Assembly: GCF_900215575.1 (NCBI RefSeq)
Contig: NZ_OBEJ01000001.1
Location: 558,001 to 622,000 of the forward strand
DNA length: 64,000 nt
Direction of reading: 5' to 3'
From: Natronoarchaeum philippinense
Lineage (GTDB): Archaea; Halobacteriota; Halobacteria; Halobacteriales; Natronoarchaeaceae
Position 1 is the first letter of the stretch, and each line of letters starts with the position of its first letter. Shown piece after piece: positions 1 to 64,000 of this stretch. Below the pieces are notes generated by a model. That model saw only the letters and a list, made by a program, of their open reading frames with translations, was not told the DNA's origin and did not search any database. The position numbers and the translations under genes are program-made.

Positions 1-296
1 TCGGCTCGTACGAAGGCTGGGAAGAGGAGTTCCGCGCGGCCGCGTCGGCCGCCGGTGGCTGGGCGCTGCTGGTGTACGATCCTGTCGCCAAGCAACTCCG
101 GAACGTCGCCGTCGACAAGCACGACCAAGGAGCCCTCTGGGGTAGCCACCCGATCCTTGCGCTCGACGTTTGGGAGCACTCGTACTACTACGACTACGGA
201 CCGGACCGCGGCGACTTCATCGACGCCTTCTTCGAGGTCGTCGACTTCGACAAGGTCGCCGAGGAGTACGAGAAGGTCTCCGGCCGCGTCGAGTAA
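1..296 (+). CDS. sod: Superoxide dismutase (Fe/Mn), C-terminal part
   Basis: This is the last 97 residues of an iron/manganese superoxide dismutase, which converts superoxide to oxygen and hydrogen peroxide in the cytoplasm. The reading frame is open from the window edge (codons start at base 3), so the N-terminal half lies upstream. The family signature DVWEHSYYYDYG is present; its Asp and His are two of the four metal ligands. It is followed by the usual C-terminal helices. Metal choice (Fe or Mn) cannot be read from this part. A T-rich run just after the stop (around 316-321) could end the transcript. Confidence 0.93.
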   Translation, partial: GSYEGWEEEFRAAASAAGGWALLVYDPVAKQLRNVAVDKHDQGALWGSHPILALDVWEHSYYYDYGPDRGDFIDAFFEVVDFDKVAEEYEKVSGRVE

Positions 297-378
297 CGCC
301 GGCCTCGACTACTTCGTTTTTGTGTGTAAACGCTGATGGGCAGATTATATCAAACTCAAAATATGATGCGTTTATTAT

Positions 379-390
379 GTTTATATAAAC
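379..390. repeat. Perfect 12-bp AT palindrome
   Basis: GTTTATATAAAC is its own reverse complement. It sits in the AT-rich gap (297-535) between the superoxide dismutase and PadR genes. It could be an operator or simply part of an AT-rich spacer; no gene starts immediately after it. Confidence 0.4.
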
Positions 391-506
391 CTAGGTTCCT
401 GACGTGTAGGTAGAAGCTCCGGTAGTTCTGTATTCCGCAGGGAGAGACTACCTAATTAAGATAATCCGTATTATGGTTTAGCCAATTCCTGACCGTTGCC
501 CCCGAC

Positions 507-514
507 ACATTTAT
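507..514 (+). promoter_or_regulatory. TATA box of the PadR gene
   Basis: The sequence catttatc lies about 25 bp before the ATG at 536, the archaeal TATA-to-start distance for a leaderless transcript. It supports initiation near 536. Confidence 0.5.
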
Positions 515-521
515 CAGCATG

Positions 522-537
522 ATTGTCAGATAACAAT
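522..537. promoter_or_regulatory. Candidate PadR operator (ATTGT-N6-ACAAT)
   Basis: An inverted repeat with 5-bp arms and a 6-bp spacer overlaps the expected transcription start and the first base of the PadR start codon. PadR dimers bind short inverted repeats of this style, so autorepression is a reasonable inference. Confidence 0.4.
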
Positions 538-847
538 GTGGGGGAATGCAATGCACGATCTAACTGGCTTCCAGCGCGACCTCCTGTACGTGATCGCCGG
601 ACAGGACAATCCACACGGCCTCGCAATCAAGGAGGAACTCGAAGACTACTACGAGAGCGAGATCCATCACGGGCGACTGTACCCGAACTTGGACGCGCTG
701 GTCGACAAAGGCCTCGTCGAGAAGGGGGAACTAGACCGGCGGACGAACTACTACGCCCTCACACAGCGTGGCCACCGAGAACTCGAAGCCCGCCGCGAGT
801 GGGAGGAAGACTACCTCGACGCTGAGGAAGCCGAACTCTCACTGTAA
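536..847 (+). CDS. PadR family transcriptional regulator
   Basis: A 103-residue winged-helix protein of the PadR family: a DNA-binding regulator that usually represses stress or efflux genes. The N-terminal part (LTGFQRDLLYVIAG) and the wing region (GRLYPNLDALVDKGLVEKG, then RRTNYYALTQRG) are typical. Haloarchaeal relatives usually begin MHDLTGF, which here corresponds to a second ATG at 551. The ATG at 536 fits a leaderless transcript from the TATA box at 507-514, so both starts remain possible. An inverted repeat over the start site suggests self-control. The target genes are not evident from the neighbours. Confidence 0.85.
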   Translation: MWGNAMHDLTGFQRDLLYVIAGQDNPHGLAIKEELEDYYESEIHHGRLYPNLDALVDKGLVEKGELDRRTNYYALTQRGHRELEARREWEEDYLDAEEAELSL

Positions 848-916
848 GGCGCCCGAGGATTCGATAGCGCGTCGCCGCGCCGGGAGCGACTGGTTCGACG
901 GCGCCGCTGACTCTTC

Positions 917-1561
917 TTACAGCGGTTCGACCAGGTCTTCGAGCGCCGCCTGCGGATCGTCGGCCTTTGCGACGCCGCTGGCGAGCAAGACGCCGTCGGC
1001 GCCCAACTCGTCGGCCGCGACGACGTCCTCGCCCGTCGAGATGCCGGCGCCGCAGTAGACGTCGACGCTCTCGTCGACGGCCGCCGCGGCGTCGACGGCG
1101 TCCTCGACGATTTCGGGATCCGCCGTCGCAACGGACACGTCGCCGCCGATCAGTTCCGGCGGCTCGACCGCGACGGCGTCGGGGCCGAGCGCGGCGGCGG
1201 CGGCGATCTGTTCGGGATTGTTCGCACAGACCACCGTCTCGAGCCCGGGACGGGCCGCGGCGTCGAGCGAGCCGTCGATGTCGGCGAGTTTCAGGCGGTT
1301 CTCGGAGTGGTTGATCATCGTCCCGGTCGCGCCGGCGTCGGCGACGGCCTCGGCCAGCGTCGATCCGGTGTGGCTGCCGTGCTCGACGGGGCTGACGTGC
1401 TGGGCCCACGTCTCGACGCCGGTCTCGGCGACCGCCGAGAGGTCGGCGGCTTGGGGCGCAACGCCGACGTCGACGCCGGACTCGTCGCTGACGGTCGCTG
1501 CGGCCTCAGCTACCTCGATCGGATCACAGGGGTACGCCTTGAGGTTGACAAGGACGAACAT
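917..1561 (-). CDS. tpiA: Triosephosphate isomerase
   Basis: Interconverts dihydroxyacetone phosphate and glyceraldehyde 3-phosphate in glycolysis and gluconeogenesis. The 214-residue TIM barrel has the archaeal short form. Visible catalytic residues are Asn6 and Lys8 (VNLKAY), His85 in INHSEN and Glu133 in VEPPELIGG; phosphate-binding loops are CGAGIST and LLASGV. The start at 1561 ([10 protein letters not shown]) is chosen because a nine-residue upstream extension is unlike the family, which begins directly with the first strand. It lies downstream of, and in the same direction as, the aMBF1 gene. Confidence 0.96.
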
Positions 1562-1606
1562 ACGATAGAGACCGTCCCGCCCCGACAAATAGGTTGTGAG
1601 AAGCCG

Positions 1607-2134
1607 CTAGTCTTTCCGCTTGACCACGTCGCCGAGCGTGTACTCGCCGGTCGAGGAACCGCCGCTCCACTCCTCGTCGTCGGCGCCGGCGCCACCGGTC
1701 AGCGAAATCTCGAGGAAGCTCTCCAACTTCGACTGGATGTCGTCGTCGGGAAGCGTGTCTCCGCGTTCGAGTTTGCGGATGAGACTCGCCTTCTCGTTGA
1801 GTTCGTTCGCCAGATCGGACTGGGAGAGGTTCCGGTCCTCGCGGGCCTGACGGATGCGATCGTCGTAGTCCGTGACGACCTCGTCCATGTCGTCGAACAT
1901 GTCCGAGCGGCGGCGCGTGCTACCGCCACCGCCGGCGCTGGACGAACTTGAGCTGTCGCCCCCGGAGCTCGAACTCGACGACGTGGAGTACTTTGTCGAC
2001 GAACTGGAGGTGCTCTGGGTCTTGACCTCAGTCCCGAAGTCAGCGCAGTCATCACAGACGTCGAGTTCGGCCCCCTCGACTTTGACCGTCTTTGGCGACG
2101 ACACGTTGGCGCCGCACATTTCACACTGCACCAT
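1607..2134 (-). CDS. mbf1: Multiprotein bridging factor aMBF1 (zinc ribbon + HTH)
   Basis: Archaeal homologue of MBF1, linked in archaea to transcription and to the small ribosomal subunit. The 175-residue protein starts with a zinc ribbon (CEMCG near residues 4-8 and CDDC near 27-30). A Ser/Gly-rich linker follows (about 40-75), then a Cro/C1-type HTH (RQAREDRNLSQSDLANEL... through LERGDTLPDD), and a short C-terminal tail ending VKRKD. The Ser-rich linker is longer than in most relatives. A TATA box (ttttatca, about 2161-2168 on the minus strand) 27-34 bp before the ATG fits a leaderless transcript. Confidence 0.94.
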   Translation of the reverse strand: MVQCEMCGANVSSPKTVKVEGAELDVCDDCADFGTEVKTQSTSSSSTKYSTSSSSSSGGDSSSSSSAGGGGSTRRRSDMFDDMDEVVTDYDDRIRQAREDRNLSQSDLANELNEKASLIRKLERGDTLPDDDIQSKLESFLEISLTGGAGADDEEWSGGSSTGEYTLGDVVKRKD

Positions 2135-2227
2135 ATGTGCTAACCTTGGCCCGCGGCCCTGATAAAAGATGCGCCGCCGGAGCTTCGGCCGACGGCGGCG
2201 ACTTCGGCCGAGTGCTTCGTGGTCTGG

Positions 2228-2836
2228 TTACGAGAGCGCGCGCCAAGCGCCCCAGAAGCGCTGGAGCGCAGTGACGTGGCCGACGACGGCGAAGACGACG
2301 AGCAGCCAACCGACCAGCCCGAAGCCGAGCGCCGAGATATCGACGAACGCCGCTACGGTGGTCACGATGCCGATCAGCGCCAACCGATCGGCGCGTCCCA
2401 GCATGCCGCCGTAGACCCGATCGAGACCGACTGCTTGGGACTGCGTGCCCAGATACGACGTCATCAGCACGCCCGTCACCGCCACGAGCCCAAGCGCATA
2501 GCGGTCGAGTCCAGCCGCGAGTCCCGTGACGACGACGATGTCGGCGTATCGGTCGAGGACGTGGTCGAGCAGGTCGCCGGCCTTCGAGTCGGTGCCCATC
2601 TCGCGGGCGACGGCGCCGTCGAGGATGTCGAGCCAGCCGTTCAGCGCCACCAGCACTGCGCCGGCGAAGTACCAGATCGCGGCGTCGCCGGCCTGGTAGT
2701 ACGCACCCCCGGCGGCGGCCGCGAGAACGAACGCCAGCACGCTGATCGCGTCGGGCGTGATGCCGAGTCGCGTCGAGAGCGAAACGAAGGGTTCGAGCGC
2801 GCGATCGGCCACGTGGCGGAACTGGTCCAGGGTCAT
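2228..2836 (-). CDS. CDP-alcohol phosphatidyltransferase family protein (archaeal phospholipid synthase)
   Basis: A 202-residue integral membrane enzyme that transfers a phospho-alcohol head group onto CDP-archaeol-type lipid. The family motif is complete: Asp73-Gly74, Ala77-Arg78, Gly87, Asp91 and Asp95 (DGAVAR...GDLLDHVLD). About six membrane helices are visible. The relatives I recognise are archaetidylinositol-phosphate or archaetidylglycerol-phosphate synthases; the head group cannot be told from sequence. Its start overlaps the stop of the AK6-like kinase by 4 bp, which implies translational coupling in an operon with hisC. Confidence 0.9.
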   Translation of the reverse strand: MTLDQFRHVADRALEPFVSLSTRLGITPDAISVLAFVLAAAAGGAYYQAGDAAIWYFAGAVLVALNGWLDILDGAVAREMGTDSKAGDLLDHVLDRYADIVVVTGLAAGLDRYALGLVAVTGVLMTSYLGTQSQAVGLDRVYGGMLGRADRLALIGIVTTVAAFVDISALGFGLVGWLLVVFAVVGHVTALQRFWGAWRALS

Positions 2837-3342
2837 AGATACTCGATGAAAGAAACGTCGCCGGCACTCGGTTCTCGTTCGCCGTCGACGGCGGCGTCGA
2901 TGCAGTCTGCAATCTCCTCAGGCGTTCGGTCCGTGGTGTCGACCTCGTAGACCGACTCGACGCCGTGGCGGTCGACCGCCTCCGAGAGGATCACGTCGAG
3001 CGCTTCGCTCTCGGCGTTCTCGCGGATCGACGCCTCGCTCTCGTCTCCTCGCTCGCCCAGTCGCGTTTCGAGCGTCTCGGGGTGGCATCGGAGCACGACG
3101 ACCCGATCGACATCGAGGTGATGAGCGAGGTGGGACTCGACCAGCACGTCGTCGCGGTCGCCGAGCCACTCTCGGACGGCGTCGAGATCGACGATCACGC
3201 TGTCGCGGTCCTCGTCGACATCGTCGTACAGCCCGTGTTCCTGCACCGCCTCGTTGAGGTGAACGACATCGAGATCGGCGTCGACCCGCTCGGTCGCCGT
3301 TGTCTTGCCCGTCCCCGGCGTCCCGGTGACTGCCACCCTCAT
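2833..3342 (-). CDS. AK6/Fap7-like adenylate kinase family NTPase
   Basis: A small P-loop NTPase (169 residues) of the AK6/Fap7 type, which in archaea and eukaryotes takes part in the final cleavage of small-subunit rRNA and has adenylate kinase activity. The Walker A motif is GTPGTGKTT at residues 7-15; a DVLVESHLAHHL segment and HPETLETRL follow. The start at 3342 (MRVAVTGTPG) puts the P-loop at the N-terminus as in the family and overlaps the hisC stop by 4 bp (ATGA). It sits between hisC and the phospholipid synthase gene. Confidence 0.9.
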   Translation of the reverse strand: MRVAVTGTPGTGKTTATERVDADLDVVHLNEAVQEHGLYDDVDEDRDSVIVDLDAVREWLGDRDDVLVESHLAHHLDVDRVVVLRCHPETLETRLGERGDESEASIRENAESEALDVILSEAVDRHGVESVYEVDTTDRTPEEIADCIDAAVDGEREPSAGDVSFIEYL

Positions 3343-4415
3343 CGTGCCGCGAGCACCTCGTTGAGCGCGTCGACCGCCCGGCGCGTCTCCGGCTTCGTGC
3401 CGCAAGTCACGCGGATGCAGTCGTCGAGCCCGAAGCTCGTGCAGTCCCGGACGATGACTCCTTTATGTTTGAGCGCCTCGGCGACCCCGCTCGCGTCGCC
3501 GACCTCGATCAGCACGAAGTTGCCCTGACTGTCGTAGGTCGGCGCCTCGACGGCGTCGTCGATGTAGGATCGCGCCCACTCGACGGTCTCGACGGTCTTT
3601 TCGACGTGTGCGTCGTCGTCCAGCGCGGCCAGTCCGGCTCGGCACGCGATCTCGCTCGCCGCGAACGGCGTGTTGATGCGGGCGTAGGCGTCGGCCCATT
3701 CGGAAGGCGTGACGGCGTAGCCGAGCCGCAGCCCCGCGAGCCCGTAGGCCTTCGAGAACGTCCGAAGCACCGCAACGTCGTCGCGCTGCTCGACCAGTTC
3801 GATCGCGCTGTCGACGTCGGCGAACTCGCCGTAGGCCTCGTCGACGACCACCAGCGTCTCCTCGTCGGTCTCGGCGGCGATCCGCTCTATCTCCGCGGGC
3901 GCGACGACCGTCCCGGTCGGGTTGTGCGGGCTGGTGAGATAGACGATCCGCTCGCCGTCGTACGCCGATAGCACCGTGTCGGCGGTCTGGGCGAACTCGT
4001 CGTCTTTCGAGAGCTGGTACTCGTTGACCGTGCCGTGGTGGTACCGGGCGCTCATCTCGTAGTACGCGAAGCCGGGCGCCGGCACGAGCACCTCGTCGCC
4101 GGGTTCGAGCATCGCCCGGGCGAGATAATCGAGCGCGCCGTCGCCGCCGTTGGCGAGCCACACCTGTTCGGGATCGACCGCCCACCGCTCGGCGAGCCGT
4201 TCGGCGAGGTCGGCGTGGGACGCCTTCGGGTAGCTGTGGACCGACGCCGCCCGGTCGCGGATCGCCTCGACGGCCTTCGGCGACGGGCCGAAGGCGTTCT
4301 CGTTCGAGGCGAGTTTGATCAGCTCGTCGGGCTCCCTACCGAGCTCGCGGGCGACCTCCTCGATACCCCGGCCCGCGACGTACTCGACGTGGGCCGACAG
4401 GTCGCGTGGTTGCAT
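3339..4415 (-). CDS. hisC: Histidinol-phosphate aminotransferase
   Basis: PLP-dependent aminotransferase that converts imidazole acetol phosphate to histidinol phosphate in histidine synthesis. The protein has 358 residues. The PLP lysine is Lys222 in TFSKAYGLAGLRLGY. SPHNPTG near 162-168 and VVDEAYGEF near 190-198 are the other family signatures. The start at 4415 (MQPRDLSAHV) is preferred over an upstream TTG because family members begin near this point. It is the first gene of a three-gene overlapping operon; no other his genes are nearby. Confidence 0.95.
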   Translation of the reverse strand: MQPRDLSAHVEYVAGRGIEEVARELGREPDELIKLASNENAFGPSPKAVEAIRDRAASVHSYPKASHADLAERLAERWAVDPEQVWLANGGDGALDYLARAMLEPGDEVLVPAPGFAYYEMSARYHHGTVNEYQLSKDDEFAQTADTVLSAYDGERIVYLTSPHNPTGTVVAPAEIERIAAETDEETLVVVDEAYGEFADVDSAIELVEQRDDVAVLRTFSKAYGLAGLRLGYAVTPSEWADAYARINTPFAASEIACRAGLAALDDDAHVEKTVETVEWARSYIDDAVEAPTYDSQGNFVLIEVGDASGVAEALKHKGVIVRDCTSFGLDDCIRVTCGTKPETRRAVDALNEVLAAR

Positions 4416-4550
4416 GTCCGTGCCAACTCGCCCGCGACTCTTAAGCGTGCTCAAGCGCGGCCGTCGAGCCCGGACGACGCGGCGGGGCAGGGGATGACAA
4501 CACGCCGCGCGTCACAATACTTAAGAGATCCAGCAGCCAATAAAAGCGAG

Positions 4551-5183
4551 ATGCGACTCGGTCGTGGCGGCGTCCCGGAGAGCACCGCGTTCTCCCAGCA
4601 GCTGTCCGAACTCAAGCGCGAGGGGTGTAACCTGCTCGTGGTCGGTCAACACTCCGGCGGGGGCCACAGCGGCGCGTGCCGGCACTTGCTGGGCGATGAC
4701 TGTGCCGGGCGCCGTCGACTCTTCACGTTCACACAGGGCAAGCGCGTCTGTGGGTGTTCGCGCGACGACATCGACGGCGACGGCCGCGAAATCGTCAGAT
4801 TCGACCCCGATGCCGGCGGCGCCGCGGGCGACGAACTAGGCGCGCTCGGCACCGACATCGTCGATGCCGCCGACGCGCTCGAAGCCGACGCCGACGGGTT
4901 CGAGCCCGCTGAGCTTCGTGTCTGTGTCGACTCCCTCGGGCCGCTGTTCGTCGAGCACGACCCCGAGCGACTGTTCAAACTGCTCCACGTCGTCACGGCC
5001 CGGGTTCGACAAGCAGACGGAATGGGCCACTACCATCTCCGCGTCGACCGGGACAGCGACCACGTCCACCTGCTCGAACCGCTGTTCGACGCCGTCGTCG
5101 AGGTGCGCGACGGAGACGACGGCGCCGAGCAGCGCTGGCATCTCCGGAGCGGCGACGTTTCGACCGACTGGCTCACGCTCTGA
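4551..5183 (+). CDS. Haloarchaeal RecA/KaiC-like protein (DUF7504-like)
   Basis: A 210-residue protein that looks like the haloarchaeal DUF7504-type family, a degenerate RecA/KaiC fold. Visible landmarks are NLLVVGQHSGGG (in the place of a P-loop but without GKT), CRHLLGD, LFTFTQG, RVCVDSLGPL and FKLLHVVTARVR. No active-site set is intact, so ATPase activity is not supported. The start at 4551 has a TATA-like element (atacttaag, 4517-4525) about 26-34 bp before it, giving a leaderless transcript. The assignment is by resemblance only; the function is unknown, possibly regulatory or signalling. Confidence 0.7.
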   Translation: MRLGRGGVPESTAFSQQLSELKREGCNLLVVGQHSGGGHSGACRHLLGDDCAGRRRLFTFTQGKRVCGCSRDDIDGDGREIVRFDPDAGGAAGDELGALGTDIVDAADALEADADGFEPAELRVCVDSLGPLFVEHDPERLFKLLHVVTARVRQADGMGHYHLRVDRDSDHVHLLEPLFDAVVEVRDGDDGAEQRWHLRSGDVSTDWLTL

Positions 5184-5209
5184 GTCCGGCCAGCGTCGGG
5201 ACAATGATG

Positions 5210-6589
5210 CTATCGCTCGGCTAGCTCCTGCTCGCTCAGCCACTCGAACTCCCCCGGCGAGTCGGCCGTCTCGTCGGCATCGTCGTGCGCGGCGTCGGTC
5301 GCCCCGACCGCCTCGGAATCAGTATCTTCCTCGCCCGTCTCGGCGTCCCCGAGCAACGCTTCGAGCGTCGGTTCCGCGTCGGCATTCGACGCCTCGCGGT
5401 CCCGATGTCGCCCTGCGCCGGCCGGAGTCGGACCGGCGTCGGCGGCGCCGACGACAACCGCCGCACCGCCGCCGGACGGCTCGGCGATGCCGTCGTCGCC
5501 GGTGATCGCGGCCCGTTCGATTTCGTCGAACAGCCCATCTAGCGCTTCGGGATCCTCGTCGGCGTCGTCGGTCGACTCGACATCCGCGCCCGTCCCGAGT
5601 TCGAGTACCGGCGGATCGTTTGTACGGGCTTCCCAGCCGCGATCGCCAGACGCCGTCGGTTCGAGCGATACGTCCGAGAGATCGCCGAACACCTGCTGGA
5701 GTTCCTGATCGCTCGCCTCGACGCCCGATGGCGTCGTCGCTGTCCGTTCGGCGGGCCGGTCGTCGAGGAGGTCGTCCGGCGTGCCGTCGAGGACGGCACC
5801 GGGGTCGGCTGCCGGCCCATCGTCGATCGGCGCCTCGGAGCCCGGTGTGACACGCAGGGCGTCGGCGTCTGGGGCTTGTTTCCGCTCGGTCGAGAACGCG
5901 CCCTGCTGGTCGGTCTCCCCTCGAAGACCGTTCAGGACAGAGGCCACCTCGACGGCCTCACCGCTGGCGAAGGCCGCGGGTTGGTCGTCACGAACCAGCG
6001 AAACGCCGGCGAACTCGATGCCGTCGCCGTGGCGGCGTTCGAGTTCGGCCAGCCGGTCGGCCTCGATCAGCACTGCCCGCCAGCGACGGTCGATGCCGGC
6101 GAGCAGCACGAACGTCAGGTCGGTCTCCGAGAGCAGTTTGGTCTCGACGGCGTCCAGCAGCGCCGGCAGGTTGTCGTCGCCGAGCGGAGTGTCGGGATAC
6201 TCGAAGCGCAGGTCGTGCGTGGCGCCGCCGGCGTCTTCGAGTTCGATCTCGATGCTGGCGCCGCCGGTGCTGTGAGTGGTGTCTCGGAAGGTCACCGAAC
6301 AGCCGTAGGGTTCGAACACCTCGTTGAGGTGGACCTCCGGCGCGTAGTTCCAGTAGCTCGCTGTCGCGCTGATGCCACGGCGGGACTGCGTGAGCGTCTC
6401 GACGAGGCGCGAAAAGAGCGCTCGGGGGGAGTCGGCGTCAACGCGGCGTGCCACGAACTCCTCGAGCGGCGTGTCCTCGGGCGCCTCGTCGTCGACGTGT
6501 AGGTCCCGTATCGCCTCCGAGGAGAGCCCGAACTCCCGGAGTAACGTGACGTACTCGGTCAGCAAGTCCGGCGGCGAATCCCCTGTCAT
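5210..6589 (-). CDS. Haloarchaeal protein with acidic C-terminal half, unknown function
   Basis: A 459-residue soluble protein that I do not recognise as a named family. Residues 1 to about 240 look globular: a helical start (LLTEYVTLLREFGLSSEAIRDLHV), a segment SATASYWNYAPEVHLNEVFEPYG, and a nuclease-like alternation of strands (FVLLAGIDRRWRAVLIEADRL) without a catalytic motif I can defend. From about 250 on it is low-complexity and very rich in Asp, Glu, Ala and Gly, with a short closing motif EFEWLSEQEL. It is convergent with the DUF7504-like gene. The acidic tail suggests a solvation or interaction region. Confidence 0.75.
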   Translation of the reverse strand: MTGDSPPDLLTEYVTLLREFGLSSEAIRDLHVDDEAPEDTPLEEFVARRVDADSPRALFSRLVETLTQSRRGISATASYWNYAPEVHLNEVFEPYGCSVTFRDTTHSTGGASIEIELEDAGGATHDLRFEYPDTPLGDDNLPALLDAVETKLLSETDLTFVLLAGIDRRWRAVLIEADRLAELERRHGDGIEFAGVSLVRDDQPAAFASGEAVEVASVLNGLRGETDQQGAFSTERKQAPDADALRVTPGSEAPIDDGPAADPGAVLDGTPDDLLDDRPAERTATTPSGVEASDQELQQVFGDLSDVSLEPTASGDRGWEARTNDPPVLELGTGADVESTDDADEDPEALDGLFDEIERAAITGDDGIAEPSGGGAAVVVGAADAGPTPAGAGRHRDREASNADAEPTLEALLGDAETGEEDTDSEAVGATDAAHDDADETADSPGEFEWLSEQELAER

Positions 6590-6692
6590 GTGTCCCCAGT
6601 AACCGCTTTGATAGTCCTTTCGGCCGAAGATATTTCTGTTTTTTCATGCCAGTTTGGGGAGCGTCGGTTCGCCCCCCAGATCGCGGGTCCGA

Positions 6693-7865
6693 TCAGGCGC
6701 CGAGATCGAAGTGCTCGGCCGCGGTCTGCATGTCCTTGTCGCCGCGCCCGCTCAGGTTCACGAGGATCACGTCGTGCTCGTCGGCGAGTTGCTCGGCGAG
6801 CGCGATGCCGTGGCTGGTCTCCAGCGCCGGGATAATTCCCTCGGTGCGACTGAGCTTGCGGAACGCGTCGAGAGCCTCGTCGTCGGTGACGCCGCGGTAC
6901 TCGGCGCGCCCGCTCGCGCGGAACATCGCGTGCTCCGGGCCGACGCCGGGGTAGTCGAGTCCGGCCGACACCGAGTGGACCTCGACGTCGTCGTCGATGA
7001 CGCGCGTCTTCATGCCGTGGATCACGTCGTCGTTGCCGGCGTCGAGCGGCGCGGCGTGACGCTTCGAGTCAGCGCCCTCGCCGCCGCCCTCGGCGCCGTA
7101 GAGCGCGACCTCCTCGTCGTCCCGGAACGCGTCGAACAGCCCCATCGCGTTCGACCCGCCGCCGACGCAGGCCACTGCGGCGTCGGGCAACTGGCCCGCC
7201 TGTTCGAGGATCTGGTCGCGGGCCTCGCGGCCGAGCACCGACTGGAAGTCCCGAACGATCCGCGGGAAGGGGTCGGGCCCGACGACCGATCCGACGAGGT
7301 AGTGAGTGTCGTCGATGTTCTCGATCATGTCCTCCAACGCGGCGTCGACGGCGTCGGCCAGTCCCGCGCCGCCGCGGGTGACCTCGTTGACCTCGGCGCC
7401 CATCAGGCGCATCCTGAAGACGTTCATCCGCTGGCGCTCGACGTCTTTCTCGCCCATGTAGATCTCCGTGTCAAGATCGAACATCGCGCCGACCATCGCC
7501 GTCGCGGTGCCGTGCTGACCAGCACCAGTCTCGGCGATCAGGCGCTCCTTGCCCGCCTTCTTGGCCAGCAGCGCTTGGCCGATGGCGTTGTTCATCTTGT
7601 GGGCGCCGCCGTGGAGCAGATCCTCGCGCTTGAAGTAGACCTCGGCGCCGACGGCCTCCGAGAAGCGCTCTGCGTGGTACAGCGGCGTCGGCCGGCCGGC
7701 GTACTGTTCGAGGATCTCGCGGAACTCGGCTTCGAACTCCGGCGTCTGTGCGATCTCGTCGTAGCCCGCCGCGAGCTGGTCAAGTGCGTCTTCCATCGGT
7801 TCGGGGACGTGGCGTCCCCCGTACTGCTCGAACTGCCCGTCGTCGTGTCGAGATTGCTGAGACAT
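6693..7865 (-). CDS. trpB: Tryptophan synthase beta chain
   Basis: PLP enzyme that joins indole and serine to make tryptophan. The 390-residue length and the [13 protein letters not shown] segment (PLP lysine Lys90) fit the TrpB1 type; catalytic Glu112 lies in AETGAGQHG, and the phosphate loop GGGSNAMG and C-terminal LSGRGDKD are present. In many haloarchaea trpB lies between trpC and trpA. Here neither is adjacent: the upstream neighbour is an ABC permease and the downstream neighbour an unknown protein, so the alpha subunit must come from another locus. Confidence 0.95.
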
Positions 7866-8054
7866 CGTTGCTCGAAGATTCTCGGTGGCGTACTTAGTTG
7901 TGACGAGACGGCCGCTATGTGTTCACACATGTCGATATCTGGGCGTCGGTGGGGATGCGGCCGACGGACCGAAAAGCCAGTCGAACACTGAGAATCTGCA
8001 ACAGCGGCGGACGCCGATCAGCAAAAAGGTAGAGAAGCGGCGGGAACGGCGTCC

Positions 8055-9137
8055 TCACGCCGAACCGAGCAGCCGATCCACGTCGATCCGCGGTACCGCA
8101 AACTGGACCACGACCAGCGCCACCAGTCCGATGCAGAGGTAGCCGACGACGGCGGTCCACGTCGTCGCCGTGGGACTGTCGATCGCCAGCTTTGCGATCG
8201 TGTTGAGCGGGTGCTCGGGCAGGAGCGTCGTCACGCCAGCGATCGTGAGGATGCCGAAGGAGTAGAGGAACTGCGCCTGCCGGCGGTCCGCCGTCACCAG
8301 CGCCAGCCCGATCCCCATCGACACCACCGCGAGCGCGAGCGCGCCCGAGACTGCGATGAGCGCCGGCGCGTTCGCCACCGATGTCCCGTTGAACTCCAGC
8401 AACACCAGCCACAGCGCCGCCTGAACGGGCGCCAGCCCGGCCGCGGCGAGCAACTTCCCGTCGACGATCTCCCGGAGCTCGATCGGGGCGACCGCGAGCA
8501 GTTCCAGCGTGCCCCGCTCTAGCTCCTCGGTGACGGCGTCGACCGCGAGGCTGCCGCTGATGAACACCGGCAGGAGGATCAACAGCGGGACGAGCACGGT
8601 GTAGGTGAACCCGTAGTAGGAGTTGCCGGCCGGCGCCTCGGGCACGCCGAGGGGCTGCTCGTCGAGGAACTGGCTGCGCTGGTCGCGCTCGTAGCGCTCG
8701 TACTCCAGTAGCGTCTCTTGGAGCGAGACGACGACGAGCGTCGACTCGACGCCGGCGTCGGGCGCGATCACCTCGACGCCAATCGTCCCGTCCGACCGCT
8801 GGTTGGTTATCAACGCGGCGTCGATCGCCCGGTTACGGTAGCCTTCGCGCACGTCTGCGGCCGAGTCGTACACGATCGGCTGGACGCCGTCTTGCTGATT
8901 TGCGATGGCGACCAGATCGTTGCGCTGCTCCCCGGCGACGCCGACGGACACCGTCTGTCCCTCCGCACCCGAGGGATCGTACAGCGAGACGAGCCCGACG
9001 ACGAGGAACGACGAGAACGCGGCGACGAACAGCTGGATCACCAGCGCGAGCACGATCGTCTTCTCGCTTTTGAGCGTCGCCAGTTCGCGCTTGGCGATCG
9101 TCAGGCGCGACCCCAGCGGCGAGCCCTCACGCGACAT
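8055..9137 (-). CDS. ABC-2 type transporter permease
   Basis: A 360-residue membrane permease, third gene of an ABC exporter operon. One N-terminal membrane helix (about 26-50) is followed by an extracytoplasmic domain of roughly 130 residues. Then come five to six helices beginning at GFTYTVLVPLLILLPVF, with the ABC-2 signature region ELERGTLELLAVAPI. This matches the NatB/ABC-2 membrane family. Its start overlaps the stop of the permease-protease fusion by 11 bp, so the two are probably translated together. Substrate unknown; NatAB-like sodium export is one possibility only. Confidence 0.88.
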   Translation of the reverse strand: MSREGSPLGSRLTIAKRELATLKSEKTIVLALVIQLFVAAFSSFLVVGLVSLYDPSGAEGQTVSVGVAGEQRNDLVAIANQQDGVQPIVYDSAADVREGYRNRAIDAALITNQRSDGTIGVEVIAPDAGVESTLVVVSLQETLLEYERYERDQRSQFLDEQPLGVPEAPAGNSYYGFTYTVLVPLLILLPVFISGSLAVDAVTEELERGTLELLAVAPIELREIVDGKLLAAAGLAPVQAALWLVLLEFNGTSVANAPALIAVSGALALAVVSMGIGLALVTADRRQAQFLYSFGILTIAGVTTLLPEHPLNTIAKLAIDSPTATTWTAVVGYLCIGLVALVVVQFAVPRIDVDRLLGSA

Positions 9138-11184
9138 AGCTGGTCACCCCCAGATTGTACAGCGTGTGCAGGACGATCGCACACACGAGCGTCGCCACGT
9201 AATGCCAGCGCCCGCGCCGGGCACCGACAGCCGAGACGATCGCCGTCACGGCGTGAAGCGCCAGCGGGAGGAAAAACAACACCACGGCGATCGCCGGATC
9301 GTATTGGGCGGCCTGCGGGAACGCGATACGACCCAGATCGAGCGACGTGATGCCGACGACGCTGACGACGTGGGTCGCCTTCTCGCCGACGAAGAAGCCG
9401 GCGCCGCTGGCGGCGCCGACGACGGCAGCCGACCGGAGCGTCGACGGCCAGCGGTTGTGGGCGAACCCGGCGTAGACGTGGAGGCTCTTGGCGATCTCCT
9501 CGACCACCGAGATCGACAGCAACAGCACCGGCGCCGACAGCGACAGCGGGAGCGCGAACAGAATCGCGATCGCCAGCAGTTCGGCGATCAGCACGAACGG
9601 GATCGACAGCGCGGTCACCGCGAAGACGCTACGCGCGCTCCGGGCGTAGTTCGCCAGCGCGTCCATCGCCTTGAGGTGGACGGCCCGCTGGCTGAACATG
9701 TCTTCCTCGCGATAGACGCCAGCGCCGAGCGCGAACAGCAGCGTGCTGGTGAGATACAGCGGCCCAGTCGAAAAGGCGTACTGGGCGGCGGTGACGGCTT
9801 CGCCCTGTAGGTCCCAGACGACGAGCGTCAGCGGCGAGATCAGCGCGATCGGCGTGACGTTCGTGAAGATCGCGGGCACGAACGCGTAGGAACTCAGCCC
9901 GACGCTGATCGTCACGGTGACGAATGTGAGTTCCTTGAACGACCGCGAGAACATCGCCCCGACGAACGCGGCCGACAGAAACAGCGCCGCGAGCGGAACG
10001 ACCGCGGCGACCGAGAGCGGGCCCCCACCGATCGCCAGTGCGATCGCCGCCGAGACGATCGCCAGCCCGAGCAGGTACGGCAGCGTCTTGCCGGTCACGA
10101 TGGCGCCGCGGCCGACCGGCGAGACGAGCATCAGTTCGCCGCGGCGATTGATCCGCTCGTTCATGATCGAGCCGCTGTAGAGTTGGATGACGAAGTTCAT
10201 CGGGACAATAAACAGGAACGCGAGCACGAGCGACTGCATCGGAAACGGCGGGGAAATCTCGGCCGGCGAACTGGCCGTGCTGTCGTCGGCGACGATGCTG
10301 CCGAGCAGTCCGCCCGACGAGCCGTCGTCGGCGCCAGAGCCACTGTTGTCGCCGGAGCCGTCGGCGTCCCCACCAGCGGCGTCGCCGCTCCCGCTATCTG
10401 ATCCGGACGTGTCCGAGCCGTTGTCGGATCCGGAACCGTTAGCTTGTCCGTCACCGCTTCCGCTCGATCCGTCCGTACTGCCGGACCCGTCACCGCTGCC
10501 GCCGCTCCCGCTGTCTGTGCCGCCGGCTCCGTCGTCTCCGCTGTCCGTCCCAGTATCCCCGGTGCCGCTATCTGTCGTCCCGTCGGTCGACCCGGTATCA
10601 GAGCCGTCGGGCTGCGTTCCGGCATCAGCACCGCCGCTTACATCAGCCGGCGGGCGCTCGACGTACCGGAGATCGACGGTTACCGGGAACGCGGCGGTCT
10701 GGTTGGGCTGGTCGCGCATCAGCTCGTAGTTGTACGCCTCGACGGCGTTGCTGAACTCCGAGTACGCGGCCTCGCTCTTGCGGATCGAACTGTTGTATCT
10801 GACGACCGATCCCTCGATCAGCAGTTCCATCTCACCGTCGTCGATCGCATTCCCCTCAGGCTCGACCGGGCGGAACGCCGAGCTGTTCTCGACGACGGGG
10901 TGGTAGGGGTTCGACTCGTCGACGCCGACGCGATAGATTCCCTCGTCCAGCGCGGCGCTGCCGCCGAGCGCGGCCGGCGCGACGAGCGCGACCAACAGCG
11001 CGCCGACGGCGCCGAGCACGACGGTTCGCCTGTCGATCGTGCCGGCCGAGCGCGTGACTTCCCAGCGCGCGATGCGAAGTGATTTGCGGGCAAACGTCCA
11101 CGCCGCGGCGAGGACGGCGCGAAGCCATCCCGCGACGCCGCGAAGCCGCCCCGCAACGGCGCCGAAGACGGACCGGCGCGTCAC
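9127..11184 (-). CDS. ABC-2 permease fused to PrsW-type intramembrane protease
   Basis: A 685-residue membrane protein with two recognisable parts. The N-terminal part (about 1-500) is an ABC-2 permease: a helix at 54-75, an extracytoplasmic loop, then helices from 317, with NERINRRGELMLVSPV as the ABC-2 signature. Residues 183-300 of the loop are a Gly/Ser/Asp/Thr low-complexity spacer. The C-terminal part (about 515-685) is a PrsW-like glutamic or metallo intramembrane protease: EEIAK at 562-566, Gly-Phe-Phe...Glu601 in GFFVGEKATH, His644 and His673 in HTLYNLG. The start is a GTG overlapping the ATPase stop (GTGA). Permease-CPBP fusions are known in NatB proteins; a PrsW version is less familiar. 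Confidence 0.85.
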   Translation of the reverse strand: MTRRSVFGAVAGRLRGVAGWLRAVLAAAWTFARKSLRIARWEVTRSAGTIDRRTVVLGAVGALLVALVAPAALGGSAALDEGIYRVGVDESNPYHPVVENSSAFRPVEPEGNAIDDGEMELLIEGSVVRYNSSIRKSEAAYSEFSNAVEAYNYELMRDQPNQTAAFPVTVDLRYVERPPADVSGGADAGTQPDGSDTGSTDGTTDSGTGDTGTDSGDDGAGGTDSGSGGSGDGSGSTDGSSGSGDGQANGSGSDNGSDTSGSDSGSGDAAGGDADGSGDNSGSGADDGSSGGLLGSIVADDSTASSPAEISPPFPMQSLVLAFLFIVPMNFVIQLYSGSIMNERINRRGELMLVSPVGRGAIVTGKTLPYLLGLAIVSAAIALAIGGGPLSVAAVVPLAALFLSAAFVGAMFSRSFKELTFVTVTISVGLSSYAFVPAIFTNVTPIALISPLTLVVWDLQGEAVTAAQYAFSTGPLYLTSTLLFALGAGVYREEDMFSQRAVHLKAMDALANYARSARSVFAVTALSIPFVLIAELLAIAILFALPLSLSAPVLLLSISVVEEIAKSLHVYAGFAHNRWPSTLRSAAVVGAASGAGFFVGEKATHVVSVVGITSLDLGRIAFPQAAQYDPAIAVVLFFLPLALHAVTAIVSAVGARRGRWHYVATLVCAIVLHTLYNLGVTSYVA
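10285..10638 (-). repeat. Low-complexity Gly/Ser/Asp/Thr spacer inside the permease-PrsW gene
   Basis: About 118 codons made almost only of Gly, Ser, Asp and Thr, in imperfect short units such as GSGSGD and TDSG. It lies in the extracytoplasmic loop between the first membrane helix and the main helical bundle. Such acidic, flexible segments suit a high-salt exterior and could be glycosylated at Ser/Thr. The DNA is correspondingly repetitive and may vary in length between strains. Confidence 0.85.
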
Positions 11185-12065
11185 GCCTCGGCCTCCTGTG
11201 GCGATTCGCCGGCAATTTCTAGGAAAATCTCTTCGAGGCTCGGCTCGTGGGTCTGGATGTCGACGACGGCACCGTCCTTTGCCTGCGCGCTCTCTCGGGT
11301 CCGCTCGACGGCGTCCATCGACTCGACGACGCGTCGGTAACGGCCGTTCTCCTGAACACTGCCTGCAACCTCGACATCGGTGTAGACGCGGTACTCGGTG
11401 GTGCCGTGGCGCTCGCGGATCTCGTCGAGCGAGCCGCGCGCGATGATCTCGCCGCGGTTCATCACGACGAGCCGATCGCAGAGGCTCTCGACGTGGAACA
11501 GGTTGTGCGCGCTGAACACGACGGTTCGACCCTCCTCGCTCAGCTCGCGGACGAACTCGATGATGTAGTTGGTCGTCAGCGGGTCGAGGCCGCTGGCGGG
11601 TTCGTCGAAGATCAGCACGTCCGGATCGTTGACCAGCGCGCGGGCGATGGCGACCTTGCGTTTCATCCCCTTGGACATGTCGCCGATGGCGCGCTCGCGG
11701 TGCTCCAAGTCCAGCCGATCCAGCGCCTCGGTGATCCGCTCGTCCGCGAGATCACGGGGCACGTCGTAGAGATCGGCGAAAAAGCGCAGATACGAGTGGG
11801 CGGTCATGTCCTCGTACAGCGGCGACTCCTCGGGGACCCACCCGAGATTTTGGCGCATCTCCGTCTCGCCGGCCCGGACGCCGGCGACCGTGGCGTCGCC
11901 GCTGGTCGGCTCGATCAACCCGGCGAGCATCTTCAGCGTCGTCGTCTTGCCCGCGCCGTTCGGACCGACGATGCCGAACACCTCGCCGGCCTCGACCGAG
12001 AAACTGCTGTCCTCAACGGCGACGAACCCGCTGTACTCCTTCCGTAGCGAGTCGACCTCGATCAC
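11181..12065 (-). CDS. ABC transporter ATP-binding protein
   Basis: A 294-residue cytoplasmic ATPase that powers the two downstream permeases. It has Walker A GPNGAGKTT (about residues 34-42), the signature LSxG variant MSKGMKRKV (about 135), Walker B VLIFDEPASGLDP (about 153-165) and the H-loop FSAHNLFHVE. A C-terminal extension of about 75 residues resembles NatA/CcmA-type exporters. It is the first gene of a three-gene operon (ATPase, permease-PrsW fusion, permease) with overlapping junctions. Confidence 0.93.
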   Translation of the reverse strand: MIEVDSLRKEYSGFVAVEDSSFSVEAGEVFGIVGPNGAGKTTTLKMLAGLIEPTSGDATVAGVRAGETEMRQNLGWVPEESPLYEDMTAHSYLRFFADLYDVPRDLADERITEALDRLDLEHRERAIGDMSKGMKRKVAIARALVNDPDVLIFDEPASGLDPLTTNYIIEFVRELSEEGRTVVFSAHNLFHVESLCDRLVVMNRGEIIARGSLDEIRERHGTTEYRVYTDVEVAGSVQENGRYRRVVESMDAVERTRESAQAKDGAVVDIQTHEPSLEEIFLEIAGESPQEAEA

Positions 12066-12150
12066 GATACCGCGAAGGAAGTGTGCCGTCCTGTTAAATT
12101 ATCGGTCCGGGAAGGTGTCGACTAGCTGAATAGTATCAGTCCAGCGCCGA

Positions 12151-12585
12151 TCAGAGGCCGACGCCGACGGCGTAGGCCCACTCAGCACTCCCGGCCGCCA
12201 GAAACGCCAGCGCGGCGCCGAGCATTGCGACGTTCTTGAGGAAGGCGGTCATCTCGTCTTGTTGCTGGTCTTCGGGGACTGCCCAGAAGTCGTGCATCAG
12301 CGGCGTCGTCACGACGAGGAACGCGACGATCGCGCCGGCCGCGAGCACCGGAAAGACGCCGAGCAAGATGCCGAGGCCGCCGAAGAGCAACATCCCGCCG
12401 GTAAACGGCACTGCGAGCGAGGCCGCCGGAACGCCCTTCATCTCGGCGTACCCGCTCATCGAGTCGGCGTTCTGGAAGTGGTTCAGTCCCATAAATGCCA
12501 GTACGACGCCGAACAGCACCCGGGCAACGAGAAACGCCTCGCTGGCGCCCGGGCCGCTCAGGAACAGCGGGGTGACGCCGTTCAT
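12151..12585 (-). CDS. DoxX family membrane protein
   Basis: A 144-residue four-helix membrane protein of the DoxX family, whose members are linked to oxidative stress or quinone-related redox functions. Typical landmarks are LVARVLFGVVLAFMGLNHF at the start, the GGMLLFGGLGILLGVFPVLAA core and HDFWAVPEDQQQDEMTAFLKN before the last helices. It is divergent from an HxlR regulator, the classic arrangement in which the redox- or electrophile-sensing regulator controls DoxX. Two copies of a palindromic site lie in the shared promoter. Confidence 0.9.
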   Translation of the reverse strand: MNGVTPLFLSGPGASEAFLVARVLFGVVLAFMGLNHFQNADSMSGYAEMKGVPAASLAVPFTGGMLLFGGLGILLGVFPVLAAGAIVAFLVVTTPLMHDFWAVPEDQQQDEMTAFLKNVAMLGAALAFLAAGSAEWAYAVGVGL

Positions 12586-12659
12586 CGAGCCACCTCCGTC
12601 CGTGCCGTTCTGCCTTGGTCAACCGGTGCGTCGGATCGCCGCATCTGTAGTATCATTAC

Positions 12660-12720
12660 GTCACCTGGTTAGGAACCGAACCTATATATTCATTCGGCGA
12701 CAATGCAGTCACCAGGTAAC
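12660..12720. promoter_or_regulatory. Divergent DoxX/HxlR promoter with two palindromic operator-like sites
   Basis: GTCACCTGGTTAG (12660-12672) and GTCACCAGGTAAC (12708-12720) are two copies of one site, GTCACC-W-GGT, 48 bp apart. The second is itself nearly palindromic (GTCACC-A-GGTAAC). They bracket a TATA-like element (cctatata, around 12681-12688), and the second copy ends 4 bp before the HxlR start codon. This layout suits autoregulation by an HxlR dimer. Confidence 0.55.
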
Positions 12721-12724
12721 AGCG

Positions 12725-13072
12725 ATGTCATCTGACCTCCAGCAGACGCGAGCGGACGCCCAAGACGAGAAAAGTGGTCCCTGTGCGGTTATTAAGTCGT
12801 TCGACCAGATCGGGTCCCAGTGGCGACTCGTTGTCCTCCACGACCTGCAGGGCGCGGAAAAACGGTTCAACGAGCTGAAACGGTCGACGGACGCGAGCTC
12901 GCGGACGCTCTCGCGCGTGCTCGACGATCTCGAAGACCTCGGCTTCGTCGACCGGCGCATGGAAGAAGACGCACCGGTCGCTACCTACTACAGTCTCACC
13001 GACAAGGGCAGATCGCTCTGTCCCGTCTTCGACGAGATCGAAGACTGGGCCGGCGATTGGCTCGACGAATAG
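12725..13072 (+). CDS. HxlR family winged-helix regulator
   Basis: A 115-residue DNA-binding protein of the HxlR family. Family features are PCAVIKSFDQIGSQWRLVVLHDLQ, the recognition region RFNELKRSTDASSRTLSRVLDDLEDLGFVDR and the wing with YYSLTDKGRSL. A Cys near residue 20 lies in the position (just before the first helix) where redox-sensing HxlR proteins carry a reactive Cys; sensing here is inferred. The ATG at 12725 follows one of the two operator-like palindromes directly. The divergent DoxX gene is the likely target. Confidence 0.9.
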   Translation: MSSDLQQTRADAQDEKSGPCAVIKSFDQIGSQWRLVVLHDLQGAEKRFNELKRSTDASSRTLSRVLDDLEDLGFVDRRMEEDAPVATYYSLTDKGRSLCPVFDEIEDWAGDWLDE

Positions 13073-13107
13073 CGACGAGCAGAATCACTCGCACCGCTGT
13101 CGTCCAA

Positions 13108-13362
13108 TTACGCGGTCCGGCGGCGTCCGGGCGGATTCCGGAACAGTCCGTCGCCGACCGCAAGCGCGGCGACGACGGCGCCGCCGACGAGCGCGGACTG
13201 GGACGGGATCGAGAGTATCTGACCGAGGAGCGCAGCGACCACCAGTGCCGCCGGAATTGCGGCGAGCACGAGATCGTGTCTCGACACCGACGGCGGCCGG
13301 TCCGAATCCCCGGTGTTCGCAACCGATTCCGTTCGACGTCGATCTGGCGCTCTCTCGACCAT
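13108..13362 (-). CDS. Small haloarchaeal membrane protein
   Basis: An 84-residue protein with a charged N-terminus (MVERAPDRRR) and two membrane helices (HDLVLAAIPAALVVAALLGQ and SALVGGAVVAALAVGDGLF), ending in basic residues. I know this pattern as a conserved but uncharacterised haloarchaeal small protein. The start at 13362 is chosen because a TATA-like ttttagtg (minus strand, 13397-13404) lies at a suitable distance; a longer form starting at 13458 is possible. No function is assigned. Confidence 0.7.
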   Translation of the reverse strand: MVERAPDRRRTESVANTGDSDRPPSVSRHDLVLAAIPAALVVAALLGQILSIPSQSALVGGAVVAALAVGDGLFRNPPGRRRTA

Positions 13363-13612
13363 CTGTAACACCTCCTCGCGTGCTAGTAGCGGCGGCGCTT
13401 CACTAAAATCCATCGCCGAGCGTTTTCTCGAAGTTGGTTCGTATTTCCTCTTGACCACAGCATTTAATTCTCATAAGTTATAGCGTGCTACAGCTCTGTC
13501 CGACCCATCTCCTGCAGTCGGTCTGACGTTCCAGTGGCGCCGCTGCGATGCCACCGGACGTGTGACAGAACGGAAAGAGAGACCGAACAGAAACGCGGTC
13601 GCCGCGGCGTCG

Positions 13613-14608
13613 TTACGCGCGAAGCTCGTCGAGTCGCTCGCGGCCGGGCGCGATCAGGTCGTCGAGATACGCCGCGAGCGTGCCCTTGGCGTCGGCCGGG
13701 TGAAGCTCGCCGTTCTCGAGGGCCTCGGCCAGTTCCTCGTAGTCCTCGTAGGTGACGTTACCGCCGTACTCGTCGGGGCGCTCGACGGTCACGGCGTCGA
13801 AGCGGGGGAACACGTGGTACTGGAACAGTTCGAGCACGGGGTTTTCGCGCTCGACGCCGTCCTCGGTCGGCTCGGGGTCCGCGGTCGGCGGGCAGTACGC
13901 CGAGTTGATCTTGTCTTCGAGCTCGTCGGCCGAATCCTCCATCGAGATCGTCACGCCGGCGCTGGAGGCCATCTTGCCCTCGCCGGTCGTCAGGTCGGCG
14001 ATGATCGGCGTGTGCAGCGCGGGGCGCACGTCGTAGTCGAGATCCGGAAGCTCCTCGCGGGCGAGCATGTGAACCTTGCGCTGGTCGAGACCGCCGACCG
14101 CGAGATCCACGTCGAGGTACTCGATGTCGAGCGCCTGCATCAGCGGGTAGACGAGATGCGAGACTTTCGCGGTGTCGCCGCCCTGCAGTTCGGCCATCGC
14201 GCGCTGGGCTCGGTTGAGCGAGGTCGACAGCTCCATCTGGTGTACGTCGAGCACGAAGTCCTCGTCGAGTTGGTACTCCGAGCCGTAGACGAACTCGGTC
14301 TGCTCGGCGTCGAGGCCGTACGCGAGGAACTGCTCGCGCATCTGCTCGGCCGTCTCGCGGATCTCCTCGAACGTGCCCTTGCCGTTGAGGTAGGCGTGCA
14401 CGTCGGCGAGCAACACGACGACATCCATGCCGGCCTCCTGCAGGTCGATCAGCTTGTTCGCGGTCAGCAGGTGGCCAACGTGGAGCACGCCGGAGGGCTC
14501 GTAGCCGACGTAGGCGCGCTTGCCCTCGGGGTCGGCTGCGAGGTCCTCGACCTCCTCCTCGGTGACGACCTCCTCGGCGTTGCGCGTAATCAGATCGTAG
14601 TCGTCCAT
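13613..14608 (-). CDS. tyrS: Tyrosyl-tRNA synthetase
   Basis: Charges tRNA-Tyr. The 331-residue class I synthetase has the archaeal/eukaryotic short form without the bacterial S4-like tail. Motifs are YVGYEPSGVLHVGH (HIGH equivalent near residues 34-47) and the KMSKS equivalent EGKMASSAG (near 205). The start at 14608 (MDDYDLITRN) is the family start; a 39-residue upstream extension has no family counterpart. It is divergent from birA. Confidence 0.96.
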   Translation of the reverse strand: MDDYDLITRNAEEVVTEEEVEDLAADPEGKRAYVGYEPSGVLHVGHLLTANKLIDLQEAGMDVVVLLADVHAYLNGKGTFEEIRETAEQMREQFLAYGLDAEQTEFVYGSEYQLDEDFVLDVHQMELSTSLNRAQRAMAELQGGDTAKVSHLVYPLMQALDIEYLDVDLAVGGLDQRKVHMLAREELPDLDYDVRPALHTPIIADLTTGEGKMASSAGVTISMEDSADELEDKINSAYCPPTADPEPTEDGVERENPVLELFQYHVFPRFDAVTVERPDEYGGNVTYEDYEELAEALENGELHPADAKGTLAAYLDDLIAPGRERLDELRA

Positions 14609-14708
14609 ACGGGGACTCTGACAGGGCGGCAATTTAGGGCTTCCCAACTCCGGCGGGCGTCGACAGCACTCGGAAGCACCTAAGGATCGGCCACCGAAAG
14701 AGAGGGGT

Positions 14709-15629
14709 ATGAACGACACGCGCAAGGCCGTCCTCGACGCGCTCGACGACGGCCCGGTGACCGGACCCGATCTAGCGGCGCAACTCGACGTTTCGCGGGC
14801 GGCGGTCTGGAAGCACGTCGAGGCGCTCCGCGAGGACGGCTTCGAGATCGACAGTGGCGACGACGGCTACCGGCTGGAGTCGGTGCCGGAGTTTGGTGGC
14901 CCTGCGGTCGAGTACGGACTCGACGCGCCCTTCGATGTCGAGTACCACGAGAGCGTCCCGAGCACCAACGTCGTCGCCCGAGAGCTCGCCGACGACGGCG
15001 CCAGCGACGTGGCCGTACTCGCCGACGAACAGACCGGCGGAAAAGGACGACTCGACCGCGAGTGGACCTCGCCAAGCGGCGGCGTCTGGCTGAGTGTCGT
15101 TCTCCGGCCCGATCTGCCACCCGCCCGCGTTCCGATGCTGACACTCGCGGCGGCGGTCGCGGCGACCGACGCCGCCCGCGAAGCTGGCGTCGACGCCGAA
15201 ATCAAGTGGCCCAACGACGTGCTCGTCGGCGACCGCAAGCTCGTCGGCATCCTCACCGAGATGGAAGGCGAGGCCGACCGAGTCTCGTGGGTCATCCCCG
15301 GCATCGGCGTCAACGCGAACATCCCCGCCGACGAGTTGCCCGAGGGCGCCGTCAGCCTCCAGACCGAGGTCGGTCCCGTCGAGCGCCGGTTGTTCGTCCA
15401 GCGCCTGCTCGAACGACTCGACGAGCTTCGGTCCGATCCGGACGCCATCCTCGACGCGTGGCGCGAGCGGTCGGCGACGCTCGGTCAGGAGGTTCGTGTC
15501 GAGACGCCAGAGGGCATCGTCGAGGGAGTAGCGAAAGATGTCGACCTCCCGGGAACGCTGCTCGTCGAAACCGACGACGGCGTCGAGCGCATCCACGCGG
15601 GCGACTGCGAGCACCTCCGCCCGGCCTGA
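14709..15629 (+). CDS. birA: Bifunctional biotin-protein ligase / biotin operon repressor
   Basis: Attaches biotin to biotin-dependent carboxylases via biotinyl-AMP. A 306-residue protein with an N-terminal winged HTH (about 1-58, LAAQLDVSRAAVWKHVEALREDG), the catalytic domain with the adenylate-binding loop GGKGRLDREW (about 109-118) and KWPNDV (about 165), and a small C-terminal SH3-like domain. The HTH suggests a DNA-binding role, as in bacterial BirA, though no biotin genes are next to it here. Confidence 0.95.
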   Translation: MNDTRKAVLDALDDGPVTGPDLAAQLDVSRAAVWKHVEALREDGFEIDSGDDGYRLESVPEFGGPAVEYGLDAPFDVEYHESVPSTNVVARELADDGASDVAVLADEQTGGKGRLDREWTSPSGGVWLSVVLRPDLPPARVPMLTLAAAVAATDAAREAGVDAEIKWPNDVLVGDRKLVGILTEMEGEADRVSWVIPGIGVNANIPADELPEGAVSLQTEVGPVERRLFVQRLLERLDELRSDPDAILDAWRERSATLGQEVRVETPEGIVEGVAKDVDLPGTLLVETDDGVERIHAGDCEHLRPA

Positions 15630-15671
15630 CGGCGGCTCAACCTCGAACCTCCGACCTACTGCGGCACTTTC

Positions 15672-16685
15672 CTATAGCAGCACACGCTTTATATCGCCCT
15701 GTCCGGCGCGTCGGACGACAGCACGCACCACGTCACGGGCACCGGTGAGATTGTCCGAGTCGCCGTCCAGCACCAGCAGCTTCGCGTCTCTGCCCTCGGC
15801 GACGACGCCGCGATTCAGCCCGGCGATCTCGGCGCCGTTGACCGTCGCCATCCGGAGCACGTCCTCGGCGGGGAGATCGAGTAGCTTGGCGGCAAAGGCC
15901 ATCTCCCGGAACATCGAGGGGCTGTTCGTCATCACGTTGTCAGTTCCGAGCGCGAGCGTCGTCCGCTCGGCGAGCTCGCCGGCGGGTGGCAGCCCCACGT
16001 CGGTCACGACGTTCGAGCGCGGGCAGAGCACGATCGGCACCTCGCTGTCGTCGACTCGATCGAGCTGGTAGGGCTCGGGGTGGACCATGTGGACCAGAAA
16101 GTCCGGATCGAGATCGAGCGCGGCGTCGATGTCGGTGCTGTCGACTTCGCCGGCGTGAATGCCGAAGAGTTTCCCGGCCTCGCGGGTGGCCCGGCGCTCG
16201 TGCTCGAACTCGGCGTCGTTGGCGCCGCTGGCGCCGAACCCGTCGCTGGCCCGCATGGCGTCGGCGGTCTCTCGTCCCAGCACGACCGGGTCGAGGTCGA
16301 CGCCGCTGGCGGCATCCTCGATCATCTCGACGCCCGGGACGCCGCCCTCGCGGAACTCGATGCACGTGCTCGTCCCGGTCGCCTGCATGAATCGCAGCGA
16401 GCGCGTCATCCCCTCGACCAGTTCGGCCCGGTCGGCGGCGTCGAGCAGTCGGTGTTTCAGTCCGTCCGGGGGAGCGACGAGTTCTTCCAGCGTCAGCCCG
16501 CCGCCGGCCTCCTTTGCGATCGAGTCGCCGAGGTGAGTGTGCGCGTTGACGAACGCCGGCAGAATCACGTCGCCGCTGTCGGTCGTCGTCTCCTCGATCG
16601 ATACGATCTCGCCGTCCTCGACCACGACGCGGCCCTCGATCGGGTCGAACGCGCGCCCGCGAAGGACGGTCCCTTCAAGTTCCAT
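15672..16685 (-). CDS. Amidohydrolase family protein (deaminase/chlorohydrolase type)
   Basis: A 337-residue metal-dependent hydrolase of the amidohydrolase superfamily. The metal ligands can be traced: His49 and His51 in NAHTHLGD, His177 in FGIHAGE, His199/His202 in LVHMVHPE and Asp249 in LGTDNVM. A composite beta-sandwich is formed by both ends (MELEGTVLRG and KLLVLDGDSDNL). The pattern is that of cytosine-deaminase/SsnA-like members, which deaminate purines, pyrimidines or related compounds. It is shorter than the usual 400-plus residues; the substrate cannot be named. Confidence 0.85.
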   Translation of the reverse strand: MELEGTVLRGRAFDPIEGRVVVEDGEIVSIEETTTDSGDVILPAFVNAHTHLGDSIAKEAGGGLTLEELVAPPDGLKHRLLDAADRAELVEGMTRSLRFMQATGTSTCIEFREGGVPGVEMIEDAASGVDLDPVVLGRETADAMRASDGFGASGANDAEFEHERRATREAGKLFGIHAGEVDSTDIDAALDLDPDFLVHMVHPEPYQLDRVDDSEVPIVLCPRSNVVTDVGLPPAGELAERTTLALGTDNVMTNSPSMFREMAFAAKLLDLPAEDVLRMATVNGAEIAGLNRGVVAEGRDAKLLVLDGDSDNLTGARDVVRAVVRRAGQGDIKRVLL

Positions 16686-16754
16686 GGCTGCTAGGAGGTG
16701 ACTCGGGACTATTCTATCTGTCTTTGCGAACGCAAGTCTCGCCGCGAGGAGGGC

Positions 16755-17987
16755 CTATTCCCCGTGGCCGAACTCTTCGAGGGTGGCGTAGTCTCCCCGA
16801 CGCACTTCGGTGACGAGTCCGCCGTCGGTCTCCAGTCCGAGCACGGACGCCGCGGCGCCGCCGACGCTCTCTGTCACCGCATCGGGCGCGTAGACGCCAA
16901 AGCGCCACTGGGAGCGCTGGGCGGCCCGCAGGGCGTCGACCAGCGGAGACTGCTCGCCGAGATGCCTGATATCGCCGTTGACGACGACGCGCGAGGTCGA
17001 CTCGGTCATCGACGGGCGCGAGGGAACGTCGATCACGACGTGCTCGGGGTCGACGCCCGCCCGGCCGGCGATATCGGCCTCCAGATCGCGGACGCGGTCG
17101 TGGTCGGCCGACAGCAGCGAGTCCGGCACGTCGTCGAACTCGGCCCAGACGGCGCGCTTGAACAGGTCCCGATCGTCGATCGCCCGGGCGTAGCGCTCGG
17201 TGCGCTCGTTCCCGCGTAGGGCGGCGATCAGATCGTAATCGTCCATCCGCCGGACCTCGGCGGCCGTGCTGGCACCCGCTTCGAGCAGGTGCTCGGTCGC
17301 CCGGCGAAGCATCGTCTTGCCGATCCGGGCGACCGGGTGGCTGTACACCGTCGGGTTCATCAGCGCGCGGGCGACCAGCAGGCTCTCGGCCGTCTGGACG
17401 TTGCCTTCCGCGAGAACGAGTTCGCCGTCGAGGAAGGTCAGCTCGCGTACGAGGCGCTCGTGGTCGATCGTCCCGTAGGGAACGCCGGTGTGGTGGGCGT
17501 CCCGAACGAGGTAGTCCATCCGGTCCACGTCGAGTTCCCCCGAGACGAGCTGGCCGTACTGGCCCTCGCCGGCGATCAACCCGGCGACTGCACTGGGATC
17601 GAGGTCGTTCGCGCGGAGCACGTCGCCGACGGGGCTCGACGCTAGCAGTTCCTCGACATCGTCGTGGTACTTGCCGGTGTGACGATACACCAACTCCTCG
17701 ACGTTGTGGCTAAAGGGGCAGTGACCGATATCGTGTAGCAGCGCCGCGGCTTTGACGCGTTCGGCCTGCTGCCCGTGAACGCCGAGGTGATCGAGCGCCT
17801 CGCAGGCGAGGTGATAGACCCCGAGACTGTGCTCGAACCGGGTGTGGTTCGCGGAGGGGTAGACCAGCGACACCGTCCCCAACTGCGCGATCCGTCGAAG
17901 CCGCTGGACCGCGGCGGTGTCGAGCAGCGCCGACGCGACGCCCTCGACCGCGATGTGATCGTGGACGCTGTCCTTGATCGTGGTCAT
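16755..17987 (-). CDS. HD domain phosphohydrolase (SAMHD1/dGTPase-like)
   Basis: A 410-residue protein with a complete HD metal site: His53 in RFEHSLGVYHLA, His85-Asp86 in LLHDIGHCPFSH and an Asp in LDVDRMDYLVRD (about 155). This is the pattern of SAMHD1-like and dGTPase-like deoxynucleotide triphosphohydrolases, so a role in dNTP pool control is the best inference. The C-terminal 150 residues are less conserved and include an ESTSRVVVNGDIRHLGEQS segment. It lies in the same direction as, and upstream of, the amidohydrolase gene. Confidence 0.9.
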   Translation of the reverse strand: MTTIKDSVHDHIAVEGVASALLDTAAVQRLRRIAQLGTVSLVYPSANHTRFEHSLGVYHLACEALDHLGVHGQQAERVKAAALLHDIGHCPFSHNVEELVYRHTGKYHDDVEELLASSPVGDVLRANDLDPSAVAGLIAGEGQYGQLVSGELDVDRMDYLVRDAHHTGVPYGTIDHERLVRELTFLDGELVLAEGNVQTAESLLVARALMNPTVYSHPVARIGKTMLRRATEHLLEAGASTAAEVRRMDDYDLIAALRGNERTERYARAIDDRDLFKRAVWAEFDDVPDSLLSADHDRVRDLEADIAGRAGVDPEHVVIDVPSRPSMTESTSRVVVNGDIRHLGEQSPLVDALRAAQRSQWRFGVYAPDAVTESVGGAAASVLGLETDGGLVTEVRRGDYATLEEFGHGE

Positions 17988-18147
17988 GCGCCGCCTTCGT
18001 CCCGTTCGTACAAAAAGTATCGCCGGGAATCGGGGGCGTCACGACGCCGAAGCCGAATCGGGAGACATCGAATTCGGATCGCCGTTCCCGCAGGACAGCG
18101 CTCGAACGCAGGAAAGAATGCAAGTTATAGTACGTCGTCGAGACCAG

Positions 18148-18882
18148 TTACAGCACGTCGTCGAAGTCCTTGTGGCCCTGAATGGTGACCTCCTCGTCGG
18201 TCACTTCGGCGAGGAAGACGCCGTTACCGCTGCCGGTGTCGCGCTCGACGGCACTTTTGACCGCGCGCGCGGCGACTTCCTTTGCCTCGTCGTTCGAGAG
18301 GCCTTCCTCGTAGTACTGTTCGAGAGTACCGTAGGCGACCTGCATCCCGCTGCCGGTGACGGTGTAGTCGTCCGCGACGACGCCGCCGGCGGGGTCGATG
18401 CTGTAGACGTGACTCCCCTCGTCGTCGACGCCAGCCAGAATCGGGTGGATGGCGAAAAACGGCCCGCCGCGGGCGAAGTTGCCCGCTAGCGTCGACAGCG
18501 CTTCCATGCTCATCTGTTCGCCGCGGCGCGTTTCATAGAGGTTCGACTCGACGCGGAGGTACTTGATGAACGACTGGGCACCGCCGACCGAGCCGACCAG
18601 CGTCAGGACGGCGCTGGGATGGATCTGCTCGACCTTCTGGACGTCCTTGCTGGAGACGAATCGGCCGCCGAGGCTGGCGCGCATGTCCGTGGCGACGACG
18701 ACGCCGTCGTCGGTCGTCAGGCCAACGGTCGTCGTTCCGGTCTTGTTGACGTTCTCGAGTTCCGCTTCGGAGAACTGGGGCTCGGGGAGCGAGCCGAGCG
18801 AAGGGCCAAGCGGGTCGTCGTCTGCACCCGACAGCCGGTCGCGGTTGCGAGAGAACTCGTTGTCGTGCATCGGGGTTCGCAT
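18148..18882 (-). CDS. psmB: 20S proteasome beta subunit precursor
   Basis: Catalytic subunit of the archaeal 20S proteasome, an N-terminal threonine hydrolase. The 244-residue precursor has a 49-residue propeptide; self-cleavage before Thr50 (KTG/TTTVG) exposes the nucleophile. Lys and Asp residues of the active site lie in VVVATDMRASLGGRFVSSKDVQK, and GSVGGAQ and SGSGMQVAYG are conserved. The propeptide length is typical of haloarchaea. A TATA box (18906-18914) gives a nearly leaderless transcript. The alpha subunit gene is elsewhere. Confidence 0.96.
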   Translation of the reverse strand: MRTPMHDNEFSRNRDRLSGADDDPLGPSLGSLPEPQFSEAELENVNKTGTTTVGLTTDDGVVVATDMRASLGGRFVSSKDVQKVEQIHPSAVLTLVGSVGGAQSFIKYLRVESNLYETRRGEQMSMEALSTLAGNFARGGPFFAIHPILAGVDDEGSHVYSIDPAGGVVADDYTVTGSGMQVAYGTLEQYYEEGLSNDEAKEVAARAVKSAVERDTGSGNGVFLAEVTDEEVTIQGHKDFDDVL

Positions 18883-18905
18883 TGCACGGAGCTACACGTT
18901 GGGCG

Positions 18906-18914
18906 CATATAAAT
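18906..18914 (-). promoter_or_regulatory. TATA box of psmB
   Basis: On the minus strand atttatatg lies 24-32 bp before the psmB start codon at 18882, ideal spacing for an archaeal leaderless promoter. Confidence 0.65.
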
Positions 18915-18999
18915 TGACGGCGTTCCAGTCGGCCAGTACAGGCACGAAGCCGGCGCTGTCGGTGCCTCTACAGCTTGAAAACGTGTCGGGGCGTTCCGA

Positions 19000-19173
19000 T
19001 TAGGGCTTCGCGTCCTCGTAGGTTCGCTCGAGCCGTTCGACGGCCCGGTGAATCGGCGGCGCTCGGCCGGCGGTCCGCTGGGCGGCGAGCGCGAACGGCA
19101 TCGCGAGGATGCCGAGCGCGATGGTCATCTGGTACAGGGCAAACACGCTGGATCGGTACACCCGTTCGATCAT
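19000..19173 (-). CDS. Small single-helix haloarchaeal membrane protein
   Basis: A 57-residue protein with one membrane helix (FALYQMTIALGILAMPFALAA) followed by a polar tail (HRAVERLERTYEDAKP). I recognise the pattern as a conserved haloarchaeal small membrane protein without known function. The start at 19173 (MIERVYRSS) is preferred to an upstream in-frame start at 19281, which would run through the promoter. A TATA box (tatataag region, 19205-19212) and a perfect 14-bp palindrome (19216-19229) lie just upstream. Confidence 0.7.
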   Translation of the reverse strand: MIERVYRSSVFALYQMTIALGILAMPFALAAQRTAGRAPPIHRAVERLERTYEDAKP

Positions 19174-19215
19174 CTGACTTCGATACGCTGCTGGACCATT
19201 GCCGTATATAAGACT

Positions 19216-19229
19216 ATCTAAATTTAGAT
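19216..19229. promoter_or_regulatory. Perfect 14-bp palindrome next to a TATA box
   Basis: ATCTAAATTTAGAT is its own reverse complement and sits 5 bp beyond the TATA box of the minus-strand small membrane protein gene at 19000-19173, where the BRE would be. It is a candidate operator; the regulator is unknown. Confidence 0.45.
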
Positions 19230-19459
19230 TACATAACGAACGATCTCCTCCGATTGAGGTTGCCGCAGTCTTGCGATTCAACTATGCTTGTAAACTCCTC
19301 AACTGCACCCGCCAACGGCCCCGAGTCACAGGTACGAACGCGCTCGCTGAGCATCGGCTTTTCCATAAGTTATAGCGACCTTTTGCGTGGCGTGCGCAGC
19401 GGCGCGGCGCGACACGACCGAACCACAAAGCAAGAGAACCCCCGGCCAGAAGTGTAGGT

Positions 19460-19825
19460 ATGAGCAACTACCTCGTTGCGATGGAAGCGGCATGGTTGGT
19501 GCGCGATGTCGGCGAGATCGACGACGCGATCGGCGTCGCGGTCAGCGAAGCCGGCAAGCGCCTGAACGAAGAGAGCATGGACTACGTCGAGGTCGAAGTG
19601 GGTGCGACGGGGTGTCCGGCATGTGGCGAGCCGTTCGACTCTGCATTTATCGCCGCCGACACCGCGCTGGTCGGTCTTCTCTTGGAAATGAAGGTGTTCA
19701 ACGCCGACAGCACCGAGCACGCCCAGCGAATCGCCAAAAGCGAGGTCGGTGGCGCGCTGCGGGACGTTCCGCTGTCGGTCGTCGAGACGATCGAGTACGA
19801 GGACGACGAAGAACTCGAGTCTTAG
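19460..19825 (+). CDS. UPF0212 / DUF555 family protein
   Basis: A 121-residue protein of the archaeal DUF555 (UPF0212) family. Its sequence is very close to what I know from other haloarchaea: MSNYLVAMEAAWLV at the start, DYVEVEVGATGCPACGEPF with a CxxC pair (about residues 51-54) and AKSEVGGALRDVPLSV. The strong conservation implies a core function, but none is established; the CxxC may bind a metal. It has a TATA-like ccataagttatagcg about 83-97 bp upstream. It is followed in the same direction by the CBS regulator gene. Confidence 0.92.
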   Translation: MSNYLVAMEAAWLVRDVGEIDDAIGVAVSEAGKRLNEESMDYVEVEVGATGCPACGEPFDSAFIAADTALVGLLLEMKVFNADSTEHAQRIAKSEVGGALRDVPLSVVETIEYEDDEELES

Positions 19826-19876
19826 TCCTGCAGATCGCGCCGAGTAGGGGCCCCGTTTCGGTGTCCCGATCCAAGC

Positions 19877-19888
19877 TTTTTTAATATA
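19877..19888 (+). promoter_or_regulatory. TATA box of the HTH-CBS gene
   Basis: ttttttaatata is centred about 25 bp before the ATG at 19908, a strong archaeal promoter for a leaderless message. Its T-run may also end the upstream DUF555 transcript. Confidence 0.6.
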
Positions 19889-19907
19889 ACCCAAAGTAAT
19901 CCGGTGT

Positions 19908-20447
19908 ATGGAACTGCCGACGCCGGCCGATCTCCGGGAGCGCCGGAACGAACTCGGGTTGACCCAGAGCGAACTGGCCGATAGAGCCGAGGTCTCCCAG
20001 CCGTTGATCGCCCGGATCGAGGGCGGTGACGTCGACCCCCGGCTCTCGACGCTGCGGCGGATCGTCAACGCGCTGGCGGAAGCAGAGACGGGGATCGTCC
20101 GCGCCGAAGACCTCATGCACGAGGACGTGATCCGGGTCGCCCCCGACGACGAGCTGCGAGTCGCCGTGCATCGGATGGAAGAGGAGGCCTACTCCCAGCT
20201 TCCCGTTCTGCAGGACGGCATCCCCGTCGGCAGCATCAGCCAGAGCGATCTGGTCCACGCCGACGAGGACGACCGCGCCGAATCCGTCCGCGAGTTCATG
20301 AGCGAGAGCTTCCCGACCGTCTCCGAGGACACGACGCTCGACGAGATTACGAGCCTGCTCGAACACTACAAGGCGGTGATGGTGACTGATCGCGGGGAGA
20401 CTGTCGGCATCATCACGGAAGCCGACATCGCCGGCCGACTCTCGTGA
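19908..20447 (+). CDS. XRE-type HTH protein with paired CBS domains
   Basis: A 179-residue regulator. Residues 1-60 form an XRE/Cro-type HTH (LRERRNELGLTQSELADRAEVSQPLIARIEGGDVDPR). Residues 65-179 are two CBS domains (LMHEDVIRVAPDDELRVAVHRM... and FMSESFPTVSEDTTLDEI... ending GIITEADIAGRLS). CBS pairs bind adenosine ligands such as AMP, ATP or S-adenosylmethionine, so this is probably a ligand-responsive regulator. The family is widespread in archaea. Its target is not evident; the next gene codes for a DUF502 membrane protein. Confidence 0.92.
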   Translation: MELPTPADLRERRNELGLTQSELADRAEVSQPLIARIEGGDVDPRLSTLRRIVNALAEAETGIVRAEDLMHEDVIRVAPDDELRVAVHRMEEEAYSQLPVLQDGIPVGSISQSDLVHADEDDRAESVREFMSESFPTVSEDTTLDEITSLLEHYKAVMVTDRGETVGIITEADIAGRLS

Positions 20448-20489
20448 CTCGACGAGAACGCTAATGAGACTGTGTGGATACTACCTCGT

Positions 20490-21089
20490 ATGGACTGGCT
20501 GAAACGAGATCTGGGGAGCGGGCTCGTCGTCTTGCTTCCGATTCTCGTCCTCGTCGCCGCGGTTCGGTGGCTCTACACGAGGCTCGCCGCCCTCCCGCTG
20601 GTCGACGGCGTCCAGCCGCCGGTGGCCGGGGTGGCGCTCAGCCTACTACTGATCGTCACCTGCGTGTTCAGCATCGGCTACCTGATGCGCACGGCGCTCG
20701 GAACGGTGTTGTCGATGCGACTCGACTCCATGATGAATCGCGTTCCCGGCCTTCGCGTCGTCTATAACGCCTCGAAGATGGCGGTCGAAACGGCCGTGAT
20801 GAACAGCGACGGTCTGGAGCGGCCCGTCAAACTCGAACTGTGGGGCGACCTCCGCCTGACGGGGTTCCAGACGGGCCAAGAGTCCGACGAGGGTAATCCG
20901 GTCGTGTTCGTCCCCACCTCACCGAACGTGACCAGCGGCGTCGTCGTGGAGGTCGACCAAGAGGACGTGATCGAAACGGACGAATCCGTCGAGGACGCGC
21001 TGACACGCGTGCTGAGTGCCGGATTCGGAGAGAAAAACGGACCGAGAAACGCCTCCGAAAACCTGTTTTCGACATCGGACGACGACTGA
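20490..21089 (+). CDS. DUF502 family membrane protein
   Basis: A 199-residue protein with two membrane helices (LGSGLVVLLPILVLVAAVRWLY and VAGVALSLLLIVTCVFSIGYLM) and a soluble domain with the family pattern MNRVPGLRVVYNASKMAVETA and NPVVFVPTSPNVTSGVVVEV. DUF502 proteins are found in archaea, bacteria and plants (COV-like); the molecular role is unknown. The ATG at 20490 is chosen over a GTG six codons upstream. The last 30 residues are polar and poorly conserved. Confidence 0.9.
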   Translation: MDWLKRDLGSGLVVLLPILVLVAAVRWLYTRLAALPLVDGVQPPVAGVALSLLLIVTCVFSIGYLMRTALGTVLSMRLDSMMNRVPGLRVVYNASKMAVETAVMNSDGLERPVKLELWGDLRLTGFQTGQESDEGNPVVFVPTSPNVTSGVVVEVDQEDVIETDESVEDALTRVLSAGFGEKNGPRNASENLFSTSDDD

Positions 21090-21564
21090 CTGTCGGACGC
21101 CGACCCTCGAATGTCGGTACTCGGCTGGAAGGGAGCTTCACGCAATTGTATATATCGAAATGAGATTCATCAGTCGTGCTTCCGACGAGGCAATGCGTGG
21201 TATCAGACCGCGCGCAACCGCTGTCTCTCCCTAACTGACAACCGTTTCGCCGCCGAAAGGCGCCACTCAGCCGCTCTGGTCGAAGCGTGACGCCGACTAC
21301 TAGGCCTGCCACACGTGGCCCGTGTCGTCGTCTCGAGTGCAGGCCACGGCATCGTCCACGCTCATTAACACGAGCAATCGGATATCTAAACCTGTGGCCG
21401 GGGCGCTACACGATGCCATCGGCGTGGGTGCAGTGATCCATCGCCGCCGTCATAGATGCCGAACGTAAGACTGCCTGCGAGCTGCCACAGTGGGGATCAC
21501 ACCCCTGTGTATGAGAATCGAGAGGGGATCTCCACACCCGTGCTCGGTCGTACGGCAATCACCG

Positions 21565-21642
21565 GTGTCGCCAGAAGACAACACAGATCTCTCCTGCGAC
21601 GAACTGTTTCAGTTGCTGTGCCGGCACGTGCTGGGTTCGGGA
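21565..21642 (+). pseudogene. Possible remnant of a small HTH gene
   Basis: A GTG-initiated stretch of 26 codons reads MSPEDNTDLSCDELFQLLCRHV and then ends in two stop codons (TGA, TAG). The start resembles haloarchaeal DUF7344-type regulators, which often begin with a short acidic lead and a (D/E)ELFxLL helix. It is far too short to be functional. The call rests on resemblance alone. Confidence 0.2.
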
Positions 21643-21900
21643 TGATAGCTCAGTCCGCGAGCATTGATTGGATGAGAGCCATGGCGAAACTACGAATCGT
21701 ACTGCATCAAATCGAGTATTGCTGATCGAACCCAATCCGATCTGGGCAACAGTGGCGCATGTTTCAGCCCCCTCGACAGAGCCGGAAGGCAACCGAATCA
21801 AAATGAGTAGATAGTGATATTTCTTGCGAGAGACGTGCAGTGTCACGGACGAACTATCGAGCGAGGTGTATTTTATCCGTATTCCTAGTACCAGACGCCA

Positions 21901-21953
21901 GTTTTGTGGTGCCATAATTCAACAATAGAGCCCAATATTTGGCTCCACAAAAC
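21901..21953. repeat. 14-bp inverted repeat, one mismatch, 25-bp loop
   Basis: Left arm GTTTTGTGGTGCCA (21901-21914) and right arm TGGCTCCACAAAAC (21940-21953) pair at 13 of 14 positions. The repeat lies 65 bp before the GTG start of the DUF5805 gene. It could be a recombinase binding site, an operator, the ends of a tiny non-autonomous element or an RNA hairpin. Confidence 0.6.
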
Positions 21954-22018
21954 AGAATAACATACCTTATCTGCAGTTATGGTAACATTGATGGGGTCGC
22001 GGTTCCTCGGTCGTCGTC

Positions 22019-22534
22019 GTGACGACAGATCGAGACGTGGACACGTCCCGGACGGCCGTGAAGACGTACGTCCCCGCGTATCAAAAGCGTCGGTGGGCCG
22101 ACCACGCCGACGAGTTGGGCATGAGCCAGAGCGAGTTCGTCCGAACGATGGTCCAAGCCGGCCGCAGTGGGTTTTCGCCGTCCGAGGACGCCGAAATCAC
22201 CCGTGAGGAGGCACCGAGCGGTCGGAAATCCGACGATGTTCCGGATTCCTCAGACCGACCTAGCGAGGAACCCACTTCTACGGACGTAACCCCTGGGGTT
22301 GAGACCGGGAAGACGGGGTCCTCTGAGCCCCGCGGTGGTGGCACGCCGGGACTCACCAACCGAGTGCTCGAAGTGCTCGACCGCGAGGGCGTGCTCTCGT
22401 GGGACGATCTCCTCGACGCCGTGACCGACGACATCGAAGGGCAACTCGACGAGGCGATTCAGGAACTACAATCGGAGAATCGAGTCCGCTACAGCGGTCG
22501 AGAAGGCGGGTACACGCTGGCCGACCGATCATGA
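22019..22534 (+). CDS. DUF5805 domain protein, partner of the integrase
   Basis: A 171-residue protein with three parts: an N-terminal DNA-binding-like segment (SRTAVKTYVPAYQKRRWADHADELGMSQSEFVRTMV, about 8-45, ribbon-helix-helix-like), a polar Ser/Pro/Asp linker (about 50-105) and a C-terminal winged-helix-like region (LTNRVLEVLDREGVLSWDDLLDAV, ending YTLADRS). I recognise it as DUF5805, which in haloarchaea stands directly before a tyrosine recombinase gene. The start codon is GTG at 22019. Its stop overlaps the recombinase start (ATGA), so the two are co-translated. It is probably an accessory DNA-binding factor. Confidence 0.8.
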   Translation: MTTDRDVDTSRTAVKTYVPAYQKRRWADHADELGMSQSEFVRTMVQAGRSGFSPSEDAEITREEAPSGRKSDDVPDSSDRPSEEPTSTDVTPGVETGKTGSSEPRGGGTPGLTNRVLEVLDREGVLSWDDLLDAVTDDIEGQLDEAIQELQSENRVRYSGREGGYTLADRS

Positions 22535-23586
22535 GTGGGGGCGTCCAGACCGACACCGAGGATGTCGAGGATCCGGTCGCGTACTTCCTGCAGGACGTAG
22601 GGTATCACGGGAAGACGGAGCGGACACAGGACGCCTACGAGCGCGTGCTGCGGGATTTCGAGGCGTTTCTCACAGAGGGAACTGCCCGAACGACGAGCGG
22701 TCTGACGGTCGATGAAGCGACACACAGAGACTGTATGGAGTGGGTACATACGAAGCGTGGCGAGCTGGCCGACAGCACGATCGCCACCTACGCCTCGTAT
22801 CTCCACCGGTTCTACGGGTACATGACGCAGGTCGGCGTGTTCGACGCGAACCCGATGACGATCGTCGTCGAGCAGATGGACGAGTCTATCGACACTGACC
22901 CGGCGCGGCGGGAGATTTCGGTCCCCGAGATGCAGGCGTTCGTACGCGGTATCGAACATCCGCTGGATAGGGCAGTGATCGTTACCTTGCTGAAGACGGG
23001 ACTCAGAGCCGGCGAGCTCTGCAATCTCGACCGCAGGGATCTACACTTGCCTGCGGCGCCGGACGCCGAAGACGCGCCGGTCAGAGCGACGATCGATGGG
23101 CGACCGAGATCGCTCTACGTTTCGCCGAAACCGCGACAAGGCGTCGAGGTCAACGGCGAACGCCGTACCGAATCGAACAAGCGAAAACGCGAGACGGTCG
23201 TTCCGGTCGACGAGGAGCTTTCGGCAATCCTCGTTCGGTGGTTGGCCATCCGCCCGGACGCCGTGTCGCCGGCCGAACCGCTGTTCGTCGGCACGCGAGA
23301 CGGGTGGGGCCAGCGGCTCTCGATCGACACGGTCCACCGAATCGTCACGGACCATGCCCGCGATCGGGGGTGGTATCGCACCGGTGGCGGCGCCGCCGAG
23401 AACGTGACACCGCATTACTTCCGGCACTTTTTCACCACGCATCTGCGCAGCGAGACGGGAGATCGGGGGATCGTGAAGTACCTCCGCGGCGACGTTGCCG
23501 AGGACGTGATCGACACGTACACCCACAACTGGGGCGATCGGGTCCGCGAGACATACGAGGGCAAGATCTACTCGCTGTTGGACTAG
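22531..23586 (+). CDS. Tyrosine recombinase / integrase
   Basis: A 351-residue phage-integrase/XerC-D family recombinase. The N-terminal SAM-like core-binding domain (about 12-120, with TQDAYERVLRDFEAFL and TIATYASYLHRFYGY) precedes the catalytic domain. Catalytic residues visible are Arg159 (TGLRAGEL), Lys217 or Lys219, His295 and Arg298 (PHYFRHFF) and Tyr330 (DTYTHNW). The second His of the usual LGH motif is replaced by Asp321 (YLRGDV). The start at 22531 overlaps the DUF5805 stop by 4 bp. No phage or plasmid genes are adjacent, so a resident chromosomal function or an old element remnant are both possible. Confidence 0.92.
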   Translation: MSGGVQTDTEDVEDPVAYFLQDVGYHGKTERTQDAYERVLRDFEAFLTEGTARTTSGLTVDEATHRDCMEWVHTKRGELADSTIATYASYLHRFYGYMTQVGVFDANPMTIVVEQMDESIDTDPARREISVPEMQAFVRGIEHPLDRAVIVTLLKTGLRAGELCNLDRRDLHLPAAPDAEDAPVRATIDGRPRSLYVSPKPRQGVEVNGERRTESNKRKRETVVPVDEELSAILVRWLAIRPDAVSPAEPLFVGTRDGWGQRLSIDTVHRIVTDHARDRGWYRTGGGAAENVTPHYFRHFFTTHLRSETGDRGIVKYLRGDVAEDVIDTYTHNWGDRVRETYEGKIYSLLD

Positions 23587-23930
23587 TAATTCGAAGCGCG
23601 TGCTTCGTTGCCGCTGCGACGCCGGATCTGAGCCTTTGGTGAGTAAAAGTAGCGCATGCCGGTGATTTACCGGTGATTTCAGAGCGGTTTTGGGAGGTAA
23701 TGGTGATTGAATATCATTTTGGGGCGTTCCAGTTGCAACGTGTAAACCACATTTCGATATATCAAATCTCCTCCGGCGCCGGTTAACGAGAAGTGTCGCA
23801 AATGGGGCCAGAGAACCGCTGACAGTTCATCTTCCGGAAGATATCCTGTAGACGAGAGCATAATCACCTACCCATACTTGTGTGTTAGCCGTTACCAATA
23901 ACTAAGGACGGATCTGCCGAACTAGTCCAC
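23587..23930. other. Intergenic region after the integrase with short repeats
   Basis: These 344 bases hold no gene I can support. They contain ccggtgattt twice (23659-23668 and 23670-23679) with a third partial copy (ggtgatt, 23702-23708), the 8-bp palindrome GTTGCAAC (23732-23739), and ATTTC-GATATATC-AAAT (23751-23767). The last has a perfect 8-bp core. Such features next to a tyrosine recombinase could mark a recombination site. The promoter of the zinc-ribbon gene (23931) lies near the end. Confidence 0.5.
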
Positions 23931-24092
23931 ATGGGGCTGGTGGAGCGCCTCCGATCGGCCGTCGGCGGCCACAGCGACGGGCGGCTCTACGAGTGTGGCA
24001 CTTGCGAGGAGACGTTTGCGTACGCGCCGTCAGTCGACAATCCGACCTGTCCGTACTGCGACGCCGAGCTACGAGCTACCGAGGTTGCGTGA
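23931..24092 (+). CDS. 53-residue zinc-ribbon protein
   Basis: A small protein with a short helical lead (MGLVERLRSAVGG) and two metal-binding knuckles: YECGTCEETF (about residues 20-29) and CPYCDAEL (about 43-50). This four-Cys zinc ribbon is typical of the many haloarchaeal small zinc-finger proteins, which have regulatory roles where studied. The ATG at 23931 gives a complete frame ending at a TGA at 24090-24092. It converges on the prenyl synthase gene. No specific function can be given. Confidence 0.8.
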   Translation: MGLVERLRSAVGGHSDGRLYECGTCEETFAYAPSVDNPTCPYCDAELRATEVA

Positions 24093-24108
24093 AAAAACGG
24101 GGTTCGGG

Positions 24109-25158
24109 TCAGTAGCCGCGTTCGATCAGGTAGTCCGCGAGTTGTTCGAGCAGATATCGCTGCTCGTTGTCCGGAAGCACCTGCAGACGGTCCTTGCCGG
24201 ACTCGACGAGGTCGGCGGCCGTCTCGCGAGCGTAGTCGATGCTACCCGCGGCTTCGAGTTCGGCCACGGCGTCATCGATCTCCGACTCTGTGACGGCCTC
24301 GACGCTTTCGGCGTCGACCAGCGAGTCGACGTCGACGCCCTGATTGCGGGCGTGCAGCGTCAACAGCGTCTGCTTGCCTTCGACGAGGTCGCTGCCGCGC
24401 TGCTTGCCCAGCTGCTCGCTGGGAACGGTCAGGTCGAGCACGTCGTCCTGAATCTGGAACGCACGCCCGACGTCGATGCCGTAGCCGTACAGTTGTTCGA
24501 CGGTCTCGTCGTCGGCGCCGAGCAACAGCGCGGGGACGCAGGCCGAAGCACCGTAGAGCACGGCCGTTTTGTGTTCGACCATCTCGAGATACTCCTCGGG
24601 CAGCACTTCCGAGCGCGTCTCGAACTCGACGTCTAAGGCCTGCCCCTCGCAGATCTTGGTGCAGGTCGACGCCAGTACGTCGAGCGCGCGGACGGTCCGG
24701 TCGGCCGGTGCACCCGTCTCGAGCATGATCTCGAAGGCCATCGAGTACAGCGTGTCGCCGGCCAGTATCGCCGTTTCGAGATCGTACTCCCGATGAACCG
24801 CGGGGACGCCGCGCCGCAGGTCGTCGTCGTCCATGATGTCGTCGTGAATCAGCGTGAACGACTGGATGACTTCGACGCTGACGGCGGCGGCCATCACGTC
24901 GACGACGCTGTCGTTAAGCGAGGGGAACGACCGGTAGTCGACATCGTCCGCGTCGGCGTCCGCGAGGGCTTCCGCGACCAGCAACAGCACCGTCGGTCGG
25001 AGCCGTTTTCCGCCGGCGTCGAGCAGGTAGCGCGACGCCTCGTAGAGCCGCTCGGGATCAGTGATCGGTAGCTCCTCGGGGATGGCGTCGTTGACCCGTT
25101 CGCGTCGCTGCTTGACGGCGTCGAGCACCCGCTTCTCGCGTGCCTCGGGGTCAGTCAT
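24109..25158 (-). CDS. idsA: Short-chain polyprenyl diphosphate synthase (geranyl/farnesyl/geranylgeranyl)
   Basis: Builds C15-C20 isoprenoid diphosphates for archaeal lipids and carotenoids. The 349-residue protein has both aspartate-rich motifs: LIHDDIMDDDDLRRG (about 101-115) and QIQDDVLD (about 237-244), plus GGKRLRP. The residues before the first motif that set chain length are SFTLIH; product length cannot be assigned firmly. It starts 1 bp after the stop of the RNase J gene, an operon arrangement common in haloarchaea. Confidence 0.94.
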   Translation of the reverse strand: MTDPEAREKRVLDAVKQRRERVNDAIPEELPITDPERLYEASRYLLDAGGKRLRPTVLLLVAEALADADADDVDYRSFPSLNDSVVDVMAAAVSVEVIQSFTLIHDDIMDDDDLRRGVPAVHREYDLETAILAGDTLYSMAFEIMLETGAPADRTVRALDVLASTCTKICEGQALDVEFETRSEVLPEEYLEMVEHKTAVLYGASACVPALLLGADDETVEQLYGYGIDVGRAFQIQDDVLDLTVPSEQLGKQRGSDLVEGKQTLLTLHARNQGVDVDSLVDAESVEAVTESEIDDAVAELEAAGSIDYARETAADLVESGKDRLQVLPDNEQRYLLEQLADYLIERGY

Positions 25159-25159
25159 G

Positions 25160-26512
25160 TCACTCGACCAGCTGAATCAGGTTGCCGTTCCGGGTCACGT
25201 GCAGGTCCCGACCCATCTTGTACCCCTCGCTCTCACAGAGATTGACGTACGAGGAGTAGCCGCTCATGTCCTGGTGAGCGGGGATGACGTGCTGGGGCTG
25301 GAGCGCGTCGAGCATCTCGTAGTGGCCCTCTTGGTTGAGGTGGCCCGAGACGTGGATGTCGTCGTAGATGCGGGCGCCCTGCATGCCCAGCAGCTTCTCG
25401 GACTGGTAGCGCTGGCCCTCGTTAGTGGGCTCCGGAATGACGCGTGCGCTGAACAGCACCTTGTCGCCTTCTTCCAGTTCGTAGGGCGTGTCGCCGCGGC
25501 CCATTCGGGTGAGCATCGCGCGGGGCTCGCCCTGATGGCCGGTGACGATCGGGAGATAGTTCTCCTTGCCCTCGTTCATGATCCGCTTGAACGTCCGGTC
25601 GACGGACTTGCGGTGGCCGAACATCCCCAGATCGTCGGGGAAGTCGACGAAGTTCAGGCGCTCTGCGGTGCCGGAGTACTTTTCCATCGAGCGGCCGAGC
25701 AGGACGGGCTGACGGCCGATGTCCTTGGCGAACTCGACGAGGCTGGAGACGCGCGCGATGTGGCTGGAGAACGTCGTCGCCACGATGCCGCCGTCGTAGT
25801 CTTCGATGCTGTACATCACGTCCTTCAGGTGCTCGCGCGCGACGCTCTCGCTGGGCGTGCGGCCCTTCTTGTTGGCGTTCGTACAGTCCTCGATGTAACA
25901 GAGTACGCCCTCGCCCTCGCGGCCGATCTCGCGGAACCGCTCCATGTCGATCGGGTCGCCGATGACGGGCGTGTGATCCATCCGCTTGTCAAGCCCGTAG
26001 ACGACGGCGCCCTCCGGGGTGTGGAGAACCGGGTTGATCGCGTCGATGATCGAGTGCGTGACGTTGACGAACTCCAGCTCAACTTTGCCGGAGTCGCCGA
26101 TGCTCATCATCTCGCCGGCTTCCATCTTCACCAGATCGTTCTCGACGCCGAACTTCTGCTCGCCTTCGATCTGCTGTTTGACCAGCTCGATCGTAAAGGG
26201 CGAAGCGACGATCGGCGCGTTGTATCGGTGAGCGAGTTTGCTGATCGCGCCGATGTGGTCGAGGTGGCCGTGGGTCGGCACGATGGCCTTCACGTCGCCC
26301 TCGAGGTCGCTCATGATCCGGTCGTCCGGAATGGCGCCCATGTCGATCAGGTCGAGACTGTGCATCCGTTCGGTTTCGACGTTGTCGTGGATCAGAACCT
26401 TCGAGAGGTTCAGACCCATGTCGAAGATGACGACGTCGTCGCCCGCTCGCACTGCCGTCATCTGCCGCCCGACTTCCTCGTAACCGCCTATTGTTGCTAT
26501 TTCGACTTCCAT
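25160..26512 (-). CDS. rnj: Ribonuclease J (beta-CASP metallo-beta-lactamase)
   Basis: A 450-residue RNA exonuclease/endonuclease of the archaeal RNase J group. Zinc ligands are in HGHLDHIG (His81, His83, Asp85, His86), with NVTHSI further on. The beta-CASP part contains the [22 protein letters not shown] and [11 protein letters not shown] segments, and PAHQDM lies near the end. The start at 26512 ([10 protein letters not shown]) matches the family; five extra codons upstream are not needed. It is co-transcribed with idsA (1-bp gap). The nearest good TATA (26691-26699) would give a leader of about 150 bases. Confidence 0.95.
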
Positions 26513-26825
26513 AGTTGATCCGAGCATTCAAAGCCACGTGCGTGGCGATGCGCTCACACAAACACCCGCGAATAACGGGAACGAGACCCCGGCGTCTTAC
26601 AGCACGTCGGCCGCGCACCCGCCCGCAGCGCGCGTCACAGACGCACGCTACTACCCGCGGGTCGTGTTGTGCGAAGCTATGCGCTCATGGTTTAAAAAGC
26701 CGTGGCTTACGAGACGTTCCGCTTCAAATGCGTTCAAATAATCCGGAAAACACCCGCTAGAGAGGTGTGAACGCACCACTCGGTCGACGACGGTCTTAAT
26801 TTCCCGGAGCGCGTTGAACGCGTAT
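26513..26825. other. Divergent promoter region between RNase J and DUF457 genes
   Basis: No gene seen in these 313 bases. For the plus-strand gene, tcttaattt (26794-26802) lies 24-32 bp before the ATG at 26826. For RNase J, the minus-strand box tttttaaa (26691-26699) implies a leader of about 150 bases; a weaker box near 26573-26579 would shorten it. The possible long leader is notable in a genome with mostly leaderless messages. Confidence 0.5.
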
Positions 26826-27431
26826 ATGATGCTGACGACACACGTGCTGGTCGGGCTGGCGCTGGCAGCGCCAGTGCTCCTCGTGGCTCCCGAACTGGGA
26901 CCGGCCGCACTCGTCGGCGGCGCCGTCGGCGGGGCGTTTCCGGACGCGGACATGTACACCGCCCACCGACGGACGCTTCACTTCCCAGTGTACTTCAGCG
27001 CGCTCGCGCTTCCGACGCTCGTGATCGCGGCCGCCGTCACGACGCCCGCAACCGTCGCCCTCGGCGTCGGGCTGCTGGCTGCTGCGATCCACTGCCAGAT
27101 GGACGCCTTCGGCGGCGGCCTCGAACTCCGGCCGTGGAAGGGCACCTCCGAGCGCGCCGTGTACGATCACTATCGCGGACACTGGCGCTCGCCGCGGCGG
27201 TGGATCAGGTACGACGGCGCCCCCGAGGATTTCCTGCTGGGCGTCGGTCTCGGCGTCCCGCTGTGGCTCGTGCTCGATGGCCCCTTCGATACGGTGGTCG
27301 TCGTCGCGCTGGTCATCTCGGCGGTGTACGCCGCCGTCCGGAAGCGTCTCCCCGATCTGGCGCCGTTCGTCGTCTCGGTCGCGCCCGACGCCGTGGCTAC
27401 CTATCTTCCTGACGAGTACGAAGACGCCTGA
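26826..27431 (+). CDS. DUF457 (YdjM-type) membrane-bound metal-dependent hydrolase family protein
   Basis: A 201-residue membrane protein. Family marks are the His in TTHVLVGLALA, GGAVGGAFPDADM (acidic metal-binding pair) and HRRTLHFPVYF, all in the first 60 residues, followed by hydrophobic helices. DUF457/YdjM proteins are annotated as inner-membrane metal-dependent hydrolases; the substrate is unknown. ATG codons at 26826 and 26829 are both possible. It is transcribed away from RNase J and convergent with the isopentenyl phosphate kinase gene. Confidence 0.85.
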   Translation: MMLTTHVLVGLALAAPVLLVAPELGPAALVGGAVGGAFPDADMYTAHRRTLHFPVYFSALALPTLVIAAAVTTPATVALGVGLLAAAIHCQMDAFGGGLELRPWKGTSERAVYDHYRGHWRSPRRWIRYDGAPEDFLLGVGLGVPLWLVLDGPFDTVVVVALVISAVYAAVRKRLPDLAPFVVSVAPDAVATYLPDEYEDA

Positions 27432-27450
27432 ACCGCCCAGTTGATCGCCG

Positions 27451-28203
27451 TCAATCAGCCCGCTCGACCGTCGTCCCCGGACGCTCGCCGGCGAGAAAGT
27501 CCGCGAGCGCGTCCAGATCGAAGATCGACGCCGGCGCGTCCAGCGCGAGCAGCTCCCGGACCTTTCCTGCCATCCCGCCGGACACGTCGGTCGCGTCGCT
27601 CCCGCCGAGCACGTCGGCCACGTCGTCGAACGTCTCGATCTCGGGGATCACGGCGTCGTCGGCGTCGAGCACGCCGGGGACCGTCGAACAGACGCCGATG
27701 CGATCGGCATCCAACTGTGTTGCCAGATCGACCACTATCTCGTCACCGCTGAGCACCGTGACGCCCTCGCCGACGTGGCCGACCACGTCGCCGTGGCAGA
27801 CTGGGACGAACCCCTCGCCGAGGAGCGTCTCGATCTGGCCGGCCGGGAGCGTCAGGTCGGCGTCAGCGTCGCGATGGGCCGCCGAGAAGGGATGGACCGG
27901 CACCGCGGGGACGCCGGCGTCGCGCAGCCGTCGGAGGACGAACTTGTTCAGCGTCGTCATGGCGCCGTGGATCGCCAGCACGCCGTCGGGATCGTGCGTC
28001 CCGTCGTCCGTCGTGACGCCCCATTCGGCCGCGTTTGGATGGCCGAAACTGCCGCCGCCGTGGACGATCACGAGGTCGTCGACGGCGCCGTTGCGCGCGG
28101 CGGCGACGGCGTCTGCGGCGCGGTCGAGCGCCGGCCCGTCGACCGTCTCGTCGCGGTCCTTCTCGGTGACGACGCTGCCGCCGAGTTTCAGGACCGTCGT
28201 CAT
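27451..28203 (-). CDS. ipk: Isopentenyl phosphate kinase
   Basis: Phosphorylates isopentenyl phosphate to isopentenyl diphosphate in the archaeal mevalonate pathway. The 250-residue amino-acid-kinase fold protein has KLGGSVVTEK at the start, the HGGGSFGHP loop (with the His that defines the family), GDVV and LSGDEIVVDLA, and the ATP-binding DVSGGMAGKV. Its start overlaps the mevalonate kinase stop by 4 bp, so the two pathway enzymes are made from one message. Confidence 0.95.
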   Translation of the reverse strand: MTTVLKLGGSVVTEKDRDETVDGPALDRAADAVAAARNGAVDDLVIVHGGGSFGHPNAAEWGVTTDDGTHDPDGVLAIHGAMTTLNKFVLRRLRDAGVPAVPVHPFSAAHRDADADLTLPAGQIETLLGEGFVPVCHGDVVGHVGEGVTVLSGDEIVVDLATQLDADRIGVCSTVPGVLDADDAVIPEIETFDDVADVLGGSDATDVSGGMAGKVRELLALDAPASIFDLDALADFLAGERPGTTVERAD

Positions 28204-29243
28204 GCGTCGCCCTCCGACTGTCCGCCGTCGGTCGCGGGCTCGGCGCGCACGCCGTCCCGGTCGAGTTCGGCGCGGAACGCCTCCTCACAGCCCGGCGTAA
28301 ATCGGAGTGCAGTCCCCGTCTCGTCCGTCTCGTCGAGCGCGACGACGCAGCCGCCCCCGCCCGCGCCGGTCAACTTTGCGCCCTCCGCGCCGGCGTCCCG
28401 GGCGGCCCAGACCATCCGATCGAGCGAGCGCGAGGAGACGCCCAGCGCCTCCAGCAGGCCGTGGTTGAAGTTCATCAGCCGGCCGAGCTCGGCCACGTCG
28501 CCGCTCTGTAGGGCTTGCTCGCCCTCGCGGACGATGTCGCCGATCGCTTCGACCGTGTCGGCCGCGAAGCCGTACTCCTCGCGCAGTTGCCGGACGCCGG
28601 CGACCAGCGCGCCGGTGTCGCCGGCGCCGCCGTCGAAGCCGACGACGATCGGCAGGTCCGGCGTCTCGATCGTTCGGCACTCGTCGCCCTCGACCCAGAC
28701 CGCCCCGCCCATCGCCGAGCAGAACGTGTCCGCGCGGGAGGCTTCCCCGTCCTGCACGTCGTACTCGGCGCGAAACGCGCGGTCGGCGACTTCTTCGGGC
28801 GAGAGTTCGACGCCGAGCTCCCGCGTCGCGGCGTCGATCCCGGCCACGGTGACCGCGGCAGAGGATCCCAGTCCGGCACCCAGCGGAATCTCGCTCTCGA
28901 TCGTGATGTCGAAGCCGATCGTCTCGGGATCAGGCCCGTCGTCGCGGCGTTCGGCGACGGCGGCGCGGGCCTGCTCGACGGCGGCGTCGACGTAGCCCAT
29001 CGCGGCGTCGATCAGCGATTCCGAGACCGCAACGTCCGGCGTGCCCTCCGACGCGCCGCTGTACTCGACGGTGAATCCGTCCAGCGAGAGGTCGTCGGCG
29101 TGGACTCGCAGGAGGTCGTCGTCCCGACGGTCGACGGTGACTCGCGCGCGCCGCTCGATCGCGCAGGGCACCGCCGGCTCGCCGTAGACGACCGCGTGCT
29201 CCCCGAACAGGTACACCTTGCCGGGAGCGCTCGACGTAGTCAT
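28200..29243 (-). CDS. mvk: Mevalonate kinase
   Basis: GHMP-family kinase for the first phosphorylation of mevalonate. The protein has 347 residues. Motif 1 is APGKVYLFGEHAVVYGEPA (about 5-23), motif 2 IPLGAGLGSSAAV (about 105-117) and motif 3 KLTGAGGGGCVV (about 305-316). A catalytic Asp lies in the EASRADTFCSAMGG region. The start at 29243 (MTTSSAPGK) places motif 1 at the N-terminus as in the family. It is the first gene of an operon with isopentenyl phosphate kinase. Confidence 0.95.
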   Translation of the reverse strand: MTTSSAPGKVYLFGEHAVVYGEPAVPCAIERRARVTVDRRDDDLLRVHADDLSLDGFTVEYSGASEGTPDVAVSESLIDAAMGYVDAAVEQARAAVAERRDDGPDPETIGFDITIESEIPLGAGLGSSAAVTVAGIDAATRELGVELSPEEVADRAFRAEYDVQDGEASRADTFCSAMGGAVWVEGDECRTIETPDLPIVVGFDGGAGDTGALVAGVRQLREEYGFAADTVEAIGDIVREGEQALQSGDVAELGRLMNFNHGLLEALGVSSRSLDRMVWAARDAGAEGAKLTGAGGGGCVVALDETDETGTALRFTPGCEEAFRAELDRDGVRAEPATDGGQSEGDA

Positions 29244-29357
29244 AGGCGTTGCTGGGGGGCCATCGGTTACAGTAGTTGCGGAATGGCGGCGGGCTGCCGA
29301 CGCGGCTGAGATCGGCGACACAGCTGCCGGTGCAGCGGGACGCCGAACCCGGCGGGC

Positions 29358-30335
29358 TTACTGCAGTCCGAGCGCGACAGCAAGCTTGTCGCTGTTGCGG
29401 ATCTCGTGCTCCTGAGAGGCGTCGTAATGGTCTCGGGCGTCGTCCGACCGGTTTTGGTATTCGAGGTAGTTCCCCTCTCTTCGAGCCGTCGCGGCGTCGC
29501 TCCACGCCGTCGACGATTTCCGGAAGTCGACCGACTTAGCTTCGGCGGCATCGCAGATCGTGACCGCATCCTCGACGCCGATTTCGGCCGCATTCGCCCG
29601 TGCGCTCTCGAAGGAGTTCTCGGCGGCGCGGTACGCGTCGGCTGCGTCGGTGAACGCCTCGCTCGCCTCGGCCCAGCGTTCGTTCTCGAGGGCATCGCTG
29701 CCGTCTTGGTACTTCTCATTGCCGGTGTTGAACGAGCGCAGTCCCGAGAGATACGCGTCGTGGGACGCCCGCCGCGTCTCGTAGTTCGGGATGCGGTCGG
29801 CGGGATCACCGGACATGATCCGGGCGGGCTCGTCGTCGTGGCCCAGCCCCAGCGTGTGGCCCAGTTCGTGCGTGATCGTCGTCCGGGTAAGCTCGTCCGA
29901 GTAGCCCGACAGGATCTGGACGGTCGCGGTGTCGGGCGCGTTGCCGGTGATCAGCGGCGCGCAGCCGACGACCTGATACTCCTCGCTGGAGCGCTCGCAG
30001 GTCGTGATCTCCGAGACGAGCGTCACCAGCACGTCCGGCTCTGCGGCGTCGGCGTCGAGGACGTACTCGACCTGATAGTCGAGGTACTCGTCGTCGTTGC
30101 CCTCCCAGAACGTCGCGGCGGCCTCGGTGAGTTCGGGAAAGTTCGACCGCTCGAGCCCGTCCTCGTAAGCGATGCCGAGCGTGATCGGCTCGCCGTCCCA
30201 CGGGTGGCCCGAGCCGCCGACCTCCTCGATCCGAGAGCCTTCGGTCACCCGGTCGACCGTCTCGGCTAACTGAGTACAACCAGCGCTTGCCGCACTTGCT
30301 CCGGCCACGGCGCCGAGGAACGTTCGTCGTCGCAC
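29358..30335 (-). CDS. Tat-exported lipoprotein metzincin (matrixin-like zinc protease)
   Basis: A 325-residue secreted, lipid-anchored protease candidate. The N-terminus has a Tat twin-arginine signal (RRRTFLG) and a lipobox ending at Cys20 (ASAGC). The catalytic zinc site is HELGHTLGLGH at residues 156-166 (His156, Glu157, His160, His166), and Met174 in ARIMSG is the metzincin Met-turn. A C-terminal helical region (about 190-325) is rich in Ala and charged residues and looks like a coiled or TPR-like domain. It probably acts on the outer cell face; the substrate is unknown. Confidence 0.9.
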   Translation of the reverse strand: MRRRTFLGAVAGASAASAGCTQLAETVDRVTEGSRIEEVGGSGHPWDGEPITLGIAYEDGLERSNFPELTEAAATFWEGNDDEYLDYQVEYVLDADAAEPDVLVTLVSEITTCERSSEEYQVVGCAPLITGNAPDTATVQILSGYSDELTRTTITHELGHTLGLGHDDEPARIMSGDPADRIPNYETRRASHDAYLSGLRSFNTGNEKYQDGSDALENERWAEASEAFTDAADAYRAAENSFESARANAAEIGVEDAVTICDAAEAKSVDFRKSSTAWSDAATARREGNYLEYQNRSDDARDHYDASQEHEIRNSDKLAVALGLQ

Positions 30336-30446
30336 TGTCTACCTACGACTGACGAGACGCGAGGGTTGAGTGTTTCGGCCGTCGCCGGGGGCTGCCGGAA
30401 TCGTCCGCCGAGAATTTCTTTAGCGTCGGTCCCGAACAGCGGCGAT

Positions 30447-31040
30447 GTGTGGGAGGCGATCGCAGCGCTGCCGGAGTGGCTCATAGTCGGCCTCGGGATC
30501 GCAGCGGCGGCGTCGCTGCTGATCGCGGCCGCGTTCGCCGCCGGCGAGTGGCTGTTCCCGCCCCTCGATGACCGCCAGCACGCCCCCGAACGCGAGGGCG
30601 CCGAGCGACGCGTCTCCGAGATCCGAAGCTACCTCGACGGCATCGGCGAGCGCTACGTCGAGGACGCCACCGTCGACGGGCAACGGGTTCGCTTCTATCT
30701 GCCCGAGCGCGACGTGGCGATCACGTTCGACGCCAGAACGTTCTACCGACTCGACGGCTCCGAGACCGAGCCGGTGCTGGTCGAGCACGAACTGCCCGGC
30801 GCCAGTCTGGGCTCGCGGCTTCCCTTCGAGACACCGACGGTCGACGCCGACCCCGACATCGACCACAGCGTCGCGTCGGCGTTCGCGGCGCTGGGCGTGC
30901 CCGCCAGCGCCGACGCCGAGGAGGTTCGGCGCGCCTACCGGCGACGGATCAAGGATGCCCATCCCGATCAGGGCGGGGACGAAGCCGAGTTTCGGCGCAT
31001 CCGCGACGCCTACGACACTGCGCGGGAACACGCCGACTGA
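30447..31040 (+). CDS. Membrane-anchored J-domain protein
   Basis: A 197-residue protein with one N-terminal membrane helix (PEWLIVGLGIAAAASLLIAAAFAAGEWLF), a middle region of beta-rich character (about 45-130) and a C-terminal J domain (about 140-197) with LGVPASADAEEVRRAYRRRIKDAHPDQGGDEAEF. The HPD tripeptide that stimulates Hsp70 ATPase is intact. The GTG at 30447 is preferred: tttcttta (30414-30421) is a TATA-like box 26-33 bp upstream. Having the J domain last is unusual compared with DnaJ. It could recruit DnaK to the membrane, near the archaeosortase made from the next gene. Confidence 0.85.
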   Translation: MWEAIAALPEWLIVGLGIAAAASLLIAAAFAAGEWLFPPLDDRQHAPEREGAERRVSEIRSYLDGIGERYVEDATVDGQRVRFYLPERDVAITFDARTFYRLDGSETEPVLVEHELPGASLGSRLPFETPTVDADPDIDHSVASAFAALGVPASADAEEVRRAYRRRIKDAHPDQGGDEAEFRRIRDAYDTAREHAD

Positions 31041-31129
31041 TCGAGAGCACGGTAACCGAGAGCAACGGTGCCGCGTCCGGCGCGCACGATGCCGATAGCT
31101 CTTTATTTCGATAGCGCTTGCGTCCTGTC

Positions 31130-32095
31130 GTGACGACGGAACTAGCCGCCCCGCTCGCTATCGAGTCGCTGTGGGCGACCGGGACGCGCAACATCTTCGT
31201 CTGGGCCGCCATCGCCGCCTTCCTCCTCACCGCCGCGCTCGAACTGACCGGCCGGACGCGCACCGCGCGGACGACCGGCGCCGCGGCGTGGGTCGTCTTC
31301 GGCGTGTTCTGGCTGCTGATGTTCCCGTACTTCGCCTTCGACGCGAAGAGCATCATCGAGGGCGTCCTGAGCCTCGCCGGACTGCCGCTGTCGCTGTACG
31401 CGGCGTACCTGCTCTACACGGGCCGGGACTCGCTGTTGATCCTCTCGCGGGCGGTTGCGATGATGGGACTGCTGTACCTGCCCGCGATGACGATTCCAGC
31501 CGTCAAGGTGTTCCTCATCGAGACGGTCGCCCAGCAGGCCCACTTCGGAATGGAACTGCTCGGCTATTCGCCGGGCATCGAGACCGGCAAGAACGGCTAC
31601 CAGAGCCGCTTTGCCTTCGAGGGGTACTCGACGTACATCGTGCTCTCGTGTACCGGCATTGGTAGCATCTCGATCTTCGGCGGCGCGATTCTTGCGGTGC
31701 GCGCGCCGCTGGCCCGGAAAGCCAAGGCGTTCGCGCTCGCGGTCGGCGTCATCTGGATCGCCAACCTCGCCCGGAACGTGTTCGTCGGGCTGGCGGCGCC
31801 GCTTGGCTGGTTCGACTACCCGATCTTCAACACGATCACGGACACGCTCGCCGGCGAGTCGATGGTGACCTCCTTTTACGTCTCCCATCACCTGATCTCC
31901 CAGACGCTGTCGGTGCTCGCGCTGGTCGGCATCACCCTGCTCGTGGTTCGGGTGCTTCCGGAACTGTTCGCGGTCCTCGACGAGATTCTGTTCGTGCTGA
32001 CCGGCACCGAGTACGACCTCCAGTCCGAACTTGCACCCTCTAACGACGCCGGCACCGTGGGACAGGTCGACGCCGCCGATCCGGGCGACGACTGA
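31130..32095 (+). CDS. artA: Archaeosortase A
   Basis: Integral membrane transpeptidase-like enzyme that removes the PGF-CTERM signal from surface proteins such as the S-layer glycoprotein and anchors them to lipid. The 321-residue protein has about eight membrane helices. The catalytic Cys174 is in VLSCTGIGS and Arg215 is in NLARNVFVG. A conserved third-site region reads SFYVSHHLISQ (His253/His254). The GTG at 31130 is the likely start; ctttattt (31100-31107) is a TATA box at proper spacing. It is directly followed by a phosphoesterase gene. Confidence 0.93.
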   Translation: MTTELAAPLAIESLWATGTRNIFVWAAIAAFLLTAALELTGRTRTARTTGAAAWVVFGVFWLLMFPYFAFDAKSIIEGVLSLAGLPLSLYAAYLLYTGRDSLLILSRAVAMMGLLYLPAMTIPAVKVFLIETVAQQAHFGMELLGYSPGIETGKNGYQSRFAFEGYSTYIVLSCTGIGSISIFGGAILAVRAPLARKAKAFALAVGVIWIANLARNVFVGLAAPLGWFDYPIFNTITDTLAGESMVTSFYVSHHLISQTLSVLALVGITLLVVRVLPELFAVLDEILFVLTGTEYDLQSELAPSNDAGTVGQVDAADPGDD

Positions 32096-32812
32096 ATGCC
32101 CTCGCTGGACGCCGAGTTTTGCGACCGCGCGGTCTACCTGCCCGGTGCGGACGCGCTCGTCTGTGCCGACCTGCATCTCGGGCGGGACGCCGACTCGAAC
32201 GTCGAGTTACCCGTCGGCGAGCGCGAGGACATCGAGGGGCGAATCGAGACGCTGCTGGCGAGATTCGAGCCCGACGAGGTCGTCGTCGCTGGCGACGCGC
32301 TCCACGCGTTCGACCGGCTCCCCGACGGCGTCGCCGCGTCGCTGGCCGACCTCGCCGAGACAATCCACGGTGCTGGCGCTGACCTCTCTATCGCGGTCGG
32401 GAACCACGATACGATGCTCCACGCCGCCGTCGCGGAGGGCATCGACGCCGTGTCCGTCACCGACGAGCACCGACTCGGCGGCGACGGCGCCGTCGTCCTG
32501 CACGGCCACGAGCCGCCCGAGGCCGACGCCGGGCTGTACGTCTGCGGGCACGTCCACCCCGCGATCAGGATCGAAGGCCAACGGCGTCCCTGCTACCTCT
32601 TTGACGAGGGGAGCGACGACGGCGCCGACGTGCTCGTCGTGCCGGCGTTCACCCGGCTCGCGGCCGGCTCGCTGGTCAATCGCTCGCGGCGCGGCGGCGT
32701 CGAGACGCCGCTTTTGGGTCGACTCGGCGACGTTCGGCCGATCGTCCGCGACGACGACGCCGACGAGACGTTCTGGTTCCCGCCGCTGGCTGAGTTTCGG
32801 TCGATGCTGTGA
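32096..32812 (+). CDS. Calcineurin-like metallophosphoesterase
   Basis: A 238-residue metal-dependent phosphoesterase. The five metal motifs are visible: CADLHLG (about 23-29), VAGDALH (about 63-69), VGNHDTM (about 99-105), LHGHE (about 138) and VCGHVHP (about 150). It belongs to the archaeal MJ0037-like group related to the SbcD/Mre11 fold, and its substrate is not known. The start codon follows the artA stop directly, so the two form an operon; the same pairing occurs in other haloarchaea as far as I recall. Confidence 0.9.
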   Translation: MPSLDAEFCDRAVYLPGADALVCADLHLGRDADSNVELPVGEREDIEGRIETLLARFEPDEVVVAGDALHAFDRLPDGVAASLADLAETIHGAGADLSIAVGNHDTMLHAAVAEGIDAVSVTDEHRLGGDGAVVLHGHEPPEADAGLYVCGHVHPAIRIEGQRRPCYLFDEGSDDGADVLVVPAFTRLAAGSLVNRSRRGGVETPLLGRLGDVRPIVRDDDADETFWFPPLAEFRSML

Positions 32813-32852
32813 CTGGTCGGTCTGTCCCAGTAGACGAGAGGGAATCGCCACT

Positions 32853-34124
32853 TCAGAGATCTGATAGCGCGGTCTGAGCGGCGTCCCGGCCGCTCTCTAA
32901 GGCGCCCTGAATCGACGACCAGCGGGTGTAGTCGCCGGCGAGGTAACACCGGCCGTCGGGGTCGTCGACGCCGGGCAGTTCGTCGAGACGCCCCGGCGGC
33001 TGTCGGAACTGCGCGAACGGAATGCGCTCGGTGTGGAGCAACTCGAAGTCCGCAAACGAGCGCTCGGGATACCACGACGACAGCGCGCGCCGGGTCATGT
33101 CGTCGAGTCGCGCGGGCTGTTCGTCCCGGTCGCCGAGGAACGTCGCGCTGACGAGGTGGCGGTCCTCGGGCGCGTGTTCGGGGGCGATCTCGGAGTTGAC
33201 GACGACGTGGTTGGGGTCCTCGCGGCCCGCGTTGAGGATGATGCGCTTGCCGGCGTCGAGCGACTCCGAGCGAGGCATCGAGTAGTACTGCGTGACACAG
33301 CCCGCGCCGTCGGTCGGCACGGCGTCGACGCCGGTCAGATCGCGGGCCGTCGGCGGGTCGGTCGCCACGACGACGGCGTCAGCGGTCCGCGTTTCGGCGC
33401 CGACCTCGACGGTCGCGCGCTCGTCGTCGGCGTCGACCGCCTCGACCGTCTCCCCGGTCGTGATCGTCACGCCGGCCTCGCGGGCCCGCTCGGCGAGTTG
33501 CTCGGGGATTGCACCCATACCCTCGGCCGGGACAGCGATCTGGCCCTCGGTGAGCATCTTGAACGTGTACTCGAACACCTTCCGCGAACTCGACAGCGAG
33601 CGATCGAGCGTGATGCCGCCGTAAAACGGCGCGGCGAAGTTCTCGATGAACCGATCGGAAAAGCCCCGGTCGCGGAGATACTCGCTGATCGGCCGATCCC
33701 GACCGCTGAAGATCGCCGTCTCGGTCTTGTCGGCCAGATCGCGGCGGAGCTTCAGCGTCCGGAGCTTGTCGCCCATCGAGACCTCGGTGTTGAGCGCTGA
33801 CGCGAACAGCGCAGAGCGATCCCGAAACGGATCCGAGAGGATCGAACGCTCGCCCTCGCGGGCGATGCAGGCGCCCGGCGTGAACCGACGCAGATCGAGC
33901 GCGTCGTAGTCGAGTTCCCGCTTCGCGGCGGGGTAGGCGGTGAACAGCACCTGAAAGCCCTTGTCCATCACGAAGCCATCGTCGTGGACCGTGCGGACGC
34001 GTCCGCCGACGGTGTCCCGGCGCTCGACGACCTCCACGTCGACACCGGCGTCCGCGAGGTGGCGTGCGGCGACCAGACCGGCCAGCCCCGCGCCGGCCAC
34101 GATCACGCGCGTATCAGTTGACAT
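32853..34124 (-). CDS. NAD(P)/FAD-dependent oxidoreductase (phytoene desaturase-like)
   Basis: A 423-residue flavoprotein of the amine oxidase/phytoene desaturase superfamily. The dinucleotide-binding GAGLAG (about 11-16) is followed by Glu34 and GGRVRT, and the C-terminal FAD-binding segment is YLAGDYTRWSSIQGALESG. Middle marks are FMDKGFQVL-like VMDKGFQVL and FAAPFYGGITLDR. The class includes carotenoid desaturases and isomerases; no other carotenoid gene is nearby, so the substrate is open. The start at 34124 (MSTDTRVIVAG) puts the FAD motif at the usual distance. Confidence 0.9.
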   Translation of the reverse strand: MSTDTRVIVAGAGLAGLVAARHLADAGVDVEVVERRDTVGGRVRTVHDDGFVMDKGFQVLFTAYPAAKRELDYDALDLRRFTPGACIAREGERSILSDPFRDRSALFASALNTEVSMGDKLRTLKLRRDLADKTETAIFSGRDRPISEYLRDRGFSDRFIENFAAPFYGGITLDRSLSSSRKVFEYTFKMLTEGQIAVPAEGMGAIPEQLAERAREAGVTITTGETVEAVDADDERATVEVGAETRTADAVVVATDPPTARDLTGVDAVPTDGAGCVTQYYSMPRSESLDAGKRIILNAGREDPNHVVVNSEIAPEHAPEDRHLVSATFLGDRDEQPARLDDMTRRALSSWYPERSFADFELLHTERIPFAQFRQPPGRLDELPGVDDPDGRCYLAGDYTRWSSIQGALESGRDAAQTALSDL

Positions 34125-34232
34125 ACCGGTTCGTTGGAACTCCCCGGTCAAAACTCCACCCGTGTCGGTGGCGGTCGTTGTGACTCGGGTGCCCGTGTCA
34201 GATTCTTTTGTCAGGTCGTCGTACCCTCAAGT

Positions 34233-34886
34233 ATGAGCGTGCTGTGTGAGATCACCGTTCCCGCCGAAGAGTTCGTCCTCGAAGACGCGCTGACGAGCGC
34301 CCCTGACATGCGCATCGAGATCAAGCGCGTCGTCGCCGGCCCCGAGGACGTGACGCCGTACTTCTGGGCCTACGGCGATTCTGTCGAGGCGTTCGATCGT
34401 GCCCTGCGGGACGACGAGACGATCTCGAACATGGTGATCCTCGAAGAACAAGAGAACGACGAGCGGTTCTACCGGGTGAGCTGGAACGGCGCCGTCCCGA
34501 ACCTCCTGAGCGCGATCACGGACGCCAAGGCGACGATTCTCGAAGCCGTCAGCGGGGACGACCACCGGTGGGAGCTGAAGATGCTGTTTCCCGACCGCGA
34601 CGCCCTGACGGAGTTTCACGCCTACTGCATCGACAACGATCTCGACTTCGAACTCGAACGCGTCTATCGCCCCGAGAATCCACAGGAGACCGCCGAGTAC
34701 GGCGTCACCGACGACCAACACGAGGCCCTGACGGCGGCGTACGACGCGGGCTACTTCGGCGTCCCGCGCGAGGAGACGTTGGGCGAGGTCGCAGAGCGCC
34801 TCGACATATCGACGAACGCGCTCTCGACGCGGCTTCGCCGCGGTCAGCGTAACCTGCTCTCGAACACGATCGTCCACGATACCTGA
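34233..34886 (+). CDS. HTH_10 (bacterio-opsin activator-type) regulator
   Basis: A 217-residue haloarchaeal transcription regulator. Residues 1-150 form the N-terminal sensor-like domain common in this group (MSVLCEITVPAEEFVLEDAL at the start, MLFPDRDALTEFHAYC in the middle). Residues 160-215 are the HTH_10 domain (LTAAYDAGYFGVPREETLGEVAERLDISTNALSTRLRRGQRNLL). A weak TATA-like attcttttg (34202-34210) fits a leaderless start at 34233. The intergenic region that follows, with repeated GTACCAC elements, is a possible target. Confidence 0.9.
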   Translation: MSVLCEITVPAEEFVLEDALTSAPDMRIEIKRVVAGPEDVTPYFWAYGDSVEAFDRALRDDETISNMVILEEQENDERFYRVSWNGAVPNLLSAITDAKATILEAVSGDDHRWELKMLFPDRDALTEFHAYCIDNDLDFELERVYRPENPQETAEYGVTDDQHEALTAAYDAGYFGVPREETLGEVAERLDISTNALSTRLRRGQRNLLSNTIVHDT

Positions 34887-34898
34887 CCCGACTTAACT

Positions 34899-34993
34899 GT
34901 GGTAGCAGTACCACACACGTCCTTTGGAGAAACCGCGAGTACCACAGAGTGCGCTGAAAGTGGGAGTGCCCACAGATGCGCACAGAGTGGTAC
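34899..34993. promoter_or_regulatory. Cluster of GTACCAC/GTGGTAC elements and nested inverted repeats before a HalOD1 gene
   Basis: GTGGTA-GCAG-TACCAC (34899-34914) is a perfect 6-bp stem. GTACCACAGAGTGCGC (34939-34954) and GCGCACAGAGTGGTAC (34978-34993) form a 16-bp inverted repeat with 13 matches. Its 23-bp spacer contains a further stem, GTGGG-AGTG-CCCAC. The outer repeat ends one base before the ATG at 34995. It may be an operator array or an RNA hairpin covering the start. Confidence 0.65.
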
Positions 34994-34994
34994 A

Positions 34995-35294
34995 ATGGTG
35001 ACTGAACCTAACACAACCGTCCTCGAAGCATCGACCGAACGGACACCGCTGTGTTACCGACAGTCGGCAGACGAGTCGCTCACCGAGGCGATCGTCACCG
35101 CAGTGTGTGACCGCGCCGACGCCGATACGACCGAACTGTCCCCGCTGTACGCTACGATCGATCCCGACGCCCTAGAGTCGCTGCTCGGCAGTCGAGCCGA
35201 CGGTAGCCCCCGTAACAGCTATCGCTCGGTCGCCTTCGAGTACGAGTCGTACCACGTGCAGGTCGAGAGCGGCGGGCTGATCACTGTGAACTGA
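34995..35294 (+). CDS. Stand-alone HalOD1 output domain protein
   Basis: A 99-residue protein made almost only of one HalOD1 domain (about 22-99): SLTEAIVTAVCDRADADTTELSPLYATIDPDALESLL, then YRSVAFEYESYHVQVESGGLITV. HalOD1 is a haloarchaeal output domain found alone or attached to receiver domains; its molecular action is unknown. The start at 34995 (MVTEPNTT) lies directly after a nested inverted repeat. A second HalOD1 gene is at 36642-36935 on the other strand. Confidence 0.88.
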   Translation: MVTEPNTTVLEASTERTPLCYRQSADESLTEAIVTAVCDRADADTTELSPLYATIDPDALESLLGSRADGSPRNSYRSVAFEYESYHVQVESGGLITVN

Positions 35295-35427
35295 TCGCCT
35301 CGTAGCCCGGTACGAACGCCGTTTTGACGTTCTGGAAGCCGACGGGAGCGCGCATCCGAGGGTCCGTCCCCGTCGCGTGCAGTCGGGGATAGACAGGGAT
35401 TAGGGCCCGGCCTCGAAAGACAGACCT

Positions 35428-36618
35428 ATGCAAACGAGCGACGCCCTCGTCGGACTGGAGTGTTACGAGTGTGGCGACCGCGTCGACCCGGCCGACGCTG
35501 ACCAACGTTGTCCCGAGTGTGGCGGTGCGCTCGACCCGGCGTACGACTACGAGCAGATCGACCTCGACAGGGAGACGCTCGACGCGCGCCCGTTCGACAG
35601 TCAGTGGCGCTACCGCGAGCTGTTGCCGTTCGATCCTGACACGGCAGCGAGCCTCGACGAAGGCGGGACGCCGCTGGTCGAAGGGCCGTCGCTCGCCGGC
35701 GAACTCGGTGTCGGCGAACTGTATCTCAAAGACGACGGCCGCAACCCGACCGGCTCGACCGCCGACCGTGGCCTCTCGGTCGCGGTGACTGCGGCACGAG
35801 AACACGGCGCCGGCGATGTCGCCTTGGCGTCGACCGGCGACGGCGGGCAGTCGGCGGCCGCCTACGCCGCGCGGGCCGGTCTCGACGCCCACGCGTTTCT
35901 CCCCTCGCGGTCGCCGTTTACCAACAAGGCGATGGTCAACGTCCACGACGGCGACATGACCGTCGTCGGCGGGCGGATCGGCGACGCGCTCGACGCCGCC
36001 GGCGAGGAGATCGAAGCCGAAGGCTGGCACGATCTCGGCTGGTTCGAGACGCCCTACCGCCGCGAGGGCGTCAAGACCGCGCTGTTCGAGATCGTCGAGC
36101 AACTGGCGTGGGACGTGCCCGACGCCGTCGTCGTGCCGACGGGGTCCGGCGTCGTCGCAGTCGGCGTCCACAAGGCGGCGACCGAACTCGAACGGCTCGG
36201 CCTGATCGAGGACGCACCGGCGATCTACGTCGCGCAGGCAGCCGGCTGTGCGCCGATCGTCGACGCGTGGGAGGACGGCCGCGACGAGCCCGAGCCGGTC
36301 GAGTACCCCGACACGATCTGTGGCGGCATCGAGGTTCCCGACCCGCCGGCCGGCTCGCTCGTGCTCGACGCCGTCGCAGAAACCGACGGCGGCGCCGTCG
36401 CGGTCGAGGACCCCGCCATCCTCGACAGCGCGATCGCAGTCGCTGCGAACGAGGGAATCGAAGTCGGCGCCAGCGCGGCCGCGGCAGTCGCCGGGGCGTG
36501 GGAGCTATCGCGCGAGGGCGTCTTCGACGAGACCGATTCGGTCGTCGTGCTCAACACCGGTGCGGGCTCGAAGTCCGACGACGTGCTCCGGAGCCACCTG
36601 ATGGGACAGGGCATCTAA
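35428..36618 (+). CDS. Threonine synthase-like fold-type II protein lacking the PLP lysine
   Basis: A 396-residue protein with the architecture of archaeal threonine synthase: an N-terminal zinc ribbon (CYECG at 12-16, CPECGG at 28-33), then the PLP fold-type II core. The region that should read NPTGSFKDRG reads NPTGSTADRG (106-115), so the Schiff-base lysine is Ala112 (gcc at 35761-35763). The substrate-binding SSGN-type loop reads STGDGGQSAAAY, with Asp138 where Asn is usual. The phosphate loop PTGSGVVAVG is kept. Without the lysine it should not act as a normal PLP enzyme, so a regulatory, scaffolding or altered role is inferred. Confidence 0.85.
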   Translation: MQTSDALVGLECYECGDRVDPADADQRCPECGGALDPAYDYEQIDLDRETLDARPFDSQWRYRELLPFDPDTAASLDEGGTPLVEGPSLAGELGVGELYLKDDGRNPTGSTADRGLSVAVTAAREHGAGDVALASTGDGGQSAAAYAARAGLDAHAFLPSRSPFTNKAMVNVHDGDMTVVGGRIGDALDAAGEEIEAEGWHDLGWFETPYRREGVKTALFEIVEQLAWDVPDAVVVPTGSGVVAVGVHKAATELERLGLIEDAPAIYVAQAAGCAPIVDAWEDGRDEPEPVEYPDTICGGIEVPDPPAGSLVLDAVAETDGGAVAVEDPAILDSAIAVAANEGIEVGASAAAAVAGAWELSREGVFDETDSVVVLNTGAGSKSDDVLRSHLMGQGI

Positions 36619-36641
36619 GCAATCAATCGGACCGGTCACGG

Positions 36642-36935
36642 CTAGAGCGGCCGCGCACGAACGTCGGCCTCGGTGAGCGTGATCTTGTAGCCCGCGTACG
36701 GAAAGACGAAGCTCCCCACACCGTCCAGTGACTCGTGGATATCATCGAGCGCTTCGGGGTCGACGCTTTCGTACAGCGGCACGAGCGTCTCAGAGTCCAT
36801 CTCTTCGAGCGCGGCAACGAACTCGACGACAGCGAGCGAGGGGGACTCAGCGGGGCAGGCTTCCAGCGGGACCGAGTAGACGCCAGCGGCGTCGTCGTAC
36901 GCGATGGCGTCGTCGGAGAGGGTACTGGTATCCAT
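36642..36935 (-). CDS. Stand-alone HalOD1 output domain protein
   Basis: A 97-residue protein with one HalOD1 domain (about 28-92): SLAVVEFVAALEEMDSETLVPLYESVDPEALDDIHESL, then GSFVFPYAGYKITLTEADV. The first 27 residues are a variable lead. The start at 36935 (MDTSTLSDDA) is the domain-consistent choice; a longer reading would add 43 basic, Arg-rich residues unlike the family. It is convergent with the threonine-synthase-like gene, and that gene is thus bracketed by two HalOD1 genes. Confidence 0.85.
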   Translation of the reverse strand: MDTSTLSDDAIAYDDAAGVYSVPLEACPAESPSLAVVEFVAALEEMDSETLVPLYESVDPEALDDIHESLDGVGSFVFPYAGYKITLTEADVRARPL

Positions 36936-37084
36936 CGCTACCCGCGGTAGTTCGGTCCGAGTTCGTATCAATGTTTGTGTATGGTCAACACGGACCAATC
37001 GACGGCGTCGGTACGGGAGCGTTCGGGGGCAGAAAGACGCCGCTGGCCGGGACGCCAGTGCCAAAAACAGCGACGGCGCCGCGA

Positions 37085-37765
37085 TCAGTCGTCGAGGTCG
37101 ATCGCCGCGACCTCGTCGCCGAGCCAGTCTTGGAACCAGCGAACGCGCTTGAGACGCCTGTGAGCGATGCTTTCGGCCGCGTCGGTTTCGACCCGGTCGG
37201 CGGCGTCCCGGCCGCGTTCGAGCACCCGCTCGACCATCTCCCCGGCGTCCATGTGGGTGCGGGCTTCGTAGCCCATGCGCAACAGCATCAGCGCCGTCCC
37301 GTTGGCGCCGACCTTATCGAGTAGGTCGGCCTCGATCAGGCAGCGCGTCTCCAGCGCCAGATCGTTCAGATCGCCCTGATAGGAGTGGTCGCGGACGGAC
37401 CGACAGACCTGATCGACGAACGACTCGGGAAAGTCGCCGTGAGTTTCGAGATACTGTCGGGCGACGCGCGCGCCCTCCTCGGCGTGAACGTCCTGTTCGG
37501 CGTCGAGTTTGGCGATATCGTGAAACAGCGCGGCGACCCGCGTCACGTCTACGTCGGCGCCTTCCTTACGCGCGATCTCCTCGGATAGCTCGACCACGTT
37601 GAGGATGTGGTTGTGTCGGTACTCCGCGGAGTGCCATGGGTACCAGCGCATCCGGCCGCCCTCGTCTTCGTTCTCGACGCTCGCGGCGAGATACTCGAAG
37701 ACGAACTCGGACATTTCAGCAAATTCCTCGGCTGAGACGCGCGATTCCTTGATTTCAACCCCCAC
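37085..37765 (-). CDS. HD domain protein
   Basis: A 226-residue metal-dependent phosphohydrolase candidate. The HD signature is traceable: His51/His53 (EYRHNHILNVV), His82-Asp83 (ALFHDIAKLDAEQD), His94 (VHAEEGARVA) and an Asp in the IEADLLDKVG segment. This is the pattern of small YqeK/RNase Y-like HD proteins. A fully polar C-terminal region (HRRLKRVRWFQDWLGDEV) ends the protein. Substrate unknown; nucleotides are likely. Confidence 0.88.
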   Translation of the reverse strand: MGVEIKESRVSAEEFAEMSEFVFEYLAASVENEDEGGRMRWYPWHSAEYRHNHILNVVELSEEIARKEGADVDVTRVAALFHDIAKLDAEQDVHAEEGARVARQYLETHGDFPESFVDQVCRSVRDHSYQGDLNDLALETRCLIEADLLDKVGANGTALMLLRMGYEARTHMDAGEMVERVLERGRDAADRVETDAAESIAHRRLKRVRWFQDWLGDEVAAIDLDD

Positions 37766-37920
37766 AGCACCACCTCGACGATACGAATCCGATGATCATT
37801 GTTATCTGAACAAAGGCGTGTTCGACTCTTTAGCGTTACGCAGCCACGATCGGCGAAACAAGCCGAATCGAGCGGTCGTTCGGCGATCAGGCCGCGGTCG
37901 CCCCGTCCCCTGACGCGAAG

Positions 37921-37929
37921 CTATATACC
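37921..37929 (+). promoter_or_regulatory. TATA box of the histidine kinase gene
   Basis: ctatatacc is centred about 33 bp before the ATG at 37958, which gives a very short leader and supports that start over an upstream in-frame one. Confidence 0.5.
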
Positions 37930-37957
37930 CGTCGAGCCACGACTGGCCACGTTACCG

Positions 37958-39730
37958 ATGCAACTCCGGCGCAAGTTCCTACTGGCGCTCGTTCTCGTGG
38001 CGGTCACCATCGCCGGAGTGCTCGTCATCACCTTCGACTCGCAGCGGGACGCCGCCGTCGAATCGGCGCAGGCGGACGCCGTCGAGCGGGCCGAACTCAC
38101 GGCGTCGACGATCGACCAACAGCTCAGTGACAAACAGCGAACGATCTCGGTCGCAGCCGAGCATCCAGCCGTGATCGACCACGGAAGCAGCGCTCAGCAC
38201 GAGCGGCTCGTCAGCATCAGAGAGGAGACCGAGTTCGACGGCGTCTCGGTCGTCGCTGCGAACGGGACCATGGTTGCGCTGGCGACCGCGAACGGATCCA
38301 GCGAGCAAGACGCCGTCGGGCAGAACTACGGCGACCGGCAGTACGTCCAGCGCGCGCTGGCGGGCGAAGTGTCCATCAGTGAGCCGTTTCGGGCCCGTAC
38401 CGGCAACCGCATCGTCGTCGTGAGCGCGCCGATCCGCTCGGACGGCGACATCGTCGGGGCGCTCAACGGCGCGTTCTATCTCGCTGACAGCGCGCTGTTT
38501 CAGATCATCGACCAGCAGCGCGGCGCCGACACGTCGGTCGAGATCACGGCCGGTGGGGAGCCGCTGTACGCCGGCTCCGACGGCGTCGAATCGAACATCC
38601 GGGGGAGCGCGGCCGTCGACGCCACGGGCTGGACCGTCACCGTCGAGCGCCGCCAGTCGGCCGTCACCGGACAGATCCGACGCCTCGGCGTCGCGCAAGC
38701 GGTCACCGGCATCGTCATGCTGGCGGCGGTCGCGCTGTTCGGACTCTGGATCTACCGGTTGGACATCCGGCAAGCCGAGCGACTTCGCGACCAGTTCCGC
38801 CGCATCGAGGCCCGCGAGTACGACAGTCGGGTCGACCTGTCTGGCAGCACGGAGTGGTCCGAGATCGGTCGAGGGATCAACCGACTGACGGAGTCGCTGG
38901 CCCGCCGCGAGCAGATGCTGCTCGTTCTCAATCGGCTGTTGCGACACAACCTCCGGAACTCGCTGAACGTCATCGTCGGGCGGTCGGGGCTGATCGCTGC
39001 GGGAGCGGACGACGGGTCAGAGACGGACGAGCGCACCCGCGAGCACGCCGAGGAGATCCGTTCAGCCGCCGACGAACTGCTCGACCTCAGCGCGCGCGCC
39101 AGAAAGACCGAGGCGCTGATCGCCGACGACCGTCACCGGGTCGGCACCCCGGTCGACATCACCGCCGTCGTCGCCGACCGCGTGGCGGCGTTCCGCGATG
39201 ACAACCCGGAAGCGACCGTCGAGGTCGAGACGCCACAGCGCGCGTGTGCCGCTATCGGCACTGAATTCTCGACAGTGCTCGACGAGTTGCTGTCGAACAC
39301 CGTCGATCACGCCGGGCCGTCTCCGAGCGTGTGCGTGACCGTCGAACGTATCGATGCCGATGTCTACGAGCACCTCGACGCAGACCAACGCTGGCACGGT
39401 GCGACGAGCCCACGGCCGGACGGCGGCAGTGACGATGCCGCAGTGTGCCCCGGGCAGACGCTCGCGGGCGAGTCAGCGGGCGCCGCCGAAACGGGGACGG
39501 GATCGATCGAACTGCGCGTCGCCGACGACGGGCCGGGAGTCCCGCCCGACGAGCGGGCAGTGCTATCGGGCGAGCGTGAGATCGACCCGCTCCACCACAC
39601 GAGCGGGCTCGGACTCTGGCTCACCGGCTGGATCGTCTCGCAGGCCGGTGGGTCGATCCAGATTGACGTCGATGACGGGACGACCGTCGTCGTTCGACTG
39701 CCCGCCACACCGGTCGAGGGCGACACGTAA
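37958..39730 (+). CDS. Membrane sensor histidine kinase
   Basis: A 590-residue two-component sensor. Residues 7-26 are the first membrane helix, about 30-245 an extracytoplasmic sensor (dCACHE/PAS-like), about 246-266 the second helix, and 268-325 a HAMP-like linker. The phosphoacceptor His330 lies in RLLRHNLRNSLNVIVG. ATPase marks are ELLSNTVDHAG (N box), VADDGPGVP (G1) and HTSGLGLWLTGWIV (G2). The region between the N and G1 boxes carries an unusual insertion of about 60 residues rich in Gly, Ala, Thr and Ser. No response regulator is adjacent. The ligand is unknown. Confidence 0.92.
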   Translation: MQLRRKFLLALVLVAVTIAGVLVITFDSQRDAAVESAQADAVERAELTASTIDQQLSDKQRTISVAAEHPAVIDHGSSAQHERLVSIREETEFDGVSVVAANGTMVALATANGSSEQDAVGQNYGDRQYVQRALAGEVSISEPFRARTGNRIVVVSAPIRSDGDIVGALNGAFYLADSALFQIIDQQRGADTSVEITAGGEPLYAGSDGVESNIRGSAAVDATGWTVTVERRQSAVTGQIRRLGVAQAVTGIVMLAAVALFGLWIYRLDIRQAERLRDQFRRIEAREYDSRVDLSGSTEWSEIGRGINRLTESLARREQMLLVLNRLLRHNLRNSLNVIVGRSGLIAAGADDGSETDERTREHAEEIRSAADELLDLSARARKTEALIADDRHRVGTPVDITAVVADRVAAFRDDNPEATVEVETPQRACAAIGTEFSTVLDELLSNTVDHAGPSPSVCVTVERIDADVYEHLDADQRWHGATSPRPDGGSDDAAVCPGQTLAGESAGAAETGTGSIELRVADDGPGVPPDERAVLSGEREIDPLHHTSGLGLWLTGWIVSQAGGSIQIDVDDGTTVVVRLPATPVEGDT

Positions 39731-39820
39731 ATCGCCGCCTCGGTCGCTACTTCGATTTCGGAATCGAGTGCTATTCGGAAGTCGATAAATAATTTACCGG
39801 GCGAGCACGGGACCTAGAGT

Positions 39821-40885
39821 ATGAGCTCCGACGACCTGCGCGTGACGATGGAGCGCGTCGGCGAACGCTTCAACCTCGGGGAGTACGAGATCGACGCCTA
39901 TCTCGCAGTGATGGAACACGGAACGCTGACGGCGAGCGAGATCGCCGACCGAACCGATATCCCCCAGCCGCGCGTGTACGACACAGTTCGAAGCCTTAGC
40001 GACCGCGGCCTCGTCGAGCTTCGAGAGTCCCGGCCGATGAAGGTCATCGCCGTCGACCCCGACGACGCGTTCTCGGACGTGCAGTCGTCGCTCACCGATA
40101 TGATCGACGAGCTCGAAGCGCGCTACACCGCGCCGGCGCGGGACACCGAAGCCGTCTCGCTCGTCAAGTCCCGGTCGACGATTCTGCGCTACGTCGAGGA
40201 GGTGATCGAGGCCGCCGAGTACGAGCTCGCGCTGTCGCTGACGCCGGAACTGCTGGAGCGCTACGAGGACGAACTTGCTGCACAGCGCGCCGACGGCGTC
40301 AGTATCGACCTCCTGCTGACGCCCGCCCGCAACGCGCCCAGTCCCGAGGAGTACGACTATCTGAACGTCTGCACGGCGGCACGGACCCGCCGTGGCATCA
40401 CGACGCCGGTCATCGCGGTCGCCGACGGCGAGTATTCGATCTACGCGACCCAAGACGCGATCCGGGACAACGACCGCGACCGCTACGGCGTGATCTTCAA
40501 CCGCTCGGCGCTTGGCTTTCTCATCTCGGGGTTTTACGGGACGGTGCTGTGGACGACAGCGATGGAGACACTCGCCGAAGACGGCGCCGATCGGCGATTC
40601 CCGCGGCGCTACGCCTCGATCCGTCGCTGTGTCAAAGACCTGCTCGACGTGACCGGCGAGTTGTACGCGACGATCGAGGGTCGCGATGTCGCATCCGGCG
40701 AGGCTCGCCTCGTGAAGGGCAAGATCGTCGATATTTCCTTCGAGACCAACGAGGAAGTCGCCGGCCTGACGATCGACACCGGCGACCGGCGGATCGATAT
40801 TGGCGGGCAGGTCGCCTCGTTCGAGGCCGTCGAAGCCCACGAGATTCGTATCGGGCGGGACGCACCCCCGGAGCCTGACAGCTGA
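39821..40885 (+). CDS. TrmB family transcriptional regulator
   Basis: A 354-residue sugar-responsive regulator family protein. The N-terminal winged HTH (about 18-75: [49 protein letters not shown]) is followed by a helical linker and a C-terminal TrmB sensor domain (about 110-345, with a late beta-rich part [23 protein letters not shown]). TrmB proteins bind sugars and control sugar uptake and glycolytic or gluconeogenic genes. An AT-rich box (ataaataatttac, 39785-39797) is a good TATA 24-36 bp before the start. Confidence 0.92.
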
Positions 40886-40894
40886 TCGGCGGCG

Positions 40895-41524
40895 CTACTT
40901 CGGCGTCGCCACGACGCCGAGGTGGTCGTCGTGGAACGGTTCGAGTCGCTCGGTGTCGAGAATCTCGAAGTCCTCGCGGAGCTCCGCGAGCACGTCGTCG
41001 AACACCTCGTCGGGGTCGGCCGTCACGTCCTCGCTGCGGGCTTTGAACGCCGCGACCAGCCGCCCGTCCTCGGCCAGAAACTGCTTGTTGAGCGTCGACA
41101 CGCGCGCTTGCCCGCTGGTGGCAACGTCCTGTACGACGGCGTCGAGATCGCTCTCGACGACGTGGGCGTACGTCTCTGGCTTGCGGGCGTCTTTGACCAG
41201 GGGGAACAGCCGTGCTCGATCCTCAGCGGCGTCGAGCAGGTCCCGGACCGGTCGGGTGGCGAACTCGACGGCGTAGGTCGGGCCCGCGAAGTCGGCGACG
41301 TGGCTGACGGTTGTCCCGCTTGCGGCGCCGAGATACAGCACGCGATCCTCCGCGCTCAGGCCGGTGTCCATCCCCAGCTCCAGCATCGCGCCGAGCTTCG
41401 ACCGGCGGGCGTCCCAGAGGCGCCACTGGCCGTCCGTCGGCTCGCCGTACACCGGCGTCCCGCGAGTCGCCAGTCGCTCCTCGCCGTCGAACGCTCGGCG
41501 CTCGACGCCGTCGGGCAGGCTCAT
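40895..41524 (-). CDS. flpA: Fibrillarin-like rRNA/tRNA 2'-O-methyltransferase
   Basis: Methyltransferase of the archaeal C/D box RNP that adds 2'-O-methyl groups to rRNA and tRNA. The 209-residue protein has the SAM-binding VLYLGAASGTTVSHVADF (about 63-80), YAVEFATRPVRDLL and the catalytic KDEK set represented by LVKDARKPETY and LVAAFKARSEDV. Its start overlaps the Nop5 stop by 4 bp, the typical archaeal nop5-flpA operon. Confidence 0.95.
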   Translation of the reverse strand: MSLPDGVERRAFDGEERLATRGTPVYGEPTDGQWRLWDARRSKLGAMLELGMDTGLSAEDRVLYLGAASGTTVSHVADFAGPTYAVEFATRPVRDLLDAAEDRARLFPLVKDARKPETYAHVVESDLDAVVQDVATSGQARVSTLNKQFLAEDGRLVAAFKARSEDVTADPDEVFDDVLAELREDFEILDTERLEPFHDDHLGVVATPK

Positions 41525-42369
41525 TCGTCCTCACCCCGCGATCGGATGCGCTCGATGCGCTCGTCCAACTCGGCGTCGAGTTCGGGTTTGCGGTCGCCGG
41601 AGTAGTGGTCGACGCGCGCTGCGATCGTGAGCTTGCCAGCCAGCGCTCTGGCGGCCGATCCGCGCTCGTCGGGGTCGGTCCCACGGACGTACTCGTGGGT
41701 GAAGATGACGCCGTGCTTGGGCGAAGGGCCTCGTCCCCGGAGATGTGCGAACAGCGCGTCCTCGGCGCCGAGCACCTGCACGGTGCCGCTTGGTTGCTTG
41801 GCGAGCGATTCGAGATCGCCGGCCAGCGCGATCAGGCGCGCGGCCAGCACCGGCCCCGCGAGCGCCGAGAGATTCGGCGCGACCTCGGCGGCCTGTCGTT
41901 CGACGAACCCCCGGAGTGCGTCGCGCTCGTCGGCGAGGTCGGCGACGCGCTCGGCCAGCGAGACGAGGCGGCGTTCGGTCGGATCGTCGGCGTCGATCCC
42001 GGCGAGACGCCGCGCGTACTCGATCCCGGTTCCGGCGTCGTCGTCGCGGCTCCCAGCCCACTCGGCGACGCGCTCGGCGAGCTCGTTCGCAGTGCGCTCA
42101 CAGTCGTCCATCGACCGAACCGCGTGGACGAGTTGTTTGTCGCCGGCTCGTTCGCTGGCCGACACCTCGGCTCTCGCGGCCGATCGAGTCGCCGCCCGGA
42201 GCGCGTCGTAGTAGGCGTCTTCGTCGTCGACCGCACCGTCCTCGACGGCCTGTGCGGGCCAGTCGGCCGGCGCGTCCGCACTACCCGTGCGGATTCGGTC
42301 GGCGGCCGCATCCACGTCGTCAGGCGGGACGGATTCGAACCAGCCCGTCCCGGCTGTGTCGTTAGTCAT
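41521..42369 (-). CDS. nop5: Nop5/Nop56-58-like C/D RNP core protein
   Basis: Scaffold of the C/D box RNP that links L7Ae and guide RNA to fibrillarin. The 282-residue protein has an N-terminal fibrillarin-binding part and coiled coil (about 60-165). The C-terminal Nop domain shows VAPNLSALAGPVLAARLIALAG, KQPSGTVQVLGAEDALFAHLRGRG and SPKHGVIFTHEYV. It is at the short end of the family's usual length. It is the first gene of the operon with flpA. Confidence 0.94.
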   Translation of the reverse strand: MTNDTAGTGWFESVPPDDVDAAADRIRTGSADAPADWPAQAVEDGAVDDEDAYYDALRAATRSAARAEVSASERAGDKQLVHAVRSMDDCERTANELAERVAEWAGSRDDDAGTGIEYARRLAGIDADDPTERRLVSLAERVADLADERDALRGFVERQAAEVAPNLSALAGPVLAARLIALAGDLESLAKQPSGTVQVLGAEDALFAHLRGRGPSPKHGVIFTHEYVRGTDPDERGSAARALAGKLTIAARVDHYSGDRKPELDAELDERIERIRSRGEDE

Positions 42370-42463
42370 ACTCGGAGCCTGCGGCCGAAATCGTATATGT
42401 GTCCCGGTGTGCTATCCGAAACACAGTACGCGAAGCCGTGCTCTCCGGACAGATAGCGACCAG

Positions 42464-42949
42464 CTAGCAGATGCACTCGTAGGGGACTCGACTCTCCTCG
42501 ACGAGATGCCGATGAAGCTCGCGCGCGAAATTCTGCATCGCTTCTGCTTGCGCTTCTGTCGCAATGCCGAGTCGATAGTACGTCTTCGTCCGGTTCTGGT
42601 TCCACAGCTCGGCGAGTTCGTCGGCGAAGGCGTCGTCGTAGAGCCCGACCTCCGCCCCGCGCTGATAGAGCCGACGATGGCTGCTGATGACCTCCGACCC
42701 CGACATCGCGCCGTCGTGGATGAGCCGGAACTGGATCGTCCGCTCGATAGCGACGAACGAGGATTCGATGACGACCGTGTAGTAGCCTCGATCGAGAAGA
42801 TAGGACGCAGCGTCGAGGAGCCGGCACGCCCGACGGAGCTGCACGAGTTCGGCGTCCTCGACATCGAGACCCTCTTCGACATTCTCCGGCGCTCGCTCGA
42901 AGCTACGCTCGGCGGCACCTAGGGCCTCGGCGACCGCGTCATTCTCCAT
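42464..42949 (-). CDS. HEPN domain protein (partner of nucleotidyltransferase)
   Basis: A 161-residue all-helical protein of the HEPN superfamily, probable toxin or RNase-like half of an MNT-HEPN pair. Features are LLDRGYYTVVIESSFVAIERTIQFRLI and, near the end, the HEPN signature position Arg120 in NRTKTYYRLG. The usual R-x4-6-H motif has Tyr125 where His is expected, so ribonuclease activity is doubtful. The start at 42949 lies inside the end of the nucleotidyltransferase gene (11-bp overlap), so the two are translationally coupled. Confidence 0.8.
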   Translation of the reverse strand: MENDAVAEALGAAERSFERAPENVEEGLDVEDAELVQLRRACRLLDAASYLLDRGYYTVVIESSFVAIERTIQFRLIHDGAMSGSEVISSHRRLYQRGAEVGLYDDAFADELAELWNQNRTKTYYRLGIATEAQAEAMQNFARELHRHLVEESRVPYECIC

Positions 42950-43607
42950 TTGCGTACACCTCCGAACGAATCTCTGATAGCCGGTCCGTACTGACGAGCG
43001 TAATTCCCTCGTCGAACTGCTGGCGGAGCCGCTCACCGATCCGGTCCACACTGCCGGTCGACTCGACGAGCGCCTCGAACGTGTAGCGATTGCCGTCGAA
43101 CTTTGTCTGTTCGAGGTCGCTGACGATGGATTGGACGGTACGGCGTGCTTGCGTCTTATTCTCGCCGACTATCACGAGGACGTCGACATCGCTCGCCCGA
43201 TCTGCCTCACCGCGGGCGACGCTGCCGAAAAGAACGATCCCGACCAGCGCGCCGAGTTCGTCTTCGGCTCGGTCGACGAAGGCACGCACCGGCCGCTGAA
43301 ACTCCGGTTGCGGGATCGAAAGTACGGGATCCGGCTTCGTGAGGCGGTCCCGGTTGATGCTCACGTACCGTTTGCGACCCTCTCGCCGGGTACGAACCGT
43401 CCCCAGTTCTCGAAGTAGCTTCACGGCCTTCGAAACCGTCGCCTGATTCGCGTCGACCATCTCCGCGAGTTGGCTGATAGTAAACTCCTGATACGGCTCT
43501 TCGATCAGCCGCGAGAGCGAATCTTGCATCGCTTGGTAGCGGAAGATCCGGTCGTCCGGAAACGGATACTCCAGCGCGACCGTGGTTTTTCCCTTCCCAT
43601 TGGGCAT
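42939..43607 (-). CDS. HTH-nucleotidyltransferase (MNT) protein
   Basis: A 222-residue two-domain protein. Residues 20-95 form a winged HTH (FTISQLAEMVDANQATVSKAVKLLRELGTVRTRREGRKRYVSI). Residues 100-185 form a minimal nucleotidyltransferase with the GSX10DXD signature: Gly128-Ser129 and Asp140, Asp142. MNT proteins neutralise HEPN partners, in studied cases by AMPylation. Fusion with an HTH suggests it also represses its own operon. A perfect 15-bp palindrome lies 4 bp before the start codon at 43607. Confidence 0.85.
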   Translation of the reverse strand: MPNGKGKTTVALEYPFPDDRIFRYQAMQDSLSRLIEEPYQEFTISQLAEMVDANQATVSKAVKLLRELGTVRTRREGRKRYVSINRDRLTKPDPVLSIPQPEFQRPVRAFVDRAEDELGALVGIVLFGSVARGEADRASDVDVLVIVGENKTQARRTVQSIVSDLEQTKFDGNRYTFEALVESTGSVDRIGERLRQQFDEGITLVSTDRLSEIRSEVYANGE

Positions 43608-43610
43608 ACG

Positions 43611-43625
43611 ATTCCTAATAGGAAT
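43611..43625. promoter_or_regulatory. Palindromic operator of the HTH-MNT/HEPN operon
   Basis: ATTCCTA-A-TAGGAAT has perfect 7-bp arms around one central base and lies 4-18 bp before the start codon on the minus strand. It overlaps the expected transcription start. Given the HTH in the first gene product, autorepression is the simplest reading. Confidence 0.65.
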
Positions 43626-43705
43626 ACATACAAGAAGATTTGCCCTCCGAACGGTGGCGACTCGAACAACGATCGGAACGACTGATCGCGCTGAAGTTTG
43701 CCGAA

Positions 43706-44935
43706 TCAGTCGCCGGCCCGCGAGTCCAGCGAGGGGTTGATCGCACCCGTTTCGGCGCGGACGCCGACGACGAGCACGACGCCGGCGACGACCGGGATCA
43801 GTGCGCAGGCCACGTACACCGGCGCGAATCCGACGGTTTCGACCAGCGGGAGCGAGACGAGCGGGCCGAGCGCGCCGCCGACATCGCCGAGCACGTTGTT
43901 CGTCCCCATCGCCCGGCCCATGCGCTCGTCGGGCGTCAGGTCGGCGATCAGGGCCATCATCGGCCCCGTCGTGCCGCCCTGTCCGGCGCCGATGAGTACG
44001 CACGCAGCGACGAGGCCGCCGACGCCGCCGGGCGTGGGCAACAGGAGGAAGCCGACGCCGGAGACCGCGAGCGACCCCAGCACGATCGGGACGCGATAGC
44101 CGTGGCGGTCGCTGAGCGTGCCGCCCGCGAGCATCGCCACCGATCCCGAGAGCACCGTCACGGCCATCAGCGCGCCGGAGGTTCCCTGCGCGTCGAAGCC
44201 GAACAGGCCGAACGAGCGGGCTTCGAGAAACAGCACGAGCGTCGAGAACAGCGCGCCCACGTACGCGAAGAAGAGGCCGAAATTGACCAGCCCGACGGTC
44301 AGCGTCGAGATGCTGGGGTCGATCTCCCACGGCTTGATCGAGTCGTCGCCGGCGTCGTCGGCGTCGACGTGGGTCTCGGGGACGATCCGGTAGGCCAGCA
44401 CGCTCGCAAACAGGGCGAAGCCGGCCGCGAGGACGAACGCCGCGGCGACGCTCGCGGCCTCGCTGACGACGCCGCCGAGCACCAGCCCCGCCGGGAAGCC
44501 GAAGGTGATGCCGGCCCGGACGACGCCCATGCTGGTCCCCCGCGAGCCGGCGTCGCTGACGTCGGCGGTGATGGTGTAGGCGGTCGCAAACACGAGCGCG
44601 CTGCCGACGCCCCAGCAGACGCGCGAGAGGAGAAACCACACCTCCGGCAGCGGGGCGGTGACGGCGACGACGTAGCCCAGCGTGGCGACGCCCTCGACGA
44701 ACAGGCCGACGACAAAGGGCGTCCGCGTCCCGGCGCGGTCGACCAGCGCGCCGGCCGGCGCGTTGGCGACGAGGCGGGTGATCCGGTTGGCGCTCAGAAT
44801 CAGGCCGACGAGAAACGGCGAGATGCCCAGCACCGCGCCGAGATTGGGGAGAATCGGAAAGACGACGCCGCCGCCGAAGCCGACGAAAAAGGTGCACGCG
44901 ATCACGGCGTAGACGACGCGGCGGCTGTCGGTCAC
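43706..44935 (-). CDS. Major facilitator superfamily transporter
   Basis: A 409-residue membrane transporter with about 12 helices in two halves of six, separated by a charged loop (VDADDAGDDSIKPWEIDPS, near 195-213). MFS loop motifs are visible: ALVDRAGTRTPFVVG (loop 2-3) and TLSDRHGYRVPIVLG (loop 8-9). The pattern suits drug/H+ antiporter-type efflux or sugar transport; the substrate cannot be named. It stands alone. Confidence 0.9.
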   Translation of the reverse strand: MTDSRRVVYAVIACTFFVGFGGGVVFPILPNLGAVLGISPFLVGLILSANRITRLVANAPAGALVDRAGTRTPFVVGLFVEGVATLGYVVAVTAPLPEVWFLLSRVCWGVGSALVFATAYTITADVSDAGSRGTSMGVVRAGITFGFPAGLVLGGVVSEAASVAAAFVLAAGFALFASVLAYRIVPETHVDADDAGDDSIKPWEIDPSISTLTVGLVNFGLFFAYVGALFSTLVLFLEARSFGLFGFDAQGTSGALMAVTVLSGSVAMLAGGTLSDRHGYRVPIVLGSLAVSGVGFLLLPTPGGVGGLVAACVLIGAGQGGTTGPMMALIADLTPDERMGRAMGTNNVLGDVGGALGPLVSLPLVETVGFAPVYVACALIPVVAGVVLVVGVRAETGAINPSLDSRAGD

Positions 44936-45037
44936 TGAATACTGACTAGCCGTTCAGGCGTTTAACGGCCTCGAAAGCGGCCTGCTTCTCGTGTGGCAGA
45001 GCTATTATTACCGGGCGGGCTAGAGGTATGCCAGATC

Positions 45038-45790
45038 ATGAGTTGCATCCGCATGACGGACGTGCGAAAGTCCTACGGGGATTTTCTCGCGCTCGACGGG
45101 CTTTCGCTGTCGGTCGAACCCGGCGAGACGTTCGGTCTGCTCGGGCCGAACGGCGCCGGCAAGACCACGACGATCCAGTTACTGACCGGTCAGGCGACGC
45201 CGGATGCCGGCGAGCTGTCGGTGCTCGGCACCGACCCCGCGACCGAGCCGATCGAGACGCGGCGTCGAGTCGGGATCGTCCCCGAAAAGGAGTCGCCACC
45301 GAGTTTCCAAAGCCCGCGCGAGTATTTTCAGTTCGTCGGGCAGGTTCGGGATATCGACTCCGAGACGCTGTCGGATCGCATCGCCGAGTGGGCCGACCGC
45401 CTCGCGTTCGAGGACAAACTCGACGCGATGGCGACCGACCTCTCGCGGGGCCAACAGCAGAAGGTGATGATCTCGCAGGCGTTCTTGCACGACCCGGATG
45501 TCGTCTTCATCGACGAGCCGTTGGCCAACCTCGACCCGATCGTGCAGGCCCGCGTCAAGGAGTTTTTCGAGTCCTACCGGGCCGATGGCAACGCTCTGTT
45601 TCTCTCGACGCACCACATCGAGGTCGCCGAGGAAATCTGTACCAGAGTCGGCGTCGTCGGCGACGGACGGCTCGTCACCGAACGGCGACCGGCCGAGATG
45701 GACGCCGACGAGTCGCTGCTGGACGCGTTCGTCGACGAAGTCGGCGACGATCCGGAGCTCGACCGGCGCGAAACGACGCCGACAGCCTGA
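45038..45790 (+). CDS. ABC transporter ATP-binding protein
   Basis: A 250-residue ABC ATPase. It has Walker A GPNGAGKTT (about 36-44), the Q-loop region, the signature LSRGQQQKV (about 139), Walker B VVFIDEPLANLDP (about 157-169) and the H-loop STHHIEVAEE. The start at 45038 (MSCIRMTDVRK) follows a TATA-like ctattatta (45002-45010); an out-of-frame ATG at 45028 precedes it. It is followed after 16 bp by a large permease gene, forming a two-component exporter-like system. Confidence 0.92.
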   Translation: MSCIRMTDVRKSYGDFLALDGLSLSVEPGETFGLLGPNGAGKTTTIQLLTGQATPDAGELSVLGTDPATEPIETRRRVGIVPEKESPPSFQSPREYFQFVGQVRDIDSETLSDRIAEWADRLAFEDKLDAMATDLSRGQQQKVMISQAFLHDPDVVFIDEPLANLDPIVQARVKEFFESYRADGNALFLSTHHIEVAEEICTRVGVVGDGRLVTERRPAEMDADESLLDAFVDEVGDDPELDRRETTPTA

Positions 45791-45806
45791 CCATGCGGGG
45801 TTCTCG

Positions 45807-47234
45807 ATGAGCCGGAATCTCGACCGGACGCTCTTTACCGGCATGGTTCGCGAGGAGTGGCGGCTTCACGCCGAGCTGTTCGGTGGGCGTCGCTTCGCCG
45901 CGTTTCCGGTACTGATCGCGGTGCTCGCCGGCGCCGCCGTCGTCGCACTGACCGAGACGGGAACGTCGGTCGACGCCACGATCGCCGGCCTCCACGCGCT
46001 CGTGTTCGCGTTCGGCCTCCACACCGGGACAATCGGGCTGGTCGGCCGGGACGCCATGGACAACTTGGTGGGCGAGATAAACCTGCTCGTGTTCTCGGCG
46101 CGGACGCTTCCCGTCTCCCGGCGGCGCCTCCTCTTGCACTTTCTGCTCAAAGACGCGCTGTACTACTCGATTCTGTTCGTCCTGCCGGCGTCGCTCGCCT
46201 TTCTTCCGGCTGCTCTCTCCGGACAGCTCGGTTTCGCGCAGGTGCCGGTGCTGTGGGGATCGCTCTCTGCGACGTTCGTGCTCGGGCTGGTCGTGACGCT
46301 CGCGCTGCTGGGGCTGTCTTCGCGCGGCGTCGCCGGGTGGCTGGTCGCCGGCGTGCTCGCGGTCGGTGCTGGAGCGGTCCACGTCGCCGGCGCCGATTGG
46401 ATCGGCGCGACGCCGTACGCGCTCTTTGCTTCTCCCTCGCCGGTCGCCGCCGTCGGGACGGCCGGCGCCGTCGGCTTCGCCGCGCTGATCGGCGTCGTCG
46501 CGTTCGAGCCGTCGACATCGCGGGCGACCAGAACGGTCGATCCTGCCTTCGAGCGCTGGCGAGCGCGCCTCGGCGACGAGCGTGGCCTGACGACCAAGAC
46601 GTTCCTCGATGTCGCGCGCTCGGACGGCGGCCTCTGGAAGGTGCCGTTCTCGGGCGGCGTGATCTTCGGCGTCTGCGTCGGGCTGGTCGAACTCGCCGGG
46701 CGGATCACCGGCGTCGAGCCCTCGACCGGCGCGACCTTCGGCGCCCTGCTGGGGCTGTCGGCCTTTACGACGTACAACTGGGTCACCCAGTACGACGACG
46801 CCGAGTCGTACCTGCAGTACCCCCTTGCGGTCGAGGAGCTGTTCGTCGCCAAGCGCCGCGTCGCCGCGCTCGTCGGGCTTCCGACCGCGATTGGATACTT
46901 CCTGATCGCCGCACTGCTCTTCGACGCGCGCCTCGTCGACGCCGTCGCCGGGCTGGCGCTGCTCGTCGGCTTCCACCAGTACCTGCTCGGACTGACGACC
47001 TTCCTCGCCGGCTTCGACCCCGCCGAGTTCCTCTTCGATACGGTGCTGTTTGCCGTCTTCACCGTCGCCGTCGCCGCGACGCTGGTGCCGGCGCTGGTCG
47101 TCGGCCTCGTGCTGGCGCCGCTGTCGAGCACCGCACTGGCCGCGCTGGCCGGCGGCGGCGTCCTCATGCTCGCGACCGGAGAGTTGGCCTACCGGCGTGC
47201 GATCGGCCGGTGGATCGGACGGATCGGCGGCTGA
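45807..47234 (+). CDS. ABC transporter permease (large membrane protein)
   Basis: A 475-residue membrane protein with about 12 hydrophobic helices, in the same operon as the preceding ATPase. Landmarks are FPVLIAVLAGAAVVALTE, LVFAFGLHTGTIGLVGRDAMDNLVGE (an ABC-2-like coupling segment), LPVSRRRLLLHFLLKD and YNWVTQYDDAESYLQYPLAVEELFVAKR. The last two resemble repeated cytoplasmic loops, so the protein may be an internally duplicated permease. The substrate is not evident. Confidence 0.85.
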   Translation: MSRNLDRTLFTGMVREEWRLHAELFGGRRFAAFPVLIAVLAGAAVVALTETGTSVDATIAGLHALVFAFGLHTGTIGLVGRDAMDNLVGEINLLVFSARTLPVSRRRLLLHFLLKDALYYSILFVLPASLAFLPAALSGQLGFAQVPVLWGSLSATFVLGLVVTLALLGLSSRGVAGWLVAGVLAVGAGAVHVAGADWIGATPYALFASPSPVAAVGTAGAVGFAALIGVVAFEPSTSRATRTVDPAFERWRARLGDERGLTTKTFLDVARSDGGLWKVPFSGGVIFGVCVGLVELAGRITGVEPSTGATFGALLGLSAFTTYNWVTQYDDAESYLQYPLAVEELFVAKRRVAALVGLPTAIGYFLIAALLFDARLVDAVAGLALLVGFHQYLLGLTTFLAGFDPAEFLFDTVLFAVFTVAVAATLVPALVVGLVLAPLSSTALAALAGGGVLMLATGELAYRRAIGRWIGRIGG

Positions 47235-47343
47235 AAGCGGTCGAGGGTGCCAACTAGAGCGAGTTCGGCGTCCGGCATCGAGCGCACGAACGTCCGTCTT
47301 CGATCCACGAAGTTTTAACTCCGTTTGCACGGTACGTGATACC

Positions 47344-48129
47344 ATGGACGTACGTCGAGCGGAAGTCGATGACGGGGAGCCGATCAGAGAGGTCGCACGG
47401 CAGTCGATGTACGCGTCCTACTCGATGAGTCCGGACACCATCGACGCCGCCGTCGAGCAGTGGTACGGCGAGGACGAGATCGACGCCGCAGTCGCCGTCG
47501 AGGGACGCCAGTTTCTGGTCGCCGAGCGCGACGGTTCGATCGTCGGCTTCGCCGACGCCGTCGTCGTCGGGGACGACGAGACCGGGGACCTCCACTGGCT
47601 CCACGTCCATCCCGACTACCGGGGCGAAGGCATCGCCCGGACGCTGCTGGACGAGACGCGGGACGCCCTCGAAGAGCGGGGCGTCGACGTGCTGCGCGGG
47701 ATGGTGCTCGCGGACAACAGCGAGGGCAACGCCTTCTACCGACACCACGGCTTCGAGACGGTCGACGAGCGCGAGATCGAGATCGACGGCCAGCGACACG
47801 TCGAGAACATCTACGTCGAGAGCGTTCCCTCGGGACTGACCGCGACGGTGCCGGCCGGCGGGCGCGGCGAGGAGGGCACTGACGAGCGCCTGATCGAGGT
47901 GGCAACCGACGACGACGGAACCGTCTACGCCGACCGCGAGGACACGGAGACGGGCACGATGGCCCCGTTCCTCGTCGCCTACTCCGATCGAGAACTCGAA
48001 GACCGCTTTGGGTACTACTGCGGGAACTGCGAGTCGCTGGCGACGGCGATGAACTCGATGGGCCGCATCGAGTGTGGCGAGTGTGGCAACGCACGCAAGC
48101 CCTCGCGCTGGGACGCCTCGTACCTCTAG
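47344..48129 (+). CDS. GNAT acetyltransferase with C-terminal zinc ribbon (DUF5816)
   Basis: A 261-residue protein. Residues 1-155 are a GNAT N-acetyltransferase fold with the acetyl-CoA loop HPDYRGEGIARTLLDE (about 92-107) and NEGNAFYRHHGF-like NSEGNAFYRHHGF. Residues 175-261 are a second domain ending in a zinc ribbon (CGNC and CGEC), which I recognise as DUF5816 in haloarchaea. The fusion suggests that the ribbon helps bind a macromolecular substrate. A TATA box (gttttaac, about 47312-47319) lies 25-32 bp upstream. Confidence 0.88.
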   Translation: MDVRRAEVDDGEPIREVARQSMYASYSMSPDTIDAAVEQWYGEDEIDAAVAVEGRQFLVAERDGSIVGFADAVVVGDDETGDLHWLHVHPDYRGEGIARTLLDETRDALEERGVDVLRGMVLADNSEGNAFYRHHGFETVDEREIEIDGQRHVENIYVESVPSGLTATVPAGGRGEEGTDERLIEVATDDDGTVYADREDTETGTMAPFLVAYSDRELEDRFGYYCGNCESLATAMNSMGRIECGECGNARKPSRWDASYL

Positions 48130-48199
48130 CCCGAACGAGTGCGGCGGGAGCCGCCCCACATGTTAACGGGTAAGTCCGACCGGTCCCAACGGGCCGGAT

Positions 48200-48760
48200 A
48201 TGCAAGCCCGAATCGGGGACAACGTTGCGCTCACGGCGGGGATACTGAGCGTCGTCTCGCTGGTGATCGTGTTCGCGGCCGCGCTGCAGGCCATCCCGAC
48301 GGCCCTGATCCCGCGGGCGCCGGACGCGGTGTTAGACGCCATTCCGACGCTGAACGCGGTGGTGAGCCTCGCCGCGATCGGGACGATCACGGCCGGCGTG
48401 CGGGCGATCCGTCGCGGCGACGTGGAGCGCCATCGCAAGCTGATGGGCACGTCGTTCGCGCTGTTCGTCGGGTTCTTGGCGATGTACCTCTACCGGGTGA
48501 CGCTGATCGGACCCGCATCGTTCGCCGGCCCGGACGCCATCGAGCAGTTCGTCTACTACCCCGTGCTGGCGATTCACATCCTGCTTGCGATCGCCTCGCT
48601 CCCGCCCGTGTACTACGCGCTGGTACTCGCACTAACTCGACCGGCGAGCGCGCTTCCGTCGACGAACCACGCGCGTGTCGGCCGGGTTGCGGCGGCGCTG
48701 TGGCTCATCTCCTTTGCCCTCGGCATCGTGGTCTACCTGTTGTTGCACGTGCTGTTTTAG
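48200..48760 (+). CDS. DUF420 family membrane protein
   Basis: A 186-residue membrane protein with about five helices. DUF420 marks are PTLNAVVSLAAIG, the helix-loop RRGDVERHRKLMGTSFALF and YPVLAIHILLAIASLPPVYYALVLAL, with conserved His residues in the membrane region (HRK, IHI, LHV). Relatives include CtaM-like proteins needed for haem-copper oxidase function in some bacteria. Such a role is possible here but no oxidase gene is nearby. Confidence 0.88.
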   Translation: MQARIGDNVALTAGILSVVSLVIVFAAALQAIPTALIPRAPDAVLDAIPTLNAVVSLAAIGTITAGVRAIRRGDVERHRKLMGTSFALFVGFLAMYLYRVTLIGPASFAGPDAIEQFVYYPVLAIHILLAIASLPPVYYALVLALTRPASALPSTNHARVGRVAAALWLISFALGIVVYLLLHVLF

Positions 48761-48868
48761 CGCCGGCGTCGAAACCGGACGAAGGCGTCGACCCACGCCA
48801 CAGGAACGTATAAACTGCTTTCATATGGAAGCTCTGGAGGTATCCTCGCGTGTGGCGTTCGTCCAGGC

Positions 48869-49261
48869 ATGCAATCGGGACTCAACGGCGGCGACGACCA
48901 AACCCATAGCCCGGAGCTGACGCCCGGCCGAGTGTTCGAAGTCCTCGAAAGCTCGCGACGGCGCCACGTCCTCTCGATCCTGCGCCAGCGAAGTTGTGAA
49001 CTCTCGAACGCCGAACTTGCCGCCACCGTCGCGGTCCGTGAGGGCGACTACGACTGCCCCACCGACGTCGACGAGGACCGGCTTCGACAGGTGCAGTTAT
49101 CGCTCCATCACGTCCACCTGCCAAAGCTAGAGAGCGTCGGACTCATCGAGCGGTCTCGGGGGGACGCCCAGACGGTCGCGCTGGCCGGCGACCTAGGCCC
49201 GCTCGAACCGGGGCTGGATGCCCGACAGACCGGCGAACAACGCGAGTACTACACGAACTAA
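48869..49261 (+). CDS. DUF7344-type winged-helix regulator
   Basis: A 130-residue haloarchaeal regulator. The core is a winged HTH that starts LTPGRVFEVLESSRRRHVLSILRQRS and continues CELSNAELAATVAV, VQLSLHHVHLPKLESVGLIE and a wing VALAGDL. This is the DUF7344 pattern, abundant in Halobacteria and of mostly unknown targets. The start at 48869 (MQSGLNGGDD) carries a short polar lead. It converges on the helicase gene. Confidence 0.85.
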   Translation: MQSGLNGGDDQTHSPELTPGRVFEVLESSRRRHVLSILRQRSCELSNAELAATVAVREGDYDCPTDVDEDRLRQVQLSLHHVHLPKLESVGLIERSRGDAQTVALAGDLGPLEPGLDARQTGEQREYYTN

Positions 49262-49287
49262 TCCACGTACTCTTAGCGTGCCTGCGG

Positions 49288-51315
49288 TCAGACGCCGTCG
49301 TCGAGTTCGCTGTCGACCTCGCGGACGCGCACGCCCTTCGACTGGAGGTGCTGGAGCTGTCGCCGGGCGAACTCTTCTTCAGTCGTCCCGCGCGTGGCGA
49401 GCGCGAACACGCGCGCTTTGCCCGAGGGCCGCATCGTGCGCCCGGCGCGTTGGGAGCCCTGTCGGCGCGACCCGCCCAGCCCCGACGCCAAGATTGCGAG
49501 GTCGGCGTCCGGAAGATCGATCCCCTCGTCGCCGACCCGGGAGACGATCAGCGCATCACGCTCGTCGCGCCGGAACTGGCTGAAGAGCCGCTCCCGGCGG
49601 GCGTGTGGCATCTCGCCGCTGATGAAGGGCAGCGTCAGCGCCTCGGCGAGGGCGTCGCCCTGATCGATGTAGTCGGCGAAGATCAGCGCCTTCGAGCCGG
49701 GATGGTCGGCGAGAATCTCGCGCACCTCCTCGATCTTCTGTGGGTTCGCGGCGGCGAGCTGGCGCTTCTCGTGGCGTTCGGCGGTGGCGTACTCGTCCTG
49801 ATAGGTCTCCTCGTCCCACGGTACGTAGCGAATTTCGACCTCGGGCTCTTGGACGTAGCCCGCCTCGAACAGCGCGTCCCAGTCGGTGCCGATCGGCGGT
49901 CCGATCAGCGTGTAGATCTCCTTCTCGCGGTCGTCCTCGCGGATCGGCGTCGCCGAGAGGCCGAGCCGAGCGCTGGCCTGTAGGTCGGCACTGCGCCGGT
50001 GAACGTCCGCGGGGACGTGATGAACCTCGTCGTAGACGATCAGGCCCCACCGGCGCTGATCGAACAGCTGGCGGTGCCGATCCATCCCGGCGGTCTGGTA
50101 CGTTGCGATCGTAACTGGTCGGACGGTCTTCTCACCGCCGTGGTACTCGCCGATCTGGTCGGGGTCGAGATCGGTGTGGGCGAGCAGCGTGTCGCGCCAC
50201 TGGCTGGCGAGTTCGCGCGTCGGGACGAGGATCAGCGTCTCGCCGCCGACGGCCTCCATGACGCCCATCGCGGCGACGGTCTTCCCGCTGCCCGGCGGGC
50301 CGACGAGCACGCCAGATCCGGCGTCGACGAAGCGGGTCACCCAGTCGGACTGGTAGCCCCGAAGGTTCATGCGTAAGGAGATGTCCAGCGGGTCGCCCTC
50401 GTCGAGATCGCGCTGGTCCTGCACGGGGTAGCCGGCCTCGTACAGTCGGCGCTTGATCGCCGCCTCCGATCCCTCGGCGACCCAGCTCTCGGTGTCCGAG
50501 ATGGGGGCGCGGAGTTGCGATTCGTCTAACTTCTGGCGCGCGACGTTGCCCATCAACTCGGCGCTCCGGGCTTCGAGCACGGTGTAGCCGTCCTCGTGGG
50601 TGAACAGGCGGAACTGCCGCGCCCGATCCCATTGGTCTTCGATCCACTCCTCTAGCCCGTCCAGACGCTCGGGGAGCACCTGTCGGACGGTTTTGAGCAG
50701 CCGGTCGAACGAGTCGTACGGCGCTTGCCAGATGTCTTCCTTGCGGATCTCGTAGCGGTAGGCTTCGTTACCGGAGACATCGGCGAGGTGGGCGAACTGC
50801 GAGAGCTGCGCCCGGGTGAACTGGGTTGGCTTGTCGACGACGATCTCGCGGCGCTTCGGGAACGGCACGACGCGCTCGCGGTCGGCGAGTTCGCCCCACT
50901 CCGCGGGGTACCAGACCACCGGATCGGTCTCGACATCGACGCGGCGCACGTCGTCGGCTTCGACCAGTCCATCCAGTGCGTCGACGGCCTCAGCTTGGCT
51001 GTGGTCGAGCGACCGGCCGACCTCGCTGGCGGTGACGACCGGGCGTCCGGCGTCCTCCAGCGCGTCGTGGAACTCGTCGAGTGCGACACTTGGCTCGGCA
51101 GACGATGCTTCAGCATCGGCGTCCTCGCCGTCGGGCGACGCCGCCCCGTCATCGGCGTCCTCGCCGGACGACGCCGCTGTGGTATCGGCGTCCTGTGGCT
51201 CGGTGGCGTCCTGCGCCGCGCCGTCGCCATCCAACTGCTCGCCGGCGTCGGCGTCGTGTGTCTCGTCGGCGGCGCCCGGATCGTCGGCGGACGCGGAGAA
51301 CTCGTCGTCTGTCAC
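49288..51315 (-). CDS. XPB/Rad25-like DNA helicase (DEVH box)
   Basis: A 675-residue superfamily 2 helicase similar to archaeal XPB. Residues 1-80 are acidic low complexity. Then come a damage-recognition-like region, a conserved middle (KPTQFTRAQLSQFAHLADVSGNEAYRYEI) and the helicase core: GPPGSGKTVAA (motif I, about 341), DEVHH (motif II, about 427), SATPIR (motif III) and the C-terminal RVGDEGIDLPDADLAI and QRAGRTMRPSG (motif VI). Known XPB proteins act in transcription and nucleotide excision repair. The long acidic N-terminus looks like a haloadaptive tail. Confidence 0.92.
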   Translation of the reverse strand: MTDDEFSASADDPGAADETHDADAGEQLDGDGAAQDATEPQDADTTAASSGEDADDGAASPDGEDADAEASSAEPSVALDEFHDALEDAGRPVVTASEVGRSLDHSQAEAVDALDGLVEADDVRRVDVETDPVVWYPAEWGELADRERVVPFPKRREIVVDKPTQFTRAQLSQFAHLADVSGNEAYRYEIRKEDIWQAPYDSFDRLLKTVRQVLPERLDGLEEWIEDQWDRARQFRLFTHEDGYTVLEARSAELMGNVARQKLDESQLRAPISDTESWVAEGSEAAIKRRLYEAGYPVQDQRDLDEGDPLDISLRMNLRGYQSDWVTRFVDAGSGVLVGPPGSGKTVAAMGVMEAVGGETLILVPTRELASQWRDTLLAHTDLDPDQIGEYHGGEKTVRPVTIATYQTAGMDRHRQLFDQRRWGLIVYDEVHHVPADVHRRSADLQASARLGLSATPIREDDREKEIYTLIGPPIGTDWDALFEAGYVQEPEVEIRYVPWDEETYQDEYATAERHEKRQLAAANPQKIEEVREILADHPGSKALIFADYIDQGDALAEALTLPFISGEMPHARRERLFSQFRRDERDALIVSRVGDEGIDLPDADLAILASGLGGSRRQGSQRAGRTMRPSGKARVFALATRGTTEEEFARRQLQHLQSKGVRVREVDSELDDGV

Positions 51316-51403
51316 TGGCGGTCCTAGGGCTGCGGGACATCAAACGACTTTCGTACCCGGTATCGAACGTCGACCGACTACAGAAGCCACTTCTCAGTTA
51401 GCG

Positions 51404-51462
51404 TCGGAAGGATGGTGCGTGGGTGCAGTCCCAAGGGAGTGCACCGTATGCATCGTCGGCGG
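51404..51462. repeat. Direct repeat copy 1 (59 bp), downstream of tRNA-Leu
   Basis: These 59 bases are identical to 51665-51723, 261 bp away. The unit contains the hairpin GGTGCA-g-TCCC-aa-GGGA-g-TGCACC (51422-51445). It is followed by GCC-rich stem sequences and a copy of the 3' end of tRNA-Leu (51524-51544). The same block stands next to the intact tRNA gene. Confidence 0.85.
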
Positions 51463-51597
51463 CTGAGCCGCCATTGCACCGGAAATCAGAGATTTCCGAG
51501 CCTGCGAACCGCAGGTTCGCAGACGATGCGTGGGACCGGATTTGGACTTCCGTCAATTCGCGTGGAAGAGCTTCGCTCACGAGAACTGTGCTCGTGA
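51458..51597. repeat. Cluster of micro-hairpins, most with 3-base loops
   Basis: Perfect stems in series: GGCGGC-TGA-GCCGCC (51458-51472), GGAAATC-AGA-GATTTCC (51481-51497), CTGCGAACC-GCA-GGTTCGCAG (51502-51522), GAGC-TTC-GCTC (51568-51578) and TCACGAG-N7-CTCGTGA (51577-51597). The second and third are absent from the other repeat copy, so they look inserted. They resemble small mobile palindromes. Confidence 0.7.
51524..51544 (-). repeat. Duplicated 3' end of tRNA-Leu (21 bp)
   Basis: The 21 bases here match 51738-51758 exactly. The second copy covers the discriminator base, 3' acceptor strand and part of the T-arm of the intact tRNA-Leu, so this copy is a tRNA fragment 214 bp away. Tyrosine recombinases use such tRNA 3' ends as attachment sites, and simple tandem duplication can also create them. 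Confidence 0.8.
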
Positions 51598-51664
51598 CGC
51601 TGGTCACGTTCGACGACGTCGACCGCTCACCGCCGGACCCACAGATGGGTCTTCTAACTTTGCT

Positions 51665-51723
51665 TCGGAAGGATGGTGCGTGGGTGCAGTCCCAAGGGAG
51701 TGCACCGTATGCATCGTCGGCGG
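51665..51723. repeat. Direct repeat copy 2 (59 bp), adjacent to tRNA-Leu
   Basis: Identical to 51404-51462. On the tRNA-sense strand it lies just downstream of the tRNA 3' end and contains two stem-loops (GGCGGT-ACA-ACCGCC, on the minus strand about 51719-51733, and the GGTGCA stem at 51683-51706). It could therefore help end or process the tRNA transcript. Confidence 0.85.
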
Positions 51724-51740
51724 TTGTACCGCCATTGCGA

Positions 51741-51825
<85 letters not shown>

Positions 51826-52133
51826 TCGCGGTGTCTTGCTGCACTCATCTCTAACCCACGGGTGGATAAAAGGGCTTTCGTTTACGCGCTTGGGACGGGA
51901 GGCGTTACCACGCGACGGCGGCGGGGTCCGAGACGGGACCTGCAGGCCGCTAACGAGGGTTGGCCGCCGTTTGCGTGCAGATGCCGACGGTGCCGCGTCG
52001 GGGTGTGGCAGTACAGCGTCGCATCGGGGCGCCAAGACAGCGCGTCGGACCGAGAGTAGCCGACCCACGGCAGCCGGTAGCAAGAGCCGAAATCGCTGGG
52101 CTTTAAGCGTGGCGGAACGGCTCGTATAACTGC
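51826..52133. other. Spacer between tRNA-Leu and sucC promoters
   Basis: These 308 bases hold no gene that I can support. They contain the tRNA-Leu promoter (51865-51873) and, at the far end, the sucC TATA-like ctttaag (52101-52107), about 30 bp before the sucC ATG. The middle part (51880-52080) is GC-rich with no clear structure. Confidence 0.5.
51865..51873 (-). promoter_or_regulatory. TATA box of tRNA-Leu
   Basis: The minus strand reads ccttttatc about 40 bp before the first base of the tRNA, allowing a short 5' leader to be removed by RNase P. Confidence 0.55.
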
Positions 52134-53282
52134 ATGAAACTTCACGAATATCAGGCGAAGCAGGTCTTCGCCGACGCCGGAATTCCGACGCCAGCGTCCC
52201 AGCTGGCCGAGAGCGTCGACGAAGTCGTTGCTGCCGCCGAGGAGATCGGCTACCCTGTCGCCGTCAAGGCGCAGGTGCAAGTCGGGGGGCGCGGCAAGGC
52301 CGGCGGGATCGAACTCGTCGAGAGCGAGGCCGAGGCCCGCGACGCCGCCGAGTCGATTCTGGGGATGGATCTCAAGGGGATCCACGTCGACCGCGTGCTC
52401 GTCGAGGAGGCCGTCGACTTCGTCAACGAGCTCTACGTCGGCATCACGATGGACCGCAACAAGGGCCAGCCCGTGGCGATGGTCTCGACCAAGGGCGGCG
52501 TCGACATCGAGGAGGTCGCCGAGGAGGATCCCGACGCGATCGTCCGCGAGCACGTCGACCCCGCCTTCGGGATGCAGCCCTATCAGGCACGACGCGCGGT
52601 CTTCGAGGCCGGCGTCGACCGCGAGGTCGCCATCGACGCGGCGTCGGTCCTGCGGACGCTGTACCAGCTCTGGGCTGACAGCGACGCCAGCGAGGCCGAG
52701 ATCAACCCGCTGATGGTCACCAGCGACGACGAGGTCATCGCGGCCGACGCCGTGATGAACATCGACGAGGACGCGCTGTTCCGCCAGCCCGAACTCGCCG
52801 AGATGGAAGACGAGTCCGCGGGCGGCGACGAACTCGAACAGAAGGCCGACGAGTACGGCTTCGACTACGTCCGTCTCTCGGGCAACGTCGGCATCATCGG
52901 CAACGGCGCCGGCCTCGTGATGACGACGCTGGACCTCGTGGACCACTACGGCGGCGAACCCGCCAACTTCCTCGACGTGGGCGGCGGCGCGAAGGCCGAA
53001 CGGATCGCCAACGCGCTGGACATGGTGTTCTCGGACGACAACGTCGACTCGGTCGTGTTCAACATCTTCGGCGGGATCACCCGCGGCGACGAGGTCGCCA
53101 AGGGGATCAACGAGGCCTTAGAGCAGTTCGACGAGATTCCCAAGCCCGTGACGGTTCGCCTCGCGGGCACCAACTGGGAGGAGGGCATGGAGATCCTCAA
53201 CGAGGATCTCGTAACGGTCGAGCAGACGCTCGAAGACGCGGTACAGCGTGCCGTCGAGCACGCCGAGGAGGTGGAAGCATGA
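52134..53282 (+). CDS. sucC: Succinyl-CoA ligase (ADP-forming), beta subunit
   Basis: Beta subunit of the citric-acid-cycle enzyme that makes ATP (or GTP) from succinyl-CoA. The 382-residue protein has the ATP-grasp domain ([42 protein letters not shown]) and the C-terminal CoA-ligase domain ([27 protein letters not shown]). The ATG at 52134 fits a leaderless start behind the TATA at 52101-52107. Its last codons overlap the sucD start by 4 bp (ATGA). Confidence 0.97.
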
Positions 53283-54148
53283 GTGTTCTCGTAGACGACG
53301 ACACGCGCGTTATCGTGCAGGGTATCACCGGCGGGGAAGGCAAGTTCCACGCCGAACAGATGATGGAGTACGGCACCAACGTCGTCGGCGGCGCGGTGCC
53401 CGGCCGCGGCGGCCAAGAGGTCGCCGGCGTCCCGGTGTACGACACCGTCGACGAGGCCGCACGCGCCGAAGACGCCGACGCCTCCGTGATCTTCGTCCCG
53501 CCGGCGTTCGCCGGCGACGCCATCATGGAGTCGCTCGATTCCTCGCTCGATCTCGCCGTGGCGATCACCGAGGGCGTCCCGACACAGGACATGGCGCGGG
53601 TCAACAAGCGCCTCTCCGAGGTCGACACCAAACTGATCGGCCCGAACTGCCCCGGCATCATCACGCCCGGCGAGGCCAAGCTCGGCATCCTGCCCGGCAA
53701 CATCTTCTCGTCGGGCAACGTCGGTCTCGTCTCCCGCTCGGGGACGCTGACCTACCAAGTCGTCGATAACCTCACCGACCGCGGGCTGGGCCAGTCGACC
53801 GCGATCGGTATCGGCGGCGACCCGATCATCGGGACGACGTTCATCGACGCCCTCGAAGAGTTCGAGAACGACCCCGACACCCACGCGGTCGCCATGTGCG
53901 GCGAGATCGGCGGCGAGGACGAGGAGAAGGCCGCCCGCTACATCGCCGAGAACATGGACACGCCGGTCGTCGGCTTCATCGCGGGCCGCACCGCGCCGCC
54001 GGGCAAGCGCATGGGCCACGCGGGCGCCATCGTCTCCGGGTCGGGGACGGGCACCGCCGAGTCGAAGATCTCGGCGCTCAACGACGCCGGCGTCGAGGTC
54101 GGCGACACGCCCGAGGAAGTCGCAGACGCCGTCGAAGACCTGCTGTAG
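53279..54148 (+). CDS. sucD: Succinyl-CoA ligase (ADP-forming), alpha subunit
   Basis: Alpha subunit, which carries the CoA-binding site and the phosphohistidine. The 289-residue protein shows the CoA-binding Rossmann fold ([32 protein letters not shown]), [18 protein letters not shown] and the active-site His near residue 243 in [11 protein letters not shown]. It is co-translated with sucC through a 4-bp overlap. A T-run after the stop (54164-54170) probably ends the transcript. Confidence 0.97.
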
Positions 54149-54170
54149 GCCGTCAGCGACGCCGCTTTTT
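54149..54170 (+). terminator. T-rich terminator after sucCD
   Basis: A GC-rich stretch (cgacgccgc) runs into ctttttta right after the sucD stop, the usual archaeal T-tract termination signal. It lies at the junction with the convergent hydrolase gene. Confidence 0.5.
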
Positions 54171-54838
54171 TATTCGTACTGCTCTCCAGAGAGGTGTCGC
54201 TGGAACCACTCGCCTGCGACAGTCGCAACTTCTTCGAGTTCGCCCGTTCCCTCGAAGAGATGACCTGCACCCGGCACGACGTGCAGATTCTTCTCGGCGT
54301 CGAGTCGGCCGAGCGCCTGTCGGTTGAGTGCCAGCACCTGTTGGTCGTCGCCCCCGACGATACACAGCGTCGGCGCGGTCACCGATGGCAGTTGGTCGGT
54401 GGCGAGATCGACGCGGCCGCCCCGGGAGACGACGGCGGCAATATCGTCACGACGCGCCGCCGCCCGCAGCGCCGCCGCGGCGCCGGTGCTCGATCCGAAG
54501 TAGCCGAGCCGCAGATCGACGGCGTCGTCGCGACCGCGCAGCCACTCAGTCGCGGCGTCCAGCCGCCGCGTCAGCAGGTCGATGTCGAAGCGACTCGCCC
54601 GGTGCAGATCCTCCTGCTCGGTCAGGAGATCGAACAGCAACGTTCCGAGCCCGCGCTCCCGGAGCGACTCGGCGACGAAGTTGTTTCGCGGACTGTGCCG
54701 ACTGCTCCCGGCGCCGTGGGCGAACACGACCAGCCCCTCGGCCCCTTCCGGGATGATCAGTTCGCCCTCCAGTTCGATGTCGTCTGCCTGTACGGCGACG
54801 AGGTTCGAGTTGTCGTCGCTCACGTGAGATGGTGCCAC
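54170..54838 (-). CDS. Alpha/beta hydrolase (dienelactone hydrolase-like)
   Basis: A 222-residue soluble alpha/beta hydrolase. The oxyanion-side motif is VVFAHGAGSSRHS (about 36-48), the nucleophile Ser is in GYFGSSTGAAAAL (about 112-124), a catalytic Asp lies in CIVGGDDQQV and the His in VVPGAGHLFEG. This is the pattern of small acyl esterases and dienelactone-hydrolase-like enzymes; the substrate is unknown. The start at 54838 (MAPSHVSDD) gives a 20-residue polar lead. Confidence 0.9.
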   Translation of the reverse strand: MAPSHVSDDNSNLVAVQADDIELEGELIIPEGAEGLVVFAHGAGSSRHSPRNNFVAESLRERGLGTLLFDLLTEQEDLHRASRFDIDLLTRRLDAATEWLRGRDDAVDLRLGYFGSSTGAAAALRAAARRDDIAAVVSRGGRVDLATDQLPSVTAPTLCIVGGDDQQVLALNRQALGRLDAEKNLHVVPGAGHLFEGTGELEEVATVAGEWFQRHLSGEQYE

Positions 54839-54992
54839 GGGAGGGGACGTGAACGCTTTTCTCGGAATCCGACGCGTTGGACGCCCCGAACGCCGATTTA
54901 TTCCAATTTTTTGGCCCAGAAAGAAAAGGTAGATTGGTGTGCGTATTACACAGCAGCTAATACAGCACGGCCAACCAGTGTGACTCGCACAA

Positions 54993-55001
54993 AATATTTA
55001 T
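54993..55001 (+). promoter_or_regulatory. TATA box of the small membrane protein gene
   Basis: aatatttat lies 25-33 bp before the ATG at 55026, a canonical archaeal promoter distance. Confidence 0.6.
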
Positions 55002-55025
55002 AGATTCTGTAACATATTCTGGGCT

Positions 55026-55244
55026 ATGAAGCTCGCCGTGCTTGGTCTCGGCGTTTTCTTGATTGCTTTCGCCGTCTATACGATCAGCGACGCGATGAAC
55101 CGAGTCCGACCGTGGGTCTCCGTACGAGAGTTGGAGCGCGACTCGACGGGTGTCGAGGAGAAACAGCAAATGCGGACGGTCATCTACGCTACTGCAGTCG
55201 GTCTGACCGGCATCATGTTCGTGCTGCTTGGACTGGGTCTCTGA
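55026..55244 (+). CDS. Small two-helix membrane protein
   Basis: A 72-residue protein with a membrane helix at each end (LAVLGLGVFLIAFAVYTISDAM and VIYATAVGLTGIMFVLLGLGL) and a charged loop between them (RVRPWVSVRELERDSTGVEEKQQ). It is probably inserted as a hairpin with the loop in the cytoplasm. The good TATA box and clean ATG support a real gene. I do not recognise the family. Confidence 0.7.
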   Translation: MKLAVLGLGVFLIAFAVYTISDAMNRVRPWVSVRELERDSTGVEEKQQMRTVIYATAVGLTGIMFVLLGLGL

Positions 55245-55402
55245 CGCCACCTCCTCAGTGCTCCACTAAATAACATTTGTTAGACAAATAAACTGTACGG
55301 CATCTTATCGCGGTCGGCTGATAAGCGTGCTCTCTCTATCGAAGCCCGCCAGCGGCGACGCTATCGTTCACGAGAACGTCCGATGGCGCCGCCCGATCGG
55401 CG

Positions 55403-55969
55403 TCACTCTCGGGAGCCGTCACCGCCGTCGAACGCCGTCGATCCGCCCTCCGAATCGGACATCGACCCGTTGCCGATCGGCGTCGCCGGGACGCCGGCGA
55501 CCGTCTCGCCCGGCGGCACGTCCTCGACGACCAGCGAGTTCGCGGCGACTTGCGCGCCGGCGCCGATCTCGACGCCGGGAAGCACGATTGCGCCGGCGCC
55601 GATCATCGCGCGCTCGCCGACGACAACGTCGCCCAGCCGATACTCGTCCTGCAGGAACTCGTGGCACAGCAGCGTGGCGTCGTAGCCGATGATAGCGTGG
55701 TCCTCGACGGTGATCCGGTCGGGCCAGAACACATCGGGCGTCGATTCGAGTCCCCACGAGACGCCCTCGCCGACCGTGACCCCGATGCGGCGAAGCAACC
55801 AGCTTTTGAGCTTGAGGCTCGGCGAGATCCGGCAGATCACGATCACGACGTAGTTGAGCATCACTCGCAGCGGGTGGCGGGCATCGGGCCAGTGTCGCAG
55901 CGAGTTCAGCGGGCCGGCGGTCCCGTGGCGGGCGAGCCGTTCGTGGCGTGGGTCGTCGCTCACTGGCAC
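55403..55969 (-). CDS. Hexapeptide-repeat acyltransferase (left-handed beta helix)
   Basis: A 188-residue O-acetyltransferase-like protein of the maltose/galactoside acetyltransferase group. A helical N-terminal region (about 20-60) is followed by hexapeptide repeats (about 62-150), such as VVVGERAMIGAGAIVLPGVEIGAGAQVAANSLVVEDVPPGETVAGVPA. The conserved His of the family may be His103 in LLCHEFL. The C-terminal 30 residues are low-complexity. Likely donor acetyl-CoA; the acceptor could be a sugar of a surface glycan. Confidence 0.88.
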   Translation of the reverse strand: MPVSDDPRHERLARHGTAGPLNSLRHWPDARHPLRVMLNYVVIVICRISPSLKLKSWLLRRIGVTVGEGVSWGLESTPDVFWPDRITVEDHAIIGYDATLLCHEFLQDEYRLGDVVVGERAMIGAGAIVLPGVEIGAGAQVAANSLVVEDVPPGETVAGVPATPIGNGSMSDSEGGSTAFDGGDGSRE

Positions 55970-56033
55970 ACTGTTGGCGAACTCGACACATAAACCGGTC
56001 GGCGTTCGACGCCGCTGCCCAGAGTGGGGACGA

Positions 56034-57251
56034 TCACGACGAGCAGTCCTGTTCGGCTAGCGGAAGCCGCCAGTCCCGGCGCTCGGGGAGATCACAGTTC
56101 CCGACAGTCCAGTCGGTCGGCTGGGTCAGCGAGAGGGGGCGCGCGACGACGGTGGTGAGCGATCCGAGCAGCGACAGCGGCGGTCGGTCGTCCCAGTAGA
56201 ACCCGTGCTCTGAGAGTACCGCGTTCGGAAGCGTGTCGGCGCCGACAGTCACGATATCGGCGTCGTCGGCATCACCGATGACCGCCGAGAGGAGCGCCGA
56301 GAACGCGTTCGAGCGCGCTCGCTGGCCGACCAGCGGGAAGCCGTCGAGTACTTTCTTGGTTCGCAGGCCGTCGCCGCGCTCGTCGACGGTGACGAGCGCC
56401 GCCAGCAGGTCCCCTCCCCGATGTGCGGTGTACGTTCGAGCATCCCAGTTCGGGTTCGCGTAGCGCCAGTCGAGAAACGCCGTTGTTCGGGGCGTGTGGA
56501 TGCGCTCGGGAACGGCCTCGCCGTACAGCGAAGCGAGCCGGCCGGCTGGGACGCCGTCGTGACGCCGAACGTCGATCGAGCCGTCGGTCGTCCGCACGGC
56601 GTCCCGGACGCGGTGGAACGCCGTCGCGCCGGCATCTGCGGCCGTGCTGGCGACAGCATCGAGATTTGCGGACGACGCCGAAAAGAAGCGTGAGGGGTTT
56701 TGAATCCGGTAGGCAGTCGCTACCGATCCGACCTCCACCCAGCCGAGCTTGAGGTAAGCGCCCTTTGCTTCCTCGTTCGGGAAGTTGAACACGAACGACG
56801 GTTCGCGGTCTCCGAAGTGCTCGAGCGCGCGCTCGGTCATCCGCGTCAAGAGTCCGTTCCGACGGTGGTCCGGGTGGACCATCGCGTCGGCAGGTTGGAT
56901 CGCCAGCGTCGTCTCGTCGCCCGCTCGCATGCCAAAGGAGATGAACGGCTCGGCACCGACTAGCTCGCCCGCGCGCTCGGCGACGAACATCCGGGGCCGA
57001 TCAGCGTAGGGGCCGCCGTATCGCCACGAGAACCACTCGTCGGTGCGTTGCTCGCCGAAGACTGCCTCGTACAGCTCGAAGAACTGCTCTTTGTCGTTCG
57101 GCCGATACGGGCGTACGACGTACCCGTCCCGCTCGGTTTCGGCCCGACCGGCGGCGTCGCCGACTGTCGAACGCCCGGTGCGAGCGCGCGCGTACTCGGA
57201 CGCTGCGGCGGTCGGCTCGTCGCCGTTGCCCGGCGTAGTCGGTTTGCTCAT
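56034..57251 (-). CDS. GNAT family N-acetyltransferase (Eis/FemAB-like, long form)
   Basis: A 405-residue protein with an N-terminal GNAT domain (about 45-190): YVVRPYRPNDKEQFFELYEAVFG, then the acetyl-CoA loop HPDHRRNGLLTRMTERAL. The C-terminal part (about 200-400) looks like a second, decayed GNAT-like domain. Such long proteins occur in surface glycan or peptide modification clusters; the adjacent hexapeptide acyltransferase gene fits that. The start at 57251 (MSKPTTPGN) is chosen because the TATA (ctataact, minus strand near 57280-57287) would be too close to a start at 57272. Confidence 0.85.
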   Translation of the reverse strand: MSKPTTPGNGDEPTAAASEYARARTGRSTVGDAAGRAETERDGYVVRPYRPNDKEQFFELYEAVFGEQRTDEWFSWRYGGPYADRPRMFVAERAGELVGAEPFISFGMRAGDETTLAIQPADAMVHPDHRRNGLLTRMTERALEHFGDREPSFVFNFPNEEAKGAYLKLGWVEVGSVATAYRIQNPSRFFSASSANLDAVASTAADAGATAFHRVRDAVRTTDGSIDVRRHDGVPAGRLASLYGEAVPERIHTPRTTAFLDWRYANPNWDARTYTAHRGGDLLAALVTVDERGDGLRTKKVLDGFPLVGQRARSNAFSALLSAVIGDADDADIVTVGADTLPNAVLSEHGFYWDDRPPLSLLGSLTTVVARPLSLTQPTDWTVGNCDLPERRDWRLPLAEQDCSS

Positions 57252-57355
57252 CACTCGGGATTTTGCCGACATCCCGCTTAGTTATAGAGTATGTACTTGG
57301 AAAATAACTGGCAAATAACAGAACCGAAGCGGTGAGTATCCGCTCCCTAACCGCC

Positions 57356-58645
57356 CTATTCGCTCAGGCGCTCGACGTGGTCGATACGCTGCTGGACCAG
57401 TTCCGGCGTCCCGATGTCGTGGCGCACGCGCAGTCCTTCGGTGCCGGCGCGTTCGAGCGCATTCTCGGCGACTGCTTCGGCTTCGGTGATCGACTCCTCG
57501 ACCCCGACGACGGCGTAGGATCGGGAGGTCGTCGTGTAGATGCCGTCGTCGCGGGCGTCGACGCTGGCGTAGTAGAGGATCGCGTCGCCGGCGTTATCTT
57601 CGTCGATGGTGACTTTCGCCCCGGCGTCGGGATCGGTCGGGTAGCCGTCGGGGACGGCGTACTTGCAGACGGTCGCTTGCTCGGCGAAGTCCAGTTCGGG
57701 CAGCGCCTCGCCATCGCGGGCCGCGACCAGCACGTCGAGGAAGTCAGTCTCCAGCACCGGCAGCGTGTTCATCGCCTCGGGATCGCCGAAGCGAGCGTTG
57801 AACTCGACGACCTTGATGCCGTCGGCGGTGAGCATGAACTGGCCGTAGAGCACGCCCTTGTACCCCTCCAGCGCGTCGACGACCTCGCGCATGATCGCCA
57901 GCGCCTCGGCGGAGTCGCCCTCGTCCATGAACGGCAGCTGGAAGGAGGCGTCAGTATAGCTGCCCATCCCGCCGGTGTTGGGGCCTTCGTCGCCCTCGTA
58001 GGCGCGCTTGTGGTCCTGCACGGCCGGCGTGATCCGCAGCGAGCCGTTGGCGACGAAGCCCTGAATCGTGAACTCTTCGCCGACCAGTCGCTCTTCGAGG
58101 ACGATCCGATCGTACTCGGACTCGCGGATGTACTCCTTGCCTTCCTGGGCGGTGACCTGATCACCGATCACCTTCACGCCCTTGCCGCCGGTGAGGCCCG
58201 CGGGCTTGATGACGAGGTCGCCGTCGTACTCGTCGATGTACTCGCAGGCGGCCTCGCCGTCCTCGAACACCTCGAAGTCGGGACAGCCCGACACGTCGTG
58301 TTCAGCCATGAACTCCCGCTGGAACGACTTGTCCGTCTCGATGCGGGCCTGCTCGGCCTGCGGGCCGAACGCGTAGACGCCGGCGTCGTCGAGCGCGTCG
58401 GCGACGCCCGCGGCCAGCGGCGCTTCGGGGCCGACCACGGCCAGCGTCGCGTCGACGGATTCGGCGTACTCGACGACCGCTTCGGGATCGGTCGTGTCGA
58501 GCGTCTCGACGCCCTCGGCGATCTCGGCGATGCCGGGATTTCGGTTGCCAGCGCAGGCAAACAGCGTCGCGTCGGACTCGGCCAGTGCGCGCGCGATCGC
58601 GTGCTCGCGGCCGCCGCCGCCGACCAGCAGAACGGTCTCTGTCAT
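57356..58645 (-). CDS. purD: Phosphoribosylamine-glycine ligase
   Basis: Second enzyme of purine synthesis; ATP-dependent joining of phosphoribosylamine and glycine. The 429-residue ATP-grasp protein has the N-terminal LLVGGGGREHAIA, the VGPEAPLAAG loop, VIKPAGLTGGKGVKV (ATP-binding), the DHKRAYEGDEGPNTGGMGSY signature and the metal-binding VEFNARFGDPEAM. No other pur gene is adjacent. It is divergent from thyA. Confidence 0.97.
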   Translation of the reverse strand: MTETVLLVGGGGREHAIARALAESDATLFACAGNRNPGIAEIAEGVETLDTTDPEAVVEYAESVDATLAVVGPEAPLAAGVADALDDAGVYAFGPQAEQARIETDKSFQREFMAEHDVSGCPDFEVFEDGEAACEYIDEYDGDLVIKPAGLTGGKGVKVIGDQVTAQEGKEYIRESEYDRIVLEERLVGEEFTIQGFVANGSLRITPAVQDHKRAYEGDEGPNTGGMGSYTDASFQLPFMDEGDSAEALAIMREVVDALEGYKGVLYGQFMLTADGIKVVEFNARFGDPEAMNTLPVLETDFLDVLVAARDGEALPELDFAEQATVCKYAVPDGYPTDPDAGAKVTIDEDNAGDAILYYASVDARDDGIYTTTSRSYAVVGVEESITEAEAVAENALERAGTEGLRVRHDIGTPELVQQRIDHVERLSE

Positions 58646-58812
58646 ACCCGGAACGGGTACGCACGGTAGTGTAAAGGTTGCTGTTTGCCGACTCTGTCCT
58701 GTACACGAACGTGATTCGTTTTCGGCGCCGGGACGCCGACGCGACCGCCCGGACCCGGCAGCGACGGCACAAATCGGTACGTCTTTGAGACTGTGACGGT
58801 TGCTACTCGCTC

Positions 58813-59802
58813 ATGCAGGAGTATCTGGATCTCGTCGACTCCGTCCTCTCGGAGGGCACCTACAAGCCCAACCGGACGGGCGTCGACACCGTCTCGGCGT
58901 TCAGTCGCCACTACGAGGTCGACCTCCAAGAGGGGTTCCCGCTGCTGACGACCAAGCAGATGGACGGCTACCGGTGGAACTCGCTGATCCACGAGTTCCT
59001 CTGGTATCTCTCGGGCGAGGAACACATCCGGACGCTGCGCGAGGAGACCGGCATCTGGGACGCGTGGGCCGACGAGGAGGGACGACTCGACACCGCCTAC
59101 GGCCGCTTCTGGCGACGGTTCCCCTACCCCGACGAGGGGCTCGACGGGGAGACGTGGCCCGACGACGACCACCGCTGGGTCAACGAGGACGAGCGGACGT
59201 TCGACCAGATCAAGTACGTGCTCGACACCTTGGAGGAGAACCCCCACTCCCGCCGGATGGTCGTCAACGCGTGGCATCCCGCGAACGCGACCGTCTCGAC
59301 GCTCCCGCCGTGTCACTACACCTTCGTGTTTAACGTCCAAGGCGACCGGCTGAACGTGCATCTCACCCAGCGTTCGGGCGACATCGCGCTCGGCGTTCCC
59401 TTCAACATCGCCGCCTACTCGCTGCTGGCGACCGCGATCGCCCAGCGGACCGACTTCGAGGTCGGCAAGTTCGCCCACACCGTCGTCGACTCGCATATCT
59501 ACTGCGGCAAGGGCGACCGGGGCGCGTGGTACGAGGAGAACCTCCCGGCGCTCCGTGAGCGCCTCGACGCCGTCGAGGCAGACGAGGAGTACCGCGACGT
59601 GAAGGCGTGGCTCGAAGCGACCGCGCCCGAGGGCGAGGGGTACGACCACGTTCCGGGCCTGCTCGAACAGCTCGCCCGCGACCCGCTCGACCGACCGGAG
59701 ATCCACGTCGCCGACAAGCCCCTCGACGAGTTGGCGTACGAGGATATCGAACTGCGGGACTACGAATCGCATTCCGGAATCTCGTTCAAGGTGGCCGAAT
59801 AG
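58813..59802 (+). CDS. thyA: Thymidylate synthase (ThyA)
   Basis: Makes dTMP from dUMP with methylene-tetrahydrofolate. The 329-residue protein has KPNRTGVDT and WYLSG near the start, the nucleophile Cys167 in STLPPCHYTF, RSGDIALGVPFNIAAY and HIYCGK. The family motif is complete. An internal insertion around 105-135 and an acidic stretch near 255-300 make it longer than the bacterial enzyme (about 264). Its stop abuts the folA start, so both enzymes of the dTMP cycle are made together. Confidence 0.96.
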   Translation: MQEYLDLVDSVLSEGTYKPNRTGVDTVSAFSRHYEVDLQEGFPLLTTKQMDGYRWNSLIHEFLWYLSGEEHIRTLREETGIWDAWADEEGRLDTAYGRFWRRFPYPDEGLDGETWPDDDHRWVNEDERTFDQIKYVLDTLEENPHSRRMVVNAWHPANATVSTLPPCHYTFVFNVQGDRLNVHLTQRSGDIALGVPFNIAAYSLLATAIAQRTDFEVGKFAHTVVDSHIYCGKGDRGAWYEENLPALRERLDAVEADEEYRDVKAWLEATAPEGEGYDHVPGLLEQLARDPLDRPEIHVADKPLDELAYEDIELRDYESHSGISFKVAE

Positions 59803-60333
59803 ATGGAACTGGTCGTGATCGCAGCAGTCGCAGAAAACGGCGTCATCGGCGTCGACGGCGAGATGCCGTGGCACATCCCCGAGGATCTGGCCCACTTCAA
59901 GCGCGCGACGACCGAACATCCCGTGATCATGGGTCGGGTGACCTACGAGAGCATCATCGACGATCTCGGGGGGCCACTCCCTGACCGGCCGAACATTGTA
60001 CTCAGCCGCAGCGGCGTCGACGCCCCCGAGGGCGTGGCCGTCGTCGAGAGTGCGGAGGCCGCGCTCGACGCCGCCGCCGAACGGATCGAAGCGGCGGACT
60101 CGGCGTCCGACGAGCCCGTCTTCGTGATCGGCGGCGCGACGGTGTACGAGCAGTTCCTCCCCGATGCCGACCGCCTGCTGCTGACTGAGATCCGCGAGCG
60201 CTACGACGGCGACACGTACTTTCCCGACTGGGACCGCCGGCTCTGGACCGAACTGGCCCGCGACGAGCGCGACGGCTTCGCGTTCGTCGAGTACGCAACC
60301 GAGGGCGACGTAGCGCCGGCGTTCGTGGAGTAG
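59803..60333 (+). CDS. folA: Dihydrofolate reductase
   Basis: Reduces dihydrofolate to tetrahydrofolate with NADPH, regenerating the cofactor used by ThyA. The 176-residue protein has VIAAVAENGVIGVDGEMPWHIPEDLAHFK (the Met20-loop region and the acidic substrate contact), VIMGRVTYESI, RPNIVLSRSG and VIGGATVYEQFLP. The start codon follows the thyA stop directly. Such a thyA-folA pair is known in haloarchaea. Confidence 0.96.
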   Translation: MELVVIAAVAENGVIGVDGEMPWHIPEDLAHFKRATTEHPVIMGRVTYESIIDDLGGPLPDRPNIVLSRSGVDAPEGVAVVESAEAALDAAAERIEAADSASDEPVFVIGGATVYEQFLPDADRLLLTEIRERYDGDTYFPDWDRRLWTELARDERDGFAFVEYATEGDVAPAFVE

Positions 60334-60446
60334 TCCGGTCGCGGCGGCCGCGCCGCGGCGTCGAGACGCCGCTGTGGGGGCGCCGTCGACGGCGTGGAAC
60401 TTCCGATGAGGACGACCTTTTACCGCCGACAGTCCTACGTCGACCC

Positions 60447-62579
60447 ATGAGCGACACCCCCACCGAACGCAACCGGCTCGACGAGGAGGAGAGCCCGTAT
60501 CTCCGCCAGCACGCCGACAACCCCGTCAACTGGCAGCCGTGGGACGAGCAGGCCTTGGAGGCCGCCCGCGAGCGCGACGTGCCGATCTTCCTGTCGGTCG
60601 GCTACTCGGCGTGTCACTGGTGTCACGTCATGGAAGAGGAGAGCTTCGAGGACGAGGCCGTCGCCGAGCAGCTCAACGAGAACTTCGTCCCGATCAAGGT
60701 CGACCGCGAGGAGCGCCCGGATCTCGACTCGGTGTATCAGACGGTCTGCCAACTCGTCAGCGGCCGCGGCGGCTGGCCGCTTTCGGCGTGGCTGACGCCC
60801 GACGGGAAGCCGTTCTACATTGGCACCTACTTCCCTAAGGAGCCAAAGCGCGGCGCGCCCGGCTTCACGAACCTGCTGGACAACATCGCAAACTCGTGGG
60901 GCGAGGACCGCGAGGAGATGGAGAATCGCGCCGAACAGTGGACTCGTGCCGCCAAGGGCCAACTGGAGGAGACGCCGGACCAGCCCGGCGACCGCCCCGA
61001 GGAAAGCGCCCTGACCGACGCGGCCAGCACGGCCGTCAGGGCGGCCGACCGCGACCACGGTGGCTTTGGCTCCGACGGGCCGAAGTTTCCCCATCCCGCC
61101 CGCGTCGACCTCCTCCTGCGCGCCTACGACCGGACGGGCGACGACGCCTACCGCGAGGTCGCCGTCGAGACGCTCGACGCGATGGCCGACCGGGGGATGT
61201 ACGACCACGTCGGCGGCGGGTTCCATCGCTACGCGACCGACCGCGAGTGGATCGTGCCCCACTTCGAGAAGATGCTGTACGACAACGCCGAACTCCCGCG
61301 AGCGTATCTGGCGGGCTATCAGGCCACCGGCGAAGACCGATACGCCCGCGTCGCCGAGGACACGTTCGAGTTCGTCGAGCGCGAACTGACCCACTCTGAC
61401 GGCGTCGACGACCGAGAGCACGGTGGCTTCTACAGCACGCTCGACGCCCAAAGCGAGGGCGAGGAAGGGACGTTCTACGTCTGGACGCCGGAGGACGTGC
61501 GCGAAGCAGTCGACGACGAACTGGCCGAGTTGGCGATCGACCGCTTTGGCGTCACCGACTCGGGCAACTTCGAGGGATCGAACGTGCTCACGCTCGCCAG
61601 AAGCGTCGAGATGATCGCCGACGAGCACGACATCGCCGAAGACGAAGTGCGCGATCGGCTGGAGCGTGCCCGCCAACAGCTCGCCGACGCCCGCGAGGAG
61701 CGCGTCCGGCCGCGCCGCGACGAGAAGATCCTCGCCGGCTGGAACGGGCTGATGATCGCCGCACTCGCGGAGGGCGGGCTGGTGCTCGACGACCGGTGGA
61801 CGGAACTGGCCGAGGACGCGCTGGCGTTCGTCCGCGAACAGCTCTGGGACGCCGACGCCGGGCAGCTATCGCGGCGATACAAAGACGGAGACGTTCGGAT
61901 CGACGGCTACCTCGAGGACTACGCGTTCCTCGCCCGGGGCGCGTTCGCCCTCTACCAGACGACCGGCGAAGTCGACCATCTCGCGTTCGCGCTCGATCTG
62001 GCCCGCCAGATCGAACGGGAGTTCTGGGACGCCGAGGCTGGGACGATCTACTACACGCCGGCGAGCGGCGAGGAACTCGTCACCCGACCACAGGAACTGC
62101 GCGACCAGTCGACGCCGTCGAGTCTCGGCGTCGCCGTCGAGGTGTTGCTCTCGCTGGATCACTTCGTCGGCCACGACCGGTTCGCCGAGATCGCCGAGAC
62201 GGTGCTCGGAACCCACGGCCAACGCACGACTTCCAGCCCGATGGAGTACACGTCGCTGGTGCTGTGTGCCGACCGACTCCACACCGGTTCGCTCGAACTG
62301 ACTGCCGCCGGCGACGGGTTGCCGGCGTCGTGGCACGACCGCCTCGCCGAGACGTACCTTCCCGATCGACTGCTGGCGCCGCGTCCGGCGACCGACGACG
62401 AACTCGACGAGTGGCTCGACGAGTTGGATCTCGACGAGGCGCCGCCGATCTGGGCCGACCGCGAGCACGTCGACGGCGAGCCGACGCTGTACGCCTGTCG
62501 CTCCTTTACCTGTTCGCCGCCGGTCCACGGCATCGACGAGGCCCTAGAGTGGGCTGAAGATCTGGCGCCGGACGCCTGA
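60447..62579 (+). CDS. DUF255 thioredoxin-domain protein (YyaL/SSP411-like)
   Basis: A 710-residue protein with an N-terminal thioredoxin-like DUF255 domain (about 1-165: SPYLRQHADNPVNWQPW, then the redox-like CHWCH at 56-60 in GYSACHWCHVMEEESF) and a large (alpha/alpha)6-barrel region (about 190-700, with GIYDHVGGGFHRYATD-like MYDHVGGGFHRYATDREW and PHFEKMLYDNA). Homologues exist in all domains (SSP411/Spata20). The barrel resembles N-acylglucosamine epimerase/glycoside hydrolase folds. The function is not established. Confidence 0.92.
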   Translation: MSDTPTERNRLDEEESPYLRQHADNPVNWQPWDEQALEAARERDVPIFLSVGYSACHWCHVMEEESFEDEAVAEQLNENFVPIKVDREERPDLDSVYQTVCQLVSGRGGWPLSAWLTPDGKPFYIGTYFPKEPKRGAPGFTNLLDNIANSWGEDREEMENRAEQWTRAAKGQLEETPDQPGDRPEESALTDAASTAVRAADRDHGGFGSDGPKFPHPARVDLLLRAYDRTGDDAYREVAVETLDAMADRGMYDHVGGGFHRYATDREWIVPHFEKMLYDNAELPRAYLAGYQATGEDRYARVAEDTFEFVERELTHSDGVDDREHGGFYSTLDAQSEGEEGTFYVWTPEDVREAVDDELAELAIDRFGVTDSGNFEGSNVLTLARSVEMIADEHDIAEDEVRDRLERARQQLADAREERVRPRRDEKILAGWNGLMIAALAEGGLVLDDRWTELAEDALAFVREQLWDADAGQLSRRYKDGDVRIDGYLEDYAFLARGAFALYQTTGEVDHLAFALDLARQIEREFWDAEAGTIYYTPASGEELVTRPQELRDQSTPSSLGVAVEVLLSLDHFVGHDRFAEIAETVLGTHGQRTTSSPMEYTSLVLCADRLHTGSLELTAAGDGLPASWHDRLAETYLPDRLLAPRPATDDELDEWLDELDLDEAPPIWADREHVDGEPTLYACRSFTCSPPVHGIDEALEWAEDLAPDA

Positions 62580-62600
62580 TCGGGGCCGCCGACCCCGCCA

Positions 62601-63767
62601 TCACCCGGCCGAATCGGACACATCAGACAGGCCGTCGGCGTCGTCGCCGGAGCCCTCTGTCGGCGTCGAAGTCGCCGCCGGCGGCTCGTTAACTTCGCCG
62701 TCGGCGTCGTCCACGGAGGGCCCCGTCACAGTCTGTTCGGCTGGCGTCGTCCCGGCCTGTTCAGCCGGTTTCTCGATCAGTCGGTCGTACTCCTCGACGT
62801 AGGTCCTGACGGTCGCGGTGAAGACGCCGAGCACGACCGGGCCGACGAACAGGCCGACGAAGCCGAGCACGTAGACGCCGCCGAACACGCCGAGCAAGAT
62901 CAGCCCGGGATTGAGGTTCGCGCGCCGGTCGATCACGATCGGACGGACGAAGTTGTCGACCGAACTCACCACGAGTAGGCCGTATGCCGCGAGCAACAGG
63001 CCGTCTGCGGTGGCCCCGATCGCAAGCAGGTACGCCGACGCCGCGCCCCAAACTGCGAACGCGCCGATCAGCGGTAGGAGGCCGAGAATGATCATCACGA
63101 ACGTCCAGAACGCGACCTTCGGGATGCCGGCAACCCACAGGCCGACGCCGCCGACGAGTCCCTGAAAGACCGCGACGAGGATGTGGCCGATCACGACGCC
63201 CCACGTCGTCTGTTCGATCTGGTCGTACAACTCCTCGGAGACCGGCTCCGCAAGCGGCGAGTGCTCCATCGTCCACTCGACGAGATCGGGACCGTCCCGG
63301 AGCGCGTAGTAGACGAGGAAAAACAACAGGCCAAATCCCATCCCCGTGTGCATCGCCGTGGCGAACACGTCACCGACGCTCCCCGTCAGCAGGTCGATGC
63401 CGTCCTGCCCCGCCGATCGGAGGTGCGGTTCCAGCGCCACGTCGAGGCCGAACTGCTCGGCGAGCGACGCCTCGATCGCGGCGATCTGGAGGTCGATATT
63501 ACCCCGCGCCAGCGAACGCATATCGCGGACGAGACGGATGCCGACGTACGCCAGCGGCACTACCACGACGAGAACCGACGACAGAATCAACAGGACCGCG
63601 GACGTACGGCCGCCGACGCGCGGCGTGAGGCGCCGATGAAGCGGCGAGAGCAGGTACGCGAGCACCGCCGCCCCGAGCACGAACTCGACGAACGGCAGGA
63701 CGACGACGAACGCGACGATCGCAGAGGCGGCGATACAGGCGAGCAAGAACCCCTGCTGTCGAGTCAT
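62601..63767 (-). CDS. AI-2E family transporter (TqsA/YdiK-like permease)
   Basis: A 388-residue membrane protein with about eight helices. Family signs are the N-terminal paired helices FLLACIAASAIVAFVVVLPFVEFV, the YLLSPLHRRL loop, a large soluble segment (about 80-165), ILGLLPLIGAF and the C-terminal helices VGLFVGPVVLGVF. Members export autoinducer-2 or act as Na+/H+ antiporters in some organisms. A polar C-terminal tail rich in Glu, Ala, Thr and Asp is added here. The start at 63767 (MTRQQGFLL) places helix 1 at the N-terminus. Confidence 0.88.
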   Translation of the reverse strand: MTRQQGFLLACIAASAIVAFVVVLPFVEFVLGAAVLAYLLSPLHRRLTPRVGGRTSAVLLILSSVLVVVVPLAYVGIRLVRDMRSLARGNIDLQIAAIEASLAEQFGLDVALEPHLRSAGQDGIDLLTGSVGDVFATAMHTGMGFGLLFFLVYYALRDGPDLVEWTMEHSPLAEPVSEELYDQIEQTTWGVVIGHILVAVFQGLVGGVGLWVAGIPKVAFWTFVMIILGLLPLIGAFAVWGAASAYLLAIGATADGLLLAAYGLLVVSSVDNFVRPIVIDRRANLNPGLILLGVFGGVYVLGFVGLFVGPVVLGVFTATVRTYVEEYDRLIEKPAEQAGTTPAEQTVTGPSVDDADGEVNEPPAATSTPTEGSGDDADGLSDVSDSAG

Positions 63768-63847
63768 GACAGGTCGTTGTTCCGGCGGGGGTAAAAAGGT
63801 CGGTCTCGCGCGTGCGTGGTTCGGCGCCGCGGCCAACTACACGAAAG

Positions 63848-63859
63848 TTTAATATTTAT
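63848..63859 (+). promoter_or_regulatory. TATA box of the MTH865-like gene
   Basis: tttaatatttat is centred about 26 bp before the ATG at 63880, a strong promoter for a nearly leaderless message. Confidence 0.65.
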
Positions 63860-63879
63860 CGCCACACGAGTGTTCCCAC

Positions 63880-64000
63880 ATGGCAGACAAAGCCGAACTC
63901 CGAGAACAGATGATCGACGCCTTCGAAGGTGCTGACTACCCGATCTCCAGCCCGATGGACCTCGTCCCCGCGCTGCCGAACGGTCCGGGAACCCGCTTCG
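63880..64000 (+). CDS. MTH865-like family protein, N-terminal part
   Basis: The first 40 residues of a small protein that continues past the window. The sequence AELREQMIDAFEGADYPISSPMDLVPALPNGPGTRF matches the archaeal MTH865-like family (EF-hand-like fold of about 80-90 residues, no known function) as I remember it. Start at 63880, directly after a strong TATA box. Confidence 0.75.
   Translation, partial: MADKAELREQMIDAFEGADYPISSPMDLVPALPNGPGTRF

Follow-up and report, generated by a model that had tools for sequence, protein, structure and literature searches.

The gene at positions 35428-36618 of the window (the window being the whole stretch of 64,000 nucleotides from Natronoarchaeum philippinense that was analysed) appears to encode a PLP-independent pseudoenzyme with the threonine synthase (ThrC) fold, which kept a tail-linked second role of its PLP-enzyme ancestor after catalysis was dropped. 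We give this reading a probability of about 0.6. The ancestor would have been a PLP enzyme, with a substrate that was not necessarily O-phosphohomoserine, and would have performed a second job by means of its C-terminal helix, LRSHLMxxG(I/V)-COOH, together with N171, R183, P294, D295, G299, and E302. In the lineage of the window gene and in at least four others the lysine would then have been lost and the PLP pocket have decayed, while the second job was kept. On balance the evidence leans toward the enzyme half of a class-wide archaeal protein having been discarded at least five times independently, with the C-terminal second function nearly invariant. If this is true, the family shows nature turning an enzyme into a pseudoenzyme several times over, around a conserved haloarchaeal function yet to be discovered. 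An earlier note on this DNA had also proposed a pseudoenzyme, and this proposal is strengthened by the joint decay of the lysine, the phosphate loop and the N1-side threonine, by purifying selection, and by the presence of a canonical ThrC elsewhere in the genome.

Fold and cofactor pocket

The features of the gene that concern its fold and its cofactor pocket are:

35428..36618, + strand: lysine-less gene of the ThrC fold (fold type II), 396 amino acids plus stop (translation, profile matches, predicted model)
35461..35520, + strand: zinc ribbon, C12-x2-C15 ... C28-x2-C31 (translation, family alignment)
35761..35763, + strand: position of the PLP lysine, Ala112 (GCC) (translation, codon read, family alignment)
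35824..35850, + strand: substrate/O3' loop LASTGDGGQ (residues 133-141), LASAGNAGQ in lysine-bearing orthologues, with Asn138 replaced by Asp in the window
36133..36153, + strand: former PLP phosphate loop VPTGSGV (residues 236-242), YPTGGGV in lysine-bearing orthologues
36556..36558, + strand: Thr377, PLP N1-side position, kept in the window protein and Pro or Ala in many lysine-less forms

The reading frame encodes 396 residues and contains no internal stops. Its product matches the Pfam family PALP (PF00291) with 214 bits and the TIGR00260 profile (thrC) with 146 bits, the latter under that profile's own cut-off of 167. NCBIfam NF006050 names it 'threonine synthase' with 345 bits, above the equivalog cut-off of 303, despite the missing PLP lysine, so the automated annotation of this gene in many haloarchaeal genomes is probably wrong.

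An AlphaFold2 model of the protein, made with 93 family rows, has a mean pLDDT of 97.4 and a pTM of 0.95, and its secondary structure is much like that of a model of the lysine-bearing Halobacterium orthologue. When the model was compared with known structures using Foldseek and VIA-align, threonine synthases ranked first and the ThrC chains gave Z 41-50, with Arabidopsis 2c2b at 49.9, Bacillus 6nmx at 49.2, and Thermus 1v7c at 48.7. Together with the PALP match this places the protein among the threonine synthases and other fold-type-II PLP enzymes, in agreement with the earlier note, according to which the overall fold and the zinc ribbon remain; all four ribbon cysteines (C12, C15, C28, and C31) are there. 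The last helix of the model spans residues 380-393, the final residues are ordered (pLDDT 94 for the last block), and the structural alignment with 1v7c matches the C-terminus up to 1v7c residue 334. The tail is thus the C-terminal helix that the fold normally has, ending at a fixed point, and not an added arm.

The protein shares with threonine synthases (NF006050/TIGR00260; 1v7c, 2zsj, and 6nmx, Z 43-49) the NPTG--DRG loop, the SxGN-type loop and the region of R211, and canonical haloarchaeal ThrC has a similar N-terminal zinc ribbon. It differs from them in its exact C-terminus, LRSHLMxxG(I/V), in an altered phosphate loop and in lacking the PLP lysine. The residues around the lysine site are NPTGSTADRG, while lysine-bearing orthologues have NPTGTFKDRG, and codon 112 is indeed GCC, so that the Schiff-base lysine of a fold-type-II PLP enzyme is replaced by Ala112 as had been read from the sequence. 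A sequencing error at 35761-35763 is ruled out, as the orthologue in a congener (genome G242), 82% identical to the window protein, also has GCC at this site and 130 of the 221 family members are without the lysine. A lysine elsewhere in the alignment is likewise ruled out, the adjoining D113 and R114 being invariant in 221/221 members. The Asp138 for Asn was also found again (STGDGGQ in the window, SAGNAGQ in the lysine-bearing orthologues). The phosphate loop, said by the earlier note to remain, is present but altered, with one glycine replaced (PTGSG for PTGGG). The window protein therefore very probably forms no PLP Schiff base and does no PLP chemistry. Since Thr377 and most of the carboxylate loop are retained, it may, judged from its sequence, still bind PLP or another ligand non-covalently.

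A second, canonical thrC, for which a search had been proposed, is found at another site in the same genome, with the lysine motif NPTGSFKDRGMT, as are other fold-type-II genes. The window itself holds a second PF00291 match (6750-7700, - strand; G000:C1:564750-565700; 143 bits). Two equal-scoring ThrC-like copies (NPTGCFKDR) are found in genome G324, at C5:512-1654 and C5:446495-447637, near both contig ends. In Haloferax volcanii, an insertion mutant in thrC3 (HVO_2969) regained growth when Gly, Ser, and Thr were given in combination (PMC4300041). To judge by the name thrC3, this species has at least one further annotated thrC.

Orthologues, gene order and repeated loss of the lysine

Orthologues were sought in 391 halobacterial genomes and in the GTDB contig collection, and were found full length at about 57-82% identity. 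The initial searches, the searching of two other families, fetched regions and a profile scan together gave 221 different members, and the gene is present in nearly every haloarchaeal genome sampled. Second cluster matches in six loci were rejected as extra copies, being long or antisense open frames that share the cluster. T108, D113, R114, and G137 are invariant across all members. The lysine is present in 91 of these (K+) and absent from 130 (K-), where it is replaced by Leu (42), Ala (32), Thr (21), Val (12), Tyr (8), Arg (3), Asp (3), Ile (2), Gly (2), and, once each, Asn, Glu, His, Phe, and Gln. Alignment of the haloarchaeal paralogues, a check suggested by the earlier note, thus reveals a site that is lysine-less across the class with 14 different replacements, the Ala being found in the congener as well. 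The K+ orthologues, from Halobacterium, Haladaptatus, Halorussus, Natrialba, and Halostella, are 60-68% identical to the window protein. They resemble it in the tail and the tail-linked residues and, in several families, in gene neighbourhood, and differ in that the motifs NPTGTFKDRG, SAGNAGQ, YPTGGGV, and NTG are intact. From these motifs, they are probably active PLP enzymes.

The genes surrounding the window gene are:

32096..32812, + strand: metallophosphoesterase gene, recurrent neighbour (PF00149; synteny)
32853..34151, - strand: FAD-dependent amine-oxidase-like gene, recurrent divergent neighbour of the tail-bearing gene (PF01593, 198 bits; synteny)
34899..35294, + strand: stand-alone HalOD1 gene, upstream, not conserved (PF18545, 78 bits)
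36642..37064, - strand: stand-alone HalOD1 gene, downstream, not conserved (PF18545, 56 bits)

Whether K+ or K-, the tail-bearing gene has the flavin amine-oxidase gene as its divergent neighbour in several families, and the metallophosphoesterase gene and an HD gene are close by. This arrangement is broken in the Natrialbaceae, where the FAD gene is not adjacent, yet the surroundings there are common to K+ and K- copies. The common neighbourhood supports orthology more than it does any function, and gene order points to no clear partner, the FAD gene being adjacent in several families and not in the Natrialbaceae. The two flanking HalOD1 genes pointed out by the earlier note are real, but they are not conserved and carry no weight: neither was matched within the 1.5 kb flanks of the same-genus locus, and weak HalOD1 matches occur at only a handful of other loci. 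A functional link to HalOD1 was therefore dropped. The product of 31118-32095 (+ strand) of the window has no Pfam match at E 0.001, and presumably resembles archaeosortase-like membrane proteins.

For the trees, the columns of the lysine site and the tail were taken out of the alignment. With all 221 rows, a quick tree requires nine changes of lysine state, six of them forced by well-supported branches. After thinning to 62 rows, a careful tree under a mixture model requires five, all forced by starred branches and with a bootstrap 5-95% range of 5-5. Loss is the likelier direction, because the lysine is present in the outgroup-like copies and in the canonical ThrC proteins that were read. 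A few regains may have occurred, for instance in Natrinema, where three copies (L032, L043, and L065) have the lysine (TSKDRG) although their sequence is otherwise of K- character (G240A and G300E); the lysine has either been retained there amid decay or been regained.

Close sisters with and without the lysine are found inside genera or families, in common synteny. Such pairs are Natronorubrum bangense (TADR) and N. halalkaliphilum (FKDR), QS_9_68_17 (CNDR) and Halostella (FKDR), and genomes G018 (FRDR) and G012 (FKDR). In QS_9_68_17 the remainder of the PLP set is still intact, as expected of a recent loss, although this case is less certain as it comes from a metagenome assembly. Horizontal replacement by an unrelated paralogue is not favoured, since the gene neighbourhoods are common to K+ and K- copies. 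The recent losses next to intact sisters (the Halostella-like G327, Natronorubrum, and G018) constitute matched pairs for the study of the retained function in tractable haloarchaea, and with them one can measure directly in what order the pocket decays once the lysine is gone.

Two sets of conserved residues

Comparison of three groups, K- with tail, K+ with tail, and K+ without tail, separates two sets of residues. Set A is kept in both K+ groups and degenerate in the K- forms, and comprises K112, A139, Y236, G240, G243, H288, G300, T377, and a few others. From ThrC homology, that is from family knowledge and the alignment, we take it to include the PLP lysine, the phosphate loop and the N1-side threonine. 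Set B is kept in both tail-bearing groups and lost in the tail-less K+ copies, and consists of N171, G175, M177, R183, P294, D295, G299, E302, S389, M392, and G395. In the window it is found, with the tail, at:

35938..35940, + strand: Asn171, set B (three-group comparison)
35974..35976, + strand: Arg183, set B (three-group comparison)
36307..36333, + strand: PDTICGGIE (residues 294-302), with P294, D295, G299, and E302 of set B (three-group comparison)
36580..36615, + strand: conserved C-terminus DVLRSHLMGQGI-COOH (residues 385-396), found in 189/221 members and, as a DNA pattern, in 352/391 genomes

Both its exact C-terminus and set B make the window protein a member of the tail-bearing haloarchaeal group. 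Most members end exactly at D-V-L-R-S-H-L-M-x-x-G-(I/V). The DNA pattern for the tail and stop was matched in 76 of the 86 genera, normally at one site per genome, while a reversed control pattern gave three matches in the 391 genomes; in 59 relatives there were 35 matches and none for the control. Genome G017, with two sites, is the sole such case among the genome rows read. In most of the exceptions that were checked the gene has a variant last residue (L, M, F, or K) or a shortened tail, and set B is kept. The tail was not seen in the ThrC proteins of 17 non-halobacterial loci read elsewhere in the phylum. A signal at the DNA level is not favoured, as the tail codons vary synonymously.

Six residues of set B (N171, R183, P294, D295, G299, and E302) are all present in 186 of the 189 tail-bearing members, whatever their lysine state, and in none of the 29 tail-less K+ copies; the full six also occur in three K- members with a truncated sequence or a lost tail. 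The zinc ribbon falls outside the retained set because its cysteines, all four of which are kept in 74 of 91 thinned tail-bearing K- members, have been lost in some K- copies, such as L128 (genome G006) with SRAS for CxxC. The tail set is likely to mark a distinct retained function. The tail-less K+ copies are sited outside the conserved neighbourhood, and 27 of the 28 genomes that have one also have a tail-bearing copy, the exception being a 70%-complete genome; in 25 of these 27 the tail-bearing copy is without lysine. It looks as if the duplicates in such genomes had divided two functions between them. Both this division and the association of the tail with set B rest on few events, since most of the tail-less copies belong to a single clade, the others being a few that resemble outgroups.

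Possible retained function and competing explanations

Tentatively, and by analogy, the retained function could be allosteric regulation or the binding of a partner, and an amino-acid-like ligand in the retained carboxylate loop might act as its gate; a regulatory role was also among the suggestions of the earlier note. A precedent for an allosteric role kept after catalysis was lost is TSB-like, a TrpB pseudoenzyme of eudicots that allosterically activates its partner TSA (PMC12727527). Catalytically dead like the proposed pseudoenzyme, it is a paralogue with a related fold; structures of TrpB match the window model at Z of about 37. It differs in belonging to a plant family, in having a known partner and in being inactivated via two other residues, and the window protein is no member of that family at the sequence level. 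No paper on the window protein was found in the open library that was searched, though absence there is not proof.

The co-occurrence of tail-bearing and tail-less K+ copies in those 27 genomes would also suit a silent subunit, which would join either the tail-less K+ paralogue or a lysine-bearing ThrC in mixed oligomers. This is unlikely for the window protein, whose genome has no K+ member of the subfamily, only the canonical ThrC and more distant relatives.

Somewhat less probable still is a lysine-independent enzyme, where the pocket would bind substrate, and possibly PLP as an external aldimine, and other residues would perform a new chemistry. Most of the carboxylate loop S-x-G-N-x-G-Q survives in the K- forms (Asn in 96/130, Asp in 21/130, and the Gln in 124/130), and R211, H173, Q270, T108, D113, and R114 are at or near invariance there. 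However, the residues that the K- forms conserve are conserved in the tail-bearing K+ forms too, so that no gain of a catalytic residue was seen, and variation is free at the phosphate-loop and N1 positions. The earlier note had considered new chemistry; at the lysine site this is disfavoured because 14 different residues replace the lysine.

About equally improbable is a dying gene that has lost catalysis and is drifting toward a pseudogene. For pairs at 80-97% identity the median dN/dS (YN00) is 0.066 in K- forms (84 pairs), as against 0.037 in tail-bearing K+ forms (22 pairs) and 0.033 in tail-less K+ forms (5 pairs). By NG86 the window pair has dN 0.11 and dS 0.49, giving a dN/dS of about 0.23, compared with about 0.10-0.21 in other K- pairs and 0.02-0.04 in two K+ pairs. 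The window gene is thus constrained, yet on the loose side of the K- pairs; constraint may be weaker than the K- median, although 0.23 and 0.066 come from different methods. The gene is also lost or broken in some lineages, being not found in genome G162 and carrying three stops in genome G316, so it is not essential everywhere. Against drift, whole families are spanned by K- forms, the dN/dS values are well under 1, and full-length frames, the exact C-terminus and set B are preserved class-wide through about 40-60% identity. The catalytic residue is missing while the protein stays under purifying selection, as in a pseudoenzyme.

The most doubtful alternative has the GxG(I/V)-COOH tail bound in a fold-type-II active site, whether that of the protein itself or that of CysK or ThrC, for which there is a precedent in CysE, whose C-terminal Ile and its carboxylate are central to the interaction in the pocket of CysK (PMC9547175), and for which the aliphatic last residue with its free carboxylate and the conserved carboxylate-binding loop would be suited, but the CysE tail is a free arm while that of the window protein is modelled as an ordered helix of the core fold (380-393).

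In G316 (L122/L270) the broken tail-bearing copy has a second partial copy alongside.
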